Assembly (NCBI GenBank): GCA_902592265.1
Contig: CACJDV010000001.1
Coordinates: 62,001 to 126,000, forward strand
Source: an uncultured Pelagibacteraceae bacterium
GTDB lineage: Bacteria > Pseudomonadota > Alphaproteobacteria > Pelagibacterales > Pelagibacteraceae
Reading direction: 5' to 3'
DNA: 64,000 nt
Part shown: positions 1 to 64,000 of the stretch, in pieces
Layout of the letters: every line of letters starts with the position of its first letter
Numbering within the stretch: position 1 is the first letter of the stretch
Notes under the pieces: model-generated
What the model was told of the DNA's origin: nothing
The model's database searches: none
What the model saw: only the letters and a program-made list of their open reading frames with translations
Position numbers and translations under genes: made by a program

Positions 1-773
1 TGCTCTGTTAATCTTTTTGCTTTTTCAATTACCATCTCTGCCACCGCTACGTGTCTTTGCGCTGGTTCATCAAACGTAGAGCTTATTACTTCACCTTTTA
101 CAGTTCTCTGCATGTCTGTAACTTCCTCTGGACGTTCGTCAATAAGTAATACTATTAGATAGCATTCTGGATAATTTTTAGCGATTGAGTTAGCTATACT
201 TTGTAAAATCATAGTTTTTCCAGCCTTAGGAGGTGAAATAATTATCGATCTTTGTCCTTTTCCTATCGGACTTACTAAGTCTATTAATCTTGGTGTTAAA
301 TCCTGCTTTTTATCAGGTTTAGTCATCTCCACTTCCATAACCAATTGTTTATCTGGATATAAAGGAGTAAGGTTATCAAATGCTATTTTGTGCCTAGACT
401 TATCTGGCTCCTCAAAATTAATCTTGCTTACTTGTAAAAGAGCAAAATATCTTTCGCCTTCTTTTGGCGCTCTTACAGGACCTTCAACTGTGTCACCAGT
501 CCTTAAACCAAATTTTCTAATCTGACTAGGACTGACATAAATATCATCAGGTCCAGGAAGGTAATTTGACTCCATTGCCCTTAAAAAACCGAAACCATCT
601 TGGAGTAATTGTAAAACACCAGCTCCAGTTATTTCCTCTTTTTCAGCTACTTTTTTCAAAATAGCAAAAAGAATTTCTTGCTTTCTTAATGTGCTTGCAT
701 TCTCAATACCTAGCTCCTCTGCTTGTGTAATTAATTGTTCAGATGATTTGAGTTTTAATTCTTGAATGTTCAT
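1..773 (-). CDS. rho: Transcription termination factor Rho (N-terminal part; truncated by window edge)
   Basis: Minus-strand reading frame from ATG (CAT at 771-773) runs off the window start; N-terminus [27 protein letters not shown]... and RNA-binding/P-loop segments ([20 protein letters not shown]) typical of Rho. Confidence 0.93.
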
Positions 774-837
774 GATTTAAAATTATTAAGGACTTAATAA
801 TAGGAAGAATATATATGCTATTTATAAAAATTCAACC

Positions 838-1272
838 CTAGATAGGCTTAAAAATAACAACAAATATGATTAAAATAAGCAATAATGTGGGTATTTCATT
901 AATAAATCGATAAAATTTATGTGAATGAGTATTAAGATTTAATTTAAATTGTCCTAAAATTCGACCCAAATATAGATGATAAATCGTTAATAAAACTACA
1001 AATATTAGTTTTAAAATCATCCAAGTTTGCCCGAGTTGTTGGAATCCTATTTCGTGGATTAATAATAAACCAAATAACCAGGACAGAGTCATTGCTGGTG
1101 TCATAATATAAAAAAAAAGTTTTCTTTCCATAACCTTAAATACATCTGATATAATTTGCTGATTACTGTTTTGAGAATGGTAAACAAAAATTCTTGGAAG
1201 ATATAATAGACCAGCCATCCAAGAAATTACGGCTATTAGATGTAATGATTTAAACAGTAAATAGGTATTCAT
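838..1272 (-). CDS. hemJ: Protoporphyrinogen IX oxidase HemJ-like membrane protein
   Basis: ORF; MNTYLLFKSLHLIAVISWMAGLLYLPRIFVYH N-terminus typical of HemJ; next to hemH/hemE. Confidence 0.88.
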   Translation of the reverse strand: MNTYLLFKSLHLIAVISWMAGLLYLPRIFVYHSQNSNQQIISDVFKVMERKLFFYIMTPAMTLSWLFGLLLIHEIGFQQLGQTWMILKLIFVVLLTIYHLYLGRILGQFKLNLNTHSHKFYRFINEIPTLLLILIIFVVIFKPI

Positions 1273-1275
1273 TAA

Positions 1276-2274
1276 TTAAGTGTTTTTTTCAATTAAAGAT
1301 CTTAATAAAGCTATATGATCATCATTGTCGTTCAAACATGGCACCATATCAAAGTTTTCTCCTCCAGAGTCTAAAAAACTCTCTTTTCCTTGGATTTGAA
1401 TTTCTTCTAAAGTTTCAACACAATCCGAAGAAAATCCTGGGCATATAGCTAAGACATTTTTTTTTCCTTCTTTAGGTAAACTTTCTAGAGTTTTATCTGT
1501 ATAAGGTTGAAGCCATTTTTCAGGTCCAAATCTAGACTGGAATGTTGTTTTGATTTCAATTGAAGTAAACTTTTCTGATATCAATCTGGTGGTTTTGTGA
1601 CAATAGCAGTGGTAAGGATCACCTTTATCAAAATATTTTTGTGGTATCCCATGATAAGAAGCCAATATTAAATCAGGCTTCCAGTTAATTTCTTTAATTT
1701 TTTTATTCAAAGAATTTACAAGCGCTTCAATGTATAAAGGATCAGATTCATAATGCGGCACTATTTTGAGTGATGGTTGCCATCTCATTTTCATAAGAGT
1801 TCTATATACTTCATCACAAACAGTTGCGGTAGTTGCAGCAGCATACTGGGGATAAAGTGGAAGTATTATTAAGTTTTCACACCCCATTTCATGAAGGTTT
1901 GCAATTTTACTTCTTATGCTGGGATTTCCGTATCTCATAGCATAATCCACCAACAGGTTTGTTTCTGACATTTGATTTGAGAGTTTTTCTGCTTGTTTTT
2001 GAGTGTAGTGCAAAAGAGGTGAAATATTTTTGTCCTTCATCCAGATTTCTTTATAAGCTTTTGCTGTTTTAGAAGGGCGAAAAGTTAATATAAAAACATT
2101 TAATATAAACTGCCAAATTATCGGGTTAACTTCAATTACTCTTCTGTCCGATAGAAATTCTTTAAGATATTTTCTTATATCTAGCCAACTTGTTGAGTCA
2201 GGTGTTCCCAAATTTATTATTAAAACTCCAGTTTTACCAAAGTTTACTGGTGGGTGTTCGTTTTTGTTTTCCAT
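1276..2274 (-). CDS. hemH: Ferrochelatase
   Basis: ORF; GVLIINLGTPDS, LPLYPQYAAATTATV, SYHGIP motifs. Confidence 0.95.
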   Translation of the reverse strand: MENKNEHPPVNFGKTGVLIINLGTPDSTSWLDIRKYLKEFLSDRRVIEVNPIIWQFILNVFILTFRPSKTAKAYKEIWMKDKNISPLLHYTQKQAEKLSNQMSETNLLVDYAMRYGNPSIRSKIANLHEMGCENLIILPLYPQYAAATTATVCDEVYRTLMKMRWQPSLKIVPHYESDPLYIEALVNSLNKKIKEINWKPDLILASYHGIPQKYFDKGDPYHCYCHKTTRLISEKFTSIEIKTTFQSRFGPEKWLQPYTDKTLESLPKEGKKNVLAICPGFSSDCVETLEEIQIQGKESFLDSGGENFDMVPCLNDNDDHIALLRSLIEKNT

Positions 2275-3275
2275 TAATAATCTTTCACAGTTTTCACTAA
2301 ATAATCCATCATATTCGGGTCTGTTTCTGGCAAAACACCGTGTCCCAAATTAAATATATATGGATGATCTTTAAATATATCTAGATACTTTGTTGCCTCT
2401 TTTTTTAAATTTTCTTTATCAGAAAGTAAAACTTTTGGATCCATCCCGCCTTGCACAGGAATTTTAATTTCTTTATAAATTTTTATTGGATCGACCTCAT
2501 AGTCAATACAAATTGTATCTGGTTTAACAATTTCACAATAATATTTATAATTTTTTATTCCTCGTGGAAAACAAATAACAGGCACATTTAATGATTTAAC
2601 ATAATTAACCAAGCTTAATGTGGGGTTATATATATAATAAGATAAATCTTTCTCTTTTAAGAGTCCAGCCCAACTATCAAAAATTTGAATTATTTGAGCT
2701 CCATTATCAATTTGATTTTTAATATGTATTTTTAGAAATTTATCTAAAATTTTAAGAACTTTATCAATTAAATATTTATCTTCGAAAAAATTATCATTTA
2801 AACTTAATTTTGGTGATTTTTTATTCAACATGTAAACTAATAAAGTCCATGGTGCCCCTATAAAGCCTATGGTAGATTTGTTTTTAATGTGTTGAGAACT
2901 ACTAACTAATTTAATTAATTTATAAATAGGTGAAAGTTTTTCAACAAAGTCAACTTCTTTAACACTAGAGATTTTTTCTAAGTTAAGACTATCAAGTAAT
3001 GGACCTACATTTTTTTTAAATTCAACATTTTGATTTAAACCGTATGGTAACATTAAAATATCAGAAAAAATTATTGCTGCATCTAAGTTGAATCTTTTTA
3101 AAGGTTGTAAAGTAATATCACTTGATAATTTTTCATTAAGACAAAGTTTGATAAAATCAGGATTTTGTTTTCTTATTTCTCTAAATTCAGGTAAATACCG
3201 TCCCGCTTGTCTCATAATCCAGATTGGATTAATATTACTTTTTTTATTTATTATTACTTCCTCAATTGGAGACAT
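2274..3275 (-). CDS. hemE: Uroporphyrinogen decarboxylase
   Basis: ORF; PIWIMRQAGRYLPEFREIR motif. Confidence 0.95.
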   Translation of the reverse strand: MSPIEEVIINKKSNINPIWIMRQAGRYLPEFREIRKQNPDFIKLCLNEKLSSDITLQPLKRFNLDAAIIFSDILMLPYGLNQNVEFKKNVGPLLDSLNLEKISSVKEVDFVEKLSPIYKLIKLVSSSQHIKNKSTIGFIGAPWTLLVYMLNKKSPKLSLNDNFFEDKYLIDKVLKILDKFLKIHIKNQIDNGAQIIQIFDSWAGLLKEKDLSYYIYNPTLSLVNYVKSLNVPVICFPRGIKNYKYYCEIVKPDTICIDYEVDPIKIYKEIKIPVQGGMDPKVLLSDKENLKKEATKYLDIFKDHPYIFNLGHGVLPETDPNMMDYLVKTVKDY

Positions 3276-3557
3276 ATTAATAATTAAATATAATTAGTAG
3301 TAATGTTAGTATAATCTGTGAATATCGGTAATTAAATTTAGTAAACATTTTATAAACAATTTATTAACATTTAAGACCTAAATTTTATTAAATATATACG
3401 TAAAATTGAAGCTTATTAACTAAATACATTAAATAGCTATTAAAGATTTTAACATGTTTGATATTGTTAATAAAAGTATTGTTTTACAACGTAAATTTAA
3501 AATTATGAAAAATATCCAATATGATAAATATAATACAAATTTATACACATATTATAC
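3276..3557. other. Putative chromosomal replication origin (oriC) between hemE and the PPSR gene
   Basis: AT-rich divergent intergenic gap with alphaproteobacterial oriC synteny (hemE | PPSR-maf-aroE-coaE-dnaQ). Perfect DnaA box TTATACACA at 3541-3549; one-mismatch boxes at 3317-3325 (TGTGAATAT), 3350-3358 (TTATAAACA), 3361-3369 (TTATTAACA), 3465-3473 (TGTTAATAA). Confidence 0.7.
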
Positions 3558-4382
3558 ATGAGTAATTTATATCAAATTTATCTTATATCAGATGCAACCG
3601 GCGAAACTCTTGATCGTATTTTTATAGCTATAAAAGCTCAATTTAAAAATATAAATTATAAAATGCACACCTATTCTTTTACTAGAACAGAAAATCAAAT
3701 TTTAAAAATTTTAGAAAACGCAGAGAAAGAAAAAAACTCAATAATTTTATATTCCATTGTCGACAGTAACTTAGCAAAATATCTTGCTAGAAATAGTGAT
3801 ATGAAAAAAATTCCATGTTTTGGGGTATTGGGTGATTTAATATTAAGTTTTTCAAAACTTTTAAATCAAAAAGCCTCACACCAACCAAGTGGACAATACG
3901 CTCTTGATGAGGAATATTATAAAAGGATTGAAGCAATTCAATTTACAATGAATCATGATGACGGCAACCTTGTAAAAGAAATAAAAGAGTCTGATATAAT
4001 TTTGTTGGGAGTGAGCAGAACAAGTAAGACCCCAACAGCAATTTTTTTAGCTAACAAAGGCTTTAAAACATCCAATATACCTCTAATTAATGAAAATTCT
4101 TTACCAGAAGCTTTAAAAGAAAACCCCAAAATCTCATGCATTATCGGATTAAACACGGAGCCAGAAAGGCTTGTAGAGATTAGAAAAAATAGGATGAACT
4201 CTCTTAAGGAAAGTAAAAATAAATTATATACAGATTTGGATCAAATCAAAAAAGAAGTAGAAATGGCAAAAAATACTTTCAAAAAATATAAATGGCCATT
4301 CATAGATGTGACACGAAAATCTGTAGAAGAAACCGCAGCCTCAGTAATTAAAATTTACGAAATATTCAAAGGAAATGCTTAA
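3558..4382 (+). CDS. Pyruvate,phosphate dikinase/PEP synthase regulatory kinase/phosphorylase (PPSR, DUF299)
   Basis: ORF; YLISDATGETL N-terminus, GVSRTSKTPTAIFLANKG P-loop-like motif. Confidence 0.92.
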   Translation: MSNLYQIYLISDATGETLDRIFIAIKAQFKNINYKMHTYSFTRTENQILKILENAEKEKNSIILYSIVDSNLAKYLARNSDMKKIPCFGVLGDLILSFSKLLNQKASHQPSGQYALDEEYYKRIEAIQFTMNHDDGNLVKEIKESDIILLGVSRTSKTPTAIFLANKGFKTSNIPLINENSLPEALKENPKISCIIGLNTEPERLVEIRKNRMNSLKESKNKLYTDLDQIKKEVEMAKNTFKKYKWPFIDVTRKSVEETAASVIKIYEIFKGNA

Positions 4383-4959
4383 AATTATTCTTGCATCTCA
4401 AAGCAAAGTTAGAAAAAAAATCCTTGATGAACACAATATTTTAAATGAAGTTAGACCATCAAATGTTGATGAAGATGTTGTTAAATCAAGTTTATTAAAA
4501 GAAAAAGCTTCACCAGAGATGATATCTAAAAATTTAGCTGAATTAAAAGCCAACAAGATAAGCGGGAAATATAGTGATTATTTAGTTTTAGGCGCTGATA
4601 GCGTCATCGATTTAAATGGAGAGCTAATATCAAAACCTGACAATAGAGAAGAAGCTTTAGAAATTTTAAGAAAACTTAATGGCAAAAAACATTATTTAAT
4701 TAGTTCAGTGTGTATCTCTAAAAATGGATCTATGGTATGGAATCATACAGATAAGGCAATTTTGACAATGAAAAAAATGAATGATGATGAGCTTAAAAAT
4801 TACTTAGCTAAAATTTCTGATGAGACTTTATATGCTTATAATGTTTATCAAATAGAAGGTGAGGGGAGGGATTTATTCTCATGTATTGATGGAAACGAAA
4901 ATACAATAATGGGTCTCCCGATTGAAAAAATTAAAAAATATTTAGATAATTATAAATGA
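4375..4959 (+). CDS. maf: Maf-like nucleotide pyrophosphatase
   Basis: ORF; LASQSKVRKKIL, LGADSVI motifs. Confidence 0.9.
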   Translation: MLKIILASQSKVRKKILDEHNILNEVRPSNVDEDVVKSSLLKEKASPEMISKNLAELKANKISGKYSDYLVLGADSVIDLNGELISKPDNREEALEILRKLNGKKHYLISSVCISKNGSMVWNHTDKAILTMKKMNDDELKNYLAKISDETLYAYNVYQIEGEGRDLFSCIDGNENTIMGLPIEKIKKYLDNYK

Positions 4960-5750
4960 AAAAATATCTTGTAATTGGAAATCCTATCGAACATTCACTT
5001 TCACCAAAATTACACAACTATTGGTTTGAAAAAAATAATATTAATGCAAGTTATGATAGAAGAAAAATAAATAAGAGCGAAATTCAAGGGATTATTAATG
5101 AAATTAAGGATAATAAATTAGATGGAATAAACGTTACTGTTCCTTTTAAAACTGATGTCATTCCTTTTTTAGATACGCTTAGTGAAGAAGCTCAGATTAC
5201 TCAATCTGTTAATACCATTTATATACATGATAAAAAACTAGTAGGTCACAACACTGATATTAAAGGTTTTGAATTAAGTCTAAAAGATACTCAATTTGAT
5301 TTAAATAATAAATCAATATTTATTTTAGGAGCTGGAGGTGTAGTGCCTTCTATAATTTATGCTTTAGAAAAATTAGGTGCCTCTAAAATTATAGTAAGCA
5401 ATAGAACCAAACAGAAAACTGAAAAATTAAAAAAATATTTTTCAAACATCAGTATAGCTGATTGGGGAGATCAACCCGATTTTGATATGATAATTAACGC
5501 CACCAGTCTGGGATTAAACAAAGAAGATAATATTAATTTAAACTTTAAAAATATGAATAAAGAAAAGTTATTTTACGATGTTATCTATAATCCAAAAGAA
5601 ACCAACTTTTTAAGAACAGGGAAAAACTTAGGATGTAAAATTTCTAACGGCAAAATGATGTTTATTTATCAAGCTTTAGAGGCATTTAAATTATGGCACA
5701 AAGTTCAACCAGAAATTAATGAGGACTTAAAAAGTTTTTTAGACGTATGA
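4956..5750 (+). CDS. aroE: Shikimate dehydrogenase
   Basis: ORF; VIGNPIEHSLSPKLHN, NVTVPFK, GAGG motifs. Confidence 0.95.
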   Translation: MKKYLVIGNPIEHSLSPKLHNYWFEKNNINASYDRRKINKSEIQGIINEIKDNKLDGINVTVPFKTDVIPFLDTLSEEAQITQSVNTIYIHDKKLVGHNTDIKGFELSLKDTQFDLNNKSIFILGAGGVVPSIIYALEKLGASKIIVSNRTKQKTEKLKKYFSNISIADWGDQPDFDMIINATSLGLNKEDNINLNFKNMNKEKLFYDVIYNPKETNFLRTGKNLGCKISNGKMMFIYQALEAFKLWHKVQPEINEDLKSFLDV

Positions 5751-6316
5751 AAAGAATAGGTATTTTAGGTGATATAGGGTCTGGTAAAACTTACGTAGCT
5801 GAATGTTTTGGTTTTCCTGTATTTAATGCTGATCTAGAGGTAGCAAAAATTTATAAAAATAATAGAAAAGTTTTTAAAAAATTAAAAAAAGAACTTCCAA
5901 ATTATTTTGACTCTTTTCCCGTAAAAAAAAAAGAAATAATTGATGCAATTTTATCTAATAAACAAAATCTAAGAAAAATTATTAGAATCGTTCATTATGA
6001 AGTTAGAAAAAAAATGAATGATTTTTTAAAAAAAAATAAGCATAAGAAAATTGTAGTTTTAGATATTCCCCTTTTATTGGAAAACAAAATTAACAATAAA
6101 AAAGACATATTAATTTTTGTTGAGTCTAAAAAATCAGAAATTTTAAGAAGACTAAAAAAAAGAAAAAATTTTAATATGAAAATACTAAATAATTTTAAAA
6201 AGATACAACTACCGCTTGATTTTAAAAGGAAGAAATCTCAATTTATAATAAAGAATAATTTTAAGAAAAATTTTGTTAAAACTAAAGTAAAAGAAATTAT
6301 TAAAAATTTAATATGA
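5747..6316 (+). CDS. coaE: Dephospho-CoA kinase
   Basis: ORF; IGILGDIGSGKTYVAECF P-loop; position after aroE. Confidence 0.88.
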   Translation: MKRIGILGDIGSGKTYVAECFGFPVFNADLEVAKIYKNNRKVFKKLKKELPNYFDSFPVKKKEIIDAILSNKQNLRKIIRIVHYEVRKKMNDFLKKNKHKKIVVLDIPLLLENKINNKKDILIFVESKKSEILRRLKKRKNFNMKILNNFKKIQLPLDFKRKKSQFIIKNNFKKNFVKTKVKEIIKNLI

Positions 6317-6975
6317 AAGAAATTGTTTTAGACACAGAAACAACTGGTATTTCGGTTAAAGAGGGACACAGAATTGTCGAGATTGGGTGTATTGAATTAG
6401 ATAACTTGGTACCAACAAAGAACAAATTTCATTGTTATCTAAATCCTGAAAGAAAAGTATCTGAAAAAGCTTTTGAAGTACATGGATATTCAGATAATTT
6501 TTTATCTGATAAAATGAAATTTAGAGAAATAGCTGATGATTTTCTTCAATTTATAAAAGATAAAAGATTAATAATTCATAACGCGGAATTTGATTTATCT
6601 CACTTAAATAACGAACTTAAGATCATTGGAAAAAATAAAATTGATAATGAGGTAGTGGACACAGTATCATTGGCTAGAAATAAATTTCCAGGTTCCCAAA
6701 TTAGTTTAGATGCTTTATGCAAAAGATATAGGATAGATAATTCCAAAAGGGTCCAACATACTGCGCTTATTGATTGTGAATTATTGACTAAGGTTTATAT
6801 AAATTTAACTGATCAAAAAGAACCAACTTTAGATTTTAGAAATATGGAAAAAGATGAATCAAAATTAAATACTGGAAAAGTTATTTATTCTACAAAAATT
6901 ATAAAGCCATCTACCCAAGAGCTTAAAAATCATCAAACTTATCTAAAGACTTCTCTAAAAAAAAACTATTTTTAA
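6313..6975 (+). CDS. dnaQ: DNA polymerase III epsilon subunit
   Basis: ORF; VLDTETTGIS exonuclease I motif, HNAEFDLSHLN. Confidence 0.95.
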   Translation: MKEIVLDTETTGISVKEGHRIVEIGCIELDNLVPTKNKFHCYLNPERKVSEKAFEVHGYSDNFLSDKMKFREIADDFLQFIKDKRLIIHNAEFDLSHLNNELKIIGKNKIDNEVVDTVSLARNKFPGSQISLDALCKRYRIDNSKRVQHTALIDCELLTKVYINLTDQKEPTLDFRNMEKDESKLNTGKVIYSTKIIKPSTQELKNHQTYLKTSLKKNYF

Positions 6976-7400
6976 TTTAATCTTTCTAAATAAAGTTTTG
7001 TGAAATCAATTTTTTTTTCTAATTTGATATTAGGAAATCCAGAATTATGCATCATGTCTGTAAATGACTTTTCTATATCAGAAACAACTGAATTAGGTAC
7101 ATCACATAGTACAATTTTTTCTAGGTCCTTTTTCTCTTGAATAGATTCATCAATTTTGACAGCTACTGCGTAAATAATTTCAAAATATGATCTTTTAAGT
7201 TGAGTTTCTTTGTGTTGAAATTTTAAAGTTATATTTACCTCAATCATTTTATTTTTCAACGCTATTGATTTGATATCTATATCTAATTGATATTTACCTA
7301 TATTGTTTCCTGCTGAAATATAAGTTTCAACATCAGGTGTTTCGCTAGACATATCTTTGATGTATTTTGCTAAAACTTTAAATTTTTCTGTCATTATCAT
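6972..7400 (-). CDS. secB: Protein-export chaperone SecB
   Basis: ORF; SecB fold region and alphaproteobacterial synteny next to dnaQ. Confidence 0.8.
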   Translation of the reverse strand: MIMTEKFKVLAKYIKDMSSETPDVETYISAGNNIGKYQLDIDIKSIALKNKMIEVNITLKFQHKETQLKRSYFEIIYAVAVKIDESIQEKKDLEKIVLCDVPNSVVSDIEKSFTDMMHNSGFPNIKLEKKIDFTKLYLERLN

Positions 7401-7803
7401 CCTCTATATCTTCAAATTCTCCCTCGATAAAATCGTTCTTTTTCATATTTTTATTTTCAAATTTTTTATTAAATTTTCCTAATATAAACTTCCGTGTTAG
7501 TGGGATAATTAAGATAAAACCAATCAAGTCTGTTGCAAATCCTGGTATTATCAAAAGAACAGCTGCAAAGGCTATTGCAGCACCAGAAATTAATTCGTGG
7601 GCTGGAATTTGATTTTTAATTATTTGCATCATTCCTGATCTAAGAGTGTTAATACCCTCGTACTTGGCATAATACACTCCAACAATTGCAGTAAAAAATA
7701 CTAAAAATATAGTGCTAAACGCACCTATTTGTGATCCAATCTTTATAAAAAGGTAAATCTCTACAATTGGGATTAAAATAACAGCTAAAAGTACTGTGTT
7801 CAT
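7378..7803 (-). CDS. fxsA: FxsA family membrane protein
   Basis: ORF; PIVEIYLFIKIGSQIGAFSTIFLV and ALLLIPGFATDLIGF typical of FxsA. Confidence 0.88.
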   Translation of the reverse strand: MNTVLLAVILIPIVEIYLFIKIGSQIGAFSTIFLVFFTAIVGVYYAKYEGINTLRSGMMQIIKNQIPAHELISGAAIAFAAVLLIIPGFATDLIGFILIIPLTRKFILGKFNKKFENKNMKKNDFIEGEFEDIEDDNDRKI

Positions 7804-7860
7804 TTGTCTTTAATGTAATTGTTAGTTGAAATTAATCAACATAGTAATTAAGTTCAATAT

Positions 7861-8457
7861 ATGAATTATAGTTTTGAATACATCGATATTATTTTGTTAG
7901 CAATGATTGCTGGCTTCATTTTTTTAAGACTTAGAGGAATTTTAGGAAAAAGAACAGGTTTTGAGGGAAAAGCCTCACCTCAGTTTGAGGAAATATTGAA
8001 AAATATAAATCCTGAAACAAAAATAAATAAAAAAACTGATTTTGACGAAAATGCAAAAAAAGACTTTTTAAAAGGTGCTAAAATAGCATACGAAACTATT
8101 ATTACAGACTTCGGTGATAGTGACAATAAATTGACTACATGTAAGCCTCTTTTGAGCAATAAAATTTACGATCAGTTTAACGCTGCGCTAAAAGAGAGAG
8201 GAAAAAGAGGTCATCTGGCTGAGATCACTTTTATTGGTGTAAATTCAGCGAATATAAAAGAACATAAGTTCTTAGGAAAAATTTTACAAGTAACCGTAGA
8301 ATTCGTAGGTGAGGTAATAACTTGTATAAGGGATAAAGATAAAAAGATAGTTTCTGGAGACCCAGAAAAAATTAAGAAAATTTATGATACCTGGGTATTT
8401 TCAAGAGATACAAGTACTAATAATCCAAATTGGCAGTTAGTTGATACTCTTTCTTAA
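7861..8457 (+). CDS. Tim44/TimA-like domain protein
   Basis: ORF; N-terminal TM plus Tim44-like C-terminal domain (DTWVFSRDTSTNNPNWQLVDT). Confidence 0.85.
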   Translation: MNYSFEYIDIILLAMIAGFIFLRLRGILGKRTGFEGKASPQFEEILKNINPETKINKKTDFDENAKKDFLKGAKIAYETIITDFGDSDNKLTTCKPLLSNKIYDQFNAALKERGKRGHLAEITFIGVNSANIKEHKFLGKILQVTVEFVGEVITCIRDKDKKIVSGDPEKIKKIYDTWVFSRDTSTNNPNWQLVDTLS

Positions 8458-8871
8458 TTGAATAGTAATATTTCAGATAAAGACAAAAAAGATTGGAAAG
8501 ACTTTCTAGAAAAAAAGGAAAAGTTACCAAATAAAGATTTAGAAAAAAAAGAGAGTAAATCTCATATTACCAAATCATTAGATCTTCATGGTTTTACACT
8601 TGATGAAGCAAACAAGAAAGTTGAAAGCTTTCTAACTGATTGTTTTAATCAAAAAGTCTCAAAAGTTATAATAGTAACAGGTAAAGGATTGCACTCTCAA
8701 AATGATAAAGACCCATATATTTCAATGAAATTTGGTATTTTGAAAAATTCTGTTCCTGAGTTTATTAAAAATAATTCTAGTTTAATGTCAAAAATAAAAA
8801 GTATTACTGATGCTGAAATTTCAGATGGTGGTGGTGGAGCTTTTTATGTTTTTTTAAAAAAAAAATTATAA
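8458..8871 (+). CDS. Smr/MutS2 C-terminal domain protein (TTG start)
   Basis: [25 protein letters not shown] motifs. Confidence 0.88.
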
Positions 8872-10239
8872 AATAAACTTCGATAAGTCTGTATCTTTTA
8901 CAAGATTATCAAGATTTTTATTAATATATTCTTTATTTATTGAGATTTTTTCTCCAGATCTATCAGTTGCAGTGAAACTAATTTCATCAAGTATTTTCTC
9001 TATTATTGTGTGCAATCTTCGAGCGCCTATATTTTCAACTGAGGCATTAACTTCAGACGCAATTTTGGCGATTGCATCAATTCCGTCCTCAGTAAACTCC
9101 AGTTCGACATTCTCTGTCTTCATCAAAGCTACATACTGTTTGATTAAACTAAAATCAGGCTCTTCAAGAATTCTTTTGAAATCATTACTTGATAAAGCCT
9201 CAAGTTCGACCCTAATTGGCAATCTTCCTTGTAATTCTGGAAGTAAATCAGAAGGCTTTGCTAATTGAAAAGCTCCAGAGGCAATAAATAAAATATGATC
9301 AGTTTTAATGGGTCCATACTTAGTATTAACAGTAGTTCCTTCAATTAAAGGTAATAAATCTCTTTGAACCCCTTCTCTAGAAACATCTCCACCAACCCTA
9401 TCTGTTCTTCCAGAAATCTTATCTATTTCATCTAAAAAAACTATTCCATTATTTTCCGTGGAAATTTTTGCTGCTTTTATAATTTTGTCTTGCTCGATTA
9501 GTTTGTCAGACTCGTCATTAATTAAAATTTCATGAGACTCTTTCACAGTCATTTTTTTCCTTTTTTCTTGTTTACCCATAGATTTACCAAGCATCTCTCC
9601 GATATTTATCATTCCTACATTTGCACCAGGCATTCCAGGTATTTCAAATGATGTATTATTTCCTCCAGCATCACTTACAGCTATTTCAATTTCATTATTA
9701 TCTAAATCACCTTCTCTTAATCTTTTTCTGAAACTTTCTCTAGTAGCTGCACTTGCTTTCTTTCCAACTAAAGCATCTAACACTTTTTCCTCTGCAAGTT
9801 TTTGAGCTTTAGCGAAAACTTCTTTCCTTTTTTTAACTTTTTCCATTGCGATAGCTATTTCAATTAAATCTCTAACAATTTGTTCAACATCTCTTCCAAC
9901 ATAACCAACTTCTGTAAATCTAGTCGCCTCAACTTTGACAAAAGGAGCCTCTGCTAATTTTGAGAGTCTTCTTGAAATTTCAGTTTTTCCAACACCCGTT
10001 GGACCAATCATTAAAATATTTTTAGGTAAAACTTCATTTCTCATTTCACCTTTTAAAGCTTGTCTTCTCCATCTATTTCTTAAGGCAACAGCAACAGCTC
10101 TTTTAGCCTTATTTTGTCCAACCACAAATCTATCTAATTCAGAAACAATTTCTCTTGGTGATAAAGAACTCACTAATGAGACTTCTTCTTTTTGTTGATC
10201 CTCTTTAGGATGTAATTGGGTTACGTTTGATTTATCCAT
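8866..10239 (-). CDS. hslU: ATP-dependent protease ATPase subunit HslU
   Basis: [48 protein letters not shown]. Confidence 0.97.
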
Positions 10240-10754
10240 TATATTTTTTCAACTTTAACATTTTCATTTGTAAAGACGCATATATCAGCTGCAACTTTTA
10301 TAGCTTTTTTTGCAACGTCTTCCGCGGATATATTACTTTCCATTAAAACTTTCCCTGCAGCTAAAGCGTAATTACCACCAGAGCCAATACCAATAACATC
10401 ACCCTCAGGTTCTAGAACGTCACCAGTACCTGAAATTATATAACTATTATTCTTGTCACCAACCGCCATTAGCGCTTCTAATCTTCTAAGATATTTATCA
10501 GTTCTCCAATCTTTAGCTAACTCCACAGCAGCTCTAGACAAGTTACCTGCATGCTTTTCTAATTTTCCTTCTAATCTTTCAAACAATGTTAAAGCATCAG
10601 CTGTTGATCCAGCAAAACCAGCTACAACATCTCTCTTTTCAATTTTTCTGACTTTTGAGGCAGTGCTTTTTACAACAGTATTGCCCATACTTACTTGGCC
10701 GTCACCAGCTACTACTACTTCGTTGTTTTTTCTAACTAACACAATCGTTGTCAT
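10239..10754 (-). CDS. hslV: ATP-dependent protease subunit HslV
   Basis: [29 protein letters not shown]. Confidence 0.97.
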
Positions 10755-10845
10755 AGCTTATAAATGGATACTAAATTTGATACTTCAAGCCCAGGTTTAG
10801 TATTATTGCCATAATTGAATAATATATGTATACCTGTTTTTAATT

Positions 10846-11436
10846 ATGAAGCGTAAAGGTAAAATAAGTAGGAAAACAAAAGAAACAAGCATTAGTGTTG
10901 ATTTAAATATTGATGGTAAAGGTAAATACAAAATTGACACAGGAATAGGTTTTTTAAACCACATGCTTGAACAACTATCTAAGCATTCTTCAATAGATAT
11001 GAGTATAAAAGCTAAAGGAGATACTCATATTGATCTACACCACACAACTGAAGACACAGGAATCGCTATTGGTGAAGCTTTAAAAAAAGCTTTGAAAAAA
11101 TCTGTTGGAATCAGAAGGTATGCTCATGCGATGATCCCAATGGATGAAACTCTATCACGTGTTGCAATTGATATTTCAAATAGACCCTACCTAATATGGA
11201 AAGTAAATTTAAAAGTTGAAAAGCTTGGTGAGATGGACACAGAACTCTTTAAAGAGTGGTTTCAAGCTTTTTCCCAAGCAGCAGGAATTACCTTACACGT
11301 TGAAAATATTTATGGCGATAATAGTCATCACATTATTGAGTCTTGTTTTAAAGGACTTGCAAGATCGTTAAGAGCTGCACTAGAGATAGATCCCAGGAAT
11401 AGTAAATCAATTCCCTCTACTAAAGGCTCGTTATAA
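10846..11436 (+). CDS. hisB: Imidazoleglycerol-phosphate dehydratase
   Basis: [34 protein letters not shown]. Confidence 0.97.
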
Positions 11437-11441
11437 AATTA

Positions 11442-12068
11442 ATGAAAGTTACAATTGTTGATTACAACTCGGGCAATATAAGCTCGGTAATAAACTCTTT
11501 CAAAGAAGTTGCAAAGGATAAGGCAAATATTGAGGTCTCATCAGTTTTAGATAAGATCAAATCTAGTGACAAAGTAATTTTACCAGGACAAGGTTCATTT
11601 AAGAACTGTATAGAGGCTTTGAAAAAAATTAATGGTCTTACGGATACTTTAAATGAATTTGTGATAAGTAAAAAAAAACCAGTTCTTGGAATTTGCGTTG
11701 GCTTACAAATGTTTGCTGATATAGGTTATGAAGAAACTAAAACTAATGGTCTGGGCTGGATATCAGGCAATGTATCAAAAATTGACAATCAAAATGGAAA
11801 ATACAAACTTCCTCATATTGGATGGAATCAAATTGAGATTGTTAAGAATAGTAAAATTTTCAAAGACATAGAAAATAAATCTCACATGTATTTCGTGCAC
11901 AGTTATGAATTTATTCCTGAAGACAAAAATGTAATCTCTGCAACAACAGAATATTCATCAAATATTGTTTGCTCTGTCGAAAAGGAAAATATTTTTGGAA
12001 CCCAATTTCATCCTGAAAAAAGCGATAAATTAGGGTTAAAAATGATAGACAATTTTTTGAGACTATAA
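11442..12068 (+). CDS. hisH: Imidazole glycerol phosphate synthase glutaminase subunit
   Basis: ORF; VDYNSGN, LGICVGLQM, GTQFHPEKS. Confidence 0.96.
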   Translation: MKVTIVDYNSGNISSVINSFKEVAKDKANIEVSSVLDKIKSSDKVILPGQGSFKNCIEALKKINGLTDTLNEFVISKKKPVLGICVGLQMFADIGYEETKTNGLGWISGNVSKIDNQNGKYKLPHIGWNQIEIVKNSKIFKDIENKSHMYFVHSYEFIPEDKNVISATTEYSSNIVCSVEKENIFGTQFHPEKSDKLGLKMIDNFLRL

Positions 12069-12069
12069 A

Positions 12070-12924
12070 ATGAAGAACATAGACTTAAGTTCCTTTGTAG
12101 GAAAGAATGTGAATGATCTATTAAAAAAAGGTGATCAACTCTTTAATGATAATCTTGAAGGCAAAATACATGCACATAAAATTTACTCAGAACTATTAGA
12201 GCAAGTACCAAATATTTACTCAAGTGGCAATGAACATGCTTTCAGAGGTATGTTAAGACAAAAAATTTGGAACTGCGAAAGATCTTTTTTTTGGAACGAA
12301 AAATATACTTCTCAAGCGGGACAGGACAAAATTATTAAAAAAATTTTTTTTGATGGAAAAAAAAATGGATTTTTTATTGAGATAGGCGCCTACGATGGAA
12401 TTAGTGGAAGTAACTGCTACCATTTCGAAAGATTTTTAAATTGGGACGGAGTCGCTATTGAGCCCTCAATTATACAATTTGAGAAGTTAAAAAAGAATAG
12501 AAAGTGCAAACTTCTTAATAATGCAATTAGTAACGAGGTAAAAGAAGTTGAGTTTATAGAAGTTACCGAGGGTCTTACTCAAATGAGTGGTATTAATGAT
12601 AGTTCATTCAAGAGAAATATTAACATTATTTCTAAAGATCATCCTAGCAAAACTAAATCAATAAATCTTAAAACTATTACTTTTAATGAGATAGTGCCGA
12701 AAAATAAAGAGATAGATTATTTATCTATAGATATAGAGGGTGGAGAAATGAATTTATTAAAATCAATAGACTTTAAAAATAATAATATAAAGGTAATTTC
12801 TGTAGAAAATAATGTACCAAAAGAACAAGATTTCAAAAAATTTTTTGAAGAAATAAATTTTATTTATCTCGATAGAATAGGGCAAGATGAAATATTTTAT
12901 AATAATGAATATTTTAAATTTTAA
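12070..12924 (+). CDS. FkbM-family SAM-dependent methyltransferase
   Basis: ORF; GFFIEIGAYDG...AIEPS...DYLSIDIEGGEMNLL motifs of FkbM methyltransferases. Confidence 0.85.
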   Translation: MKNIDLSSFVGKNVNDLLKKGDQLFNDNLEGKIHAHKIYSELLEQVPNIYSSGNEHAFRGMLRQKIWNCERSFFWNEKYTSQAGQDKIIKKIFFDGKKNGFFIEIGAYDGISGSNCYHFERFLNWDGVAIEPSIIQFEKLKKNRKCKLLNNAISNEVKEVEFIEVTEGLTQMSGINDSSFKRNINIISKDHPSKTKSINLKTITFNEIVPKNKEIDYLSIDIEGGEMNLLKSIDFKNNNIKVISVENNVPKEQDFKKFFEEINFIYLDRIGQDEIFYNNEYFKF

Positions 12925-12927
12925 TAA

Positions 12928-13644
12928 ATGAAAATTTTTCCAGCAATAGATATAAAAGATAAAAAATGTGTAAGACTAGTTAAGGGAGATTTTGATAACA
13001 AAACTGAGTATGAAATGTCTCCAATTGAACAAGCAAGGAAATACAAAGATCATGGATTTAGAAATTTACACATAGTTGATTTAGATGGGGCTTTAACTGG
13101 TGAAACAGCAAATTTAGATATTATTCAGAATATAATTGGTAAATTTAATTTAAAGATTGAGGTAGGTGGTGGTATTAGAAATTCTGATAGTATTCAAAAA
13201 TATATTGATGCTGGTGTTGAAAAAGTAATCTTAGGAAGTGCTGCAATTAAAGACAAAAATTTTTTAAAAGAGTCGTGTAAAAAATTTCCAAATAAAATTG
13301 CTTTAGGTTTAGATGCCAAAGATGGTTATTTATTAGTATCAGGATGGAAAGAAAATTCTAATCAATTAACTTTAGATTACTTGAAAGAAGTTAATGATTA
13401 TGGTGTTAGCAGACTGATCTATACCGATATAAATCGTGATGGTATGAAACAAAGTCCAAATTTTGATGAAACATCAAGAGTTGCAGAGATATCAAGTTGC
13501 CCAGTAATTATATCTGGTGGAGTTTCATCAATAAATGATATTAAAAAAGCTAAAAGTTTAAATAACATTGAGGGCATTATAGTTGGGAAAGCAATTTATG
13601 ATGGCGATATTAAATTAGAAGATCTAGCAATGGAAATAAATTGA
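12928..13644 (+). CDS. hisA: ProFAR isomerase
   Basis: ORF; FPAIDIKDKKCVRLVKGDF, EVGGGIR. Confidence 0.96.
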   Translation: MKIFPAIDIKDKKCVRLVKGDFDNKTEYEMSPIEQARKYKDHGFRNLHIVDLDGALTGETANLDIIQNIIGKFNLKIEVGGGIRNSDSIQKYIDAGVEKVILGSAAIKDKNFLKESCKKFPNKIALGLDAKDGYLLVSGWKENSNQLTLDYLKEVNDYGVSRLIYTDINRDGMKQSPNFDETSRVAEISSCPVIISGGVSSINDIKKAKSLNNIEGIIVGKAIYDGDIKLEDLAMEIN

Positions 13645-13734
13645 ATGAAGCCTATTGATTATATTAGTCTCTATCTTTTAGTTATCGTAATGAGTTTTGT
13701 GAGTGTAAATTTTTTGTATAGAATGTTTTTTTGA
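13645..13734 (+). CDS. Putative 29-aa single-TM microprotein ([29 protein letters not shown])
   Basis: Read directly: ATG immediately follows the hisA TGA; TGA stop at 13732-13734 overlaps the hisF start region. Too short for the ORF track. Confidence 0.5.
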
Positions 13735-13736
13735 AA

Positions 13737-14492
13737 ATGCTTAAAAATAGAATAATACCTTGTCTAGATGTTAAAAATGGTCGAGTTGTAAAAGGTATTA
13801 ACTTTATAGATCTTAAAGATGCAGGAGACCCTGTAGAACAAGCTAAAATTTACAGCGATGGTGGAGCAGACGAAATTTGCTTCTTAGATATTACTGCTTC
13901 AAATGAAAATAGGGATACTATTTATGATGTTGTGAAGGAAACCTCAAAAAAATGTTTTGTTCCTTTAACTGTTGGAGGAGGTGTTAGAAATATTGAGGAT
14001 ATTAACAAATTACTAAATTGCGGAGCTGATAAAGTCTCAATTAACACTGCTGCGGTTGAAAATTCAAAAGTCGTTATTGATAGTTCAAAAAAATTTGGGT
14101 CTCAATGTATTGTCGTAGCCATCGATGCAAAAAAAAATGGAGATAAGTGGGAAGTGTTTACTCATGGAGGAAGAAATAATAGTGGTATTAATGCATTGGA
14201 GTATGCAGAACAAATGGAAAAAAATGGTGCAGGGGAATTATTAGTTACATCCATGGATAGAGACGGAACACAAGCAGGTTATGATATTGATCTCATGTCA
14301 AAAATTTCATCTAAAGTAAATATTCCTGTTATTGCATCTGGTGGTGTTGGTAATTTAGACCACTTAGTCGACGGAATTAAATTAGGAAAAGCTAGTGCAG
14401 TTTTGGCAGCCTCCATATTTCACTATGGAAAACACTCTATAAAAGAAGCTAAGGATTATTTGGACTCAAAGGGAATACCTGTTAGAATTTGA
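13737..14492 (+). CDS. hisF: Imidazole glycerol phosphate synthase cyclase subunit (ATG at 13737 preferred; alternative TTG at 13731)
   Basis: [26 protein letters not shown]. Confidence 0.95.
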
Positions 14493-14493
14493 C

Positions 14494-14766
14494 ATGCTTA
14501 ATACTTTAGAAAGCTTATTTAATCTTGCAAGAGAGCGAAAAAAAACTCCAGTAGATGGTTCTTATACAAATAAATTACTTAGTGATAAATCTCTAAGCAA
14601 AAAAAAGGTTCTTGAAGAAATTAATGAACTTATTGAGGCAGTAGATAATAACTCTAACAAAATTCATGAAGCTGCAGATGTCCTTTATCACTTAATAATG
14701 TATTTAGAGGCAAATGACATAAATATAGAAGACGTTCTGACTGAATTAGACAAACGTAAAAAATAA
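14494..14766 (+). CDS. hisE: Phosphoribosyl-ATP pyrophosphatase
   Basis: ORF; KVLEEINELIEAV, EAADVLYHLIMYL. Confidence 0.92.
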   Translation: MLNTLESLFNLARERKKTPVDGSYTNKLLSDKSLSKKKVLEEINELIEAVDNNSNKIHEAADVLYHLIMYLEANDINIEDVLTELDKRKK

Positions 14767-14804
14767 CTTCATTAATTTAATAATATTTGTTACAAATCTA
14801 TAAA

Positions 14805-14832
14805 AATCAGAGTTATTGCGGAAGGTCTGATT
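14805..14832 (+). promoter_or_regulatory. Small stem-loop (AATCAGA-14 nt-TCTGATT) in the leader before the CoA-ester lyase
   Basis: Perfect 7-bp inverted repeat 14805-14811 / 14826-14832. Confidence 0.3.
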
Positions 14833-14855
14833 ATAAAAAATCTGAAATTTAAACT

Positions 14856-15794
14856 ATGAGCCATAAATATTATAAACCCGCAAAATCAAGACTACAAAGA
14901 AGCGAACTAGCAGTTCCAGGTTCATCCCCAAAAATGTTTGAGAAGGCACTTAATTCAGATGCTGATTACATTTTTTTAGACTTAGAAGATGCAGTTTCTC
15001 CTAATGACAAAGTTTCAGCCAGAGCAAATGTAATAAAGGCATTAAATGAAATGAATTGGAGAGAAAAAGGCAAAACAATTTCAGTGAGAATAAATAGTTT
15101 AGACACTCATTATATGTATAGTGATTTAGTAGAAATAGTTGAACAAGCTGGAAAAAATGTTGATACAATTCTTGTACCTAAAGCAGGAACAGATAGTGAT
15201 GTTTACATGGTTGATTGTTTGTTAACTCAAATTGAGACACATAAAAAAATTAAAAATAAAATTGGTATTGAATGCTTGATTGAAACAGCCTTAGGCATGT
15301 CCAACATTAAAGAAATAGCAAAATCAAGTGATAGACTTGAGGCTTTACACTTTGGTGTTGCAGATTATGCGGCAAGTTTAAGAGCAAGAACTGTTGTGAT
15401 AGGAGGTTTAAATCCAGACTATCCTGGAGATCAATGGCATCATGGATTATCAGAATTAGTCATGACTTGTAGGGCGTACGGTTTAAGAGCAATTGATGGA
15501 CCATTTGGAGATTTTAATGATCCTGATGCATATGTTGCGGCTGCAAAAAGAGGAGCTGCAATAGGAATAGAGGGTAAATGGGCAATTCATCCATCACAAA
15601 TTGAATTAGCAAACAAAGTATTTTCTCCTCCAGATTTAGAAGTTAGTAAAGCAAAACGAATTTTAGAAGAACTTGAAAAGGCAGCTAAAGAGGGAAAGGG
15701 AGCGGCTCAACTCGATGGAAGAATGATTGATGCAGCATCAGCAAGAATGGCAGAAAATATTGTAAATATAAATAAATTAATAAATAATAAGTAA
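14856..15794 (+). CDS. mcl: HpcH/HpaI/CitE family CoA ester lyase (malyl-CoA lyase-like)
   Basis: ORF; RSELAVPGSSPKMFEKAL, DYIFLDLEDAVSPNDK; next to malate-CoA ligase-like subunits. Confidence 0.82.
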   Translation: MSHKYYKPAKSRLQRSELAVPGSSPKMFEKALNSDADYIFLDLEDAVSPNDKVSARANVIKALNEMNWREKGKTISVRINSLDTHYMYSDLVEIVEQAGKNVDTILVPKAGTDSDVYMVDCLLTQIETHKKIKNKIGIECLIETALGMSNIKEIAKSSDRLEALHFGVADYAASLRARTVVIGGLNPDYPGDQWHHGLSELVMTCRAYGLRAIDGPFGDFNDPDAYVAAAKRGAAIGIEGKWAIHPSQIELANKVFSPPDLEVSKAKRILEELEKAAKEGKGAAQLDGRMIDAASARMAENIVNINKLINNK

Positions 15795-15796
15795 AT

Positions 15797-16957
15797 ATGG
15801 ATATCCACGAATATCAAGCGAAAGAAATTTTAGCAAGTTTTGGAGTTACAATCCCAAGAGGAGGAATAGTTTATAGCCCAGAGACTGCGGAAAACAAAGC
15901 GAGAGAAATTGGTGGATCAAAATGGGTTGTTAAAGCACAAATTCATTCTGGTGCAAGAGGAAAAGCTGGAGGCGTGGTTCTTTGCAATTCTCCCCTAGAA
16001 GTTGCTCAAGCAACAGACAAACTTCTAGGAAAAAAATTGGTAACTAATCAAACAGGACCCCAGGGTAAAATTGTGAATAGAATTTATATAGAGGAGGCAA
16101 CAGATATTGAAAAAGAATTATATCTAGGATTAGTTTTTGACAGAAGCTCTGAGAGTATAATGATTGTAGCTTCAACTGAAGGTGGGATGAGCGTAGAGGA
16201 AATTGCTAAAGAAAAACCACACTCAATAATTAGGTCTAAAATAGAAGTTGCTGTTGGTATACAAGATTTTCAAGCAAGAGAACTAGCTTTTGGGTTAGGA
16301 ATAGAACCAGAATTAATTAGAAGGGTCTCAGAAACGATAATAGGTTGTGCAAAAGCTTTTAGCGAGCTAGACGCAACAATGGTTGAGGTAAATCCATTAG
16401 TAATTTCAAAACAAAAACAAATATTGGCTTTAGACTGTAAGATGAGTTTTGACAATAATGCAATGTTCAGAAGAGATAAAGTTTCTGAATTAAGAGACAA
16501 AACACAGGAAGATGAAAAAGAAGTTTACGCTTCTGATAGAGGTTTAAATTATGTGAGTTTAGACGGTAACATAGGAAACATCATTAATGGTGCTGGATTA
16601 GCAATGGCATCAATGGATATGATTAAATTAGCAGGAGGGGAACCAGCTAATTTTCTTGATGTTGGTGGAGGAGCGACACCTGAAAAAATAGTAAAGGCAT
16701 TTAGACTAATCACTATGGACAAGAAGGTAAAAGTAATTCTTGTAAATATTTTCGCTGGGATAAATCGATGTGATTGGGTAGCGGAGGGGATAGTCCAGGC
16801 ATTAGAAAAAATAGAAATTAAAGTTCCTTTGGTAATTAGACTTGCTGGAACTAATGTTGAAAAAGGTAATAAGATATTAAAAGAGAGTAAATTGAATTAT
16901 ATAGAGGCAAGCACATTAGAGGAGGCTGCTAATAAAGCTGTAGCTGCATTAAAATAA
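15797..16957 (+). CDS. mtkA: Malate-CoA ligase beta subunit (MtkA/SucC-like ATP-grasp)
   Basis: ORF; MDIHEYQAKEIL, VVKAQIHSGARGKAGGV; adjacency to mcl favours Mtk over SucC. Confidence 0.78.
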   Translation: MDIHEYQAKEILASFGVTIPRGGIVYSPETAENKAREIGGSKWVVKAQIHSGARGKAGGVVLCNSPLEVAQATDKLLGKKLVTNQTGPQGKIVNRIYIEEATDIEKELYLGLVFDRSSESIMIVASTEGGMSVEEIAKEKPHSIIRSKIEVAVGIQDFQARELAFGLGIEPELIRRVSETIIGCAKAFSELDATMVEVNPLVISKQKQILALDCKMSFDNNAMFRRDKVSELRDKTQEDEKEVYASDRGLNYVSLDGNIGNIINGAGLAMASMDMIKLAGGEPANFLDVGGGATPEKIVKAFRLITMDKKVKVILVNIFAGINRCDWVAEGIVQALEKIEIKVPLVIRLAGTNVEKGNKILKESKLNYIEASTLEEAANKAVAALK

Positions 16958-16958
16958 A

Positions 16959-17846
16959 ATGTCCGTAATAATTCATAAAGACACAAAAATAATAATTCAG
17001 GGCTTTACAGGAAAAATGGGAACTTTTCATGCTGAAGAAATGATTAAATATGGATCAGATGTAGTTGGTGGTGTTACACCCGGCAAAGGAGGCCAAAAAC
17101 ATTTGGATAGACCAGTATTTGATACCGTAAAAGATGCTGTAAAAAATACTGGCGCTACAGCATCAATATTATTTGTACCACCTGCTTTTGCAGCAGACTC
17201 TGCAATGGAAGCAGCTGATGCAGGAATAAAAACTTGTGTAGCTATAGTAGATGGTATTCCATCACACGATATGATTAAGATCAAAAGATATATGAGAAGG
17301 TATTCACGAGCTGAAAAAATGACATTGGTTGGACCTAATTGTGCAGGAATTATAAGCCCAGGGAAATCAATGTTAGGAATAATGCCTGGTCATATTTATA
17401 AGGAAGGAAGAGTTGGAATTATAAGTCGATCTGGAACATTAGGATATGAGGCAGCACAACAATTGAAAAATTTAAATATAGGAATTTCAACAAGTGTTGG
17501 TATTGGTGGAGATCCTATTAATGGAAGCTCATTTAGAGATATTATAGAAAAATTTGAAACTGATGATGAAACTGATGTAATTCTAATGATTGGAGAAATA
17601 GGTGGTCCCCAAGAAGTGGCAGCAGGTGAATTTGCAAAAGAGAATATGAAAAAACCAGTGGTTGGATACATTGCTGGATTAACTGCACCTAAAGGTAGAG
17701 TAATGGGCCATGCAGGTGCAATAGTCTCAGCTTATGGAGAAAGTGCTATAGAGAAAGTCGAGATTTTAAAAGAATGTGGAGTAACCATATCGAAAAATCC
17801 TTCTGTAATGGGTGATACTGTTAAGTCAGTTTTAGAAAAAATTTAA
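16959..17846 (+). CDS. mtkB: Malate-CoA ligase alpha subunit (MtkB/SucD-like)
   Basis: ORF; IQGFTGKMGTFHAEEMI, GHAGAIVS. Confidence 0.78.
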   Translation: MSVIIHKDTKIIIQGFTGKMGTFHAEEMIKYGSDVVGGVTPGKGGQKHLDRPVFDTVKDAVKNTGATASILFVPPAFAADSAMEAADAGIKTCVAIVDGIPSHDMIKIKRYMRRYSRAEKMTLVGPNCAGIISPGKSMLGIMPGHIYKEGRVGIISRSGTLGYEAAQQLKNLNIGISTSVGIGGDPINGSSFRDIIEKFETDDETDVILMIGEIGGPQEVAAGEFAKENMKKPVVGYIAGLTAPKGRVMGHAGAIVSAYGESAIEKVEILKECGVTISKNPSVMGDTVKSVLEKI

Positions 17847-18212
17847 ATGATTTACGATGATAATAATATTTTTGCTAAAATTTTACGTGGAGAAATCCCA
17901 TGTAATAAAATTTATGAAGATGAGTTTGTTTTATCATTTTATGATATTAACCCACAGAAAAAAATTCATGCACTAGTAATACCCAAGGGAAAATATATTG
18001 ACCTTGATGATTTTAGTCAAAAAGCCTCCCCAGATGAAATGGTTGGTTTATTAAAAGGTATAAATTTAGTTGCAAAAAAACTTGGTATATCAGTAGACGG
18101 CGGTAAAGGTTATCGCGCCCTAGCTAATATTTCTGAACACGGCGGTCAAGAAGTACCTCATTTACATTTTCATCTATTTGGAGGTGAAAAAGTTGGAAAG
18201 ATGGTGGAGTGA
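17847..18212 (+). CDS. HIT family (HinT-like) protein
   Basis: ORF; NIFAKILRGEIPCNKIYED, VPHLHFHLFGG (HxHxH). Confidence 0.93.
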   Translation: MIYDDNNIFAKILRGEIPCNKIYEDEFVLSFYDINPQKKIHALVIPKGKYIDLDDFSQKASPDEMVGLLKGINLVAKKLGISVDGGKGYRALANISEHGGQEVPHLHFHLFGGEKVGKMVE

Positions 18213-18712
18213 GCACTAAAGTTGAAAGAAATTACTTAGAAATCAATTCACTTAAAGATTTAAAGGGAACAAAATTTTCTCCAGAAAATTATTCAATTGA
18301 TTTTAGTGATCCAGCAGATTTTCAAATAAATAAGTTTTTTTATAAAAGCATCGGAAAAGAGCATCGATGGACGGATCGATTGGTTTGGACAGATAAACAG
18401 TGGATAAAATATATTTCTGATCAAAAGGTAAAAACTTATATTCTTAAAAAAGCTAATGATATGGCTGGATATTTTGAACTTATTTTTCATAAGGAAAAAA
18501 AGGAGACAGAAATTGCTTATCTAGGTTTACTAAAAGAATATCAAAATAAAAAATTAGGCTCTTTCCTCTTGACATCAGCTATAAAAAATTCTTTTTCTGA
18601 AAATACTAATAGAGTATGGGTGCATACTTGCTCTCTAGACCATAAGAACGCATTAAATAATTATATCTCAAGGGGTATGAGAATTTATAAAACAGAGTTT
18701 GTTTCAATTTAA
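18209..18712 (+). CDS. GNAT family N-acetyltransferase (GTG start)
   Basis: ORF; EIAYLGLLKEYQNKKLGSFLLTSAI. Confidence 0.82.
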   Translation: MSTKVERNYLEINSLKDLKGTKFSPENYSIDFSDPADFQINKFFYKSIGKEHRWTDRLVWTDKQWIKYISDQKVKTYILKKANDMAGYFELIFHKEKKETEIAYLGLLKEYQNKKLGSFLLTSAIKNSFSENTNRVWVHTCSLDHKNALNNYISRGMRIYKTEFVSI

Positions 18713-19257
18713 TTTTGTTGAGGAAGAACGAATAAATTACTATTCAATTTTTGATTTTTTTTAACTGAATCTAAAAAAGTGATACTAAGATTTTGATAAA
18801 TGTCTGTAGTTTGCCAACCGATCAAATCAAGGGTGTCATAATCAAAGAAAATATTCACCTCAAAATCTTCTTCAAAAAACTTAAAATTTACAAATCTATT
18901 ATCAAGGATTCTTTCATTTAAATTTTTGATTTTATCAATTAAAAATTTTTTATTTAATATTAAATTTAATGGTGTTCGTTCAAGGGGATATAGGTAATAG
19001 CTACTATTAGTCTTTATGACTATGGATTTTCCATTGGAAACTAAAATTTTGTTATTCTTTAAATTATATTTGCAAAAAATTTTTTGAGGGTATGAAAGAG
19101 CACAATGGCCATTTTCTGTTTTACCATTAATGTTTTGCTCAAAGTTAAATGTCAAGTTTTTAGTAGTTCTTAAATTTTGAATAATTTTTTCTTTAACATT
19201 TGCTGAAGCCTCAACAATTGAAAAAAAAAGAAATAAAAAAATTAATTTATTAATCAT
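18709..19257 (-). CDS. lolA: LolA-like outer-membrane lipoprotein carrier protein
   Basis: ORF with signal peptide; LTFNFEQNINGKTENGHCALSYPQKIFCKY typical of the LolA family; next to ftsK. Confidence 0.78.
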   Translation of the reverse strand: MINKLIFLFLFFSIVEASANVKEKIIQNLRTTKNLTFNFEQNINGKTENGHCALSYPQKIFCKYNLKNNKILVSNGKSIVIKTNSSYYLYPLERTPLNLILNKKFLIDKIKNLNERILDNRFVNFKFFEEDFEVNIFFDYDTLDLIGWQTTDIYQNLSITFLDSVKKNQKLNSNLFVLPQQN

Positions 19258-21377
19258 TAAAGAACATCACGTTTTCCTACATGATTGGCCTTACTCACGA
19301 TTCCCTCTTCTTCCATCATATCAATTATTCTTGCTGCTCGATTGTATCCAATTTGTAGTTTTCTTTGTAAAAAAGACGTTGATGCCTTTCCTTCAGATTT
19401 TATTATCTCCACAGCTGTTTGATAAAGCTCATCTTTATCACCTATATTTTTAGATTTATCGCCCATTTCCTTTTCATCTGCAAAATTAAGAATTTCATCG
19501 ACGTAATCAGGTTCTGCTTGGGATCTTAAAGAATTGTTAATATTTTCAATCTCATTATCAGAGACAAATGGTGCATGAATTCTTATAATTTTATTTGCAG
19601 AAGACATATATAACATATCACCTTTACCCAACAATTGTTCAGCTCCTTGTTCTCCCAAGATAGTTCTGCTGTCTATTTTTGATGTAACTTGGAATGATAT
19701 ACGCGTTGGAAAATTAGCTTTTATTGTACCAGTAATTACATCGACACTTGGTCTTTGAGTAGCCATAATTATATGTATTCCTGCGGCCCTAGCCATTTGA
19801 GATAGTTTTTGAATATAATTTTCAATTTCTTTTCCAGCTACCAGCATCAAATCTGACATCTCATCAACTACTACTACTATATAGGGCATTGGAAGTTTGT
19901 GTTTTATGTTATAGCTATCAATATTTCTAACTCCTTCTTTGGTCATTAATCTATATCTACTTTCCATTTCTTTAACTACCCAACCTAAAACAGAAGCGGC
20001 CTTTTTCGCCTCTGTGATTACAGGACATAGTAAATGAGGCACTCCTTCATAAGTTGAAAGTTCAAGCATTTTTGGGTCTATTAAAATAAATTTACATTTT
20101 TCTGGAGTATGTCGATAAAGAAGAGATAAAATTATTGTATTTATACAGACAGATTTACCAGAACCAGTCGTTCCTGCTATTAATAAATGAGGCATTGAAG
20201 ATAAATCACCCACAATTGGACTACCAGAAATACTTTTACCTAATGCTATTGGTAATTTTATCTCCTTTTTTTTAAAGTCAGTACTTTTAATTATTTCACT
20301 TAAATAAACGTTTTCTCTTGATGAATTTGGTAATTCAATACCAAGAGTATTGCTGCCTGGAATTGTGGCAATTCTAGCTGATTCAGAACTCGTATTTCTA
20401 GCTATGTCTTCAGAGAGATTTATTATTTTAGATACTTTTATACCAGCAGCTGGTTCAAATTCATTTAGAGTTACTACAGGTCCATGACTTACTTTTTTTA
20501 TTTTTCCGTTCACACCAAAGTCTAATAATATTTTTTCCAAAAATTCAGGATTACTTGATTGTTTTCTATCAGGATTTTCTCTTTCTTTTTTGGTTGGAAT
20601 TTTTAATAGATCTAAATCTGGTAAATTATATTTTAATTTTTCAGCTTTTTTAATTTCACCAGCTTTTATAAAAGGTAGATCTTCTTGAATAAGATTTTTT
20701 ATTTCTTCTTGGGGTATATACTCATTTATTATTTCACTTTTATCAGTATAATTTTGATTTTTTTTCGAAACTAATAAACTTATTTTTTTTAATAAACTTA
20801 AAAAATTTTTAAGGTTGAAGTTTATACTTAGTAAAAAAAAACTAGTTATTAAGACTATTAATAGGTAGTAAGAAATTGATTGATTTAAGGCAATTAGATT
20901 ACCAAATAATTTTTCATTTAAATAATTGCCAATAAAGCCACCATTTCCATTAATAAAAAGTGCAAAAGTACTGTCGTAAAAATTATTAAGAAAAGAGGAC
21001 CCTAATAATAAATATATAACCGAATAAAAAAGGCTTTCGAGTATTAAAAAAGGATCTTTAATGAGAGCTATATTTATACCTGTAAATATTAGAGTGATAG
21101 AGAATAAATAAGAAATTAAACCAATCGATTGAAAAAAAAGATCTGAAACATAACTTCCTCTAAAACCTAATAAATTTTTAATCTCAACATTTTCAGGAAA
21201 TATAAAATTTGGATCTTCAGGGGAATAAGATATTAAGGAAGTAAACAAAAAGATCCCTAAAAAAAAGACCAAAACTCCAAATATTTCCGTTAATCTTTTT
21301 GCGATAAAAAGTAACACCAAATTTGTAATTTTTTTTATATTCATATTGAATGAATCAAATTTATCACTTTGTATCAT
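19257..21377 (-). CDS. ftsK: DNA translocase FtsK
   Basis: ORF; four TM, PHLLIAGTTGSGKSVCIN, C-terminal gamma winged helix. Confidence 0.96.
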   Translation of the reverse strand: MIQSDKFDSFNMNIKKITNLVLLFIAKRLTEIFGVLVFFLGIFLFTSLISYSPEDPNFIFPENVEIKNLLGFRGSYVSDLFFQSIGLISYLFSITLIFTGINIALIKDPFLILESLFYSVIYLLLGSSFLNNFYDSTFALFINGNGGFIGNYLNEKLFGNLIALNQSISYYLLIVLITSFFLLSINFNLKNFLSLLKKISLLVSKKNQNYTDKSEIINEYIPQEEIKNLIQEDLPFIKAGEIKKAEKLKYNLPDLDLLKIPTKKERENPDRKQSSNPEFLEKILLDFGVNGKIKKVSHGPVVTLNEFEPAAGIKVSKIINLSEDIARNTSSESARIATIPGSNTLGIELPNSSRENVYLSEIIKSTDFKKKEIKLPIALGKSISGSPIVGDLSSMPHLLIAGTTGSGKSVCINTIILSLLYRHTPEKCKFILIDPKMLELSTYEGVPHLLCPVITEAKKAASVLGWVVKEMESRYRLMTKEGVRNIDSYNIKHKLPMPYIVVVVDEMSDLMLVAGKEIENYIQKLSQMARAAGIHIIMATQRPSVDVITGTIKANFPTRISFQVTSKIDSRTILGEQGAEQLLGKGDMLYMSSANKIIRIHAPFVSDNEIENINNSLRSQAEPDYVDEILNFADEKEMGDKSKNIGDKDELYQTAVEIIKSEGKASTSFLQRKLQIGYNRAARIIDMMEEEGIVSKANHVGKRDVL

Positions 21378-21407
21378 CTAATTTTTCTTGTTAAAATTAA
21401 ATTTATT

Positions 21408-22490
21408 ATGAAACTTGCTATAATTGGAAATAATTTGACAAGCTTGGCCTTAGCAAAAGCTTTAGTCAATAGAGAGATATTTGTTGATCTTTATTATAAA
21501 GATGAGAGTAAAAATATCGATAAGACAAGAACAATTGGTATTTCAAAATCAAATATTGATTACTTTAATAAAAATATTTCAAATATTAACCAAATTTTGT
21601 GGCCAATAAAAAGGATTAAAGTCTATTCAGAAAACTCTAGGGAAAAAGAAATCCTTGGGTTTGAAGATTCTCGCCAAAATCTTTTCTCAATTGTTGAGAA
21701 TTATAAAATATACAATCAATTAAAAAATGAACTAAAAAAAAATAAATTTTTTAAATTTAAAAATTCTATTACTTACAAAAGATTAAATAAAATTAATTAT
21801 GATCTACTGATTAATTGTGATCGTACGCATGAAATAACAAAAAAATTTTTTTTAAAAAAGTTCGAGAAAAACTATGCAAGTATTGCATTTACAACTATTA
21901 TTGAGCATAAAAAATTAACTTCAAATAATACAGCACTGCAAGTTTTTACCAGCAAAGGTCCGATAGCTTTTTTGCCAATGTCGAGCAAAAAAACATCAAT
22001 AGTTTATTCTGTAAAAACAAAAAGAAATGATGATACCTTAGATATTAAAAAATCTATTATGAAATTTAATTCAAATTATCAGATAAAAAAGATTAACAAA
22101 GTTTCAAAATTTAATCTTAAATCTTTAAATTTAAGAAAATATTATAAAGATAATATTTTAGCTTTTGGAGATCTATTGCATAAACTTCATCCTTTAGCTG
22201 GACAAGGTTTTAATATGACTTTAAGAGATATTGAAAAATTGTTGGTGATCATTAATAATAAGATTGAACTTGGTCTACCCTTAGATCAAAGTGTGTGTGT
22301 TAAGTTTCAAGAAGTAACTAAAAGTAATAATTTACTTTTCTCTGAGGGAATAAACTTTATTTATGAAAGCTTTAATTTCCAAAATAAAATAAAATTTAAT
22401 TTTATTGATAAAACTATTAAATTAGTTGGAAGGAATAAATCAATAAACAGTTATTTAAAAAAAATTGCAGATAAGGGTTTACTTAATTAA
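21408..22490 (+). CDS. UbiH/Coq6-like FAD-dependent monooxygenase (start at 21408 preferred over 21369)
   Basis: ORF; MKLAIIGNNLTSLALAKAL, AFGDLLHKLHPLAGQGFNMTLRDIE. Confidence 0.82.
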   Translation: MKLAIIGNNLTSLALAKALVNREIFVDLYYKDESKNIDKTRTIGISKSNIDYFNKNISNINQILWPIKRIKVYSENSREKEILGFEDSRQNLFSIVENYKIYNQLKNELKKNKFFKFKNSITYKRLNKINYDLLINCDRTHEITKKFFLKKFEKNYASIAFTTIIEHKKLTSNNTALQVFTSKGPIAFLPMSSKKTSIVYSVKTKRNDDTLDIKKSIMKFNSNYQIKKINKVSKFNLKSLNLRKYYKDNILAFGDLLHKLHPLAGQGFNMTLRDIEKLLVIINNKIELGLPLDQSVCVKFQEVTKSNNLLFSEGINFIYESFNFQNKIKFNFIDKTIKLVGRNKSINSYLKKIADKGLLN

Positions 22491-22491
22491 A

Positions 22492-23133
22492 TTATTGAAG
22501 AGTGTCATTATCAAATTGGTCATAAGTATAAGTATTTAATATCTGTGCAATTTTTGTTTTTCTAACATTTAAATTTTTTGCTTCTAACAAAACTTGTTTT
22601 TCTTCTAGACTAAATGGTGAGGTCATTGCGAGTGCATTAATAGTTTCATCTAAACTTTGTTTTTCTAATGCTTTCCAATTTATAATAAATCCCCTTCTTT
22701 CAAATAACGTTTTGAAATCTTTAAAAATCATTTCTAAATCTGAAAATCTTAAATCCTCTTTATTTTCATCTAAATCATGCAAGTAATTATTATAACCAAC
22801 TTCAACTTCTCTATATTTTTTATTTGAAGAAATCTCCTTTTCAATTTCGAATCGTATTATACCCTTTAACTCGATAAGATAACGCCCATCATCTAATTCT
22901 TTAAAACTATTTATTTTACCTAAACAACCTATTTTATGAAGAATAGGTAATTTTGAGTTATCAAAATTTTTTATTGTCTTTGGTTGGACCATTCCAATAA
23001 ATTTTTCTCCTTTCATACTGTCATTTACCATATCCAGATATCTCGGTTCAAAAATATTTAAGGGAACTGATGTTTTTGGAAAAATAATGAAATTACTTAA
23101 GGGAAAAATGGGTATAATTTTTGGAAGGTTCAT
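22492..23133 (-). CDS. Lon N-terminal (substrate-binding) domain protein
   Basis: ORF; IPIFPLSNFIIFPKTSVPLNIFEPRYLDMV. Confidence 0.87.
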   Translation of the reverse strand: MNLPKIIPIFPLSNFIIFPKTSVPLNIFEPRYLDMVNDSMKGEKFIGMVQPKTIKNFDNSKLPILHKIGCLGKINSFKELDDGRYLIELKGIIRFEIEKEISSNKKYREVEVGYNNYLHDLDENKEDLRFSDLEMIFKDFKTLFERRGFIINWKALEKQSLDETINALAMTSPFSLEEKQVLLEAKNLNVRKTKIAQILNTYTYDQFDNDTLQ

Positions 23134-23185
23134 AATTTGAATAAATATTATATTAATAATATTAAAAATATTTAAAAGATTAAAT

Positions 23186-24034
23186 ATGATAATTTGGCTC
23201 TCATCTTACCCCAAAAATGGAAACACATGGTTGAGATCACTAATAAGTTCATATTATTATACTAAAGATGGACTTTTTTTGGGCGATAAACAATTACAAA
23301 ACATACAACAATTTCCCACTAAGAAATTTCTGGAAAATTTTGATTATGATTCAAAAAAACCTGGAGATACGGTCAAATGCTGGATTGAGGCTCAAGAAAA
23401 AATTAACTTAGATAATAAAATTAAATTTTTCAAAACACATAATGCTTTGGTAAAATTAGGTAAAAATGATTTTACAAATCGTAAAAATACACTTGGTGGT
23501 ATATATATAGTTAGAGATCCTAGGAATGTACTAGACTCTATGTCGAGGCATTTTCAAATTAACCATGATGAAGCGCTTTACGTAATGCAAAATCAAAAAA
23601 ATTATATTTATGATTTTAAAAAAAAAAATGATTATAGTGACTATCAATTTATCAGTTCGTGGGAAATAAACTATCAATCTTGGAAGAATAACAAATTAAT
23701 ACCAGTTAAGTTCTTAAGATATGAAGATTTAATGAAAGAGACTTTTTTTGTATTTAAGGAAGTTATAGAATTTATAGATAAACTAACAAATAATAAAAAT
23801 GGATTTAGTAAAGAAAAGGCAAAAAATTCAGTAAAGAGCACATCTTTTGAAAACTTAAGAAAGATAGAAAAACAGAAAGGTTTCAGCGAATCCATAATTG
23901 CTCGAGAAGACAAAAAAAATATACCTTTCTTTCATTTGGGTCCCAAAAATGATTGGCGTAAAAATTTTGATAATAAGTTTTCTCAAAAATTAAATGATAT
24001 TTTTAAAAGAAATTTAAATGAATTGAATTATTGA
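23186..24034 (+). CDS. Sulfotransferase domain protein
   Basis: ORF; YPKNGNTWLRSLI (5'-PSB) and GIYIVRDPRNVLDSM (3'-PB) motifs. Confidence 0.85.
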   Translation: MIIWLSSYPKNGNTWLRSLISSYYYTKDGLFLGDKQLQNIQQFPTKKFLENFDYDSKKPGDTVKCWIEAQEKINLDNKIKFFKTHNALVKLGKNDFTNRKNTLGGIYIVRDPRNVLDSMSRHFQINHDEALYVMQNQKNYIYDFKKKNDYSDYQFISSWEINYQSWKNNKLIPVKFLRYEDLMKETFFVFKEVIEFIDKLTNNKNGFSKEKAKNSVKSTSFENLRKIEKQKGFSESIIAREDKKNIPFFHLGPKNDWRKNFDNKFSQKLNDIFKRNLNELNY

Positions 24035-24086
24035 TAGTTTAAATCTCTTGAAATAAGAATCTACATTCTTTATATTAATTTAGTTT

Positions 24087-24161
24087 GCGGGCATAGCTCA
24101 GTGGTAGAGCGTCTCGTTGCCAACGAGAAGGTCGAGGGTTCGACCCCCTTTGCCCGCTCCA
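24087..24161 (+). tRNA. tRNA-Gly (GCC), CCA encoded
   Basis: Cloverleaf readable: acceptor GCGGGCA/TGCCCGC, anticodon arm CTCGTTGCCAACGAG, T arm with GGTTCGACC, 3' TCCA. Confidence 0.96.
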
Positions 24162-24172
24162 TTTTTAAAAAT

Positions 24173-24517
24173 ATGAGTGATTTATTAGATAAAAAATGTG
24201 TTCCTTGTGAAGGAGGAGTTCGTCCTTTTGATACTTCAGAGATACACAAATACCAAAAAAAAGTAGATGGTTGGGAAATTATTCAAAATGATAAAAGAGT
24301 TTATCTGTTGGAAAAAAAATTTGAATTTAAGAATTTTTTAGAAAGTCAAAAATTTGTAAATGAGGTAGGAAGAGTCTCAGAAGAGGAAGGTCATCATCCA
24401 GATATTATATTTGGATGGGGGTATGCTAAGATTAATATCACAACTCATGCTATAGAAGGTTTATCTGAAAACGATTTTATACTAGCTGCTAAAATTGATA
24501 AGATAATTAATGTCTAA
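24173..24517 (+). CDS. phhB: 4a-hydroxytetrahydrobiopterin (pterin-4a-carbinolamine) dehydratase
   Basis: ORF 24101-24517 trimmed to the ATG after the tRNA (MSDLLDKKCVPCEGGVRPF); EEGHHPDIIFGWGYAKINITTHAIEGLSENDF. Confidence 0.93.
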   Translation: MSDLLDKKCVPCEGGVRPFDTSEIHKYQKKVDGWEIIQNDKRVYLLEKKFEFKNFLESQKFVNEVGRVSEEEGHHPDIIFGWGYAKINITTHAIEGLSENDFILAAKIDKIINV

Positions 24518-26042
24518 AATGACGTGTTTCTGAAAAAACCAAAACAGTGTTTGTTTCATTTGCAAATTTTATAATTTCTTTATCTCTTATTGATCCTGCA
24601 GGCTGAACTATTGCACTAGCTCCTGACTGTACTAATTTTTCTATTCCATCGACAAATGGAAAAAAAGCATCTGATGCAGCTACAATTTCATTTCTGGTCT
24701 TTGAAAACTTGTTCATTTTATCTACTGCAATCTCACAACTATCTAATCTACTAGGTTGTCCTGAGCCAATACCAATAGTAGACTTATTACTCGCAAGAAC
24801 AACAGCGTTTGATTTTGTGTAGCGACAAACATTAAATGCGAATATTAAGTTATCAAGCTGTAATCTATTAGGTTTTTTTTTCGAAACAATTTTAAAATCT
24901 TTCTTTGAAAAAATCTTTCTGTCTTCTGATTGTATAAGTGTAAAATTATTTACAGAGTTAAATTTCCAAACTTCATTAAAAGAAATTTTTGATGAATCAA
25001 TAAGCCTCAGATTTTTCTTTAGCTTTAATATTTTAAGTGCTTTCTTATTAAAACCATTAGCTATGACTACTTCAAGAAAAATTTTATTTAACATTAAAGC
25101 TAGTTTTTCACTAATCTTATAATTACACGAAACAATACCACCAAATGCACTTATTGGATCAGAACTTAGTGCTGACTTATAGCTATCTAAACTGTTTTTT
25201 AAGGCTGATACACCACAAGGATTTCCATGTTTAACAATAACTGTACCCGTATTTTTTGGAAGTGATTTTGAAATAGTAAGCGCAGCAAAAATATCACTGT
25301 AATTATTATAACTTAATGCTTTTCCGTGAATTTGTTCTAATTTATTTTTTATGTTTTGAGAATAGAAGGCAGCCATTTGATGAGGATTTTCTCCATATCT
25401 AAGACTTTCTATTAAGTTAGTGTAAAGAATTTTTCTTTTAGGGAAATTGATATTGTTAAATTTATTGAAATAATTTGAGATCACAGCATCATAATACGCA
25501 GTCTCATCAAATGCTAATCTAGACATTTTTTCTCTAAATTTGAGAGAAGTACTGCCTCTATTTTTTTTTAACTCATTAATAAGTTCTGAATAATGGTCAA
25601 CAGATGTTATTACAGTGACATCATTATAGTTTTTTGCGGCAGCTCTAACCATAGTTGGTCCTCCAATATCAATATTTTCAATTATTTTTGAATGGTTTTT
25701 TGTTTGCTCTATCATTTTTTCAAATGGATAAAAATTTACCACTACTAGATCAATATGCTCAAAATTGTTTTTTCTAATATCGTTAGAGTGAGATTTGTTA
25801 CTCCTTTTGTTTAAAATTCCTGCATGTATTTTTGGGTGAAGAGTTTTTACTCTTCCACCGAGTATTTCTTTAAAACCTGTAAAATCTGAAATATTTAAAC
25901 ATTTGTATCCTAGTTTTCTAATTGTTTTAAATGTTCCACCAGAACTAATTATTTTGATATTATGTCTCTTTAATTCTTGTAATAAAGGCCTGAGATTAGA
26001 TTTATCAGATAATGATATCAAGGCTGATTTAATTTTTTGCAT
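24507..26042 (-). CDS. purH: Bifunctional AICAR formyltransferase/IMP cyclohydrolase
   Basis: ORF; ALISLSDKSNL, SSGGTFKTIRKLGY, VKHGNPCGVS. Confidence 0.97.
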   Translation of the reverse strand: MQKIKSALISLSDKSNLRPLLQELKRHNIKIISSGGTFKTIRKLGYKCLNISDFTGFKEILGGRVKTLHPKIHAGILNKRSNKSHSNDIRKNNFEHIDLVVVNFYPFEKMIEQTKNHSKIIENIDIGGPTMVRAAAKNYNDVTVITSVDHYSELINELKKNRGSTSLKFREKMSRLAFDETAYYDAVISNYFNKFNNINFPKRKILYTNLIESLRYGENPHQMAAFYSQNIKNKLEQIHGKALSYNNYSDIFAALTISKSLPKNTGTVIVKHGNPCGVSALKNSLDSYKSALSSDPISAFGGIVSCNYKISEKLALMLNKIFLEVVIANGFNKKALKILKLKKNLRLIDSSKISFNEVWKFNSVNNFTLIQSEDRKIFSKKDFKIVSKKKPNRLQLDNLIFAFNVCRYTKSNAVVLASNKSTIGIGSGQPSRLDSCEIAVDKMNKFSKTRNEIVAASDAFFPFVDGIEKLVQSGASAIVQPAGSIRDKEIIKFANETNTVLVFSETRHFRH

Positions 26043-27667
26043 TATATCTTTTTAATTTCCCATTTAATATTTTCTTCAAAATCGTTTAATATCCCAGATA
26101 CAAAAATATTTTGGTTCTCAATATATGAATTTTTAATACCGAAGTATAAGCCATTATCAATATTAATTTCATGATTATCACAAGTAAATTTCCATCCTTC
26201 ATCCTCTAATTCTATTAAAATAGATTTATTATCTTGAGTTTTCATTAATTTAATATTTGGCTCCAAATGAAACCGAATATCAAACTTATAGTTATGATTA
26301 TTATTTTTTTTAATAATTTTATCATTACCAACAAATTTCATTTGTTCAGGATAAAACTCGATATTTCTCTCATGAATTGATTTAAATCTTTTAAAATATC
26401 CATCGTGAGCAGCATTAATTTTCCAGTAATTTTTTTCACATACCGAATTTTTTTGTGTAATCTTTAAACCTGTCTTTAAAATTAATGAATCTTTCATTTT
26501 TGTAAATTTACATGAAGAATTATCATCAATTATTAGTGTGCTGTGTGCAGCTGAAGACTTCGATATTTCATTAAGGTTTTGATTATTTTTTTTGTAATAA
26601 CCACAATTGGTTATAAGTTTTTTGCCGTTTGAAATTATCTCAAACGAAAGAGCACCTGATTGATAATCCTTCGTATACTTAAAATTTGGTGAGGACCCCA
26701 CATCCATTGCTAGGCAAACTTTCTTATTTTTTAAAATTATGTATCCACCATAATCTTTGTTTTCATTTTTAAATTTATAACCTAGTCTTTTTAGATAATT
26801 ATCAAAATCTTGAGTATTAGATTTGTTATTCCCATTAAACAAAAGGTCATCTTCTATATTTTGTCTTATGAAAGCATAACCTTGTCCAAAGTAATAAATA
26901 TTTTCCTCCACATGATCTGGAACTTCAACATGAGCTTCTTTAAACCATTCCCTAATGAGTATAAAATATTTTAGAAAAAAAATTAGCTGTTTTATATTCC
27001 GCGACTTTGTAAAACCCTGGTTATCTATTGAAGAATTGGTTATTTTTTTTAGAAAATTTAATCCAATATCCAAATAATTTTTTTCAATTTTGTAACATAG
27101 TCCTACCAAAATTATGGCTGAGCAACCGATTATCTTATTTTCCAAATCTTTAGAGTTTTTTATTTCGTTTAATAAATGATTTGTTTGCTTTTGAATCATG
27201 TGATCAAATATTAATCTAAATTCTTTATCGTTGTCGTCATAAGTAAGCTGGTGATTAGATAGCCAAGAAATAATACGCTTAGCAGTAGTATCAAATTCCC
27301 AACTTTGTTTTTTAAAGTGGTCGTTATTTGTTATCCAATTACTTATAACTTTTTGTACAGAAACTTTTGAGGATTTTAGGTCAAGACTAAACAACCAAAA
27401 AAAATTATTTAATTTTTTAAAATCCCTAGATTCAATTTGATTTGTCCAAACTGTATCAAATTCAAAATCTTCAATTTTATGTTTCTTATTTTGATATTTA
27501 ATAATTGATGAAAGTAAATGTGGACTTGGTTTGTATATAAAATCATTATTAAAAGTTTTTGATAATTTTTTTTCATAAAAACTCGAATTTAAATAGATAT
27601 TTCTGATTTTTTTTTTTATTATTTCATTAAAATTATTTAAGGCTTTAAAAAATCCTTTATGTAGCAT
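26042..27667 (-). CDS. Heparinase II/III family protein (start at 27667 preferred)
   Basis: ORF; SGALSFEIISNGKKLITNCGYY, AAHSTLIIDDNSSC; between rpe and purH. Confidence 0.85.
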   Translation of the reverse strand: MLHKGFFKALNNFNEIIKKKIRNIYLNSSFYEKKLSKTFNNDFIYKPSPHLLSSIIKYQNKKHKIEDFEFDTVWTNQIESRDFKKLNNFFWLFSLDLKSSKVSVQKVISNWITNNDHFKKQSWEFDTTAKRIISWLSNHQLTYDDNDKEFRLIFDHMIQKQTNHLLNEIKNSKDLENKIIGCSAIILVGLCYKIEKNYLDIGLNFLKKITNSSIDNQGFTKSRNIKQLIFFLKYFILIREWFKEAHVEVPDHVEENIYYFGQGYAFIRQNIEDDLLFNGNNKSNTQDFDNYLKRLGYKFKNENKDYGGYIILKNKKVCLAMDVGSSPNFKYTKDYQSGALSFEIISNGKKLITNCGYYKKNNQNLNEISKSSAAHSTLIIDDNSSCKFTKMKDSLILKTGLKITQKNSVCEKNYWKINAAHDGYFKRFKSIHERNIEFYPEQMKFVGNDKIIKKNNNHNYKFDIRFHLEPNIKLMKTQDNKSILIELEDEGWKFTCDNHEINIDNGLYFGIKNSYIENQNIFVSGILNDFEENIKWEIKKI

Positions 27668-27668
27668 T

Positions 27669-28328
27669 CTACACTTCTTTAAGTGTTTCAATATTCTTTT
27701 TAATATTTCCGTTATTCTCTTTAAATATTGTGGTTCCCGATACAAGAATATTTGCTCCTGCATTTATAACGTCTTTTGAATTTGAAAAATTTATTCCACC
27801 ATCTACCTCAATGTCGTATTTATAATTTTTATCATCTTTAATCTTTTTTAATAATTCAATTTTTTCAATCACATCAGGAATAAATTTCTGTCCTCCAAAG
27901 CCTGGATATACACTCATGACTAAAATCAAATCTACATTTTTTAACTCATTTTCAATTATTTTGACCTCTGTATTTGGATTTAAAGAAATACCAACTTTTT
28001 TTTTAAAACTCTTAATATGTTCAATTGATTCTGATAAATTCTCAGTAGCTTCAGGATGTATAGTAATTATATCAGCTCCCGCATCTGCAAAATCTTTTAT
28101 ATATTTATGAACAGGTGAAATCATTAAATGTACATCAAATGTTAATTCTGAATACTTTCGGAGAGTCTTAATGACCGGAGGTCCAATAGTTAAATTAGGA
28201 ACAAAGTGACCATCCATTACGTCGACATGTATCATATCTGCTCCTGCATCCTCGAGTCTCTTAATCTCATTACCTAATTGGCTGAAGTCAGCAGATAATA
28301 TCGACGGAGAAATTTGTATTTTTTTCAT
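27669..28328 (-). CDS. rpe: Ribulose-phosphate 3-epimerase
   Basis: ORF; ISPSILSADFSQLGNEI, HVDVMDGHFVPNLTIGP. Confidence 0.97.
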   Translation of the reverse strand: MKKIQISPSILSADFSQLGNEIKRLEDAGADMIHVDVMDGHFVPNLTIGPPVIKTLRKYSELTFDVHLMISPVHKYIKDFADAGADIITIHPEATENLSESIEHIKSFKKKVGISLNPNTEVKIIENELKNVDLILVMSVYPGFGGQKFIPDVIEKIELLKKIKDDKNYKYDIEVDGGINFSNSKDVINAGANILVSGTTIFKENNGNIKKNIETLKEV

Positions 28329-28367
28329 AGGGTATTAAATTAACTAGTACCAAATTTTAAATTTAAT

Positions 28368-28712
28368 TTAATTAAAAAATTGATAAATTTGTCTTGAAAT
28401 CTCGCTTTCCAATGGAAATGATAACATACCCATTACAGAGTATCCCAGAACCCAGGGCATAAAATAAAATCTTATCATGAAAAAAAACCAGGCAACATAA
28501 AGAGGCACAATTGGTTGTATTATAAAAGATGGAGTTATAGGTTTAAATAGGTTAATTAGAGGATTAGTAAACTTGACAAAGACTCTCATGAAAAAAAATT
28601 GAGAATCCTCTCTTTGAAAAATATTCATTGCAACCCTTCCAATCAAAGTCCACATGATTACCCCAAGAATATAGTCAATTATATATACTAAAGGATGAAA
28701 GTTGGCCGACAT
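28368..28712 (-). CDS. YggT-like small membrane protein
   Basis: ORF; IIDYILGVIMWTLIGRV...FTNPLINLFKPITPSFI resembles YggT repeats. Confidence 0.6.
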   Translation of the reverse strand: MSANFHPLVYIIDYILGVIMWTLIGRVAMNIFQREDSQFFFMRVFVKFTNPLINLFKPITPSFIIQPIVPLYVAWFFFMIRFYFMPWVLGYSVMGMLSFPLESEISRQIYQFFN

Positions 28713-28742
28713 TAAGAAATTTATATTGGAAAAATATCGAAA

Positions 28743-28771
28743 TTAAAAGGGGCGAAATTAATCGCCCCTTA
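28743..28771 (-). terminator. Rho-independent terminator for the symporter operon
   Basis: Minus-strand reading AAGGGGCGA-TTAATT-TCGCCCCTTTTAATTT: 9-bp GC-rich stem then T-rich tract, just after the stop at 28782. Confidence 0.82.
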
Positions 28772-28781
28772 AAAAGATTAT

Positions 28782-30596
28782 TTAGTGTTGTTTGCCAAGG
28801 ATCGATTTACCAGCTGGTACACGAACCTCATCAACCATTCTCTGCGTTGCAGCATTTGGTGCTTGAGTCATTAAACTCACTACAACCATAGCTACTAAGC
28901 TGACAGCTGAACCAAAGATACCAAACGTTAACTGAGTAATACCTAAGAAACCACTTCCACCTGTTCTTACCCAAACTAGGTAAGCAGCACCAGAAACTAA
29001 TCCTAGGAACATACCAGCTATAGCACCTTCTTTGTTAGCTCTCTTCCACCATACACCAAGCACTAGTGGGAAGAATAGTCCTGACATCGCAAAGTCAAAA
29101 GCCCAGATTACTGAACCTAAGATACCTTGGATCTCAAGAGCTGCGATTGTTGCTCCTGCAAAACCAATTACTACAAGTAATACCCTTGCAACAACAAGTC
29201 TTTTCGCAGTCTCAGCTTTTGGATCTATGATCTTATAGTAAACATCGTGTGAGATTGCGTTTGCAATTGCTAAAATCAAACCATCGGCTGTTGACATGGC
29301 AGCAGCCATACCTCCAGCAGCAACTAGACCTGAGATTACATATGGTAATCCAGCTATTTCTGGAGTTGCTAACACAACGGCTTTACCACCCATGAAAAAC
29401 TCATTCAACTCTAGAGTTCCATTTCCGTTAAAGTCGCTTACAAACATTAAGTTTGCTTGGTTCCAGTTTTGATACCAATCTATCGCTTGTACTTCAGCTA
29501 TTGATTTACCGATAATACCTGTTGGTAGTGACGGATCAATCAATGACAACTTAGATAGTGTCGCTAACATTGGAGCAGAAGAATAAAGTAGGAAGATAAA
29601 GAATAATGACCAACCTACTGATTTTCTAGCTGCTTTTACACTTGGAGTAGTAAAATATCTCATCATAACGTGAGGCAATGAAGCTGTTCCCATCATCATC
29701 GCTAACGCTAATGAAATAAATGCCCAAGGTGTTGCGTTCACCGCTGAGTGAGCTTTAGTTATTCCAGCCAAACCTTTTGGCACTTCTTTTAGATTTTCAG
29801 CAGAGTTTTTAACAAAACCAAACTGAGCCTCTAATTCAGCTATTCTAGAAACTTCATCAGCTAACATGAAGTGAGGGAAGAAACCCGCACCCATTTTGTT
29901 ACTGATCCAGAATACTGGTAATAAGTAAGCTATGATTAGTACGATATACTGAGCTACCTGTGTCCAAGTTACCCCTCTCATACCACCAAGCATTGAACAA
30001 AGTAAGATACTTACAAGTCCAACGTACACAGCGTATTGGAATGGAATATCAAGTGCAACAGATGCAATTGTACCTGTGGCGTTAATTTGTGCAGTCACAT
30101 AAGTAAATGAAGCAACAGTTAAAACTACTACTGCCATGAATCTACTTAAATTACCACCGTATCTTGTTCCTATAAAATCTGGAACTGTGTAACAGCCAAA
30201 TTTTCTTAGGTATGGTGCTAATAGTGATGCAACTAATACATATCCACCAGTCCAACCTACAAGTAGTGCCATATAACCGTAACCTTTAAAGTAAATACCA
30301 CCTGCCATTGCAACGAATGATGCACCAGACATCCAGTCTGCTGCTGTCGCCATTCCGTTGAACACGGTTGGTACTTGTCTTCCAGCTACGTAATACGCAT
30401 CAGCTTGAGCTGTACGTGATAGATAACCAATTATAGCATAGATGGCTACCGTGAAGGCAACGAAACAAATACCAATTGTTTTCGCTGTCATACCCATCTG
30501 CTCGGCAATTGACATAATGATTATGAAAGCTAAAAAACCACCTGTATAGATTCCATAAACCTTAGGTAAATTGTCTATAAAATTACCTTTTATCAT
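28782..30596 (-). CDS. Sodium:solute symporter (SSS family, ActP/VC_2705-like)
   Basis: ORF; multi-TM, MATAADWMSGASFVAMAG, MAAAMSTADGLIL; paired with DUF4212 gene. Confidence 0.88.
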   Translation of the reverse strand: MIKGNFIDNLPKVYGIYTGGFLAFIIIMSIAEQMGMTAKTIGICFVAFTVAIYAIIGYLSRTAQADAYYVAGRQVPTVFNGMATAADWMSGASFVAMAGGIYFKGYGYMALLVGWTGGYVLVASLLAPYLRKFGCYTVPDFIGTRYGGNLSRFMAVVVLTVASFTYVTAQINATGTIASVALDIPFQYAVYVGLVSILLCSMLGGMRGVTWTQVAQYIVLIIAYLLPVFWISNKMGAGFFPHFMLADEVSRIAELEAQFGFVKNSAENLKEVPKGLAGITKAHSAVNATPWAFISLALAMMMGTASLPHVMMRYFTTPSVKAARKSVGWSLFFIFLLYSSAPMLATLSKLSLIDPSLPTGIIGKSIAEVQAIDWYQNWNQANLMFVSDFNGNGTLELNEFFMGGKAVVLATPEIAGLPYVISGLVAAGGMAAAMSTADGLILAIANAISHDVYYKIIDPKAETAKRLVVARVLLVVIGFAGATIAALEIQGILGSVIWAFDFAMSGLFFPLVLGVWWKRANKEGAIAGMFLGLVSGAAYLVWVRTGGSGFLGITQLTFGIFGSAVSLVAMVVVSLMTQAPNAATQRMVDEVRVPAGKSILGKQH

Positions 30597-30856
30597 TAGT
30601 CATCTCCTCTTTCACTGAAGCCGAACTCTTCATCAATTTTTTCTTGCCTGTTCGCAAACCAGAAAATCAGTAATACGAAAATTCCAAGAGAACCTTGACA
30701 TGTGAACCAATAAGTTAACGGATAACCAAATGGTCCCGTAACTTCGTTCATTTCAGCCCCGAATAGGAAGATGCCAATTGAGAAAACAAACCAAATTGCT
30801 AACGTCATCATTAGCAAACCCTTGGATTTTTCCCAGTGTTGTTCTTGTTTTGACAT
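30596..30856 (-). CDS. DUF4212 small symporter-partner membrane protein
   Basis: ORF; HWEKSKGLLMMTLAIWFVFSIGIFLFG...PLTYWFTCQGSLGIFVLLIFWFANRQ. Confidence 0.88.
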   Translation of the reverse strand: MSKQEQHWEKSKGLLMMTLAIWFVFSIGIFLFGAEMNEVTGPFGYPLTYWFTCQGSLGIFVLLIFWFANRQEKIDEEFGFSERGDD

Positions 30857-30960
30857 TTATACCTCTCTCTTTTTAGTTATAACTGGCCAAAACCATAACC
30901 ATTATGAAATAGATTTAAAGTGTTAAAATTGGTAAATTTACTAGCCTTTTCTAGTTATAA

Positions 30961-31605
30961 GTGTCAAAAATAGGGCTTTTTATGGGGAAATACAAATTAA
31001 CATGGAGAGACTTAACTTGGCATGATTTCAAGACTTATCTTTTCGCCATGTTCAAAGCTTTCATTCCAAAGGGAAAAATTAGCAATTTGGATGAACTTGA
31101 AAATTTTATACAAACGAAATCTGCCTGGGTAAGCCAGGTTACTCTTTACGGTTATCTTAAAACGAGGATGGGAACTAGGTACGTTCTTCATTTCGAAAAT
31201 GATACTTTTATGGACTCAGTAAACTTGGCTAAGTGGAATATTTATTCAGTTGCTCTTCAAGATCTTACATTATTTACATTTTCAAAATTGAAAGCGAATT
31301 TTAATTACCAAGATACAGAGAAAGCAAAAGAAATTTTTTTAAAAATTTTAGATGATGAAACTTCAAATAAGATGCCAATTGATATTATAGAAAATGCAAA
31401 AAAAAGTTTTGATGAAAGAATACAAAATATTAATTGGGATGATCATCATAATGATTTACCATTCAATCCTAGCGCTTTATCATTATACAAGTGGGCCCCA
31501 ATCGCAGAAGATTTAAAAACTTTAGATCGTAAAATAGTTTTAAACTCAGTTATTTTAAAATGGGATGTTGTAAAAAAAGAATTTAATGAAAGGATAAAAT
31601 TTTAA
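30961..31605 (+). CDS. Conserved hypothetical protein (GTG start), divergent from the symporter operon
   Basis: ORF; no family recognised with confidence. Confidence 0.7.
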
Positions 31606-33689
31606 GTATTTTTTCTATTTTCAACTAAACTATCGACCACACCAGGATCAGCAAGAGTGGTTGTATCACCTAATTGTCCATGTTCATTTGCTGCAATTTT
31701 TCTTAAAATTCTTCTCATGATTTTTCCAGATCTTGTTTTTGGAAGCCCTGGGGTAAAATGAATTAGATCTGGTGTTGCCAAAGGTCCTATTTGTTTTCTT
31801 ACCCAAAGTTTTAATTCTCTATCCAAATCACCTGTTTCACTCTCTCCGGCGTTTAAAGTTACATAACAGTACAATCCATTTCCTTTGATATCATGAGGAT
31901 ATCCAACCACTGCAGCTTCAGCTACTTTAGGATGTGCAACAAATGCACTTTCAATTTCAGCGGTACCAAGGTTATGACCGGAAACAATAATTACATCATC
32001 AACTCTACCAGTTATCCAATAGTAACCATCTTTATCTCTTTTACATCCATCTCCAGTGAAATATTTTCCATCAAATTGAGAAAAATATGTATCAATAAAT
32101 CTTTGATGGTCACCGTATACCGTTCTCATCTGACCAGGCCAAGATTGAGCTATACAAAGTCTACCCTCACCTTCACCTTTTATTTCTTTACCGTCTTTAT
32201 TCACTAGCACTGGTTTAATTCCGTAAAAAGGTTTTGTTGCTGATCCAGGTTTAAGTGGAATAGCTCCAGTTTGTGGTGCTATAAGAATTCCTCCTGTCTC
32301 TGTTTGCCACCAGGTATCAACTATTGGACATCTCGAATTTCCAACGGTTTTGTAATACCACATCCATGCCTCTGGATTTATAGGTTCTCCAACAGTTCCT
32401 AATAATTTTAGTGATTTTCTGGAAGTTTTATTCACTGGGCCATCACCCTCTCTCATCAAAGCTCTTATGGCTGTTGGTGCTGTATAAAAAGTATTTACTT
32501 TATATTTATCTACTATCTGCCACCATCTTGAACTATCAGGGTAATTTGGAACACCTTCAAACATAATAGTTGTTGCACCATTAGCCAGTGGTCCATAAAT
32601 TATATAACTATGACCAGTTACCCATCCAATGTCTGCTGTACACCAATAAATGTCATTTGGTTTATAATTGAAAATATATTGATGAGTCATTGAAGCATAA
32701 ACCATATACCCTCCAGTGGTATGTAATACTCCTTTAGGCTTTCCGGTTGATCCTGATGTATAGAGAATAAACAAAGGATCCTCTGCATTCATTTCTTCAG
32801 GCTCACAATAATTTGGTACATCCTTAATTAGATCGTGATACCAGATATCTCGATCTTGGTCCCAGTATACGTAATTACCAGTTCTCTTTACGACAATACA
32901 TTTTTTAACATCTGGACAATTAGATAAAGCTTCATCTGTCGTTGCTTTTAAAGGAATAGTTTTGCCTCCTCTAACTCCCTCATCAGCAGTAATTATATAT
33001 TCTGATTTGCAATCATTCACTCTTCCAGAAATTGACTCTGCAGAAAAACCACCAAAAATTATTGAGTGAACAGCACCAATTCTTGCACAAGCTAACATTA
33101 AGATGGCCAATTCAGGAATCATCGTCAAATAAATAGTGACACGATCACCTTTTTGTATTCCTAGTTTTTTCAGACCATTAGCAGCTTTTGAAACTTTTTG
33201 GTGAAGTTGTTTATAAGAAATTTTTTGGGTATCTTTAGGATCATCTCCTACCCATATAATTGCTGTTTTGTCTTTTTTGTCTTTTAAATGACGGTCAATG
33301 CAGTTTGCAGATGCGTTTAATGTACCATCTTCGAACCATTTAATTCTAACCTCGTCTTTACTATATTTAACATCTTTAATTTTTTTGTAAGGCTTTATCC
33401 AAGAAATCCTTTTTCCTTCTTTTTTCCAAAATGAATTGTTATTTTTAATAGAATCAGAATATTTTTTTTGATATTGAGATTTATTTGCTAAGCTTCTTTT
33501 CACCCATTCAGGTTTGGTTTTAATAATCTGATCATTAGATGATGTTTTGTTGATATTTTCTTTTATTAATTTTTTAGTGGATTTTTTTTTAACCTTAGAG
33601 ACACTTTTTATTTTTCTTCTTTTTTTGGAGGATTTTTTTTTCCTGTTTTGTTTGCTTTTTTTCTTTTTTGATTTTTTTTTCTTTGGCAT
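31602..33689 (-). CDS. acs: Acetyl-CoA synthetase with lysine-rich N-terminal extension
   Basis: [45 protein letters not shown]; first ~49 aa about half lysine. Confidence 0.96.
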
Positions 33690-33697
33690 ATTTTTTT

Positions 33698-34111
33698 TTA
33701 AAATTTACTCATTTTATTTAAAATCTTCCAGCTTTTAGAGTCAATAGGCATTACAGATAATCTACTTTGTTTAATTAAAGATAAATGGCTTAAATCCTGG
33801 TTTTTTTTTATTTTTTCTAAAGATACTGGATTATCAAGTTTTTTTAAAAATCTAACAGTAACTGCAACAAATTTTCCAGATTTGTCTGTTTTATCAATAT
33901 AATGTTCCTTTACTACTTCTACAATTCCAACTATTTCTTTTCCAATATTTGAGTGATAAAAAAAACATTGATCACTTTTTTTCATACTTTTTAAGTTCTT
34001 TGCTGCTTGATAATTTCGTACACCATCCCAGGGTGCTCCTTTAGTCCCGGCTTTTTTTTGTTGATCAATTGACCAAACGTTTGGCTCAGATTTAAGTAAC
34101 CAATACTTCAT
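33698..34111 (-). CDS. EVE domain protein
   Basis: [20 protein letters not shown]...[28 protein letters not shown]. Confidence 0.92.
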
Positions 34112-34115
34112 CTAA

Positions 34116-35342
34116 TTATTTATATATATTATCAAAAATAAAATGTGAAATTTTTTTAACACCTTCTTTATTATAATGACCATTTCCTCTCAACGGGAAA
34201 AATTTTAGAGGATCTTTCTTAATTTGAAAAAAATCATTATGGATATCAATTGTCTTAATATCATTTTTGTTTACTAAATTCAAAATTCTCTTTTTTTTAT
34301 TATAATTATCATGGTCTACAAACATTTCTTTGTATCTCATATACTTTGGTAAATAAATAAAAATTAATTCTCCATCCCATTTATCAATTTCTTTTTTAGT
34401 TTTTAAGATAATCTCTTCAAACAATAAAAAATTTTCTTCATTGAAATCTTCTTCCTTCAAATTAGTATCTTCTTTAAATATCAGGTTTCTTAGCTCTTTA
34501 AAGTTAATTAATTCCCTTGTTTTTTGAAAAGAAAGATTACAAAATTTTCTGTTTTTTTGAATTTTATTTTTTTCATATTTTTCTAAATCATTTAAGCTAT
34601 ATTCATTTTCATATAATAAATCGTTTATCTTTTTTTGTTTAGATTTAAGATTATATCTTTTGTCATTAAGATAACTTTTTAAAATTTTTGATTGTTTTTC
34701 AATATTTAGCCCATTAAAGTCATTTCCCTCGTAATAAAACCATAGCACTTTTTTTGGTTTTAGAAATTTCCCGTACTCTATAAAGGTTGCATATTCTAAA
34801 AGTGGACCATGACCAGGAAATCCCAAATTAATTGTATTAAAATTTTTACTTCTAAATATGTCTGCAAAATTATTTTCATTATTTTTATTGATGCAAGATC
34901 CTGCTATAAATGAGTCTCCAAGTAAAAGAACATCTGTGAAATTATTTTCCCACGCTATATTTGGATTATTAAATCCATATCGATCGCTGGTAAAAAAGGA
35001 GTGTTCTCCTGTTTCATTACATAGATATATTCTCTCATTACTATAAGAAGATAGAGGTAAAAATGGTAAATTTATTTCGTTTTTATTTTTTTTAATAATA
35101 AAAGATTTTGGTGTGTTTCCAAAAGATGTTTTTAATTTTAAGTCTTTTGCATACTCATATATAAATCTCTTATCATAATTATAACCAAATCTTATAGATT
35201 TTTTTTCTTTTAATTCTCGATTTGTTAAACAGCTTATTGTGTTGTCGTAATATATTTTTAAAAATATCTCTAGTATGTACAATGTAATAAATACAGATAA
35301 TAATATTAGAGAAAAATTTATTATAAATTTTTTTTTTATCAT
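34116..35342 (-). CDS. SGNH/GDSL hydrolase-like membrane-anchored protein
   Basis: ORF; N-terminal TM, VLLLGDSFIAGSC block I, LGFPGHGP, C-terminal GHYNKEGVKKIS. Confidence 0.72.
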   Translation of the reverse strand: MIKKKFIINFSLILLSVFITLYILEIFLKIYYDNTISCLTNRELKEKKSIRFGYNYDKRFIYEYAKDLKLKTSFGNTPKSFIIKKNKNEINLPFLPLSSYSNERIYLCNETGEHSFFTSDRYGFNNPNIAWENNFTDVLLLGDSFIAGSCINKNNENNFADIFRSKNFNTINLGFPGHGPLLEYATFIEYGKFLKPKKVLWFYYEGNDFNGLNIEKQSKILKSYLNDKRYNLKSKQKKINDLLYENEYSLNDLEKYEKNKIQKNRKFCNLSFQKTRELINFKELRNLIFKEDTNLKEEDFNEENFLLFEEIILKTKKEIDKWDGELIFIYLPKYMRYKEMFVDHDNYNKKKRILNLVNKNDIKTIDIHNDFFQIKKDPLKFFPLRGNGHYNKEGVKKISHFIFDNIYK

Positions 35343-35458
35343 AAAAAAAATTGTAAAAAATTAATGTACATTATTTTTTATATTATTTGCTGACAGATAG
35401 TTTCTCACTAGATACAGTTTAATCTGATGCTTTTTAATTTTAAGTAACCAATATTGCA

Positions 35459-36532
35459 CTACAATTTTACTCCTGCTCCTTTTAAAAAATTGGCTTTTTC
35501 GTCTAATTGCCATCTGGGTTTTGCTGGATAATTTAAATCGTTGAATTCTTTTGATTTAAATTTTTCTAAACCTACCATACCTATCATCGCAGCATTATCT
35601 CCACAGAGTTCTAACGGAGGAAATATATTTTCATAACTTTTTTCTTTACATAAGTTAATTAACATTGATCTAATTTTTTTGTTGGCCGCGACACCACCTG
35701 CAATAACAAAAATTTTTTTTTTCAAATTATTTTGCTTTTCAAACTCTAAAAAGGCAATTTTGGTTTTCTTATACAGGATTTCTAATATTGTTTTTTGAAA
35801 AGAAGCCGCTAAATCAAATTTATCTTGATCTGTTTTTATCTCTTTTGATATTTTTAATACTGCAGTCTTCAAGCCTGCAAATGATAGATTGCAACCCCCT
35901 TTATTTATAATAGGTTTTGGTAATTTAAATCTTTCTGGATTTCCTTTATCAGCAAAAAATTCAATCTTCGACCCGCCAGGAAATTCTATTCCTAATAATT
36001 TTGCAGTCTTATCAAACGCTTCACCCAAAGCATCATCTATGGTCGTACCTAATCTTTTATAATTCCCAAGACCTTTAACATTTAAAAACTGTGAATGTCC
36101 ACCTGAAATCAATAAGAATAAATACGGATAATCTAATCTAGAATTTATCCTTGGGCTTTGAGCATGACCTTCTAAATGATTTACTGCAATAAATGGTTTT
36201 TTAATCAAATTAGCAAAAGTTTTACCAAAACTTAATCCAACTGATAAACAAACAACCAGTCCTGGCCCAGCAGTTGCAGCAACGGCATCTATTTCGTCTA
36301 TTCTTTTTCCACTTTCATTTAAAGCCTTTTGCACTATCAAATCAATTTTTTCTAAATGGGATCTAGCAGCAAGTTCAGGAACAACCCCACCAAATTCTTT
36401 ATGCACCTCTGTTTGGCTAGAAATTACGTTAGAAAGAATTATTGGTATTCCTTGCTCATTTTCTGAAATCAAAGATGCTGCAGTCTCATCACAGCTAGTT
36501 TCTATTCCCAAAATTAAGGGTTTTTTATTCAT
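35459..36532 (-). CDS. tsaD: tRNA N6-threonylcarbamoyladenosine transferase
   Basis: ORF; LGIETSCDETAASL, GGVVPELAARSHLE. Confidence 0.97.
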   Translation of the reverse strand: MNKKPLILGIETSCDETAASLISENEQGIPIILSNVISSQTEVHKEFGGVVPELAARSHLEKIDLIVQKALNESGKRIDEIDAVAATAGPGLVVCLSVGLSFGKTFANLIKKPFIAVNHLEGHAQSPRINSRLDYPYLFLLISGGHSQFLNVKGLGNYKRLGTTIDDALGEAFDKTAKLLGIEFPGGSKIEFFADKGNPERFKLPKPIINKGGCNLSFAGLKTAVLKISKEIKTDQDKFDLAASFQKTILEILYKKTKIAFLEFEKQNNLKKKIFVIAGGVAANKKIRSMLINLCKEKSYENIFPPLELCGDNAAMIGMVGLEKFKSKEFNDLNYPAKPRWQLDEKANFLKGAGVKL

Positions 36533-36587
36533 TCAAATAGTTTTTAATAATTGTACAATCCCAATACAAGTAAGAAAAGATTTTTTT

Positions 36588-37505
36588 ATGAAAAAGAAGA
36601 TAAAAATTGGATCTCGAGGAAGTAAGCTAGCATTATTATATGCTCAGAAGGTAAAAGAGAAAATTATTGAGGCAACTGATTTCGTTGATGAGGATATAAA
36701 TATTATAAAAATTTCAACCAGAGGTGATGAGATACAAGATATGAGGCTATCTGATGTTGGTGGGAAAGGTTTGTTTTCAAGTAGTATTGAGCAAGAACTT
36801 CAAAAAAAAAATATTAATATAGCAGTTCACGCACTTAAAGACATGCCAGCAACTGAGACTGAGGGTCTTTTAACAGATACATTTCTCGAAAGAACTGATG
36901 CGAGAGAAATTGTTATCATTAATGGAAAAAAAAAATTTAAAGACTTAAAACAGAATGCTATTATTGGAACATCTTCTTATAGACGGCAATTTCAAATAAA
37001 AAAAATTAGGTCTGATTTTAATTGTAAACTTATAAGAGGGAATGTTGATACTAGAATAAAAAAACTGATCGATGGTGAGTATGATGCAATAATTTTATCT
37101 TATGCTGGAATAAAGTTCCTGAAATTAGAGGATAAAATTTCAGAAATTTTTTCTATTGGAGAATTAATTCCAAGTGCTGGACAAGGTATAATTGCTATAC
37201 AGTGTAGAGAAAATGATAAAGATATGATCTCAATGTTAAAAAAGATTAATCATAAAGAGACTTATCAAAGAGCACATGCAGAAAGAAATATTCTAAAAAT
37301 CTTAGAAGGAGATTGTGAAACTGCGGTTGGTATTTATTCTAAAATAGATGAAAACAAAATTACATTAGAAGCTGAGCTTTTTTCATTAGATGGTTCACAA
37401 AGATTTTATGAAAAAAAATCTGACAATTCTGAAAATTTTAGAGAACTTGGAAATGAGATAGGTCAAATTTTAAAGATAAAATCGAATAATTCTTATAAAA
37501 GATAA
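36588..37505 (+). CDS. hemC: Hydroxymethylbilane synthase
   Basis: ORF; KIGSRGSKLAL, DMPATET, SSYRRQ, EGDCETAVG. Confidence 0.97.
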   Translation: MKKKIKIGSRGSKLALLYAQKVKEKIIEATDFVDEDINIIKISTRGDEIQDMRLSDVGGKGLFSSSIEQELQKKNINIAVHALKDMPATETEGLLTDTFLERTDAREIVIINGKKKFKDLKQNAIIGTSSYRRQFQIKKIRSDFNCKLIRGNVDTRIKKLIDGEYDAIILSYAGIKFLKLEDKISEIFSIGELIPSAGQGIIAIQCRENDKDMISMLKKINHKETYQRAHAERNILKILEGDCETAVGIYSKIDENKITLEAELFSLDGSQRFYEKKSDNSENFRELGNEIGQILKIKSNNSYKR

Positions 37506-37506
37506 A

Positions 37507-38205
37507 ATGCATATTCTATTAACTAGACCTTTAGAAGATTGTTCTGAAATGATTATCAAGTTTCAGTCTCTTGGTCATAAGGTTTCACACTTACCATTAT
37601 TATCTATTAAAAAGATTCTTCATGAAAAAATAGATCTTTCTGAATTTAGAGGTGTTATTTTTACAAGTTCAAATGCTGTAAGATTTTTAAATTTAGATGG
37701 GTTAGATAAAAATATAAAATGTTTTTGTGTGGGAAATGCAACTGAAAATGAAGCAAGAGGTCAGGGTTTTTCAAATACAATTGCTGCAGAGGGAAACGTT
37801 TTAAACTTAAAAGAATTGATATTACAGAATTTTGATAAAACAGAGGGTAAATTAATTTATGTAAGTGGAGAAAACATTTCAGTGGACCTTGATAATCAGC
37901 TCCAAAATGAAGGATATGACGTTAAAAGATTGATAAACTATGAAACTGTACATAATGAAAAATTTGATGATGATTTTATTAATAAGTTGAAGCTCGATAT
38001 GCCCGATATGGTTTACGTTTATTCACAAAATAGTGCATCGAGTTTTTTAAAGTTTATAAAATTTAATCAACTAGATAGTCTTTGGATGAGTACTAATTTG
38101 ATGTGTATAGGGGAAAAAACATCAGCTAAATTAAATGAAATTAAATGGAAAAAGATATTTCTTTTTAATCCTGGAGAAGAGGAATTTTTGTTATATAAAA
38201 TTTAA
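37507..38205 (+). CDS. hemD: Uroporphyrinogen-III synthase
   Basis: ORF; position after hemC; GVIFTSSNAVRFL, VYSQNSASSFLK. Confidence 0.85.
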   Translation: MHILLTRPLEDCSEMIIKFQSLGHKVSHLPLLSIKKILHEKIDLSEFRGVIFTSSNAVRFLNLDGLDKNIKCFCVGNATENEARGQGFSNTIAAEGNVLNLKELILQNFDKTEGKLIYVSGENISVDLDNQLQNEGYDVKRLINYETVHNEKFDDDFINKLKLDMPDMVYVYSQNSASSFLKFIKFNQLDSLWMSTNLMCIGEKTSAKLNEIKWKKIFLFNPGEEEFLLYKI

Positions 38206-38207
38206 CT

Positions 38208-39293
38208 ATGGAAATAATAAATAATTTTTCTGATGTATTTTTATCAGTCTGGAATAGAGGGATATTGGGAGTAGATATTTTCCAAATATTAATTGGTATT
38301 GGAATATTTTTAATCTTTTTAATTTTTAGAGGATTAATTAGTAAACTTATTATTAAAAAATTGGAAATAATTTCTAAGAGAACCACTAATAAATTAGATG
38401 ATACTTTTGTATCTTCACTGATTGGACCAGCAAGATTCTTACCGATTGTTTTAGGTTTTTTTATAGCAAGTTATTACATGACCTTTTCAATTGAAGGCAG
38501 AGAAGTTGTTGACACAATAAATAGAACTTTGATAACAATTTTAATTTTTTGGGTGATGCATCAAATTATTGAACCCGTGTCTTATATATTGAGTGGACTT
38601 GATAAACTTTTAACAAGAGAATTAATTGGATGGATTATTAAATCCTTAAAAATACTTATTTTTATTTTAGGTTTAGCTGCTGTCCTAGAACTGTGGGGAA
38701 TAAAGATTGGACCAATTATTGCTGGTCTTGGTTTGTTTGGTGTTGCAGTAGCCTTAGGTGCTCAAGATTTATTTAAAAATTTGATTTCAGGTATTTTAGT
38801 TCTGGTTGAAAAAAGATTTAAAATAGGTGATTGGATTTTGGTTGAAGGAATTATAGAGGGTATAGTTGAAAAAATAGGATTTAGATCAACAACGATTAGA
38901 AAGTTTGATAAATCACTGGCAATAATTCCTAATTTTCAATTTGCTGAAAATGCGGTTGTCAATGTCAGTGAAACTTCTAATTGGCTAATAAGTTGGATTA
39001 TAACTCTTCAATATGACACAACAGTTGATCAATTAAAAACTATAAGAAATGAAATTGAAGATCACATTCAGAATAGTGAAGACTTTAACACCAGTATAGG
39101 AATTGCAGTGAGAGTTGACAAATTTTCTGATAGTTCAATTGATATGTATGTTCGTTGTTTTACTAAATCAGATAGTTGGAACGAGTGGCTATCAGTAAAA
39201 GAGAAATTAGCAATCGAAATAAAAAAGATTGTTGAAAAAAACAAAGCATCTTTTGCATTTCCAAGTTCATCTATTTACATAGAAAAAAAATGA
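38208..39293 (+). CDS. MscS family mechanosensitive channel
   Basis: ORF; GLGLFGVAVALGAQDLFKNLISGILVLVEKRFKIGDWILVEG. Confidence 0.93.
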   Translation: MEIINNFSDVFLSVWNRGILGVDIFQILIGIGIFLIFLIFRGLISKLIIKKLEIISKRTTNKLDDTFVSSLIGPARFLPIVLGFFIASYYMTFSIEGREVVDTINRTLITILIFWVMHQIIEPVSYILSGLDKLLTRELIGWIIKSLKILIFILGLAAVLELWGIKIGPIIAGLGLFGVAVALGAQDLFKNLISGILVLVEKRFKIGDWILVEGIIEGIVEKIGFRSTTIRKFDKSLAIIPNFQFAENAVVNVSETSNWLISWIITLQYDTTVDQLKTIRNEIEDHIQNSEDFNTSIGIAVRVDKFSDSSIDMYVRCFTKSDSWNEWLSVKEKLAIEIKKIVEKNKASFAFPSSSIYIEKK

Positions 39294-39580
39294 TAGCTAT
39301 TTTTTATTTAGCTTTACAAATATTAAAGCTTTATTCCTACGTTGTAATAGCTAATGTAATTGTAAGTTGGTTAGTTGCTTTTAATGTTTTAAATACACAA
39401 AATAGACTCGTTTATTCAATTTTAGAATTTACATATCGTTTAACAGATCCGATACTTAATAAAATTAGAGGTTTTTTACCTAATTTAGGATCTTTAGATA
39501 TCTCACCCATTATATTACTTCTATTGATTTGGTTTATAGAAATGTGTATGAAGCTCTACATCGCACCTTTAATTTTTTAA
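39290..39580 (+). CDS. YggT family protein
   Basis: ORF; VIANVIVSWLVAFNVLN...YRLTDPILNKIRGFLPNLGSLDISPIILLLLIWFI. Confidence 0.88.
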   Translation: MIAIFYLALQILKLYSYVVIANVIVSWLVAFNVLNTQNRLVYSILEFTYRLTDPILNKIRGFLPNLGSLDISPIILLLLIWFIEMCMKLYIAPLIF

Positions 39581-39585
39581 AACTT

Positions 39586-40431
39586 ATGATTTTAATTGAC
39601 GGAAAAAAAGCAGCAGCTGAATTAAGAGAAGAACTTAAACAAGAAGTAGCTGAATTAAAAAATAAGTATAATAAAGTGCCAGGTTTAACGGTGATTTTGA
39701 TTGGAGATCTTACCCCTAGTCAAATATATGTAAGGAACAAAGAGAAATCAGCAAAAGAGGTTGGTTTAAAGTCTGATGTAATTAAATACCCAGACTCTGT
39801 AGAAGAAAAAGTTATTTTGGATAAGATTGATGATCTAAATAAAGATAAGACCGTTTCAGGTATTTTAGTTCAGTTACCTTTGCCAAAACATATCGATAAA
39901 CAAAAAATTATTGAGGCTATTCATCCATCTAAAGACGTTGATGGATTTCATCCTATGAATGTTGGTAATCTTTCTTCAGGTTATGAGAGTTCTGTACCCT
40001 GTACTCCGCTAGGCTGTTATTTATTAATTAAAAAAATTGAGCCAAACTTAAGTGGAAAAAAAGCAGTTGTAGTTGGAAGATCTAATTTAAATGGAAAACC
40101 AATGACACAACTTCTTTTAAAAGAAAATTGCACGGTAACAATTACCCACTCAAAAACAAAAGATCTCAAGGCTGAATGTTTAGAAGCAGATATTATTATT
40201 GCTGCTGTCGGTATCCCTGAACTTGTTAAAGGAGATTGGGTTAAAAAAGACACAATCGTAATTGACGTTGGAATTAACAAAACCGATAAAGGTATTGTTG
40301 GCGATGTTGCATTTGATGAAGTTTCAAAAAATGCTAAAGCTTTAACACCAGTTCCAGGTGGAGTTGGACCAATGACAATCGCTTGTTTATTAAAAAATAC
40401 TGTAGAGTGTTTCAAAAGATCGCAACTTTAA
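39586..40431 (+). CDS. folD: Bifunctional methylenetetrahydrofolate dehydrogenase/cyclohydrolase
   Basis: ORF trimmed to ATG at 39586 (MILIDGKKAA); VGRSNLNGKPMTQLLL, PVPGGVGPMTIACLL. Confidence 0.96.
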   Translation: MILIDGKKAAAELREELKQEVAELKNKYNKVPGLTVILIGDLTPSQIYVRNKEKSAKEVGLKSDVIKYPDSVEEKVILDKIDDLNKDKTVSGILVQLPLPKHIDKQKIIEAIHPSKDVDGFHPMNVGNLSSGYESSVPCTPLGCYLLIKKIEPNLSGKKAVVVGRSNLNGKPMTQLLLKENCTVTITHSKTKDLKAECLEADIIIAAVGIPELVKGDWVKKDTIVIDVGINKTDKGIVGDVAFDEVSKNAKALTPVPGGVGPMTIACLLKNTVECFKRSQL

Positions 40432-40467
40432 AGTTACAACCTACTAAATTTTTTGATATTTTGAGGT

Positions 40468-40671
40468 GTGAAGAAACCTAAATATCCATATAGAATTGCA
40501 ATAGTATTCTTAATTTTAACAGTTCCTACTATTGGAGCGACCCAATTGGGCTGGTACCTATATGATCAACAAACAGGTTTTGATTATGGTATGATTGTTG
40601 GAACATTTTCAGTTATATATGCAGCTTGGCTAATGTATGAAAAAAATTGGAGAGAAGAGGATGATGATTAA
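40468..40671 (+). CDS. Small conserved membrane protein (GTG start)
   Basis: ORF; two hydrophobic segments. Confidence 0.6.
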   Translation: MKKPKYPYRIAIVFLILTVPTIGATQLGWYLYDQQTGFDYGMIVGTFSVIYAAWLMYEKNWREEDDD

Positions 40672-40674
40672 GTA

Positions 40675-40941
40675 ATGGAAAAATTAATTTTTTTTGGACT
40701 GGTAATTCCTATTTTATTCTTTGTTTTATATTTAGGGACGAGAGCTATCATGAGTGGTGTTAGTGCTAAACAAGCTAACCAAGCAAACAAAGATGAAAAT
40801 GAAATAGATGATATTAATGAGGGATCAAATACTGATGAATCTTTGAGTAATGAATTAGAAAAACTTAATGCACTAAGAGAAAGCGGTGTATTAACACAAG
40901 AAGAATTTGAAAAAGCAAAAAACAAATTATTAGACAGCTAA
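40675..40941 (+). CDS. SHOCT-like domain small membrane protein
   Basis: ORF; N-terminal TM, C-terminal ELEKLNALRESGVLTQEEFEKAKNKLL. Confidence 0.75.
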   Translation: MEKLIFFGLVIPILFFVLYLGTRAIMSGVSAKQANQANKDENEIDDINEGSNTDESLSNELEKLNALRESGVLTQEEFEKAKNKLLDS

Positions 40942-40943
40942 AT

Positions 40944-41843
40944 TTAAGCTGCTTTAGTTAAAAGTAATAAAGTTGCACCAGCTACAAATATCAAAATACC
41001 TAAAATTTCAATAAAAGTTATTTTTTCTTTAAAAAGATATTTTGATGAGATGTAACTAAAAAATATTTCAATTTGACCAACAGCTCTAACAAAAGATGCT
41101 TGAATCAAAGTGAAAGCAAAAAACCAAGATAGTGTCGCTAAAAAGCCAGCTAGTCCAGTCAAACATATTTCAAATTTATTATCAAAAAATTTTTTGAATT
41201 CCGATTTTTCAAAAATTATCAGATATGCAGTAATAATTATCGTTTGAATTACTAAAGCAAAAAAAACTGTAGTAAGTGCTTTATCAAAATTAGAGGAAAA
41301 ATTTTCTAGTGTTAGTGCAGCTGCCCTAAAATAGACAACACTTAGACCCAGTAAAAGTCCTGCACCTAATCCAATAAGTGTTACTTTTGAAAAAAAATTT
41401 TTAAAAAATAATTTATAATCTTTGATCGAAATAATAATAACCCCAAGTGTTGCAATTATTATTCCAAAAATACCAAGTAAATTTAATTTATCTTTTAATA
41501 TGATATATTCAAAAATAGCAATTTGAATAACTTCCGTTTTACTTAGCGAAGTACCGACAACAAAATTCGAAAATCTAAAAAGGTATAATAACGTTATTGT
41601 AAAAGTAACTTGTAAAATAGATCCTAAAAAAGTAAAAAAAATAAAGTTAGTTTGATTAATAATATCTGAAACGACATTAAATTCATGAAAAAGAAAAAAT
41701 AATATAAACGCAAAAGGTAAAGCAAAAGCAAATCTTACATAAGCAGATGCTACCAATGATAAATTTTTATTTAATTTTTTCTGTAAAGAAGTTCTTAGAT
41801 TTTGAAAAAAAGCTGCTAAAACTGTAAAAACGACCCAATTCAT
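40944..41843 (-). CDS. EamA/DMT superfamily transporter
   Basis: ORF; ~10 TM, IFAGATLLLLTK end, two EamA-like halves. Confidence 0.82.
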   Translation of the reverse strand: MNWVVFTVLAAFFQNLRTSLQKKLNKNLSLVASAYVRFAFALPFAFILFFLFHEFNVVSDIINQTNFIFFTFLGSILQVTFTITLLYLFRFSNFVVGTSLSKTEVIQIAIFEYIILKDKLNLLGIFGIIIATLGVIIISIKDYKLFFKNFFSKVTLIGLGAGLLLGLSVVYFRAAALTLENFSSNFDKALTTVFFALVIQTIIITAYLIIFEKSEFKKFFDNKFEICLTGLAGFLATLSWFFAFTLIQASFVRAVGQIEIFFSYISSKYLFKEKITFIEILGILIFVAGATLLLLTKAA

Positions 41844-41900
41844 AAATTTATTTAGATATAATCTTTTAATCGAATTAAGTGGTTACTTATATCTAAAAAA

Positions 41901-42959
41901 CTAGTTTTTCTCCATCAGCCATAAAGCGTCTTCTCCTAAAAAGTAAATTTTTCCGTTATCCGGATGGACTTGGATATCCCTTATTCTTCCAATTCTATTT
42001 TTAAATATGATTTCCTCTTTTACATTAGATAAGTCGTCAAATATTAATTTTCTTAAGGATTTATCTTTAAGTGAAGTAATTAAAGCATGTCCATTCCATT
42101 CACTAAACTCTTTACCTTTGTAAATTGTTATCGCACTTGTTGCTATGGATGGAACCCAATATTGTATCGCTTTTGTAAAACCTGGCTTCCACTTAGGACC
42201 GATAGGAATACCTGAATAGTTTGTCCCTCCCCAACCTAAAATTTTCCATCCATAATTTTCACCTTTCTTTGCTTCACCAAACCAATCTCCTCCTCTTGCT
42301 CCATGGTTGCTCATGTAAATTTTTTCATCAAATGGAGATAAAGTTAAACCTTGAGGATTTCTGATACCTATTTGATAAATTTCAGGTAGCCAATCTGATT
42401 TGCCCTGAAATTTTGGATTATCTCTTGGAATACTTCCATCAGTATTTATTCTAATAATACTGCCTGGATGCTTTGTGGGATCTTGTGCAATCATACCCTG
42501 GCCTCTTTCACCGGCAGATGCAAATAAATAATTACCTTTGATCGCTAATCTTGATCCAAAGTGATAACCTGAATCGATAGGTGGGTTAGCCTGAAAAATA
42601 TTTTTAAATATTAAGTCTTTTTTATCAAATTTTGATCTTGCTATTGAAGTACTGGTTTTTCCATTTCCTCTATTTTCTGAGTAAGAAATATATACAAAAT
42701 TTTCATTAAAAAGAACATCTAGCAGGCCCCCCTGACCATGTTCAAGAAAATTTATGTTATGATCAATAATATCAATATTTTTATTTTTTATATTTATTAA
42801 TTTTATAGCCCCACTTTTTTCAGTGATAAGTATGTTGTTATCGTCAATAAAAGTTGACCCCCATGGAGATTTCAAGTTTACAATTTTTGTAAAATTAAAA
42901 TTTTTTGCACTAGCTATATTTGGAAAAATAAAAATTAATAATATGAAAATAATTTTCAT
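41901..42959 (-). CDS. PQQ-dependent sugar dehydrogenase (glucose/sorbosone dehydrogenase family), secreted
   Basis: ORF; signal peptide, LLDVLFN..., YQIGIRNPQGLTLSPFDEKIYMSNHGARGGD, GENYGWKILGWGG. Confidence 0.9.
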   Translation of the reverse strand: MKIIFILLIFIFPNIASAKNFNFTKIVNLKSPWGSTFIDDNNILITEKSGAIKLINIKNKNIDIIDHNINFLEHGQGGLLDVLFNENFVYISYSENRGNGKTSTSIARSKFDKKDLIFKNIFQANPPIDSGYHFGSRLAIKGNYLFASAGERGQGMIAQDPTKHPGSIIRINTDGSIPRDNPKFQGKSDWLPEIYQIGIRNPQGLTLSPFDEKIYMSNHGARGGDWFGEAKKGENYGWKILGWGGTNYSGIPIGPKWKPGFTKAIQYWVPSIATSAITIYKGKEFSEWNGHALITSLKDKSLRKLIFDDLSNVKEEIIFKNRIGRIRDIQVHPDNGKIYFLGEDALWLMEKN

Positions 42960-42964
42960 ATTTG

Positions 42965-43267
42965 TTAAAAAACTACTTCAAAGCCTTCAAAGTCTGGTGG
43001 ACCTAAATATAAATCTCTATGTTGAGCTGCATTCTTGTGAGCGAGTCTAAAAGCCTCAGATTTAGTCCAATTTATGAAATCCTCTTTTGATTCCCATGTG
43101 CTATGAGAGGAATATAACGAGTGGTCTTTATTAGTATCACCTTTTATTAAATTAAAATTTTTAAAACCTTTTACCCCTTCAAGATGTGTGTCTCTATTTT
43201 TCCAAACATTTTCAAAATCTTTTTCTTTTCCAAGAACAATCTTAAATCTATTCATCGCTATATACAT
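42965..43267 (-). CDS. Antibiotic biosynthesis monooxygenase (ABM) domain protein
   Basis: ORF; MNRFKIVLGKEKDFENVWKNRDTHLEGVKGFKNFNLIKG. Confidence 0.85.
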   Translation of the reverse strand: MYIAMNRFKIVLGKEKDFENVWKNRDTHLEGVKGFKNFNLIKGDTNKDHSLYSSHSTWESKEDFINWTKSEAFRLAHKNAAQHRDLYLGPPDFEGFEVVF

Positions 43268-43273
43268 AATTAG

Positions 43274-43984
43274 TTAAGATAACTTTGATCTTCCACCATC
43301 AACAGCTATAACTTGACCAGTGACCCAAGAACTATCATCTGATATAAGAAATTTAGCTAGTGAAGCAGAGTCTTTTCCTTCTCCTAAACGTTTTAGTGGA
43401 TGAGCTTTAGCAATTCCATCTGCCAAGGCTTTATTCTTTAACATTGGTTCAGCAATTTTAGAATTAGTTAAACTTGGCGCAATACAGTTTACTCTTATAT
43501 TCGGGGCAAATTCTGCAGCAAGAGAAACTGTTAAACCTTCAACAGCAGCCTTTGTAGAGGCAATTATAGCGTGATTTGTAAAACCTCTTTGTGCAGCAAC
43601 TGTAGAGAATAGAACCACTGAACCTTTATTCTTTTTTAAACTATCCTGGTAGCCTTTTATAACTTCAACTGCTGAATATAAATTTAATTTCATACACTTA
43701 TTAAAATCTTGCTCACTAACCATTCTTAAAGGTTTTAAATCAATCGAACCTACACAATATGCAATACCTTTAACGTCAGAAATATCATTTTTAACCTTAT
43801 CTACAAATCCATCTTGTAAAACATCAGCTATTGTAAATGCACAACCTAATTTTTCAGAAATATTTTTAGTTTCACTTTCATTTCTACCAACTAAATGAAC
43901 TGAATTTCCCGTGTTTACTAATTGTTCAGCTAAACTAGAACCGATTGATCCTGTCGCACCAAAAATAAGATATTTTTCTGACAT
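43274..43984 (-). CDS. Short-chain dehydrogenase/reductase
   Basis: ORF; FGATGSIGSSLAEQL, ASTKAAVEGLTVSLAAEFAPNIRVNCIAPS. Confidence 0.93.
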   Translation of the reverse strand: MSEKYLIFGATGSIGSSLAEQLVNTGNSVHLVGRNESETKNISEKLGCAFTIADVLQDGFVDKVKNDISDVKGIAYCVGSIDLKPLRMVSEQDFNKCMKLNLYSAVEVIKGYQDSLKKNKGSVVLFSTVAAQRGFTNHAIIASTKAAVEGLTVSLAAEFAPNIRVNCIAPSLTNSKIAEPMLKNKALADGIAKAHPLKRLGEGKDSASLAKFLISDDSSWVTGQVIAVDGGRSKLS

Positions 43985-44011
43985 AAAAAATTTTATTAGT
44001 TATATTTAATT

Positions 44012-45502
44012 ATGAAGTTATTTTTTATACTGGGTAATCAATTATTTCCATCAAAATACTTGGACCGCTTCAAAAAAGACCACCTATTTTTTATGGCAGA
44101 AGATTACCAATTATGCACTTATGAAAAACATCATAAAAATAAAATTCTTCTCTTCTTGTCATCAATGCGTTCACATGCAGAAAATCTAAAAAAAAGTAAG
44201 TTTAAATTAGAGTATTTTAAAATTGAGGATAAAGAATTTAAAGACGACTATTTAAAGAAATTAAAAAAAACAATTAATTCAAAAAAAATAAAAGAGATTT
44301 CTAGTTTTGAAGTTGAGGATAAATTTTTTGAAAAAAAAATTGACCAGTTCATTAAAAAAGAAAAAATTAAATGGAATATTGTTCAAACCCCAATGTTTTT
44401 AAACTCAAGAGATGAATTCAAGCAATATCTTTCAAAATCGAAAAAACCATTCATGGCAACTTTTTACAAAGAAGTGAGAAAAAAATCTGGAATATTAATG
44501 GGATCTGATGGAAATCCTATTGGAGGCAAATGGAGCTTTGATGAAGATAATAGAAATAAGTTACCAAAAAATATTTCTATTCCAAAGTTTCCTAAAATTA
44601 ATGAAACAAATCATACTAAAAAATTAAAACCCATTATTGAAAAACTATTTAAAGATCATCCAGGAACAACCAAAAATTTTTGGTTTGCTACAGAATACAA
44701 TGATGTGGTCAAATTATTGAATTTTTTTATTAAAGAAAAATCTAATTTATTTGGTGATTATGAAGACGCAGTAGATCAAAAAGATAACATTTTATTTCAC
44801 AGCGCTTTAAGTCCTTATATCAATCTAGGTTTAATAACACCTGAATTTATTATCAAAAAAGTTTTAGATTTTCATAAGAGTAAAAAAATTAGATTAAATT
44901 CTCTAGAAGGTTATGTTCGTCAGGTTATAGGATGGAGAGAATTCATGAGAGGAATTTATCAAAGTTACTCAAACGAAATGGAAACTGGAAATTTTTTTAA
45001 ACAAAATCGTAAAATGAAAAAGTCATGGTATGATGGAACGACAGGTTTACCTCCATTAGATTACGCAATTAAAAATGCTTTAAATTATGGATGGTCTCAT
45101 CATATTGAAAGATTAATGATTTTATCAAACATCATGAATCTTTGTGAGATCAAACCAGTGTTTGTTTATAAATGGTTCATGGAGATGTTTGTCGACTCCT
45201 CTGATTGGGTTATGGTACCTAACGTCTATGGTATGGGATTATTTAGCGATGGGGGGATTTTTGCAACTAAACCATACATTTGTGGATCAAGTTACTTTAT
45301 GAAAATGATGGATTTTAAAAAAGGTGAATGGTGCAATACTATGGACGGACTTTACTGGAGATTTATAGATCGTAATAGAAAATTTTTTTTAAAAAATCCA
45401 AGACTTTCAATGATGGTTAGAATTTTTGATAAAATGAAAGTAGATAGAAAAAAAATTATTTTATCTGCAGCTGATAAATTTATTAAACAAACTACAACTT
45501 AG
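44012..45502 (+). CDS. Cryptochrome/photolyase family protein (FeS-BCP/PhrB-type)
   Basis: [92 protein letters not shown]. Confidence 0.93.
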
Positions 45503-45633
45503 TGAAAAAAGAAAATCTTCCCTTTAAAATCTGTATTGTTTGTAAAAGACCTTTTACTTGGCGAAAAAAATGGAAGTTAAATTGGGAAAGAGTAAAGTAT
45601 TGCTCAAAGAGATGTTCTAGCAAAAAATTATGA
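45502..45633 (+). CDS. DUF2256-like small zinc-ribbon-like protein (43 aa)
   Basis: Read directly: GTG start, [43 protein letters not shown]; CxxC...CxxxC; starts in the photolyase stop region and overlaps the next ATG. Confidence 0.8.
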
Positions 45634-46163
45634 ACTTAGGAAAATATAAATGGAAAAGTAGAATCTTACTTGTCTCTACACCAAATTATAAAGATAAAAT
45701 TTATTTAGAGGCAAAAAAAATATATCAAGATAAAATAAAAGATTTTCATAAAAGATATGTAAAGTTGATTTGTAAAATTGATAAGAAGGAAAAATCCTCA
45801 ATTAATTTAATTGGCTTTGATGGAAAATCTAAAAAGATGATGGATAAACTTAATTATAAAATAATGTTTAAAATCATAGATAAAATGCCACTAAGTAAAA
45901 AATTTAAACCAATAAATTTATCGCTTTATTCAGACTATAATCCTAAAACCACTACTCAGGGTTTGGGGTTTAAAAACAAGGAAAAAGCTCTTTACACAAT
46001 TAAAACTATTAAAAATCGTTCAATTAAGTATCAGGTGAATGTCATCGCAACAATGCTAGGTAGAGCTAAGAACCATCCTAATAAAACTGTGGGTATGGAG
46101 GATGCTATAAAAATTTTTGGTGATTGGATGAAAAAATATAAAAGTAAAAAAAATGAAAATTAA
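45630..46163 (+). CDS. Two-domain hypothetical protein: DUF4174-like N-terminus plus unassigned basic C-terminal domain
   Basis: ORF; N-part [13 protein letters not shown]...[12 protein letters not shown]...IIDKMPL resembles DUF4174; C-part [29 protein letters not shown]...[25 protein letters not shown]. Confidence 0.6.
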
Positions 46164-47598
46164 AATAAATAAATATTTAGCAAAAATTGTAGTTTTATCT
46201 TTTCTATTTAACCCAATTGTTCTGTATGCTGATTTTTTTGAGGATATTACAAACCAAATTGTTGATAATCCTAAAAGACTTAGTTATGGAGTTTCTGTAA
46301 CGGACGTAAACCAAGACGGAAATTTTGATTTTGTAGTCACAGGTTTTGGTTATCTTAATCTAGCTTTATCTTACGAAGACGGAAAATTAATTAATATTGT
46401 AAAACAAAAAAAATTTACAGATGAGTTTAGAAGAACAATTGGTGTAGCTGCATGTGATATAGATAAAGATGGATACGAAGAAATATATTTTCTTAACACT
46501 GATACTTATAGTGGAACAAAAAAATACTCTGATAGACTTATAGATTTACAAAAAGATGAATATATAGATTTATTTGAAATCGAAAAAAATCAGAGAGACC
46601 TTAATTTAACCGCCGGCAGATCAGTTGTTTGTGTCGATAGAAAGGGTGACGGAAATTATGGGATTTATGTTGCTAATTATGGAGGACCAACAAGGTTTTA
46701 TGAATATACTGACGACATAATAGTCGATAAATCTGTAAAACTTAATCTTGCTAAAATTACTGGTGGTCGAGCAGTCGTAGCAGGACATATTATTTCTGAT
46801 AAGATTGATGTGTTTGCCGCTAATGAGAGAGGAGCAAATTTTTTATATAAAAACAATGATGGTAAATTCTTAGATGTCGCAAATGAATATAGAGTACAAG
46901 ACATTCTTCAAAACGGTAGAGGAACTGCTCTAGCTGATATTTATTATAGAGGACGATTGGATATTTTAAATGGAAATTGGGGAGGATTTCACAGAGCTTA
47001 TGTACTTAAAGATAATATTTTTGAAGATATAGCTAAACCACCTTTTGATGAACCATCAAGAATAAGAACCGTCATTTCAGCTGATTTGGATAATGATGGT
47101 TACGACGAAGTATTCATGAATAATATCGGTGAACCAAACAAACTTTTTAAAATTTTAGATAATGGTTTGATAAAGCAAATACCATTAGAGGTTGGTTTAG
47201 AGCCAAATGGATATGGAACTGGAGCAGCAGTTGCTGATATAGATAATGACGGTGTTCTAGAGTTATTAGTTTCGCATGGGGAAAGTTTCGATCAGCCATT
47301 GTCCTTGTATAAAGCAAAAGTAAATCCTAAAAATAAATATTTAAGAATAAAACCTTTAAATAAATATGGTGCACCTGCAAGAGGAGCAACAGTTACATTA
47401 ATTTCAAATTTAAGAAAACATTCTAAAACAATTGACTCTGGATCTGGTTATCTTTGCCAAATGGAGCCTGTGGCTCATTTTGGAATTAGAAAAAATGAAA
47501 AAAATATAAAAGTTCAGGTTAAATGGACAAATGGTAAAACAGAAACAATTTCTGTTAAAAAATTAAATAAAACAATTACCTTGAATCAATCAAACTAA
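46153..47598 (+). CDS. Secreted FG-GAP/VCBS repeat protein with ASPIC/UnbV (CRTAC1-like) domain
   Basis: ORF; signal peptide, DVNQDGNFDFVV, DIDKDGYEEIYF, DLDNDGYDEVFM, DIDNDGVLELLV; C-terminal ASPIC-like GSGYLCQMEPVAHFGI. Confidence 0.88.
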   Translation: MKIKINKYLAKIVVLSFLFNPIVLYADFFEDITNQIVDNPKRLSYGVSVTDVNQDGNFDFVVTGFGYLNLALSYEDGKLINIVKQKKFTDEFRRTIGVAACDIDKDGYEEIYFLNTDTYSGTKKYSDRLIDLQKDEYIDLFEIEKNQRDLNLTAGRSVVCVDRKGDGNYGIYVANYGGPTRFYEYTDDIIVDKSVKLNLAKITGGRAVVAGHIISDKIDVFAANERGANFLYKNNDGKFLDVANEYRVQDILQNGRGTALADIYYRGRLDILNGNWGGFHRAYVLKDNIFEDIAKPPFDEPSRIRTVISADLDNDGYDEVFMNNIGEPNKLFKILDNGLIKQIPLEVGLEPNGYGTGAAVADIDNDGVLELLVSHGESFDQPLSLYKAKVNPKNKYLRIKPLNKYGAPARGATVTLISNLRKHSKTIDSGSGYLCQMEPVAHFGIRKNEKNIKVQVKWTNGKTETISVKKLNKTITLNQSN

Positions 47599-48068
47599 TT
47601 TAAAGGTTGAAGAACTCTATTTATAAAATGGATTACACCATTTGAAGCTTCAATATCAGCTGTTACAACTTCAGCCTCGTTTATATAAACAATTCCATTA
47701 ACCTTTTTAATTGTTATTTCTTCTCCATTAATGGCTTTTATTTTTATTTCACCATTTATTTCTGAAGAAGTTATTTTTTTTGAAAAAACGTGTCTTCCTA
47801 AAATATTTACTAGCTTTTGTTTGTTCTCTTCTCTTAATAGGCCATAATATGTTTGTGCACTAATTGCAGCAAATGCATCGTCTAATGGTGCAAAAACTGT
47901 AAATGGTCCATCACCTTCTAAATTTTTATTTAATCCTGATTTAGTTAGAGTCTCACTCAATTTAGTAAACTTACCAGTCTCATTAAGTTTATTGATAATA
48001 TTTGCTGATGTTATTGTTGGTACAAAAACCATAACTGACAAACATATTATTGAAAAAATTTTTTTCAT
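47595..48068 (-). CDS. Fasciclin (FAS1) domain secreted protein
   Basis: ORF; GPFTVFAPLDDAFAAI, ASNGVIHFINRVLQP. Confidence 0.95.
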   Translation of the reverse strand: MKKIFSIICLSVMVFVPTITSANIINKLNETGKFTKLSETLTKSGLNKNLEGDGPFTVFAPLDDAFAAISAQTYYGLLREENKQKLVNILGRHVFSKKITSSEINGEIKIKAINGEEITIKKVNGIVYINEAEVVTADIEASNGVIHFINRVLQPLN

Positions 48069-48223
48069 ATGAACTAAATATATAAAAATGAATAATTTAA
48101 AAGTTTAATTTAGTGCGACAAATGTTAAAATAAAAAACTATAAATTTTGAGGATTTATTACTAGAAAATAATCACTATAAATTTAAACTGAATTAAATAT
48201 TAGAAATTCCTAATTGTAAATAA

Positions 48224-48925
48224 ATGAGAATTATAAGAAATATAGTTAAGATACCAGTTATTTTCATTTTAGTTTTATCTTTCTCAAACATTTCAGACTC
48301 ATCAGAAAAAAATTATTACAAAGATTTGATCACTGATTGGTCAAGAATATTTCCTGATAAGAATAGAAACGCGGCAGGTCCAAAGTTTTTTAAATACATA
48401 ATTGATAAAGATATTACTTACAAAGATTTTATTGAATACAACAAATTATATTGTGCTGTATCCGGATCATTGATTGATCCCAACAGTGAACCTGATTTTA
48501 TATTTGTTAAAGAAAAAGAGACTAACAAAAAAATTTGTGGAAATTACTATAAATGCTGTATCCCATGTTCATGTGATATCATGAAGTATTCGGAGGTCCA
48601 AAAAATAAAACATAAGTTTAGTGATGGCATAAAAGAGTTTTTTGCTTTTACGATTAAAAATCCCTGCAATAAAAAAGACTTTCCTAATAGAGTAAATAAA
48701 GATTATTTTTGTAATGGTGACAAAATTAACAATAAGCAAGTTTATAGTATCAATGGTCGAATAGTTATAGGTTTATTACATAATGGAAAAAGTTGTGAAA
48801 AAGATGAAATAGATTTTATCAAAAGCCACAAGGTAACTGGCAGATATTGTGAGTTGAGAAATAATACACCTATAGAAAATTTAAATGCTGGTATGGGAGA
48901 TATATTCATTAAGCTAGCAAGATAA
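48224..48925 (+). CDS. Secreted cysteine-rich hypothetical protein
   Basis: ORF; hydrophobic N-terminus, KKICGNYYKCCIPCSCDIMKYS cysteine cluster. Confidence 0.65.
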   Translation: MRIIRNIVKIPVIFILVLSFSNISDSSEKNYYKDLITDWSRIFPDKNRNAAGPKFFKYIIDKDITYKDFIEYNKLYCAVSGSLIDPNSEPDFIFVKEKETNKKICGNYYKCCIPCSCDIMKYSEVQKIKHKFSDGIKEFFAFTIKNPCNKKDFPNRVNKDYFCNGDKINNKQVYSINGRIVIGLLHNGKSCEKDEIDFIKSHKVTGRYCELRNNTPIENLNAGMGDIFIKLAR

Positions 48926-49000
48926 ATTTTGAAAATTTTTATTTTTATTTAATCAGTAAATTATTGTTATAAAAATCTATCTCGAGTAAAATACTAAATA

Positions 49001-49720
49001 TTGAACATAATTATTTTACAACACATTAGAATCGAAGATCCAGGTTTCATAAAGGACCTAATGTTGGATGATGGTTTTAATCTTACTACTATTGAGTTAG
49101 ACGAGGGAGAAAAAATCCCGAATAATTTAACAGAGTATGATGGAATGTTTTGCATGGGTGGACCAATGGATACATATATGGAAATGGAGTATCCTTGGTT
49201 AGTTCAAGAAAAAAAAAGAATAAAAGAATTTGTAGTAGATCTTAAAAAACCTTATTTAGGTTTCTGCTTAGGCTGTCAGTTATTAGGTGAAGTAGTTGGT
49301 GGTAAAGTGGTTAAATCAAGTCCAGCAGAGATTGGCATGATGGATATAAATTTTACTGACGATAAAAAAAAAGATATTTTGTTCTCAAAATTTCCAGATA
49401 ATATTAAAAGTTTACAATGGCATTCTTATGAGGTTCAAGGGATTGATAAAAATCCAGATATTACTCTACTAGCATCGTCACCAGTAACCAAGTATCAAAT
49501 TTTTAAATATCAAGATCATGCTTATGGCATCCAATTCCATATAGAAATTAAAGATACAACAGTTAATGAGTGGGGCTGTGTACCAGAATATAAAAAGGCA
49601 CTTGAGGATCAACTTGGTGATGGCGCATTAGAAAAATTTGATCAATCTGCAAAAAAAAATATGAAGGATATGAATAATTATTCAAAAATTTTATATGACA
49701 ATTTTAAGAAACTTTTGTGA
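49001..49720 (+). CDS. Type 1 glutamine amidotransferase (TTG start)
   Basis: ORF; GMFCMGGPMDTY, LGFCLGCQLLGEV, YGIQFHIEI. Confidence 0.9.
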   Translation: MNIIILQHIRIEDPGFIKDLMLDDGFNLTTIELDEGEKIPNNLTEYDGMFCMGGPMDTYMEMEYPWLVQEKKRIKEFVVDLKKPYLGFCLGCQLLGEVVGGKVVKSSPAEIGMMDINFTDDKKKDILFSKFPDNIKSLQWHSYEVQGIDKNPDITLLASSPVTKYQIFKYQDHAYGIQFHIEIKDTTVNEWGCVPEYKKALEDQLGDGALEKFDQSAKKNMKDMNNYSKILYDNFKKLL

Positions 49721-49854
49721 GTAAAAAAAGAAAAAAATTAAAAAAGAAAAATCCAATGGCCAAATTATTAAGCTCACCAATGCTCAGAAATAAAATAGTA
49801 AAAAATAAAAAAAAAATTTATAATAGAAAAAAATTCAAATTAGAAAATGAATAA
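49717..49854 (+). CDS. Small, highly basic protein (45 aa)
   Basis: Read directly: GTG start overlapping the previous TGA; MSKKRKKLKKKNPMAKLLSSPMLRNKIVKNKKKIYNRKKFKLENE; overlaps the next ATG (49847). Confidence 0.6.
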   Translation: MSKKRKKLKKKNPMAKLLSSPMLRNKIVKNKKKIYNRKKFKLENE

Positions 49855-50068
49855 TAAAATTTTTGAGTGGGCGGGGGTTATTACAGCAATATTATATTCA
49901 TTATTTGTAGCTATGAATATTGGTATTGAGTTTTTTGGCTTTTGTTTATTACTTATTTCCGCAATCTTAATTGGAGTATGGGCTTATAGAGGTGGTCATA
50001 GAGGAATATTATTTTTACAATTCTTTTATGCTACTGCAGCAATTATTGGGATGTTCAGGTGGTTTTAA
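49847..50068 (+). CDS. Small membrane protein
   Basis: ORF; hydrophobic segments, VWAYRGGHRGILFLQFFYATAAIIGMFRWF. Confidence 0.65.
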   Translation: MNNKIFEWAGVITAILYSLFVAMNIGIEFFGFCLLLISAILIGVWAYRGGHRGILFLQFFYATAAIIGMFRWF

Positions 50069-51204
50069 TTAAAAGTTGAGATTATTTTAGGTATAAAATT
50101 TTTAAAATTAAAAAAACCTTTATTACAATATTGCCAAGAGTATTGATCAAGTTTTCTATATAAAAAATCTAATTTTAAATTATTTGAATTTAAATAATCA
50201 AGGTTTTCACCTACAGTTGGGTATAATGCAATAACTCTATCGCTAATATTCTTTACTTCACTTATATCCAATACATCACAATCTATAGAATTATTTTTTA
50301 GCCTTTTCTTTTGGTCATCAATCAAAAGTGATTTAAATTTGATAACTTTTTCACTTAGTTTGATTGACCTATTTTCATTTTTATTTGAAATTATGTAAAT
50401 TTTTTTAAATTTATGATTTTCAAAATCTGTGGTTTCAAATGATAAACTATTTTCAAAAATAAGAAGATTTTCATCATATATATTTTTATTGCTAAAATCT
50501 TGTTTAACTATTGAGTAAGTTTTTTCAGAAACTTTTGGAGGAGCAGTCTCGTTTAATTTAATATTATTAAATCTATTATTAGTGAATTTTTTAATATTCC
50601 ACTCGCTTGCTAAATAGTGTTTTCCCTGTGTTTGAATTCCAGCTACCCATCTCCAGCCAAGAGTATTAGATGCAGAGTCGCCATCATAAAGATGTTGCAT
50701 AAAAAACTCTGCTCCTAATTGCCAGGGCAATTCTAATGTAAAAATCCAAATACTAGCAAACCACATTCTAGTATGATTATGTAAATAATTATTTTCTTTA
50801 AGCTCTGTTACCCAAAAATTAAAACATTCGATATTGGTTTTTCCATTAATTGCATTTATGTAATTTTGGTTATTTTTATATTCTTCTCGAATTTTATTTA
50901 ACTCTACTAAGTAATCTGTCCAAACGTTTGGTCGCAATTCTAACCAACCTTTCCAATATGTTCGCCACAAAACTTCTTGAATAAATTTTTCATTTTTTGA
51001 GAAAGAAAACTTGCTAAGCGATTTTTCAATAACTTCTTTTTCGTTGATAACTCCATGAGTAATATATGGAGATAAACCAGATATATTTGTTCTCTTTTCT
51101 GGACCAAAATCAAAATTTCTTAACTTAGAATATTCAGAAAGATTTTTTTCTACAAAATTATTTAATCTATTTAAGGCCGCAGCCTTTGAGGCTTCAAACT
51201 TCAT
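50065..51204 (-). CDS. Photolyase/cryptochrome-like protein with N-terminal FAD-binding domain and apparent C-terminal antenna-domain-like region
   Basis: ORF; aa 1-214 FAD domain (NISGLSPYITHGVI, YLHNHTRMWFAS, DGDSASNTLGWRWVAGIQTQGKHYLA); aa 246-379 alpha/beta segment ending KGFFNFKNFIPKI. Confidence 0.85.
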   Translation of the reverse strand: MKFEASKAAALNRLNNFVEKNLSEYSKLRNFDFGPEKRTNISGLSPYITHGVINEKEVIEKSLSKFSFSKNEKFIQEVLWRTYWKGWLELRPNVWTDYLVELNKIREEYKNNQNYINAINGKTNIECFNFWVTELKENNYLHNHTRMWFASIWIFTLELPWQLGAEFFMQHLYDGDSASNTLGWRWVAGIQTQGKHYLASEWNIKKFTNNRFNNIKLNETAPPKVSEKTYSIVKQDFSNKNIYDENLLIFENSLSFETTDFENHKFKKIYIISNKNENRSIKLSEKVIKFKSLLIDDQKKRLKNNSIDCDVLDISEVKNISDRVIALYPTVGENLDYLNSNNLKLDFLYRKLDQYSWQYCNKGFFNFKNFIPKIISTFN

Positions 51205-51210
51205 TTTGAT

Positions 51211-51591
51211 TTATTTTGATTTTTTTTTCTTTAAACCAAGCTTGTCACTATGTCTTAATCTTAAAATAACAATTGCACCAGCAATTAGAACAATGGCAAT
51301 AGCTTCATAAACTAATGCTGTTGGATCCATTTCCTTACCTTGAAGAATAATAAATCGTGCTAAAGCAGTAATTGCAATTAATAATGGAAGAGTAATACTA
51401 ATTGATTGTTGGTTCCAAAAAACTCTTACCATTGCTAGCACTTCTAGGTAAAGAAACATCAATAATAAATCAGCTAAAGTTACTGATCTATTTTCAAACA
51501 TTTTGTACATTTCTATGCCAACTGCAATAACTGTACTTATTAAAATGATAACCATTAAAATAAGCTGTAAATTTTTTGCTATTTTTTCCAT
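51211..51591 (-). CDS. PsiE-like (phosphate-starvation-inducible E) membrane protein
   Basis: ORF; four TM, LADLLLMFLYLEVLAMVRVFW, ALARFIIL. Confidence 0.82.
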   Translation of the reverse strand: MEKIAKNLQLILMVIILISTVIAVGIEMYKMFENRSVTLADLLLMFLYLEVLAMVRVFWNQQSISITLPLLIAITALARFIILQGKEMDPTALVYEAIAIVLIAGAIVILRLRHSDKLGLKKKKSK

Positions 51592-52049
51592 TATTTATCT
51601 TTACTAAAGGGCAACCATTTTTCAAACACTGATTTTGAAGAACCTTCATAAGGAATTGAATAAGAATATGGATTTGGACTTGTTAATACTTCAATACCTT
51701 TTGAAAAAACAAATATAAATACAATCACAAAAACAAGCACCATTATTTTAAAAGGGTCAAAATTTTTTGTTTTAAAAACACTAGCTGAATTTTCTTCTGC
51801 TCTATGAAAATGTTTAAAGGTCATATACACGGCAAAGATTAAACCAATGTGAGCTAAAAAAAGACCAGTCCAACCAAAAACAAAAGTTGTATATGAAAAA
51901 ACATATAAACTAAAAACTGTGGTCCATATGAAACTTAAAACTAATAAAATTTGCAACCTAACAGTTTTAGGGAGAGAACGGAGATCATTTTTACTGTCAT
52001 CAAACAAAATGTTTGCTGTGTCTCTCATCCAATTTTTTAAAGATTCCAT
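51591..52049 (-). CDS. Hypothetical membrane protein
   Basis: ORF overlapping the PsiE-like gene by 1 nt; three TM. Confidence 0.65.
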   Translation of the reverse strand: MESLKNWMRDTANILFDDSKNDLRSLPKTVRLQILLVLSFIWTTVFSLYVFSYTTFVFGWTGLFLAHIGLIFAVYMTFKHFHRAEENSASVFKTKNFDPFKIMVLVFVIVFIFVFSKGIEVLTSPNPYSYSIPYEGSSKSVFEKWLPFSKDK

Positions 52050-52106
52050 GATTCTAAGATATAGCTAAAAATAAATTTAACAAACTATAAATTGTCCTAA
52101 AAATTA

Positions 52107-53294
52107 TTAATATCTCAGTTTTTTCTTGTGATAATTAATAAATCTCTCAACATTAGATTTATTAAATGTTTTATTTTCTTCAAAAGAAACTTTTTTCATT
52201 GAGTATGCATTACTTTTTGTAATTCTAGATTGAATAGTAATATTACCTTTGTATAGTTTAAGTTTTACAGATCCATTCACTTTATTTCTTTTTTGATCGA
52301 TAATTTTTTGTAACTTAAATCTCTCTTTTGAGTACCAATAACCATTGTAAATCAGTTCGGCATATCTTGGCATAATTGAATCTTTTTTGTGCATTGTTTC
52401 TTTATCCAATGTCACTGACTCAATAGCTCTATGAGCGTGAATCAAAAGTGTTCCGCCTGGTGTTTCATAAACCCCTCTTGATTTAATTCCAAGAAATCTA
52501 TTTTCAACTAGATCAACTCTTCCTATGCCATTTTTTCCAGCAATAAAATTTAATTTGGTAAGAATTTTCTCAGGATTTAATTTTTTTCCATTTATTCCAA
52601 CAGGGTCACCATTTTTAAAATTAATTGAAATAAAAGTTGGTTTATTTGGTGCTTTTTCAGGAGAAGTTGTTCTTTGGAAAATAAATTCTGGAGCTGAATT
52701 CTTTGGGTTCTCTAAAAGTTTACCTTCAGTTGAGGTATGAAATAAATTGTCGTCTACAGAAAAAGGGGGTGCACCTTTTTTATCTTTTGGGATGAGTATC
52801 TTATGTTTTTTTGCATAATTTATTAAATCGCTTCTAGATTTTAATTTCCAAATTCTCCAAGGTGCAATAATTTTTATCTTTGGGCCAAAATAGTGATAGC
52901 CTAACTCAAATCTGACTTGATCGTTACCTTTTCCAGTTGCTCCATGAGATACTGCGTATGCTTTAAATTTTTTTGCTATTCTTATTTGGTCTTTTGCGAT
53001 TAATGGTCTTGCTATGGAAGTTCCTAATAAATAAACTCCTTCATAAATTGCATTACCTCGTATCATAGGAAAAACATAATCTTTTACAAAAAGATTTTTT
53101 AAATCTTTGATTATGATTTTTTTAACACCAAATTTTTTAGCATTATTGATTATTTTTTTTCGATCAATCTCTTGCCCTATATCAGCAGTGTAACAAATGA
53201 CTTCTGCTTTATAATTTTCTTGAAGCCATTTTAGAATTATAGATGTATCTAAGCCACCGGAATAAGCTAAGACAATTCTTTTTTTTGATTTCAT
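52107..53294 (-). CDS. argG: Argininosuccinate synthase
   Basis: ORF; VLAYSGGLDTSIILKWL, GATGKGNDQVRFELGY. Confidence 0.97.
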   Translation of the reverse strand: MKSKKRIVLAYSGGLDTSIILKWLQENYKAEVICYTADIGQEIDRKKIINNAKKFGVKKIIIKDLKNLFVKDYVFPMIRGNAIYEGVYLLGTSIARPLIAKDQIRIAKKFKAYAVSHGATGKGNDQVRFELGYHYFGPKIKIIAPWRIWKLKSRSDLINYAKKHKILIPKDKKGAPPFSVDDNLFHTSTEGKLLENPKNSAPEFIFQRTTSPEKAPNKPTFISINFKNGDPVGINGKKLNPEKILTKLNFIAGKNGIGRVDLVENRFLGIKSRGVYETPGGTLLIHAHRAIESVTLDKETMHKKDSIMPRYAELIYNGYWYSKERFKLQKIIDQKRNKVNGSVKLKLYKGNITIQSRITKSNAYSMKKVSFEENKTFNKSNVERFINYHKKKLRY

Positions 53295-53297
53295 TAA

Positions 53298-53804
53298 TTA
53301 ACTGCAAGCTTTTTTTGCAGAATTGTAGGCCTTTGTGAATCCTAATAATGAATAATGATCTATGGTTTGAGAACCTTTTTCATTGTAACCAGTAACCATA
53401 ATTCTTGATCCTTTTTTCATAACTTTCACCATTATTTTTTCTTTTTTATTACTGGTCATCCAAGCAAAACCCTGTTGTTTAATGTCAAACTTAAATTTGT
53501 TATTTCCTGAAGTTGCTAAAACAGTATTATTTTTATTAAATTCATATCCAGCGGTTGCACTTATTTCATTAGAAATTTTTTCATTCGGTCTGAAAGTAAC
53601 AAATAATCTAGCATCTCTTTTATTTGTTTTTGGTGCTTGTAAAACAGGGGTAGATTGAGCAAAACAAACTTTACCAGAACTTTCTTGGATTACTAATGTT
53701 TCCCAATCTTTGAACTTACCAACTTTTTTTATATCAGCTAAACTAAATGTTATTGGAATTATTAAAAATAAAAGTGTGAAAACAAATTTTTTAATTATGG
53801 ACAT
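53298..53804 (-). CDS. Invasion-associated locus B (IalB) family secreted protein
   Basis: ORF; signal peptide; KDWETLVIQESSGKVCFAQSTP, AYNSAKKAC. Confidence 0.82.
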   Translation of the reverse strand: MSIIKKFVFTLLFLIIPITFSLADIKKVGKFKDWETLVIQESSGKVCFAQSTPVLQAPKTNKRDARLFVTFRPNEKISNEISATAGYEFNKNNTVLATSGNNKFKFDIKQQGFAWMTSNKKEKIMVKVMKKGSRIMVTGYNEKGSQTIDHYSLLGFTKAYNSAKKACS

Positions 53805-54835
53805 GGATTAGGGTATTTCTGTTGAATTTTATTAATATCATTTATTACGTCGCTATCTAAATTTACATTTACACTTTCTATATTTGTTTTCAACTGTTCC
53901 ATTGTCGTTGCCCCAATTATAACACTAGTTGTGAAATGTTGAATTTCACAGAATTTTAATGACATTTGAGTAAAATCTAAATTATATTTTTTTGAAATTT
54001 TGTAGTATTCATCAATGGCTTTTTGACCATTTTCATTTTTATATCTGTTAAAATTTTTAAATAATTGCATCCTCGATTTTGCTGGCAATTTATTATTTCT
54101 ATATTTTCCTGTTAAATATCCAAACGCCAATGGAGAGTAAGCTAATAATCCGCTTTGCTCCCTAATAGAAATTTCCGCTAAACCAACCTCATATGTTCGA
54201 TTTAGTAAGTTGTAAGGATTTTGAACAGACATCATTTTTGGAAACCCTTTCATCTTTGAGAGTTCAAGAAATTTTGATAAACCCCAAGCAGTTTCATTCG
54301 ACAAACCTACATATCTAATTTTTCCTTGTTCAATAAACTTTTTTAAACTTTCTAAAATTTCCTCAAAAGGTGTCCAATCTTTATCATTTTCGTTGTGCTC
54401 ATAACCGTAATCACCAAAAAAATTTGTGCTTCTTTCAGGCCAGTGAAGTTGATATAAATCAATATAGTCTGTTTTTAATCTCCTTAAACTTTCATCTAAT
54501 GCCTCTTTAATTTTTTTTTTCCCAAAACTATTTCCACCACCTCTAATATATTTGTTCGATGTATTTCCACAAACTTTAGTAGCAAGAACAACGTCATTTC
54601 TTTTTTTTGTTTTTTGAAACCAATTACCAATTATTTTTTCAGTTTCTCCATAGGTTTCTTCTCTCATTGGAATTGAATATATTTCAGCTGTATCCCAAAA
54701 ATTTACTCCTTGGCTCAAAGCAAAATCCATTTGTTCAAAACCCTCTTTCTCTGAATTTTGTTCACCCCAGGTCATTGTACCGAGACAAATTGTACTTACA
54801 TCTAGATCAGTATTTCCTAATTTTTTATAATTCAT
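53795..54835 (-). CDS. Aldo/keto reductase (Tas-like)
   Basis: ORF; KKLGNTDLDVSTICLGTMTWGEQN, DYIDLYQLHWPERSTNFFG. Confidence 0.93.
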   Translation of the reverse strand: MNYKKLGNTDLDVSTICLGTMTWGEQNSEKEGFEQMDFALSQGVNFWDTAEIYSIPMREETYGETEKIIGNWFQKTKKRNDVVLATKVCGNTSNKYIRGGGNSFGKKKIKEALDESLRRLKTDYIDLYQLHWPERSTNFFGDYGYEHNENDKDWTPFEEILESLKKFIEQGKIRYVGLSNETAWGLSKFLELSKMKGFPKMMSVQNPYNLLNRTYEVGLAEISIREQSGLLAYSPLAFGYLTGKYRNNKLPAKSRMQLFKNFNRYKNENGQKAIDEYYKISKKYNLDFTQMSLKFCEIQHFTTSVIIGATTMEQLKTNIESVNVNLDSDVINDINKIQQKYPNPCP

Positions 54836-54913
54836 TAGTGTTTTACAATATTAGTCATTTATTGTTTTTTTTGATATCTTGAATAATTAATAAAAGATTA
54901 TATATGTTACTGC

Positions 54914-55678
54914 ATGGAATTTAATAAAAAAGGTATTCTCGGAAGAGCAAAAGAGGCTGCACAACAATCAACGGCAGTTACAGATGAAGGCTTAAGGGCC
55001 TACATGTTAAAAGTATATAACTACATGGCAACGGGAATTCTTATGACAGGGATAATTGCACTTATAACTTTCAAAATGTCTGTGGTGACTGATAGCTCAG
55101 GATCTATAGTTGGACTAACTCAAGTGGGTAACGCGATTTATATGTCTGGGTTAAAATGGCTAGTAATGTTAGCTCCGCTTGGAATCGTGTTTTACATGAG
55201 CTTTGGTATAAATAAAATGAGTGCAGCTAAAGCGCAAACAACATTTTGGATTTTTGCCGCATTAATGGGTCTTTCTCTTTCGTCAATTTTATTAGTCTAT
55301 ACTGGCATGAGTATCACAAGAGTATTTTTCATTTGTTCTGCAACATTTGGAGCAATGAGTATATATGGATATACAACTAAAAGAGACTTAACAAAATTAG
55401 GATCTTTTTTAATGATGGGTTTAATTGGTATTATCATCGCATCAATAGTTAATATCTTTATGAAATCCTCGATGATGTATTTCGTAATTTCTATTTTAGG
55501 TGTTTTAATTTTTGTAGGACTTACTGCTTACGACACTCAAAAAATTAAAAACATGTATGCTGCTAGTGACACGGGTGAATTAATGGGCAAAAAAGCTGTA
55601 ATGGGTGCATTAACACTTTACTTAGACTTTATTAATTTATTTATAATGTTACTTAGACTTTTTGGTCAAAGAAGATAA
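54914..55678 (+). CDS. Bax inhibitor-1/YccA family membrane protein
   Basis: ORF; LTAYDTQKIKNMY, ALTLYLDFINLFIMLLRLFG. Confidence 0.93.
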   Translation: MEFNKKGILGRAKEAAQQSTAVTDEGLRAYMLKVYNYMATGILMTGIIALITFKMSVVTDSSGSIVGLTQVGNAIYMSGLKWLVMLAPLGIVFYMSFGINKMSAAKAQTTFWIFAALMGLSLSSILLVYTGMSITRVFFICSATFGAMSIYGYTTKRDLTKLGSFLMMGLIGIIIASIVNIFMKSSMMYFVISILGVLIFVGLTAYDTQKIKNMYAASDTGELMGKKAVMGALTLYLDFINLFIMLLRLFGQRR

Positions 55679-55679
55679 T

Positions 55680-56021
55680 TTAAAGTTTTTTCCAATTAAT
55701 ATTTTTCAACAGATTATTTAAATCAGATGAATTTTTAAATATTTTTCCGTTAGCATCGGTAATTAGATATTTAAGATTTTTATTTTTTGGCTTAAAATTT
55801 TTACAAATTTTATAAAGAGCATTTTCAGCAGCATTCTTAAATACACTAAAACCAACTTGTTTACTCGAAATGCTAAGACCATAATCTTTCCATGAACCCT
55901 CTGAAACCATTTTTGCATAGAGATCTAAAATAATCTTTAATTCATCTTTCTCAAAAAAATGTTTTTCTTCAATATTCTTTTTATTAACATTGTCGATTAT
56001 CAAACGTAAATTATTATTCAT
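55680..56021 (-). CDS. DUF2794 protein
   Basis: ORF; FFEKDELKIILDLYAKMVSEGSWKDYGL. Confidence 0.85.
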   Translation of the reverse strand: MNNNLRLIIDNVNKKNIEEKHFFEKDELKIILDLYAKMVSEGSWKDYGLSISSKQVGFSVFKNAAENALYKICKNFKPKNKNLKYLITDANGKIFKNSSDLNNLLKNINWKKL

Positions 56022-56571
56022 TTGTTTTATATTTATTTATTAAACTTATTTGAAAAACTGTAAATATAAATGTAATTGGTAATAGTCCCCATACTTTAAA
56101 GTTTACCCAAAATTCCTCAGATTGAGTTCTCCAAATAATCTCATTAAGTATTGCAAGGCCAAAAAAGAAATATATCCATCTTTTGTTTAATACTTCCCAT
56201 CCTTCATCAGTTAGTGAGATAGATCCACCCATTAATTTTTTTAGAACAGGCTCATTTGTGAAGTACCTTCCAAATATAAGAGCAAGCGCAAAGAGAATAT
56301 TAATAATTGTTGGCTTAATATAAATAAAAACTGGATTATCAAAGTAAATTGTTAAGCCACCGAAGAAAGTAATTAAAACTCCACTTAGCAGGGGAACTTT
56401 TGGTATTTTTTTTTCTAAAAACCAAACAATTGCTAATGCAATAATTGTCGCAATAATAAATGGTGGTATTGCAATTTTTAAGTCTTTCCCACTATCGTAA
56501 TAGTAGTAAAAAAAAATTACCAGAGGTCCAAAATCTGTAAGAAACTTCAAAAAAGATTTGTTCACAGCCAA
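56014..56571 (-). CDS. Inner membrane septation protein A / IspZ-like
   Basis: ORF; FLTDFGPLVIFFYYYY, RWIYFFFGLAILNEIIWR. Confidence 0.88.
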   Translation of the reverse strand: MAVNKSFLKFLTDFGPLVIFFYYYYDSGKDLKIAIPPFIIATIIALAIVWFLEKKIPKVPLLSGVLITFFGGLTIYFDNPVFIYIKPTIINILFALALIFGRYFTNEPVLKKLMGGSISLTDEGWEVLNKRWIYFFFGLAILNEIIWRTQSEEFWVNFKVWGLLPITFIFTVFQISLINKYKTNE

Positions 56572-56649
56572 ATGTTATCATAAATAATATTTTCATAAAA
56601 ACTTTTAATTTTTCTTATTGATTTTTGTTTTTAAATACCCATACTAATC

Positions 56650-56973
56650 ATGATGGCAATTCAAAAAGCTAAATTTTCAATTGGCGATATAGTAAAACAC
56701 AAACACTTCGACTTTAGAGGTGTCATATATGATGTAGATTTCGAATTTAATAATTCTGAAGAGTGGTATCAATCCATCCCAAAAAATGTAAGACCTAGAA
56801 AGGATCAGCCTTTTTATCATCTTTTGGCAGAAAATGATGAAATCACTTATGAGGCATACGTTTCCGAGCAAAATCTTTTAGTTGACGATTCAAATGAACC
56901 TATAAAACATCCTTTAATTGAGGAAATTTTTTCTGGAAAAAAAGGATCGAGCTATTTCAAGCTTTCTAATTAA
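56650..56973 (+). CDS. hspQ: Heat shock protein HspQ
   Basis: ORF; KFSIGDIVKHKHFDFRGVIYDVDFEF, DQPFYHLLAE. Confidence 0.93.
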   Translation: MMAIQKAKFSIGDIVKHKHFDFRGVIYDVDFEFNNSEEWYQSIPKNVRPRKDQPFYHLLAENDEITYEAYVSEQNLLVDDSNEPIKHPLIEEIFSGKKGSSYFKLSN

Positions 56974-57041
56974 ATAAATCACTTTTTAAACACATTTAGT
57001 TCAAAACTCTGACACAGCAATTTGCAAATATATGGTTAATA

Positions 57042-57112
57042 CTGATCAAGGGTGCTACTTATTTACCCTTCGTTATTATCTCCCTCTAGCATTCTTGATC
57101 AGGCACTTTTTT
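57042..57112 (+). ncRNA. Strong 16-bp stem-loop with 29-nt pyrimidine-rich loop and U-run; terminator, leader element or small RNA
   Basis: CTGATCAAGGGTGCTA (57042-57057) pairs with TAGCATTCTTGATCAG (57087-57102), two G-U wobbles; then GCACTTTTTT. Confidence 0.6.
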
Positions 57113-57135
57113 CATAATAAAAATAATCAGATTAT

Positions 57136-57843
57136 ATGTTTAAATATTTTGAACCAAGTAAAATCTTTTCGATAACATCGAAAGCTCCTAAGTATGTCTT
57201 ATTTTTATTTATTATAATCCTTTCAATAGGATTAACAGAGGCATTAATACTGTCGCCCGAGGATTATAAACAGAGTCACTCTGTAAGAATAATGTATGTT
57301 CATGTTCCAGCAGCCTGGATTTCACTTGGAATTTTTTCTGCTATCACTTTTTTATCCATAGTTGGATACATTTTCAAAATTAGAAATTTTTTTTTAATTG
57401 CAAAAAGTTTGGCGCCCTCTGGATTAGTTTTCAATATAGTGGCTCTTGTGACTGGCTCCATATGGGGTAAACCTACCTGGGGAACATGGTGGGCTTGGGA
57501 TGCAAGAATAACTTCAATGTTAATATTAGCTCTGTTTTATATTATGTATCTCATTGCATGGAGAATTTTTGAAGATAATGACAGAGTATTTAAAGTTACA
57601 TCAATTATTACAATTTTAGGAATAATTAATGTTCCAATAATTAAGTATTCGGTAGATTGGTGGAACACTTTGCACCAACCGGCTTCAATCAACATACTTT
57701 CGAAGTCGTCAATTCACATATCAATGCTCTTTCCTTTATTGACAATGACTGCGGCATTTGCCCTATTTTCTCTACTGATTTTTTTAATGAAATATAATAC
57801 AGAACTGATAAAAATTAAGAATAAAGGATTAGATAGGTTATGA
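57136..57843 (+). CDS. ccmC: Heme exporter protein CcmC
   Basis: ORF; MYVHVPAAWISLG, WGTWWAWDARITS. Confidence 0.96.
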   Translation: MFKYFEPSKIFSITSKAPKYVLFLFIIILSIGLTEALILSPEDYKQSHSVRIMYVHVPAAWISLGIFSAITFLSIVGYIFKIRNFFLIAKSLAPSGLVFNIVALVTGSIWGKPTWGTWWAWDARITSMLILALFYIMYLIAWRIFEDNDRVFKVTSIITILGIINVPIIKYSVDWWNTLHQPASINILSKSSIHISMLFPLLTMTAAFALFSLLIFLMKYNTELIKIKNKGLDRL

Positions 57844-58067
57844 TTGAAAATTTATTTTTTATGAATGGTTATGGACTATATGTTTGGTCAGCATTTACAT
57901 TTACTTTAGTAAGTTTTTTGACGCTTTTCTTGGTCATCAAAATTCAATATACAAAAGAAAAAAATAAATTTATCGCAAAATTTGGATCTTTAAATTCTGA
58001 GAGAGCAGCTTTTGCAAAATCTCAGAGTATTAATAAAGAGATTCTGTCAAATACTTCAAACATTTAA
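57840..58067 (+). CDS. ccmD: Heme exporter protein CcmD
   Basis: [21 protein letters not shown]; between ccmC and ccmE. Confidence 0.82.
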
Positions 58068-58077
58068 CTTTTTAAAC

Positions 58078-58497
58078 ATGTATGGGCCAAAAGTTAAGTT
58101 AAGATTTTTTTTCATATTATTAATATTATCAACTCTAGCGTTATCAGTTTTTTTATTAGTTAAGTCTTTAGAGGAAAATGTTATTTTTTTTAAGTCTCCA
58201 ACAGAAATTAAAAGTTTGAGTGAAATTGGTAAAAAAAAAATTAGAATAGGTGGAATGGTTAAAAAAGATTCTATAAATATAATTTCAAAAGAAATTAAAT
58301 TTATTATTACAGATTTTAAAAACGAGATAAATGTTATTTATTCTGGGGTAGTGCCAAATCTTTTTGCTGAGGAAAAGGGTGTTGTTGCTGAGGGATATTT
58401 AAAAGATAAAAATTTTTTTTTAGCTACAAAAATTTTAGCTAAACATGATGAAAATTATATGCCACCAGAAGTTAAGGCTGCATTAAAGGAGAAATAA
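58078..58497 (+). CDS. ccmE: Cytochrome c maturation protein CcmE (start at 58078 preferred over 58012)
   Basis: [42 protein letters not shown] (His for heme attachment). Confidence 0.95.
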
Positions 58498-58499
58498 AT

Positions 58500-60377
58500 T
58501 TGGCAAGTTTAATAGGCTCTTATTCATTAAATTTTGGACTTCTTTTTTCAGTTTTTATTATTTTTTTTTCAGTTAGGAATTTAAGAGATAATGAAATTTT
58601 AGATAAAAAGATAATATCTTTTACATTTATTCAATTTTTTTTTGTAATCATAAGTTTCTTAGGACTAATTATCTCTTTTATTAACTCAGATTTTAGTAAC
58701 GAAACTGTTTTTAACCACTCTCATACGACTAAACCATTATTTTATAAAATCTCAGGAACCTGGGGGAATCATGAGGGTAGTTTATTGTTATGGTTGCTAG
58801 TATTGACTTTGTTTATTTCAATTTTTTTACTTAAATCTAATCAACAGCCAAAAAAGTACAGAATTTTTACTTTATTGTTTCAACAAATAATAATTATAGG
58901 CTTTTTTATTTTTTTGATTAGAACCTCCAGTCCATTTAATTATATTTTTCCAATACCAGATGAAGGTTTAGGTTTGAACCCAATTTTACAAGATCCTGCT
59001 TTAGCAATACATCCACCAATTTTATATTTAGGTTATGTAGGTTCTTCGATAATTTTCTCGTCAGCTCTTGCTGCTATGGTAACATCATATGTGTCAAAAG
59101 AATGGGCGAAACACATTAAACAGTGGGTCTTAGCATCTTGGGTTTTTCTTACATTAGGAATTTTGCTTGGATCTATCTGGGCATATTATGAATTAGGTTG
59201 GGGGGGCTTTTGGTTTTGGGATCCTGTTGAAAATGTATCTTTAATGCCATGGTTTGCACTAACAACTCTACTACACTGTATTTTAGTCTTAGAGAAAAGA
59301 AGAATACTAACCTCATGGGCCATGATACTGTCAATTGCAACTTTTGCCTTAAGTATGAGTGGAACTTTTTTAGTAAGATCTGGAATTTTAAATTCAGTTC
59401 ATACATTCGCCAATGATCCAGAGAGGGGTTTATTTATTTTAATTTTTCTTTTTACACTTATTTTTTTATCTATTTTTATTTTCATTTTTTTTCACTCAGA
59501 GAAAGAAAAATTAGAAAATAATTTTTTTTGGCTAAGCAAGGAGACATCTATTTTAGTAAATAATTGGTTTATGATGTACTTTTTATCAGTAGTTTTAATA
59601 GGAACAATTTACCCAATATTTTTAGAAGTTATAACCGCAAATAAAATATCCGTTGGACCACCTTTTTATAACAAGCTCATATTGCCTTTCTTAATTCCAT
59701 TTTTAATAGCTATGGCAATAGGACCAAATCTTAATTGGGTCAAATCAGATTTTAAAGACAAGTTTTATATGACCATATTTTTAATAATATCGTTTTTATT
59801 ATCAGCATTAATAATTAAACAATTTGATATAAAATTTTTAATTAACACAATTTTGGTTACTTCTGCTTTCTTTTTATTTTTTTCTACTTCTAGAGAATTT
59901 TTTGTCAAAAGATTTAGAAATTTATCTCAGAACATTGCTCATTTTGGTTTTAGCTTATTAATTCTAAGTATTTTATTTAATAATATTTTTTCTAATGAGG
60001 TAATTACTAATCTAAAAATTGGTGAAACTTTTAAGACTGAAAAATTCACAATAAATTTTGAAAACATTGAGCAAGAAGATGAAAAAAACTTTAAAGCAAT
60101 TATAGGAAAATTTAATGTACAAAATCTGGATGGCTCATCAGATATCCTCAATCCTGAGTTAAGAATATATAATCAACCAAATATAATTACGAGTGAGGCT
60201 GACATTAAAACCAACTTGCTCACAGATAAATTTATGACAATGAACTATGTTCAGAATCAGGAATATTTTAATGTAAGATATCAAGTTAAACCTTTCATGA
60301 TTTGGATATGGGTTTCAGTGATATTAATAAGTTTCGGTGGTTGTTTAAGTTTTTTTAAAAAAAAAAATGAAATCTAA
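58500..60377 (+). CDS. ccmF: Heme lyase CcmF
   Basis: ORF; ISGTWGNHEGSLLLW, WGGFWFWDPVENVSLMPW (TTG start). Confidence 0.97.
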   Translation: MASLIGSYSLNFGLLFSVFIIFFSVRNLRDNEILDKKIISFTFIQFFFVIISFLGLIISFINSDFSNETVFNHSHTTKPLFYKISGTWGNHEGSLLLWLLVLTLFISIFLLKSNQQPKKYRIFTLLFQQIIIIGFFIFLIRTSSPFNYIFPIPDEGLGLNPILQDPALAIHPPILYLGYVGSSIIFSSALAAMVTSYVSKEWAKHIKQWVLASWVFLTLGILLGSIWAYYELGWGGFWFWDPVENVSLMPWFALTTLLHCILVLEKRRILTSWAMILSIATFALSMSGTFLVRSGILNSVHTFANDPERGLFILIFLFTLIFLSIFIFIFFHSEKEKLENNFFWLSKETSILVNNWFMMYFLSVVLIGTIYPIFLEVITANKISVGPPFYNKLILPFLIPFLIAMAIGPNLNWVKSDFKDKFYMTIFLIISFLLSALIIKQFDIKFLINTILVTSAFFLFFSTSREFFVKRFRNLSQNIAHFGFSLLILSILFNNIFSNEVITNLKIGETFKTEKFTINFENIEQEDEKNFKAIIGKFNVQNLDGSSDILNPELRIYNQPNIITSEADIKTNLLTDKFMTMNYVQNQEYFNVRYQVKPFMIWIWVSVILISFGGCLSFFKKKNEI

Positions 60378-60885
60378 ATTTATTCCACTAATTCTAATTT
60401 TAATTTTTTTAATTACTTTTGTAATTTTTTTCAAAGGTTTAAAAAATTCAAACATTTATACACCGGACATCAATCTAAAAAAAGAAGTACCATCATTCGA
60501 ATTAAAATCTTTTGATAATGATTCTATTGTCATTTCAGAAAAAATTTTTGAAGATAATGATTATTATCTCATGAACATCTGGGCATCATGGTGTATCCCC
60601 TGTAAGGAAGAACACAAATTTTTAATGGAATTAAAAAAAGATGACAGAATAGAATTGATAGGATTTAACTATAAAGATAATTTTAAAAATGCTTTAAGTT
60701 TTTTAAAAGATTTAGGAAATCCCTACGATATAATTGTATTAGATAAAGATGGTACAGCATCAATTGAATGGGGTGCTTATGGTGTGCCAGAAAGTTTTTT
60801 AGTATATCAAAATAAAATTATAAAAAGATTTATTGGACAAATAAACAATGAGGATCTATTAGAAATTCAAAAAATAATTAGATGA
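60367..60885 (+). CDS. ccmG: Thiol:disulfide interchange protein CcmG/DsbE
   Basis: ORF; NIWASWCIPCKEEH, YGVPESFLVY. Confidence 0.95.
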   Translation: MKSKFIPLILILIFLITFVIFFKGLKNSNIYTPDINLKKEVPSFELKSFDNDSIVISEKIFEDNDYYLMNIWASWCIPCKEEHKFLMELKKDDRIELIGFNYKDNFKNALSFLKDLGNPYDIIVLDKDGTASIEWGAYGVPESFLVYQNKIIKRFIGQINNEDLLEIQKIIR

Positions 60886-61244
60886 AATTTATTCATATAT
60901 TTTTGATTGTAGCTATAATTTTAAATTTTAATTTTTTAAACGCAAATGAAATTGAAACTGAAAATAAAATAGCAAAAAATTTGAGATGCTTAATTTGTCA
61001 GGGCCAGTCTGTATATGACTCAGATTCAGAATTTGCAATAAGTCTAAAGTTAGTTATTAAAAATAAAATACAAGAAGGTCTAAATGAGGAACAAATATAT
61101 AGTTTTTTAAAAACGAAATATGGAGAGTGGATATTGTATGATCCAGTTTTCAACAGAAACACCTATTTTTTATGGCTATTGCCTATCTTGATATTCTTAG
61201 CAGGTGGTGCAATAATATTTAAAAAATTTTATATAAAAAAATAA
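60882..61244 (+). CDS. ccmH: Cytochrome c maturation protein CcmH (CycL-type)
   Basis: ORF; NLRCLICQGQSVYDSDSEFA, KYGEWILYDPVFNRNTYFLWLLP. Confidence 0.95.
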   Translation: MKFIHIFLIVAIILNFNFLNANEIETENKIAKNLRCLICQGQSVYDSDSEFAISLKLVIKNKIQEGLNEEQIYSFLKTKYGEWILYDPVFNRNTYFLWLLPILIFLAGGAIIFKKFYIKK

Positions 61245-61259
61245 TCTACTTTTTATTTT

Positions 61260-61769
61260 ATGAATATCAAAAAAATTTTTCTGACCCTATTTATTTTAAT
61301 TTTGCCTTCAAAGCTCTTTGGGGACACAACAGTTGATAACAGCAATCATCAATTAAATTTATTTATTGGAAATTTTGATTTTAGTGATCACAAACAAAAA
61401 GCAACGTTGTTAGGATTTCAACATCAAGATGAAAATTTAAATAAAAAAACATTTTTAGGAAATGTTTCTCCGATTACAGGAGGTTTTGTAACAGCAAATT
61501 CAGCAGCATATATTTATACTGGTGTTGAATGGAATGTAGATATGGGTTCCTTTTATTTCACTCCAAGTTTTGCTCCAGGACTTTACCATGAGGGAGATGG
61601 AAAGGATTTGGGTCATGTTCTTGAATTTAAATCAGAGGTACAATTATCTTACAAAGCCTCTGATACAACAAATTTTGCAGTATCATACAATCATGTGTCT
61701 AATGCTAGTTTAGGGAATAAAAATCCTGGGGCAAATAGTTATATGTTTAATTTCCTCAAAAAGTTTTAA
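61260..61769 (+). CDS. PagL-like lipid A 3-O-deacylase (acyloxyacyl hydrolase family)
   Basis: ORF; signal peptide; C-terminal beta-strand motif YNHVSNASLGNKNPGANSYMF with PagL-type HxSN...NPG. Confidence 0.78.
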   Translation: MNIKKIFLTLFILILPSKLFGDTTVDNSNHQLNLFIGNFDFSDHKQKATLLGFQHQDENLNKKTFLGNVSPITGGFVTANSAAYIYTGVEWNVDMGSFYFTPSFAPGLYHEGDGKDLGHVLEFKSEVQLSYKASDTTNFAVSYNHVSNASLGNKNPGANSYMFNFLKKF

Positions 61770-61777
61770 GGAAGATT

Positions 61778-62929
61778 ATGAATTTAAAGGATTGCCATAA
61801 TTTTAGTGACTTTAGAAAATTAGCTAAAAAAAAGCTACCATCACCAATCTTCCATTATATTGATGGAGCAGCAGATGATGAAATTACATATGCTAGAAAT
61901 ACTAGTGCATTTGACGATGTTGACTTAGTTCCAAATGTTTTGCGAGGAGTTGAAGAAGTTGATTTGTCCACTACGATATTTGGAAAAAAATTAGATTTAC
62001 CTTTTTACTTATCACCGACTGCCTTACAAAGACTTTTTCATTATGATGGAGAAAGAGCAGTTGGAAAAGCAGCAAAAAAATTCAATACAATGTTTGGTGT
62101 TTCTGCTTTAGCTACAGTTAGCGTTGAGGAAATTTCTTCAATGGTTGATACACCGAAGATGTTTCAATTTTATTTTCATAAAGATAGAGGTTTAAACGAC
62201 TCTTGTTTGGAAAGAGCTAAAGCTGCAAAATTTGATGTAATGGCATTAACTGTTGATACAATAACTGGTGGAAACCGTGAAAGAGATTTGAGAACTGGTT
62301 TTACGTCTCCCCCAAAATTAACTCTAGCAAGTTTATTTAGTTTTGCTACTAAACCGATGTGGGGAATTAATTATTTAACAAAAGGCAAGTTTGAATTACC
62401 TCATTTACAAGATTTTGTGAAAGAAGGTACCGATGTTAACTCATCAATTGGAAATTATTTTTCAACTATGTTGGATCAATCTATGAATTGGAAAGACGCT
62501 GAAAATCTTTGTTCTAAATGGGGAGGTCATTTCGCTCTCAAAGGAGTTATGAGTGTAGAAGATGCAAAAAGAGCAGTAGACATAGGTTGCACAGGTATAA
62601 TGGTATCAAATCATGGTGGAAGACAGTTAGATGGGTCTAGAGCGCCTTTTGATCAACTTGCGGAAATTGTTGATGCAGTTGGTGATAAGCTTGATGTAAT
62701 TTGTGAAGGTGGAATTCACAGAGGAACTCATATGTTAAAAGCTTTATCGTTAGGTGCAAAAGCATGTTCAGGTGGTAGACTTTATCTTTATGCTTTAGCA
62801 GCTGCTGGCCAAGCTGGAGTTGAGAGAGCATTAGAAAAGTATAGAACTGAATTAGAACGTGACATGAAACTTATGGGCTGTACAAAAATAAGTGATTTAA
62901 ATAGAAGTAATTTAAGATTCAGAAGATAG
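61778..62929 (+). CDS. FMN-dependent alpha-hydroxy acid dehydrogenase (LldD-like), copy 1
   Basis: ORF; FHYIDGAADDE, SNHGGRQLDGSRAPFDQL, EGGIHRGTHMLKALSLGAKAC. Confidence 0.94.
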   Translation: MNLKDCHNFSDFRKLAKKKLPSPIFHYIDGAADDEITYARNTSAFDDVDLVPNVLRGVEEVDLSTTIFGKKLDLPFYLSPTALQRLFHYDGERAVGKAAKKFNTMFGVSALATVSVEEISSMVDTPKMFQFYFHKDRGLNDSCLERAKAAKFDVMALTVDTITGGNRERDLRTGFTSPPKLTLASLFSFATKPMWGINYLTKGKFELPHLQDFVKEGTDVNSSIGNYFSTMLDQSMNWKDAENLCSKWGGHFALKGVMSVEDAKRAVDIGCTGIMVSNHGGRQLDGSRAPFDQLAEIVDAVGDKLDVICEGGIHRGTHMLKALSLGAKACSGGRLYLYALAAAGQAGVERALEKYRTELERDMKLMGCTKISDLNRSNLRFRR

Positions 62930-64000
62930 TGAATTTAAAAGATTGCTATAATTTTAACGATTTTAGAAATCTTGCAAAAAAAAAATTACCTTCACCAATT
63001 TTTCATTACATTGATGGTGGTGCTGATGATGAGACGACTTTAAAAAGAAATACCGAAGCTTTTAATCAATGTGATTTAGTTCCAAACATCCTAGCGAGTG
63101 TAGGAAAGCCAGATCTATCAACCACAATATTTGGAAAAAAAATTGATATGCCAATTTTTTTATCTCCTTGTGCAATGCAGAGATTATACCACCATGAAGG
63201 AGACAAGGCTTCAGCTAGAGCAGCTGAAAAGTTTGGAACTTTTTATAGCATGTCAACAATGGCAAATAATACTATAGAGGAGATCTCAAATATCTCAGGT
63301 GGACCAAAATTGTTTCAACTTTATGTCCATAAAGACCAATCAATAACAGACGATTTAATTGATAGGTGTAAAAGATCTGGGTTTAATGGAATGTGCTTAA
63401 CTGTTGACACATTAGTAGCAGGAAACAGAGAAAGAGACCATAGAACTGGATTTACAACACCACCGAAATTAACTCTGCAAAGTTTAATGAGTTTTGCAAC
63501 GCATCCTAGTTGGGTTTTCAATTATCTAACACACGGTAAATTTAAACTGGCTAACGTGGCATCAAAAACTGACAAAGGAACCAATATCGCTAAATCTGTT
63601 ATAGAATATATTAATGAGCAATATGATCCTTCAATGAATTGGAAAGATGCAGAATATTGTATAAAAAAATGGAATGGTCCTTTTGCATTAAAAGGAGTTA
63701 TGAGTGTTGAAGATGCAAAAAGAGCGATTGATATTGGTTGCACCGCAATTATGATTTCAAATCATGGAGGTCGCCAATTAGATGGCTCTCGTTCACCTTT
63801 TGATCAAATAAAAGCAATTTCAGATGCAGTAGGAGACAAACTAGAAATAATCTTAGATGGTGGAGTGAGAAGAGGGACCCATGTTCTAAAAGCCTTAGCA
63901 TCTGGTGCAAAAGCTTGTAGTTTTGGAAAAATGTTTCTGTTCTCTTTAGCCGCAGGAGGTCAGAAAGGTGTTGAGCATTTACTTAAAAATATTCATGATG
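62929..64000 (+). CDS. FMN-dependent alpha-hydroxy acid dehydrogenase (LldD-like), copy 2; truncated by window edge
   Basis: Read directly: GTG at 62929, MNLKDCYNFNDFRNLAKKKLPSPIFHYIDGGADDETT...SNHGGRQLDGSRSPFDQIKAIS...LDGGVRRGTHVLKALASGAKAC. Confidence 0.92.
   Translation, partial: MNLKDCYNFNDFRNLAKKKLPSPIFHYIDGGADDETTLKRNTEAFNQCDLVPNILASVGKPDLSTTIFGKKIDMPIFLSPCAMQRLYHHEGDKASARAAEKFGTFYSMSTMANNTIEEISNISGGPKLFQLYVHKDQSITDDLIDRCKRSGFNGMCLTVDTLVAGNRERDHRTGFTTPPKLTLQSLMSFATHPSWVFNYLTHGKFKLANVASKTDKGTNIAKSVIEYINEQYDPSMNWKDAEYCIKKWNGPFALKGVMSVEDAKRAIDIGCTAIMISNHGGRQLDGSRSPFDQIKAISDAVGDKLEIILDGGVRRGTHVLKALASGAKACSFGKMFLFSLAAGGQKGVEHLLKNIHD

Follow-up and report, generated by a model that had tools for sequence, protein, structure and literature searches.

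In canonical class I/III photolyases, an N-terminal PF00875 antenna domain precedes a full FAD domain. Does the window, i.e., the whole 64,000-nucleotide stretch of SAR11 DNA analyzed here, encode a photolyase in which this order has been inverted, as a preliminary description proposed, and would such a protein be of a new kind? The ORF in question (Table 1) is intact from its ATG to its TAA, and all the motifs quoted in the preliminary description are present in the 379-aa translation. Its single Pfam match is PF03441 (aa 74–198, E=3.2e-16). The NCBIfam photolyase models aligned aa 2–209 with positions 200–415 of canonical enzymes, and with both the NCBIfam models and the photolyases in the PDB, residue 1–4 of the window protein aligned with residue ~200 of the canonical enzymes. 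The protein therefore begins inside the FAD part, as had been claimed, with no antenna domain ahead of it; accordingly, the canonical layout of PF00875 plus a full FAD domain was not found by Pfam in the 379-aa protein. In addition, the PF03441 match covers only profile positions 1–127 of 203, which means that the FAD domain is truncated, its end being missing besides the inverted order.

Table 1. Features of the locus in window coordinates.
Feature	Position	Strand	Basis
PF04244-type photolyase (PF04244 + PF03441), prokaryotic (6-4)/FeS-BCP type, 496 aa, canonical order	44012..45502	+	
NewPHL-type photolyase ORF, 379 aa	50065..51204	-	Full-length relatives known
N-terminal FAD (catalytic) domain, aa 1–214	50563..51204	-	PF03441 aa 74–198; all-helical in AlphaFold model
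Linker, aa 215–245	50470..50562	-	No predicted secondary structure, pLDDT 86–93 (AlphaFold)
C-terminal alpha/beta Z-domain (antenna-like), aa 246–379	50068..50469	-	AlphaFold, profiles, alignment
PsiE-family membrane protein (PF06146), just upstream, conserved neighbor	51211..51591	-	Pfam, synteny
Small membrane protein, neighbor in 73/80 SAR11 loci	51591..52049	-	Synteny

A split gene, with a normal N-terminal domain encoded separately upstream, had been named as one finding that would refute the swap. The reading frame is open for just two codons 5' of the ATG (381 aa), and the gene on that side encodes the PsiE membrane protein, so that no antenna domain is encoded separately on this side; the PsiE-family gene is likely part of the same transcription unit. 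Across the order the arrangement is also widely conserved. A scan of genome contigs recovered the FAD domain followed by the ~160-aa C-terminus, end to end and at 79–94% identity, in 80/80 Pelagibacteraceae (SAR11) loci, and the gene was present in 91 of the 148 genomes sampled from the order (85/105 of those of good quality). The genes for ArgG, a 168-aa ORF, PsiE, the small membrane protein, a 73-aa ORF and an aldo/keto reductase were syntenic in 69–79 of the 80 loci, whose lengths vary. Estimated dN/dS ratios were ~0.04–0.07 for the FAD part versus 0.09–0.22 for the C-terminal part (with dS partly saturated); purifying selection thus acts on both domains. Given these low ratios and the full protein in 80 SAR11 loci, the inverted order is not a matter of chance. 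The view that the gene is a split or rearranged pseudogene, with a normal N-terminal domain either deleted or encoded at another place, could draw on a broken copy in one SAR11 genome (G337), but 90 other genomes of the order have an intact gene, the C-terminus is conserved and under purifying selection, and no antenna ORF lies upstream, which makes this explanation exceedingly improbable. Based on the conservation and on the PsiE neighbor, both the pseudogene and the split-gene readings were rejected.

The swap of domain order is thus real, but it is not novel, since an inverted order already defines the NewPHL class described in 2020. NewPHLs were reported to have an inverted domain topology and to repair cyclobutane pyrimidine dimers (CPDs) in ssDNA (PMC13274461), an activity attributed to the proteins of D. 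shibae and M. mesophilicum (Emmerich et al. 2020, NAR 48:12845, as cited in PMC9426592). Phr7 likewise consists of an N-terminal FAD domain and a C-terminal Z-domain (PMC9426592), the D. shibae NewPHL has a mere Trp dyad (PMC8948257), and the N5-Asn is conserved in NewPHL (PMC12083526). The window protein shares with NewPHLs (D. shibae A8LJA9, M. mesophilicum M7YZC8; equivalent to Prochlorococcus Phr7) the FAD-first order with a short alpha/beta Z-domain last, the Trp dyad, the retained CPD-site residues and the alphaproteobacterial/marine range; in the features compared, it differs from them in sequence divergence only, with about 31–45% identity to alphaproteobacterial members outside the SAR11 order.

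To compare individual residues, the window protein was mapped through an alignment with 1owl, using a published description for the list of FAD residues. The FAD residues Y25, L44, S45, R81, N143, D174, D176 and N180 were invariant in all 44 NewPHL sequences, as were E77, W80 and M147 of the CPD site, while W186 was found in 43/44. Trp1 and Trp2 (W184 and W161) were present in 44/44, whereas a Trp near the third position occurred in one of 44 NewPHL sequences, the window protein not being among them, versus 50 of 56 canonical ones. Which residues bind the CPD and form the Trp chain is our assumption from what is known of class I photolyases. Compared with class I CPD photolyases (E. coli PhrB, A. 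nidulans 1owl), the FAD fold, the FAD and CPD residues and Trp1/Trp2 are shared, whereas those enzymes have an N-terminal antenna, a full-length FAD domain and a Trp triad. In a tree of FAD domains, the window protein fell into a clade with the homologs of the roseobacter Ruegeria (L142) and of Peteryoungia (support 100/100); this NewPHL clade was sister to FAD-first split and fused relatives, with support of only 82/70, and canonical photolyases stood apart (99/100). Judged by these features and by secondary reports, we estimate a probability of about 88% that the SAR11 protein belongs to the NewPHL class and has photolyase chemistry; it is a further member of this class and not a new kind of protein.

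By this reading, the helical domain would bind FAD, which would be photoreduced via the two-Trp chain W184 and W161, and the excited FADH- would give an electron to a CPD bound by E77, W80, N143, M147 and W186. The substrate would probably be single-stranded DNA, by analogy with the two characterized NewPHLs. The C-terminal domain, which in NewPHL is said to seal the FAD site, probably caps the FAD pocket. A different function, namely that of a signaling cryptochrome or another flavin photoreceptor, might be suggested by the reduced antenna and by the two further photolyase-family genes in the genome, which could cover repair. We consider this improbable, as the CPD-site residues and the photolyase-type Asn N180 are invariant, the protein carries no signaling extension, and the two characterized NewPHLs repair CPDs (PMC9426592, PMC13274461). 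A comparison by description only can be made with the short photolyase-like proteins (SPL), which are defined by the absence of the N-terminal antenna domain that is also absent here; they were proposed to be early-branching (Xu et al. 2021, as far as cited in PMC9498864), and NewPHL and SPL were handled together in PMC13274461.

What, then, is the C-terminal domain? The preliminary description had read it by eye as an antenna domain. The AlphaFold model of the full-length protein (27 sequences; mean pLDDT 94.1, pTM 0.92) shows the order beta-(short helix)-beta-helix-beta-helix-beta-helix-beta in this part, with strands at 246–249, 268–273, 309–313, 324–327 and 346–348; G332, G363, F365, D353 and W357 are conserved. 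Searches of Pfam, NCBIfam and PDB sequences with this domain gave nothing significant, PF00875 included. Foldseek with the full model aligned the FAD domain alone, owing to the sequential nature of the method, and with the isolated domain (model pLDDT 82.6) it gave no match below E=0.001. Among the matches listed for the isolated domain, photolyase antenna domains were among those of highest probability (0.89–0.97; TM-scores 0.40–0.47), with the Rossmann-like folds of malate dehydrogenase, USP and DOT1L ranking alongside at similar E-values, a result that is suggestive but not significant.

Profile–profile comparisons with hhalign told more. The Z-domain profile matched the antenna encoded downstream in split-gene relatives (E=9.2e-6/3.3e-6) and, directly, canonical antenna domains (E=2.2e-4; E=0.0034 in the reverse direction), both colinearly over 117–126 columns, and the split-gene antenna in turn matched the canonical antenna profile at E=1.7e-13. 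As controls, the best of 200 column shuffles reached 0.017 and 0.005, and none of 42 unrelated families did better than 0.049. The clear signal came from broader alignments whose columns were chosen at 50% gaps; when the columns of the SAR11 master sequence and smaller alignments were used (-M first), the match to the split-gene antenna dropped to E 0.003–0.01 and the direct canonical signal disappeared, which leaves an antenna origin likely but short of proven. A Rossmann-like domain of other descent, acquired independently as a cap for the FAD pocket and resembling an antenna through convergence on a common fold, would account for the missing Pfam match, for the Foldseek ranks of malate dehydrogenase, USP and DOT1L, and for the dependence of the profile signal on column choice. 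It would not readily account for colinear matches that lie well beyond the shuffles and the 42 decoys, both in the direct comparison (E=2e-4) and by way of the split-gene antenna (9e-6), nor for the recognizable antenna in the same place in the sister lineage (PF00875 E 2e-4 in three Deinococcus proteins), and we regard it as unlikely. An antenna origin of the NewPHL C-terminal domain is, on these profiles, the probable one. The likeness seen by eye thus holds up at the level of profiles and predicted strand order, although it is too weak for Pfam PF00875 or for a significant Foldseek match. The preliminary interpretation is in this way partly supported; the circular permutation that it named would, strictly taken, also require the domain to occupy the same place in 3D.

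The sister lineage also suggests how the inverted order may have arisen. In eight alphaproteobacterial loci (L103–L110, e.g., L109:1183-2533), a FAD-only relative is directly followed by a 130–150-aa ORF, the two genes overlapping by 4–8 nt in 7/8 loci. These downstream antenna ORFs are missed or weakly matched by Pfam, and a model built from them, run against genomes, picks up the antenna domains at the N-termini of canonical photolyases. The arrangement resembles Synechococcus phr4/phr5. Deinococcus plasmids carry both fused (L144:2875-4245 and L147:2812-4185) and split forms (L146:2896-4187), the second part of all three matching PF00875 at E~2e-4, under the Pfam cut-off, and these FAD-first photolyases have a CxxC...C motif behind the FAD domain. 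Position 144 is His in both FAD-first groups, as opposed to Arg in 56/56 canonical enzymes. In marine Synechococcus/Cyanobium, the Phr4/Phr5 split pair and the Phr6 fusion have the FAD module first and the antenna second, as here, and Phr7 was found to be nearest to Phr4/Phr6 (PMC9426592); the comparable split and fused relatives found here form the sister clade to NewPHL and have H144 in common with it. The Phr4/5/6 type differs in its recognizable antenna, often encoded by a second gene, and in the C-x2-C (Fe-S type) that several members have after the FAD domain. The window protein falls outside this type, with a C-terminus that Pfam does not match, no Cys in aa 199–245, and a separate clade. 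On a Chondrinema plasmid (L145:2941-5529), a 362-aa FAD-first protein with an uncharacterized C-terminus directly precedes a PF04244-like photolyase; it forms a long, uncertain branch in the FAD-domain tree.

A simple path would be that an antenna-FAD gene split, became an overlapping FAD-then-antenna pair, was fused again, and that the antenna then degenerated; since the tree is unrooted, the reverse path, in which FAD-first is ancestral, may also apply. Most likely, the C-terminal domain is an alpha/beta domain of antenna type in reduced form, which had a downstream gene of its own before being joined to the FAD domain. We see even odds that it is the classical antenna itself, moved to the C-terminus via a split operon with 4–8 nt overlap and later fused. 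If so, NewPHLs would be derived, domain-swapped photolyases and not a relic of the family ancestor, and the Phr4/Phr5-like pairs of several alphaproteobacterial families and Deinococcus would be the surviving intermediate. The split pairs thereby bear on the ancestral status that the literature has proposed for NewPHL and SPL, the alternative being that gene fission and later re-fusion gave rise to them.

Beyond SAR11, 21 of 296 alphaproteobacterial genomes, the source genome included, encode the same two-part protein, and a model of the C-terminal domain matched 12/299 Pseudomonadota genomes, all in the window's class. The model also matched the copies of Ruegeria (E 5e-40) and Peteryoungia (E 1e-41); the architecture is the same in the homologs of Ruegeria TM1040 and Peteryoungia, which are annotated merely as 'FAD-binding domain-containing protein'. 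Searches of viral and phage sequences gave no NewPHL, the phage matches being confined to the FAD half of the query. In the disrupted NewPHL copy of SAR11 genome G337 (G337:C7:27154-28294), stops/frameshift appear after about aa 300.

An inverted-order photolyase is near-universal in SAR11, which are among the most abundant cells of the sunlit ocean, and in most cases another photolyase gene lies nearby. In the window this is the PF04244-type photolyase, 4.6 kb from the NewPHL gene, and in 51/80 SAR11 loci a gene of this type lies at least partly inside the 3 kb beside NewPHL, which points to a photorepair neighborhood. The source genome also encodes a canonical class I-type photolyase (L082, 505 aa), so that three photolyase-family genes are kept in a small SAR11 genome. 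In Ruegeria and Peteryoungia, an AarF/ABC1/UbiB kinase gene adjoins NewPHL, on opposite sides (L142:2971-5573, L143:1668-4209).
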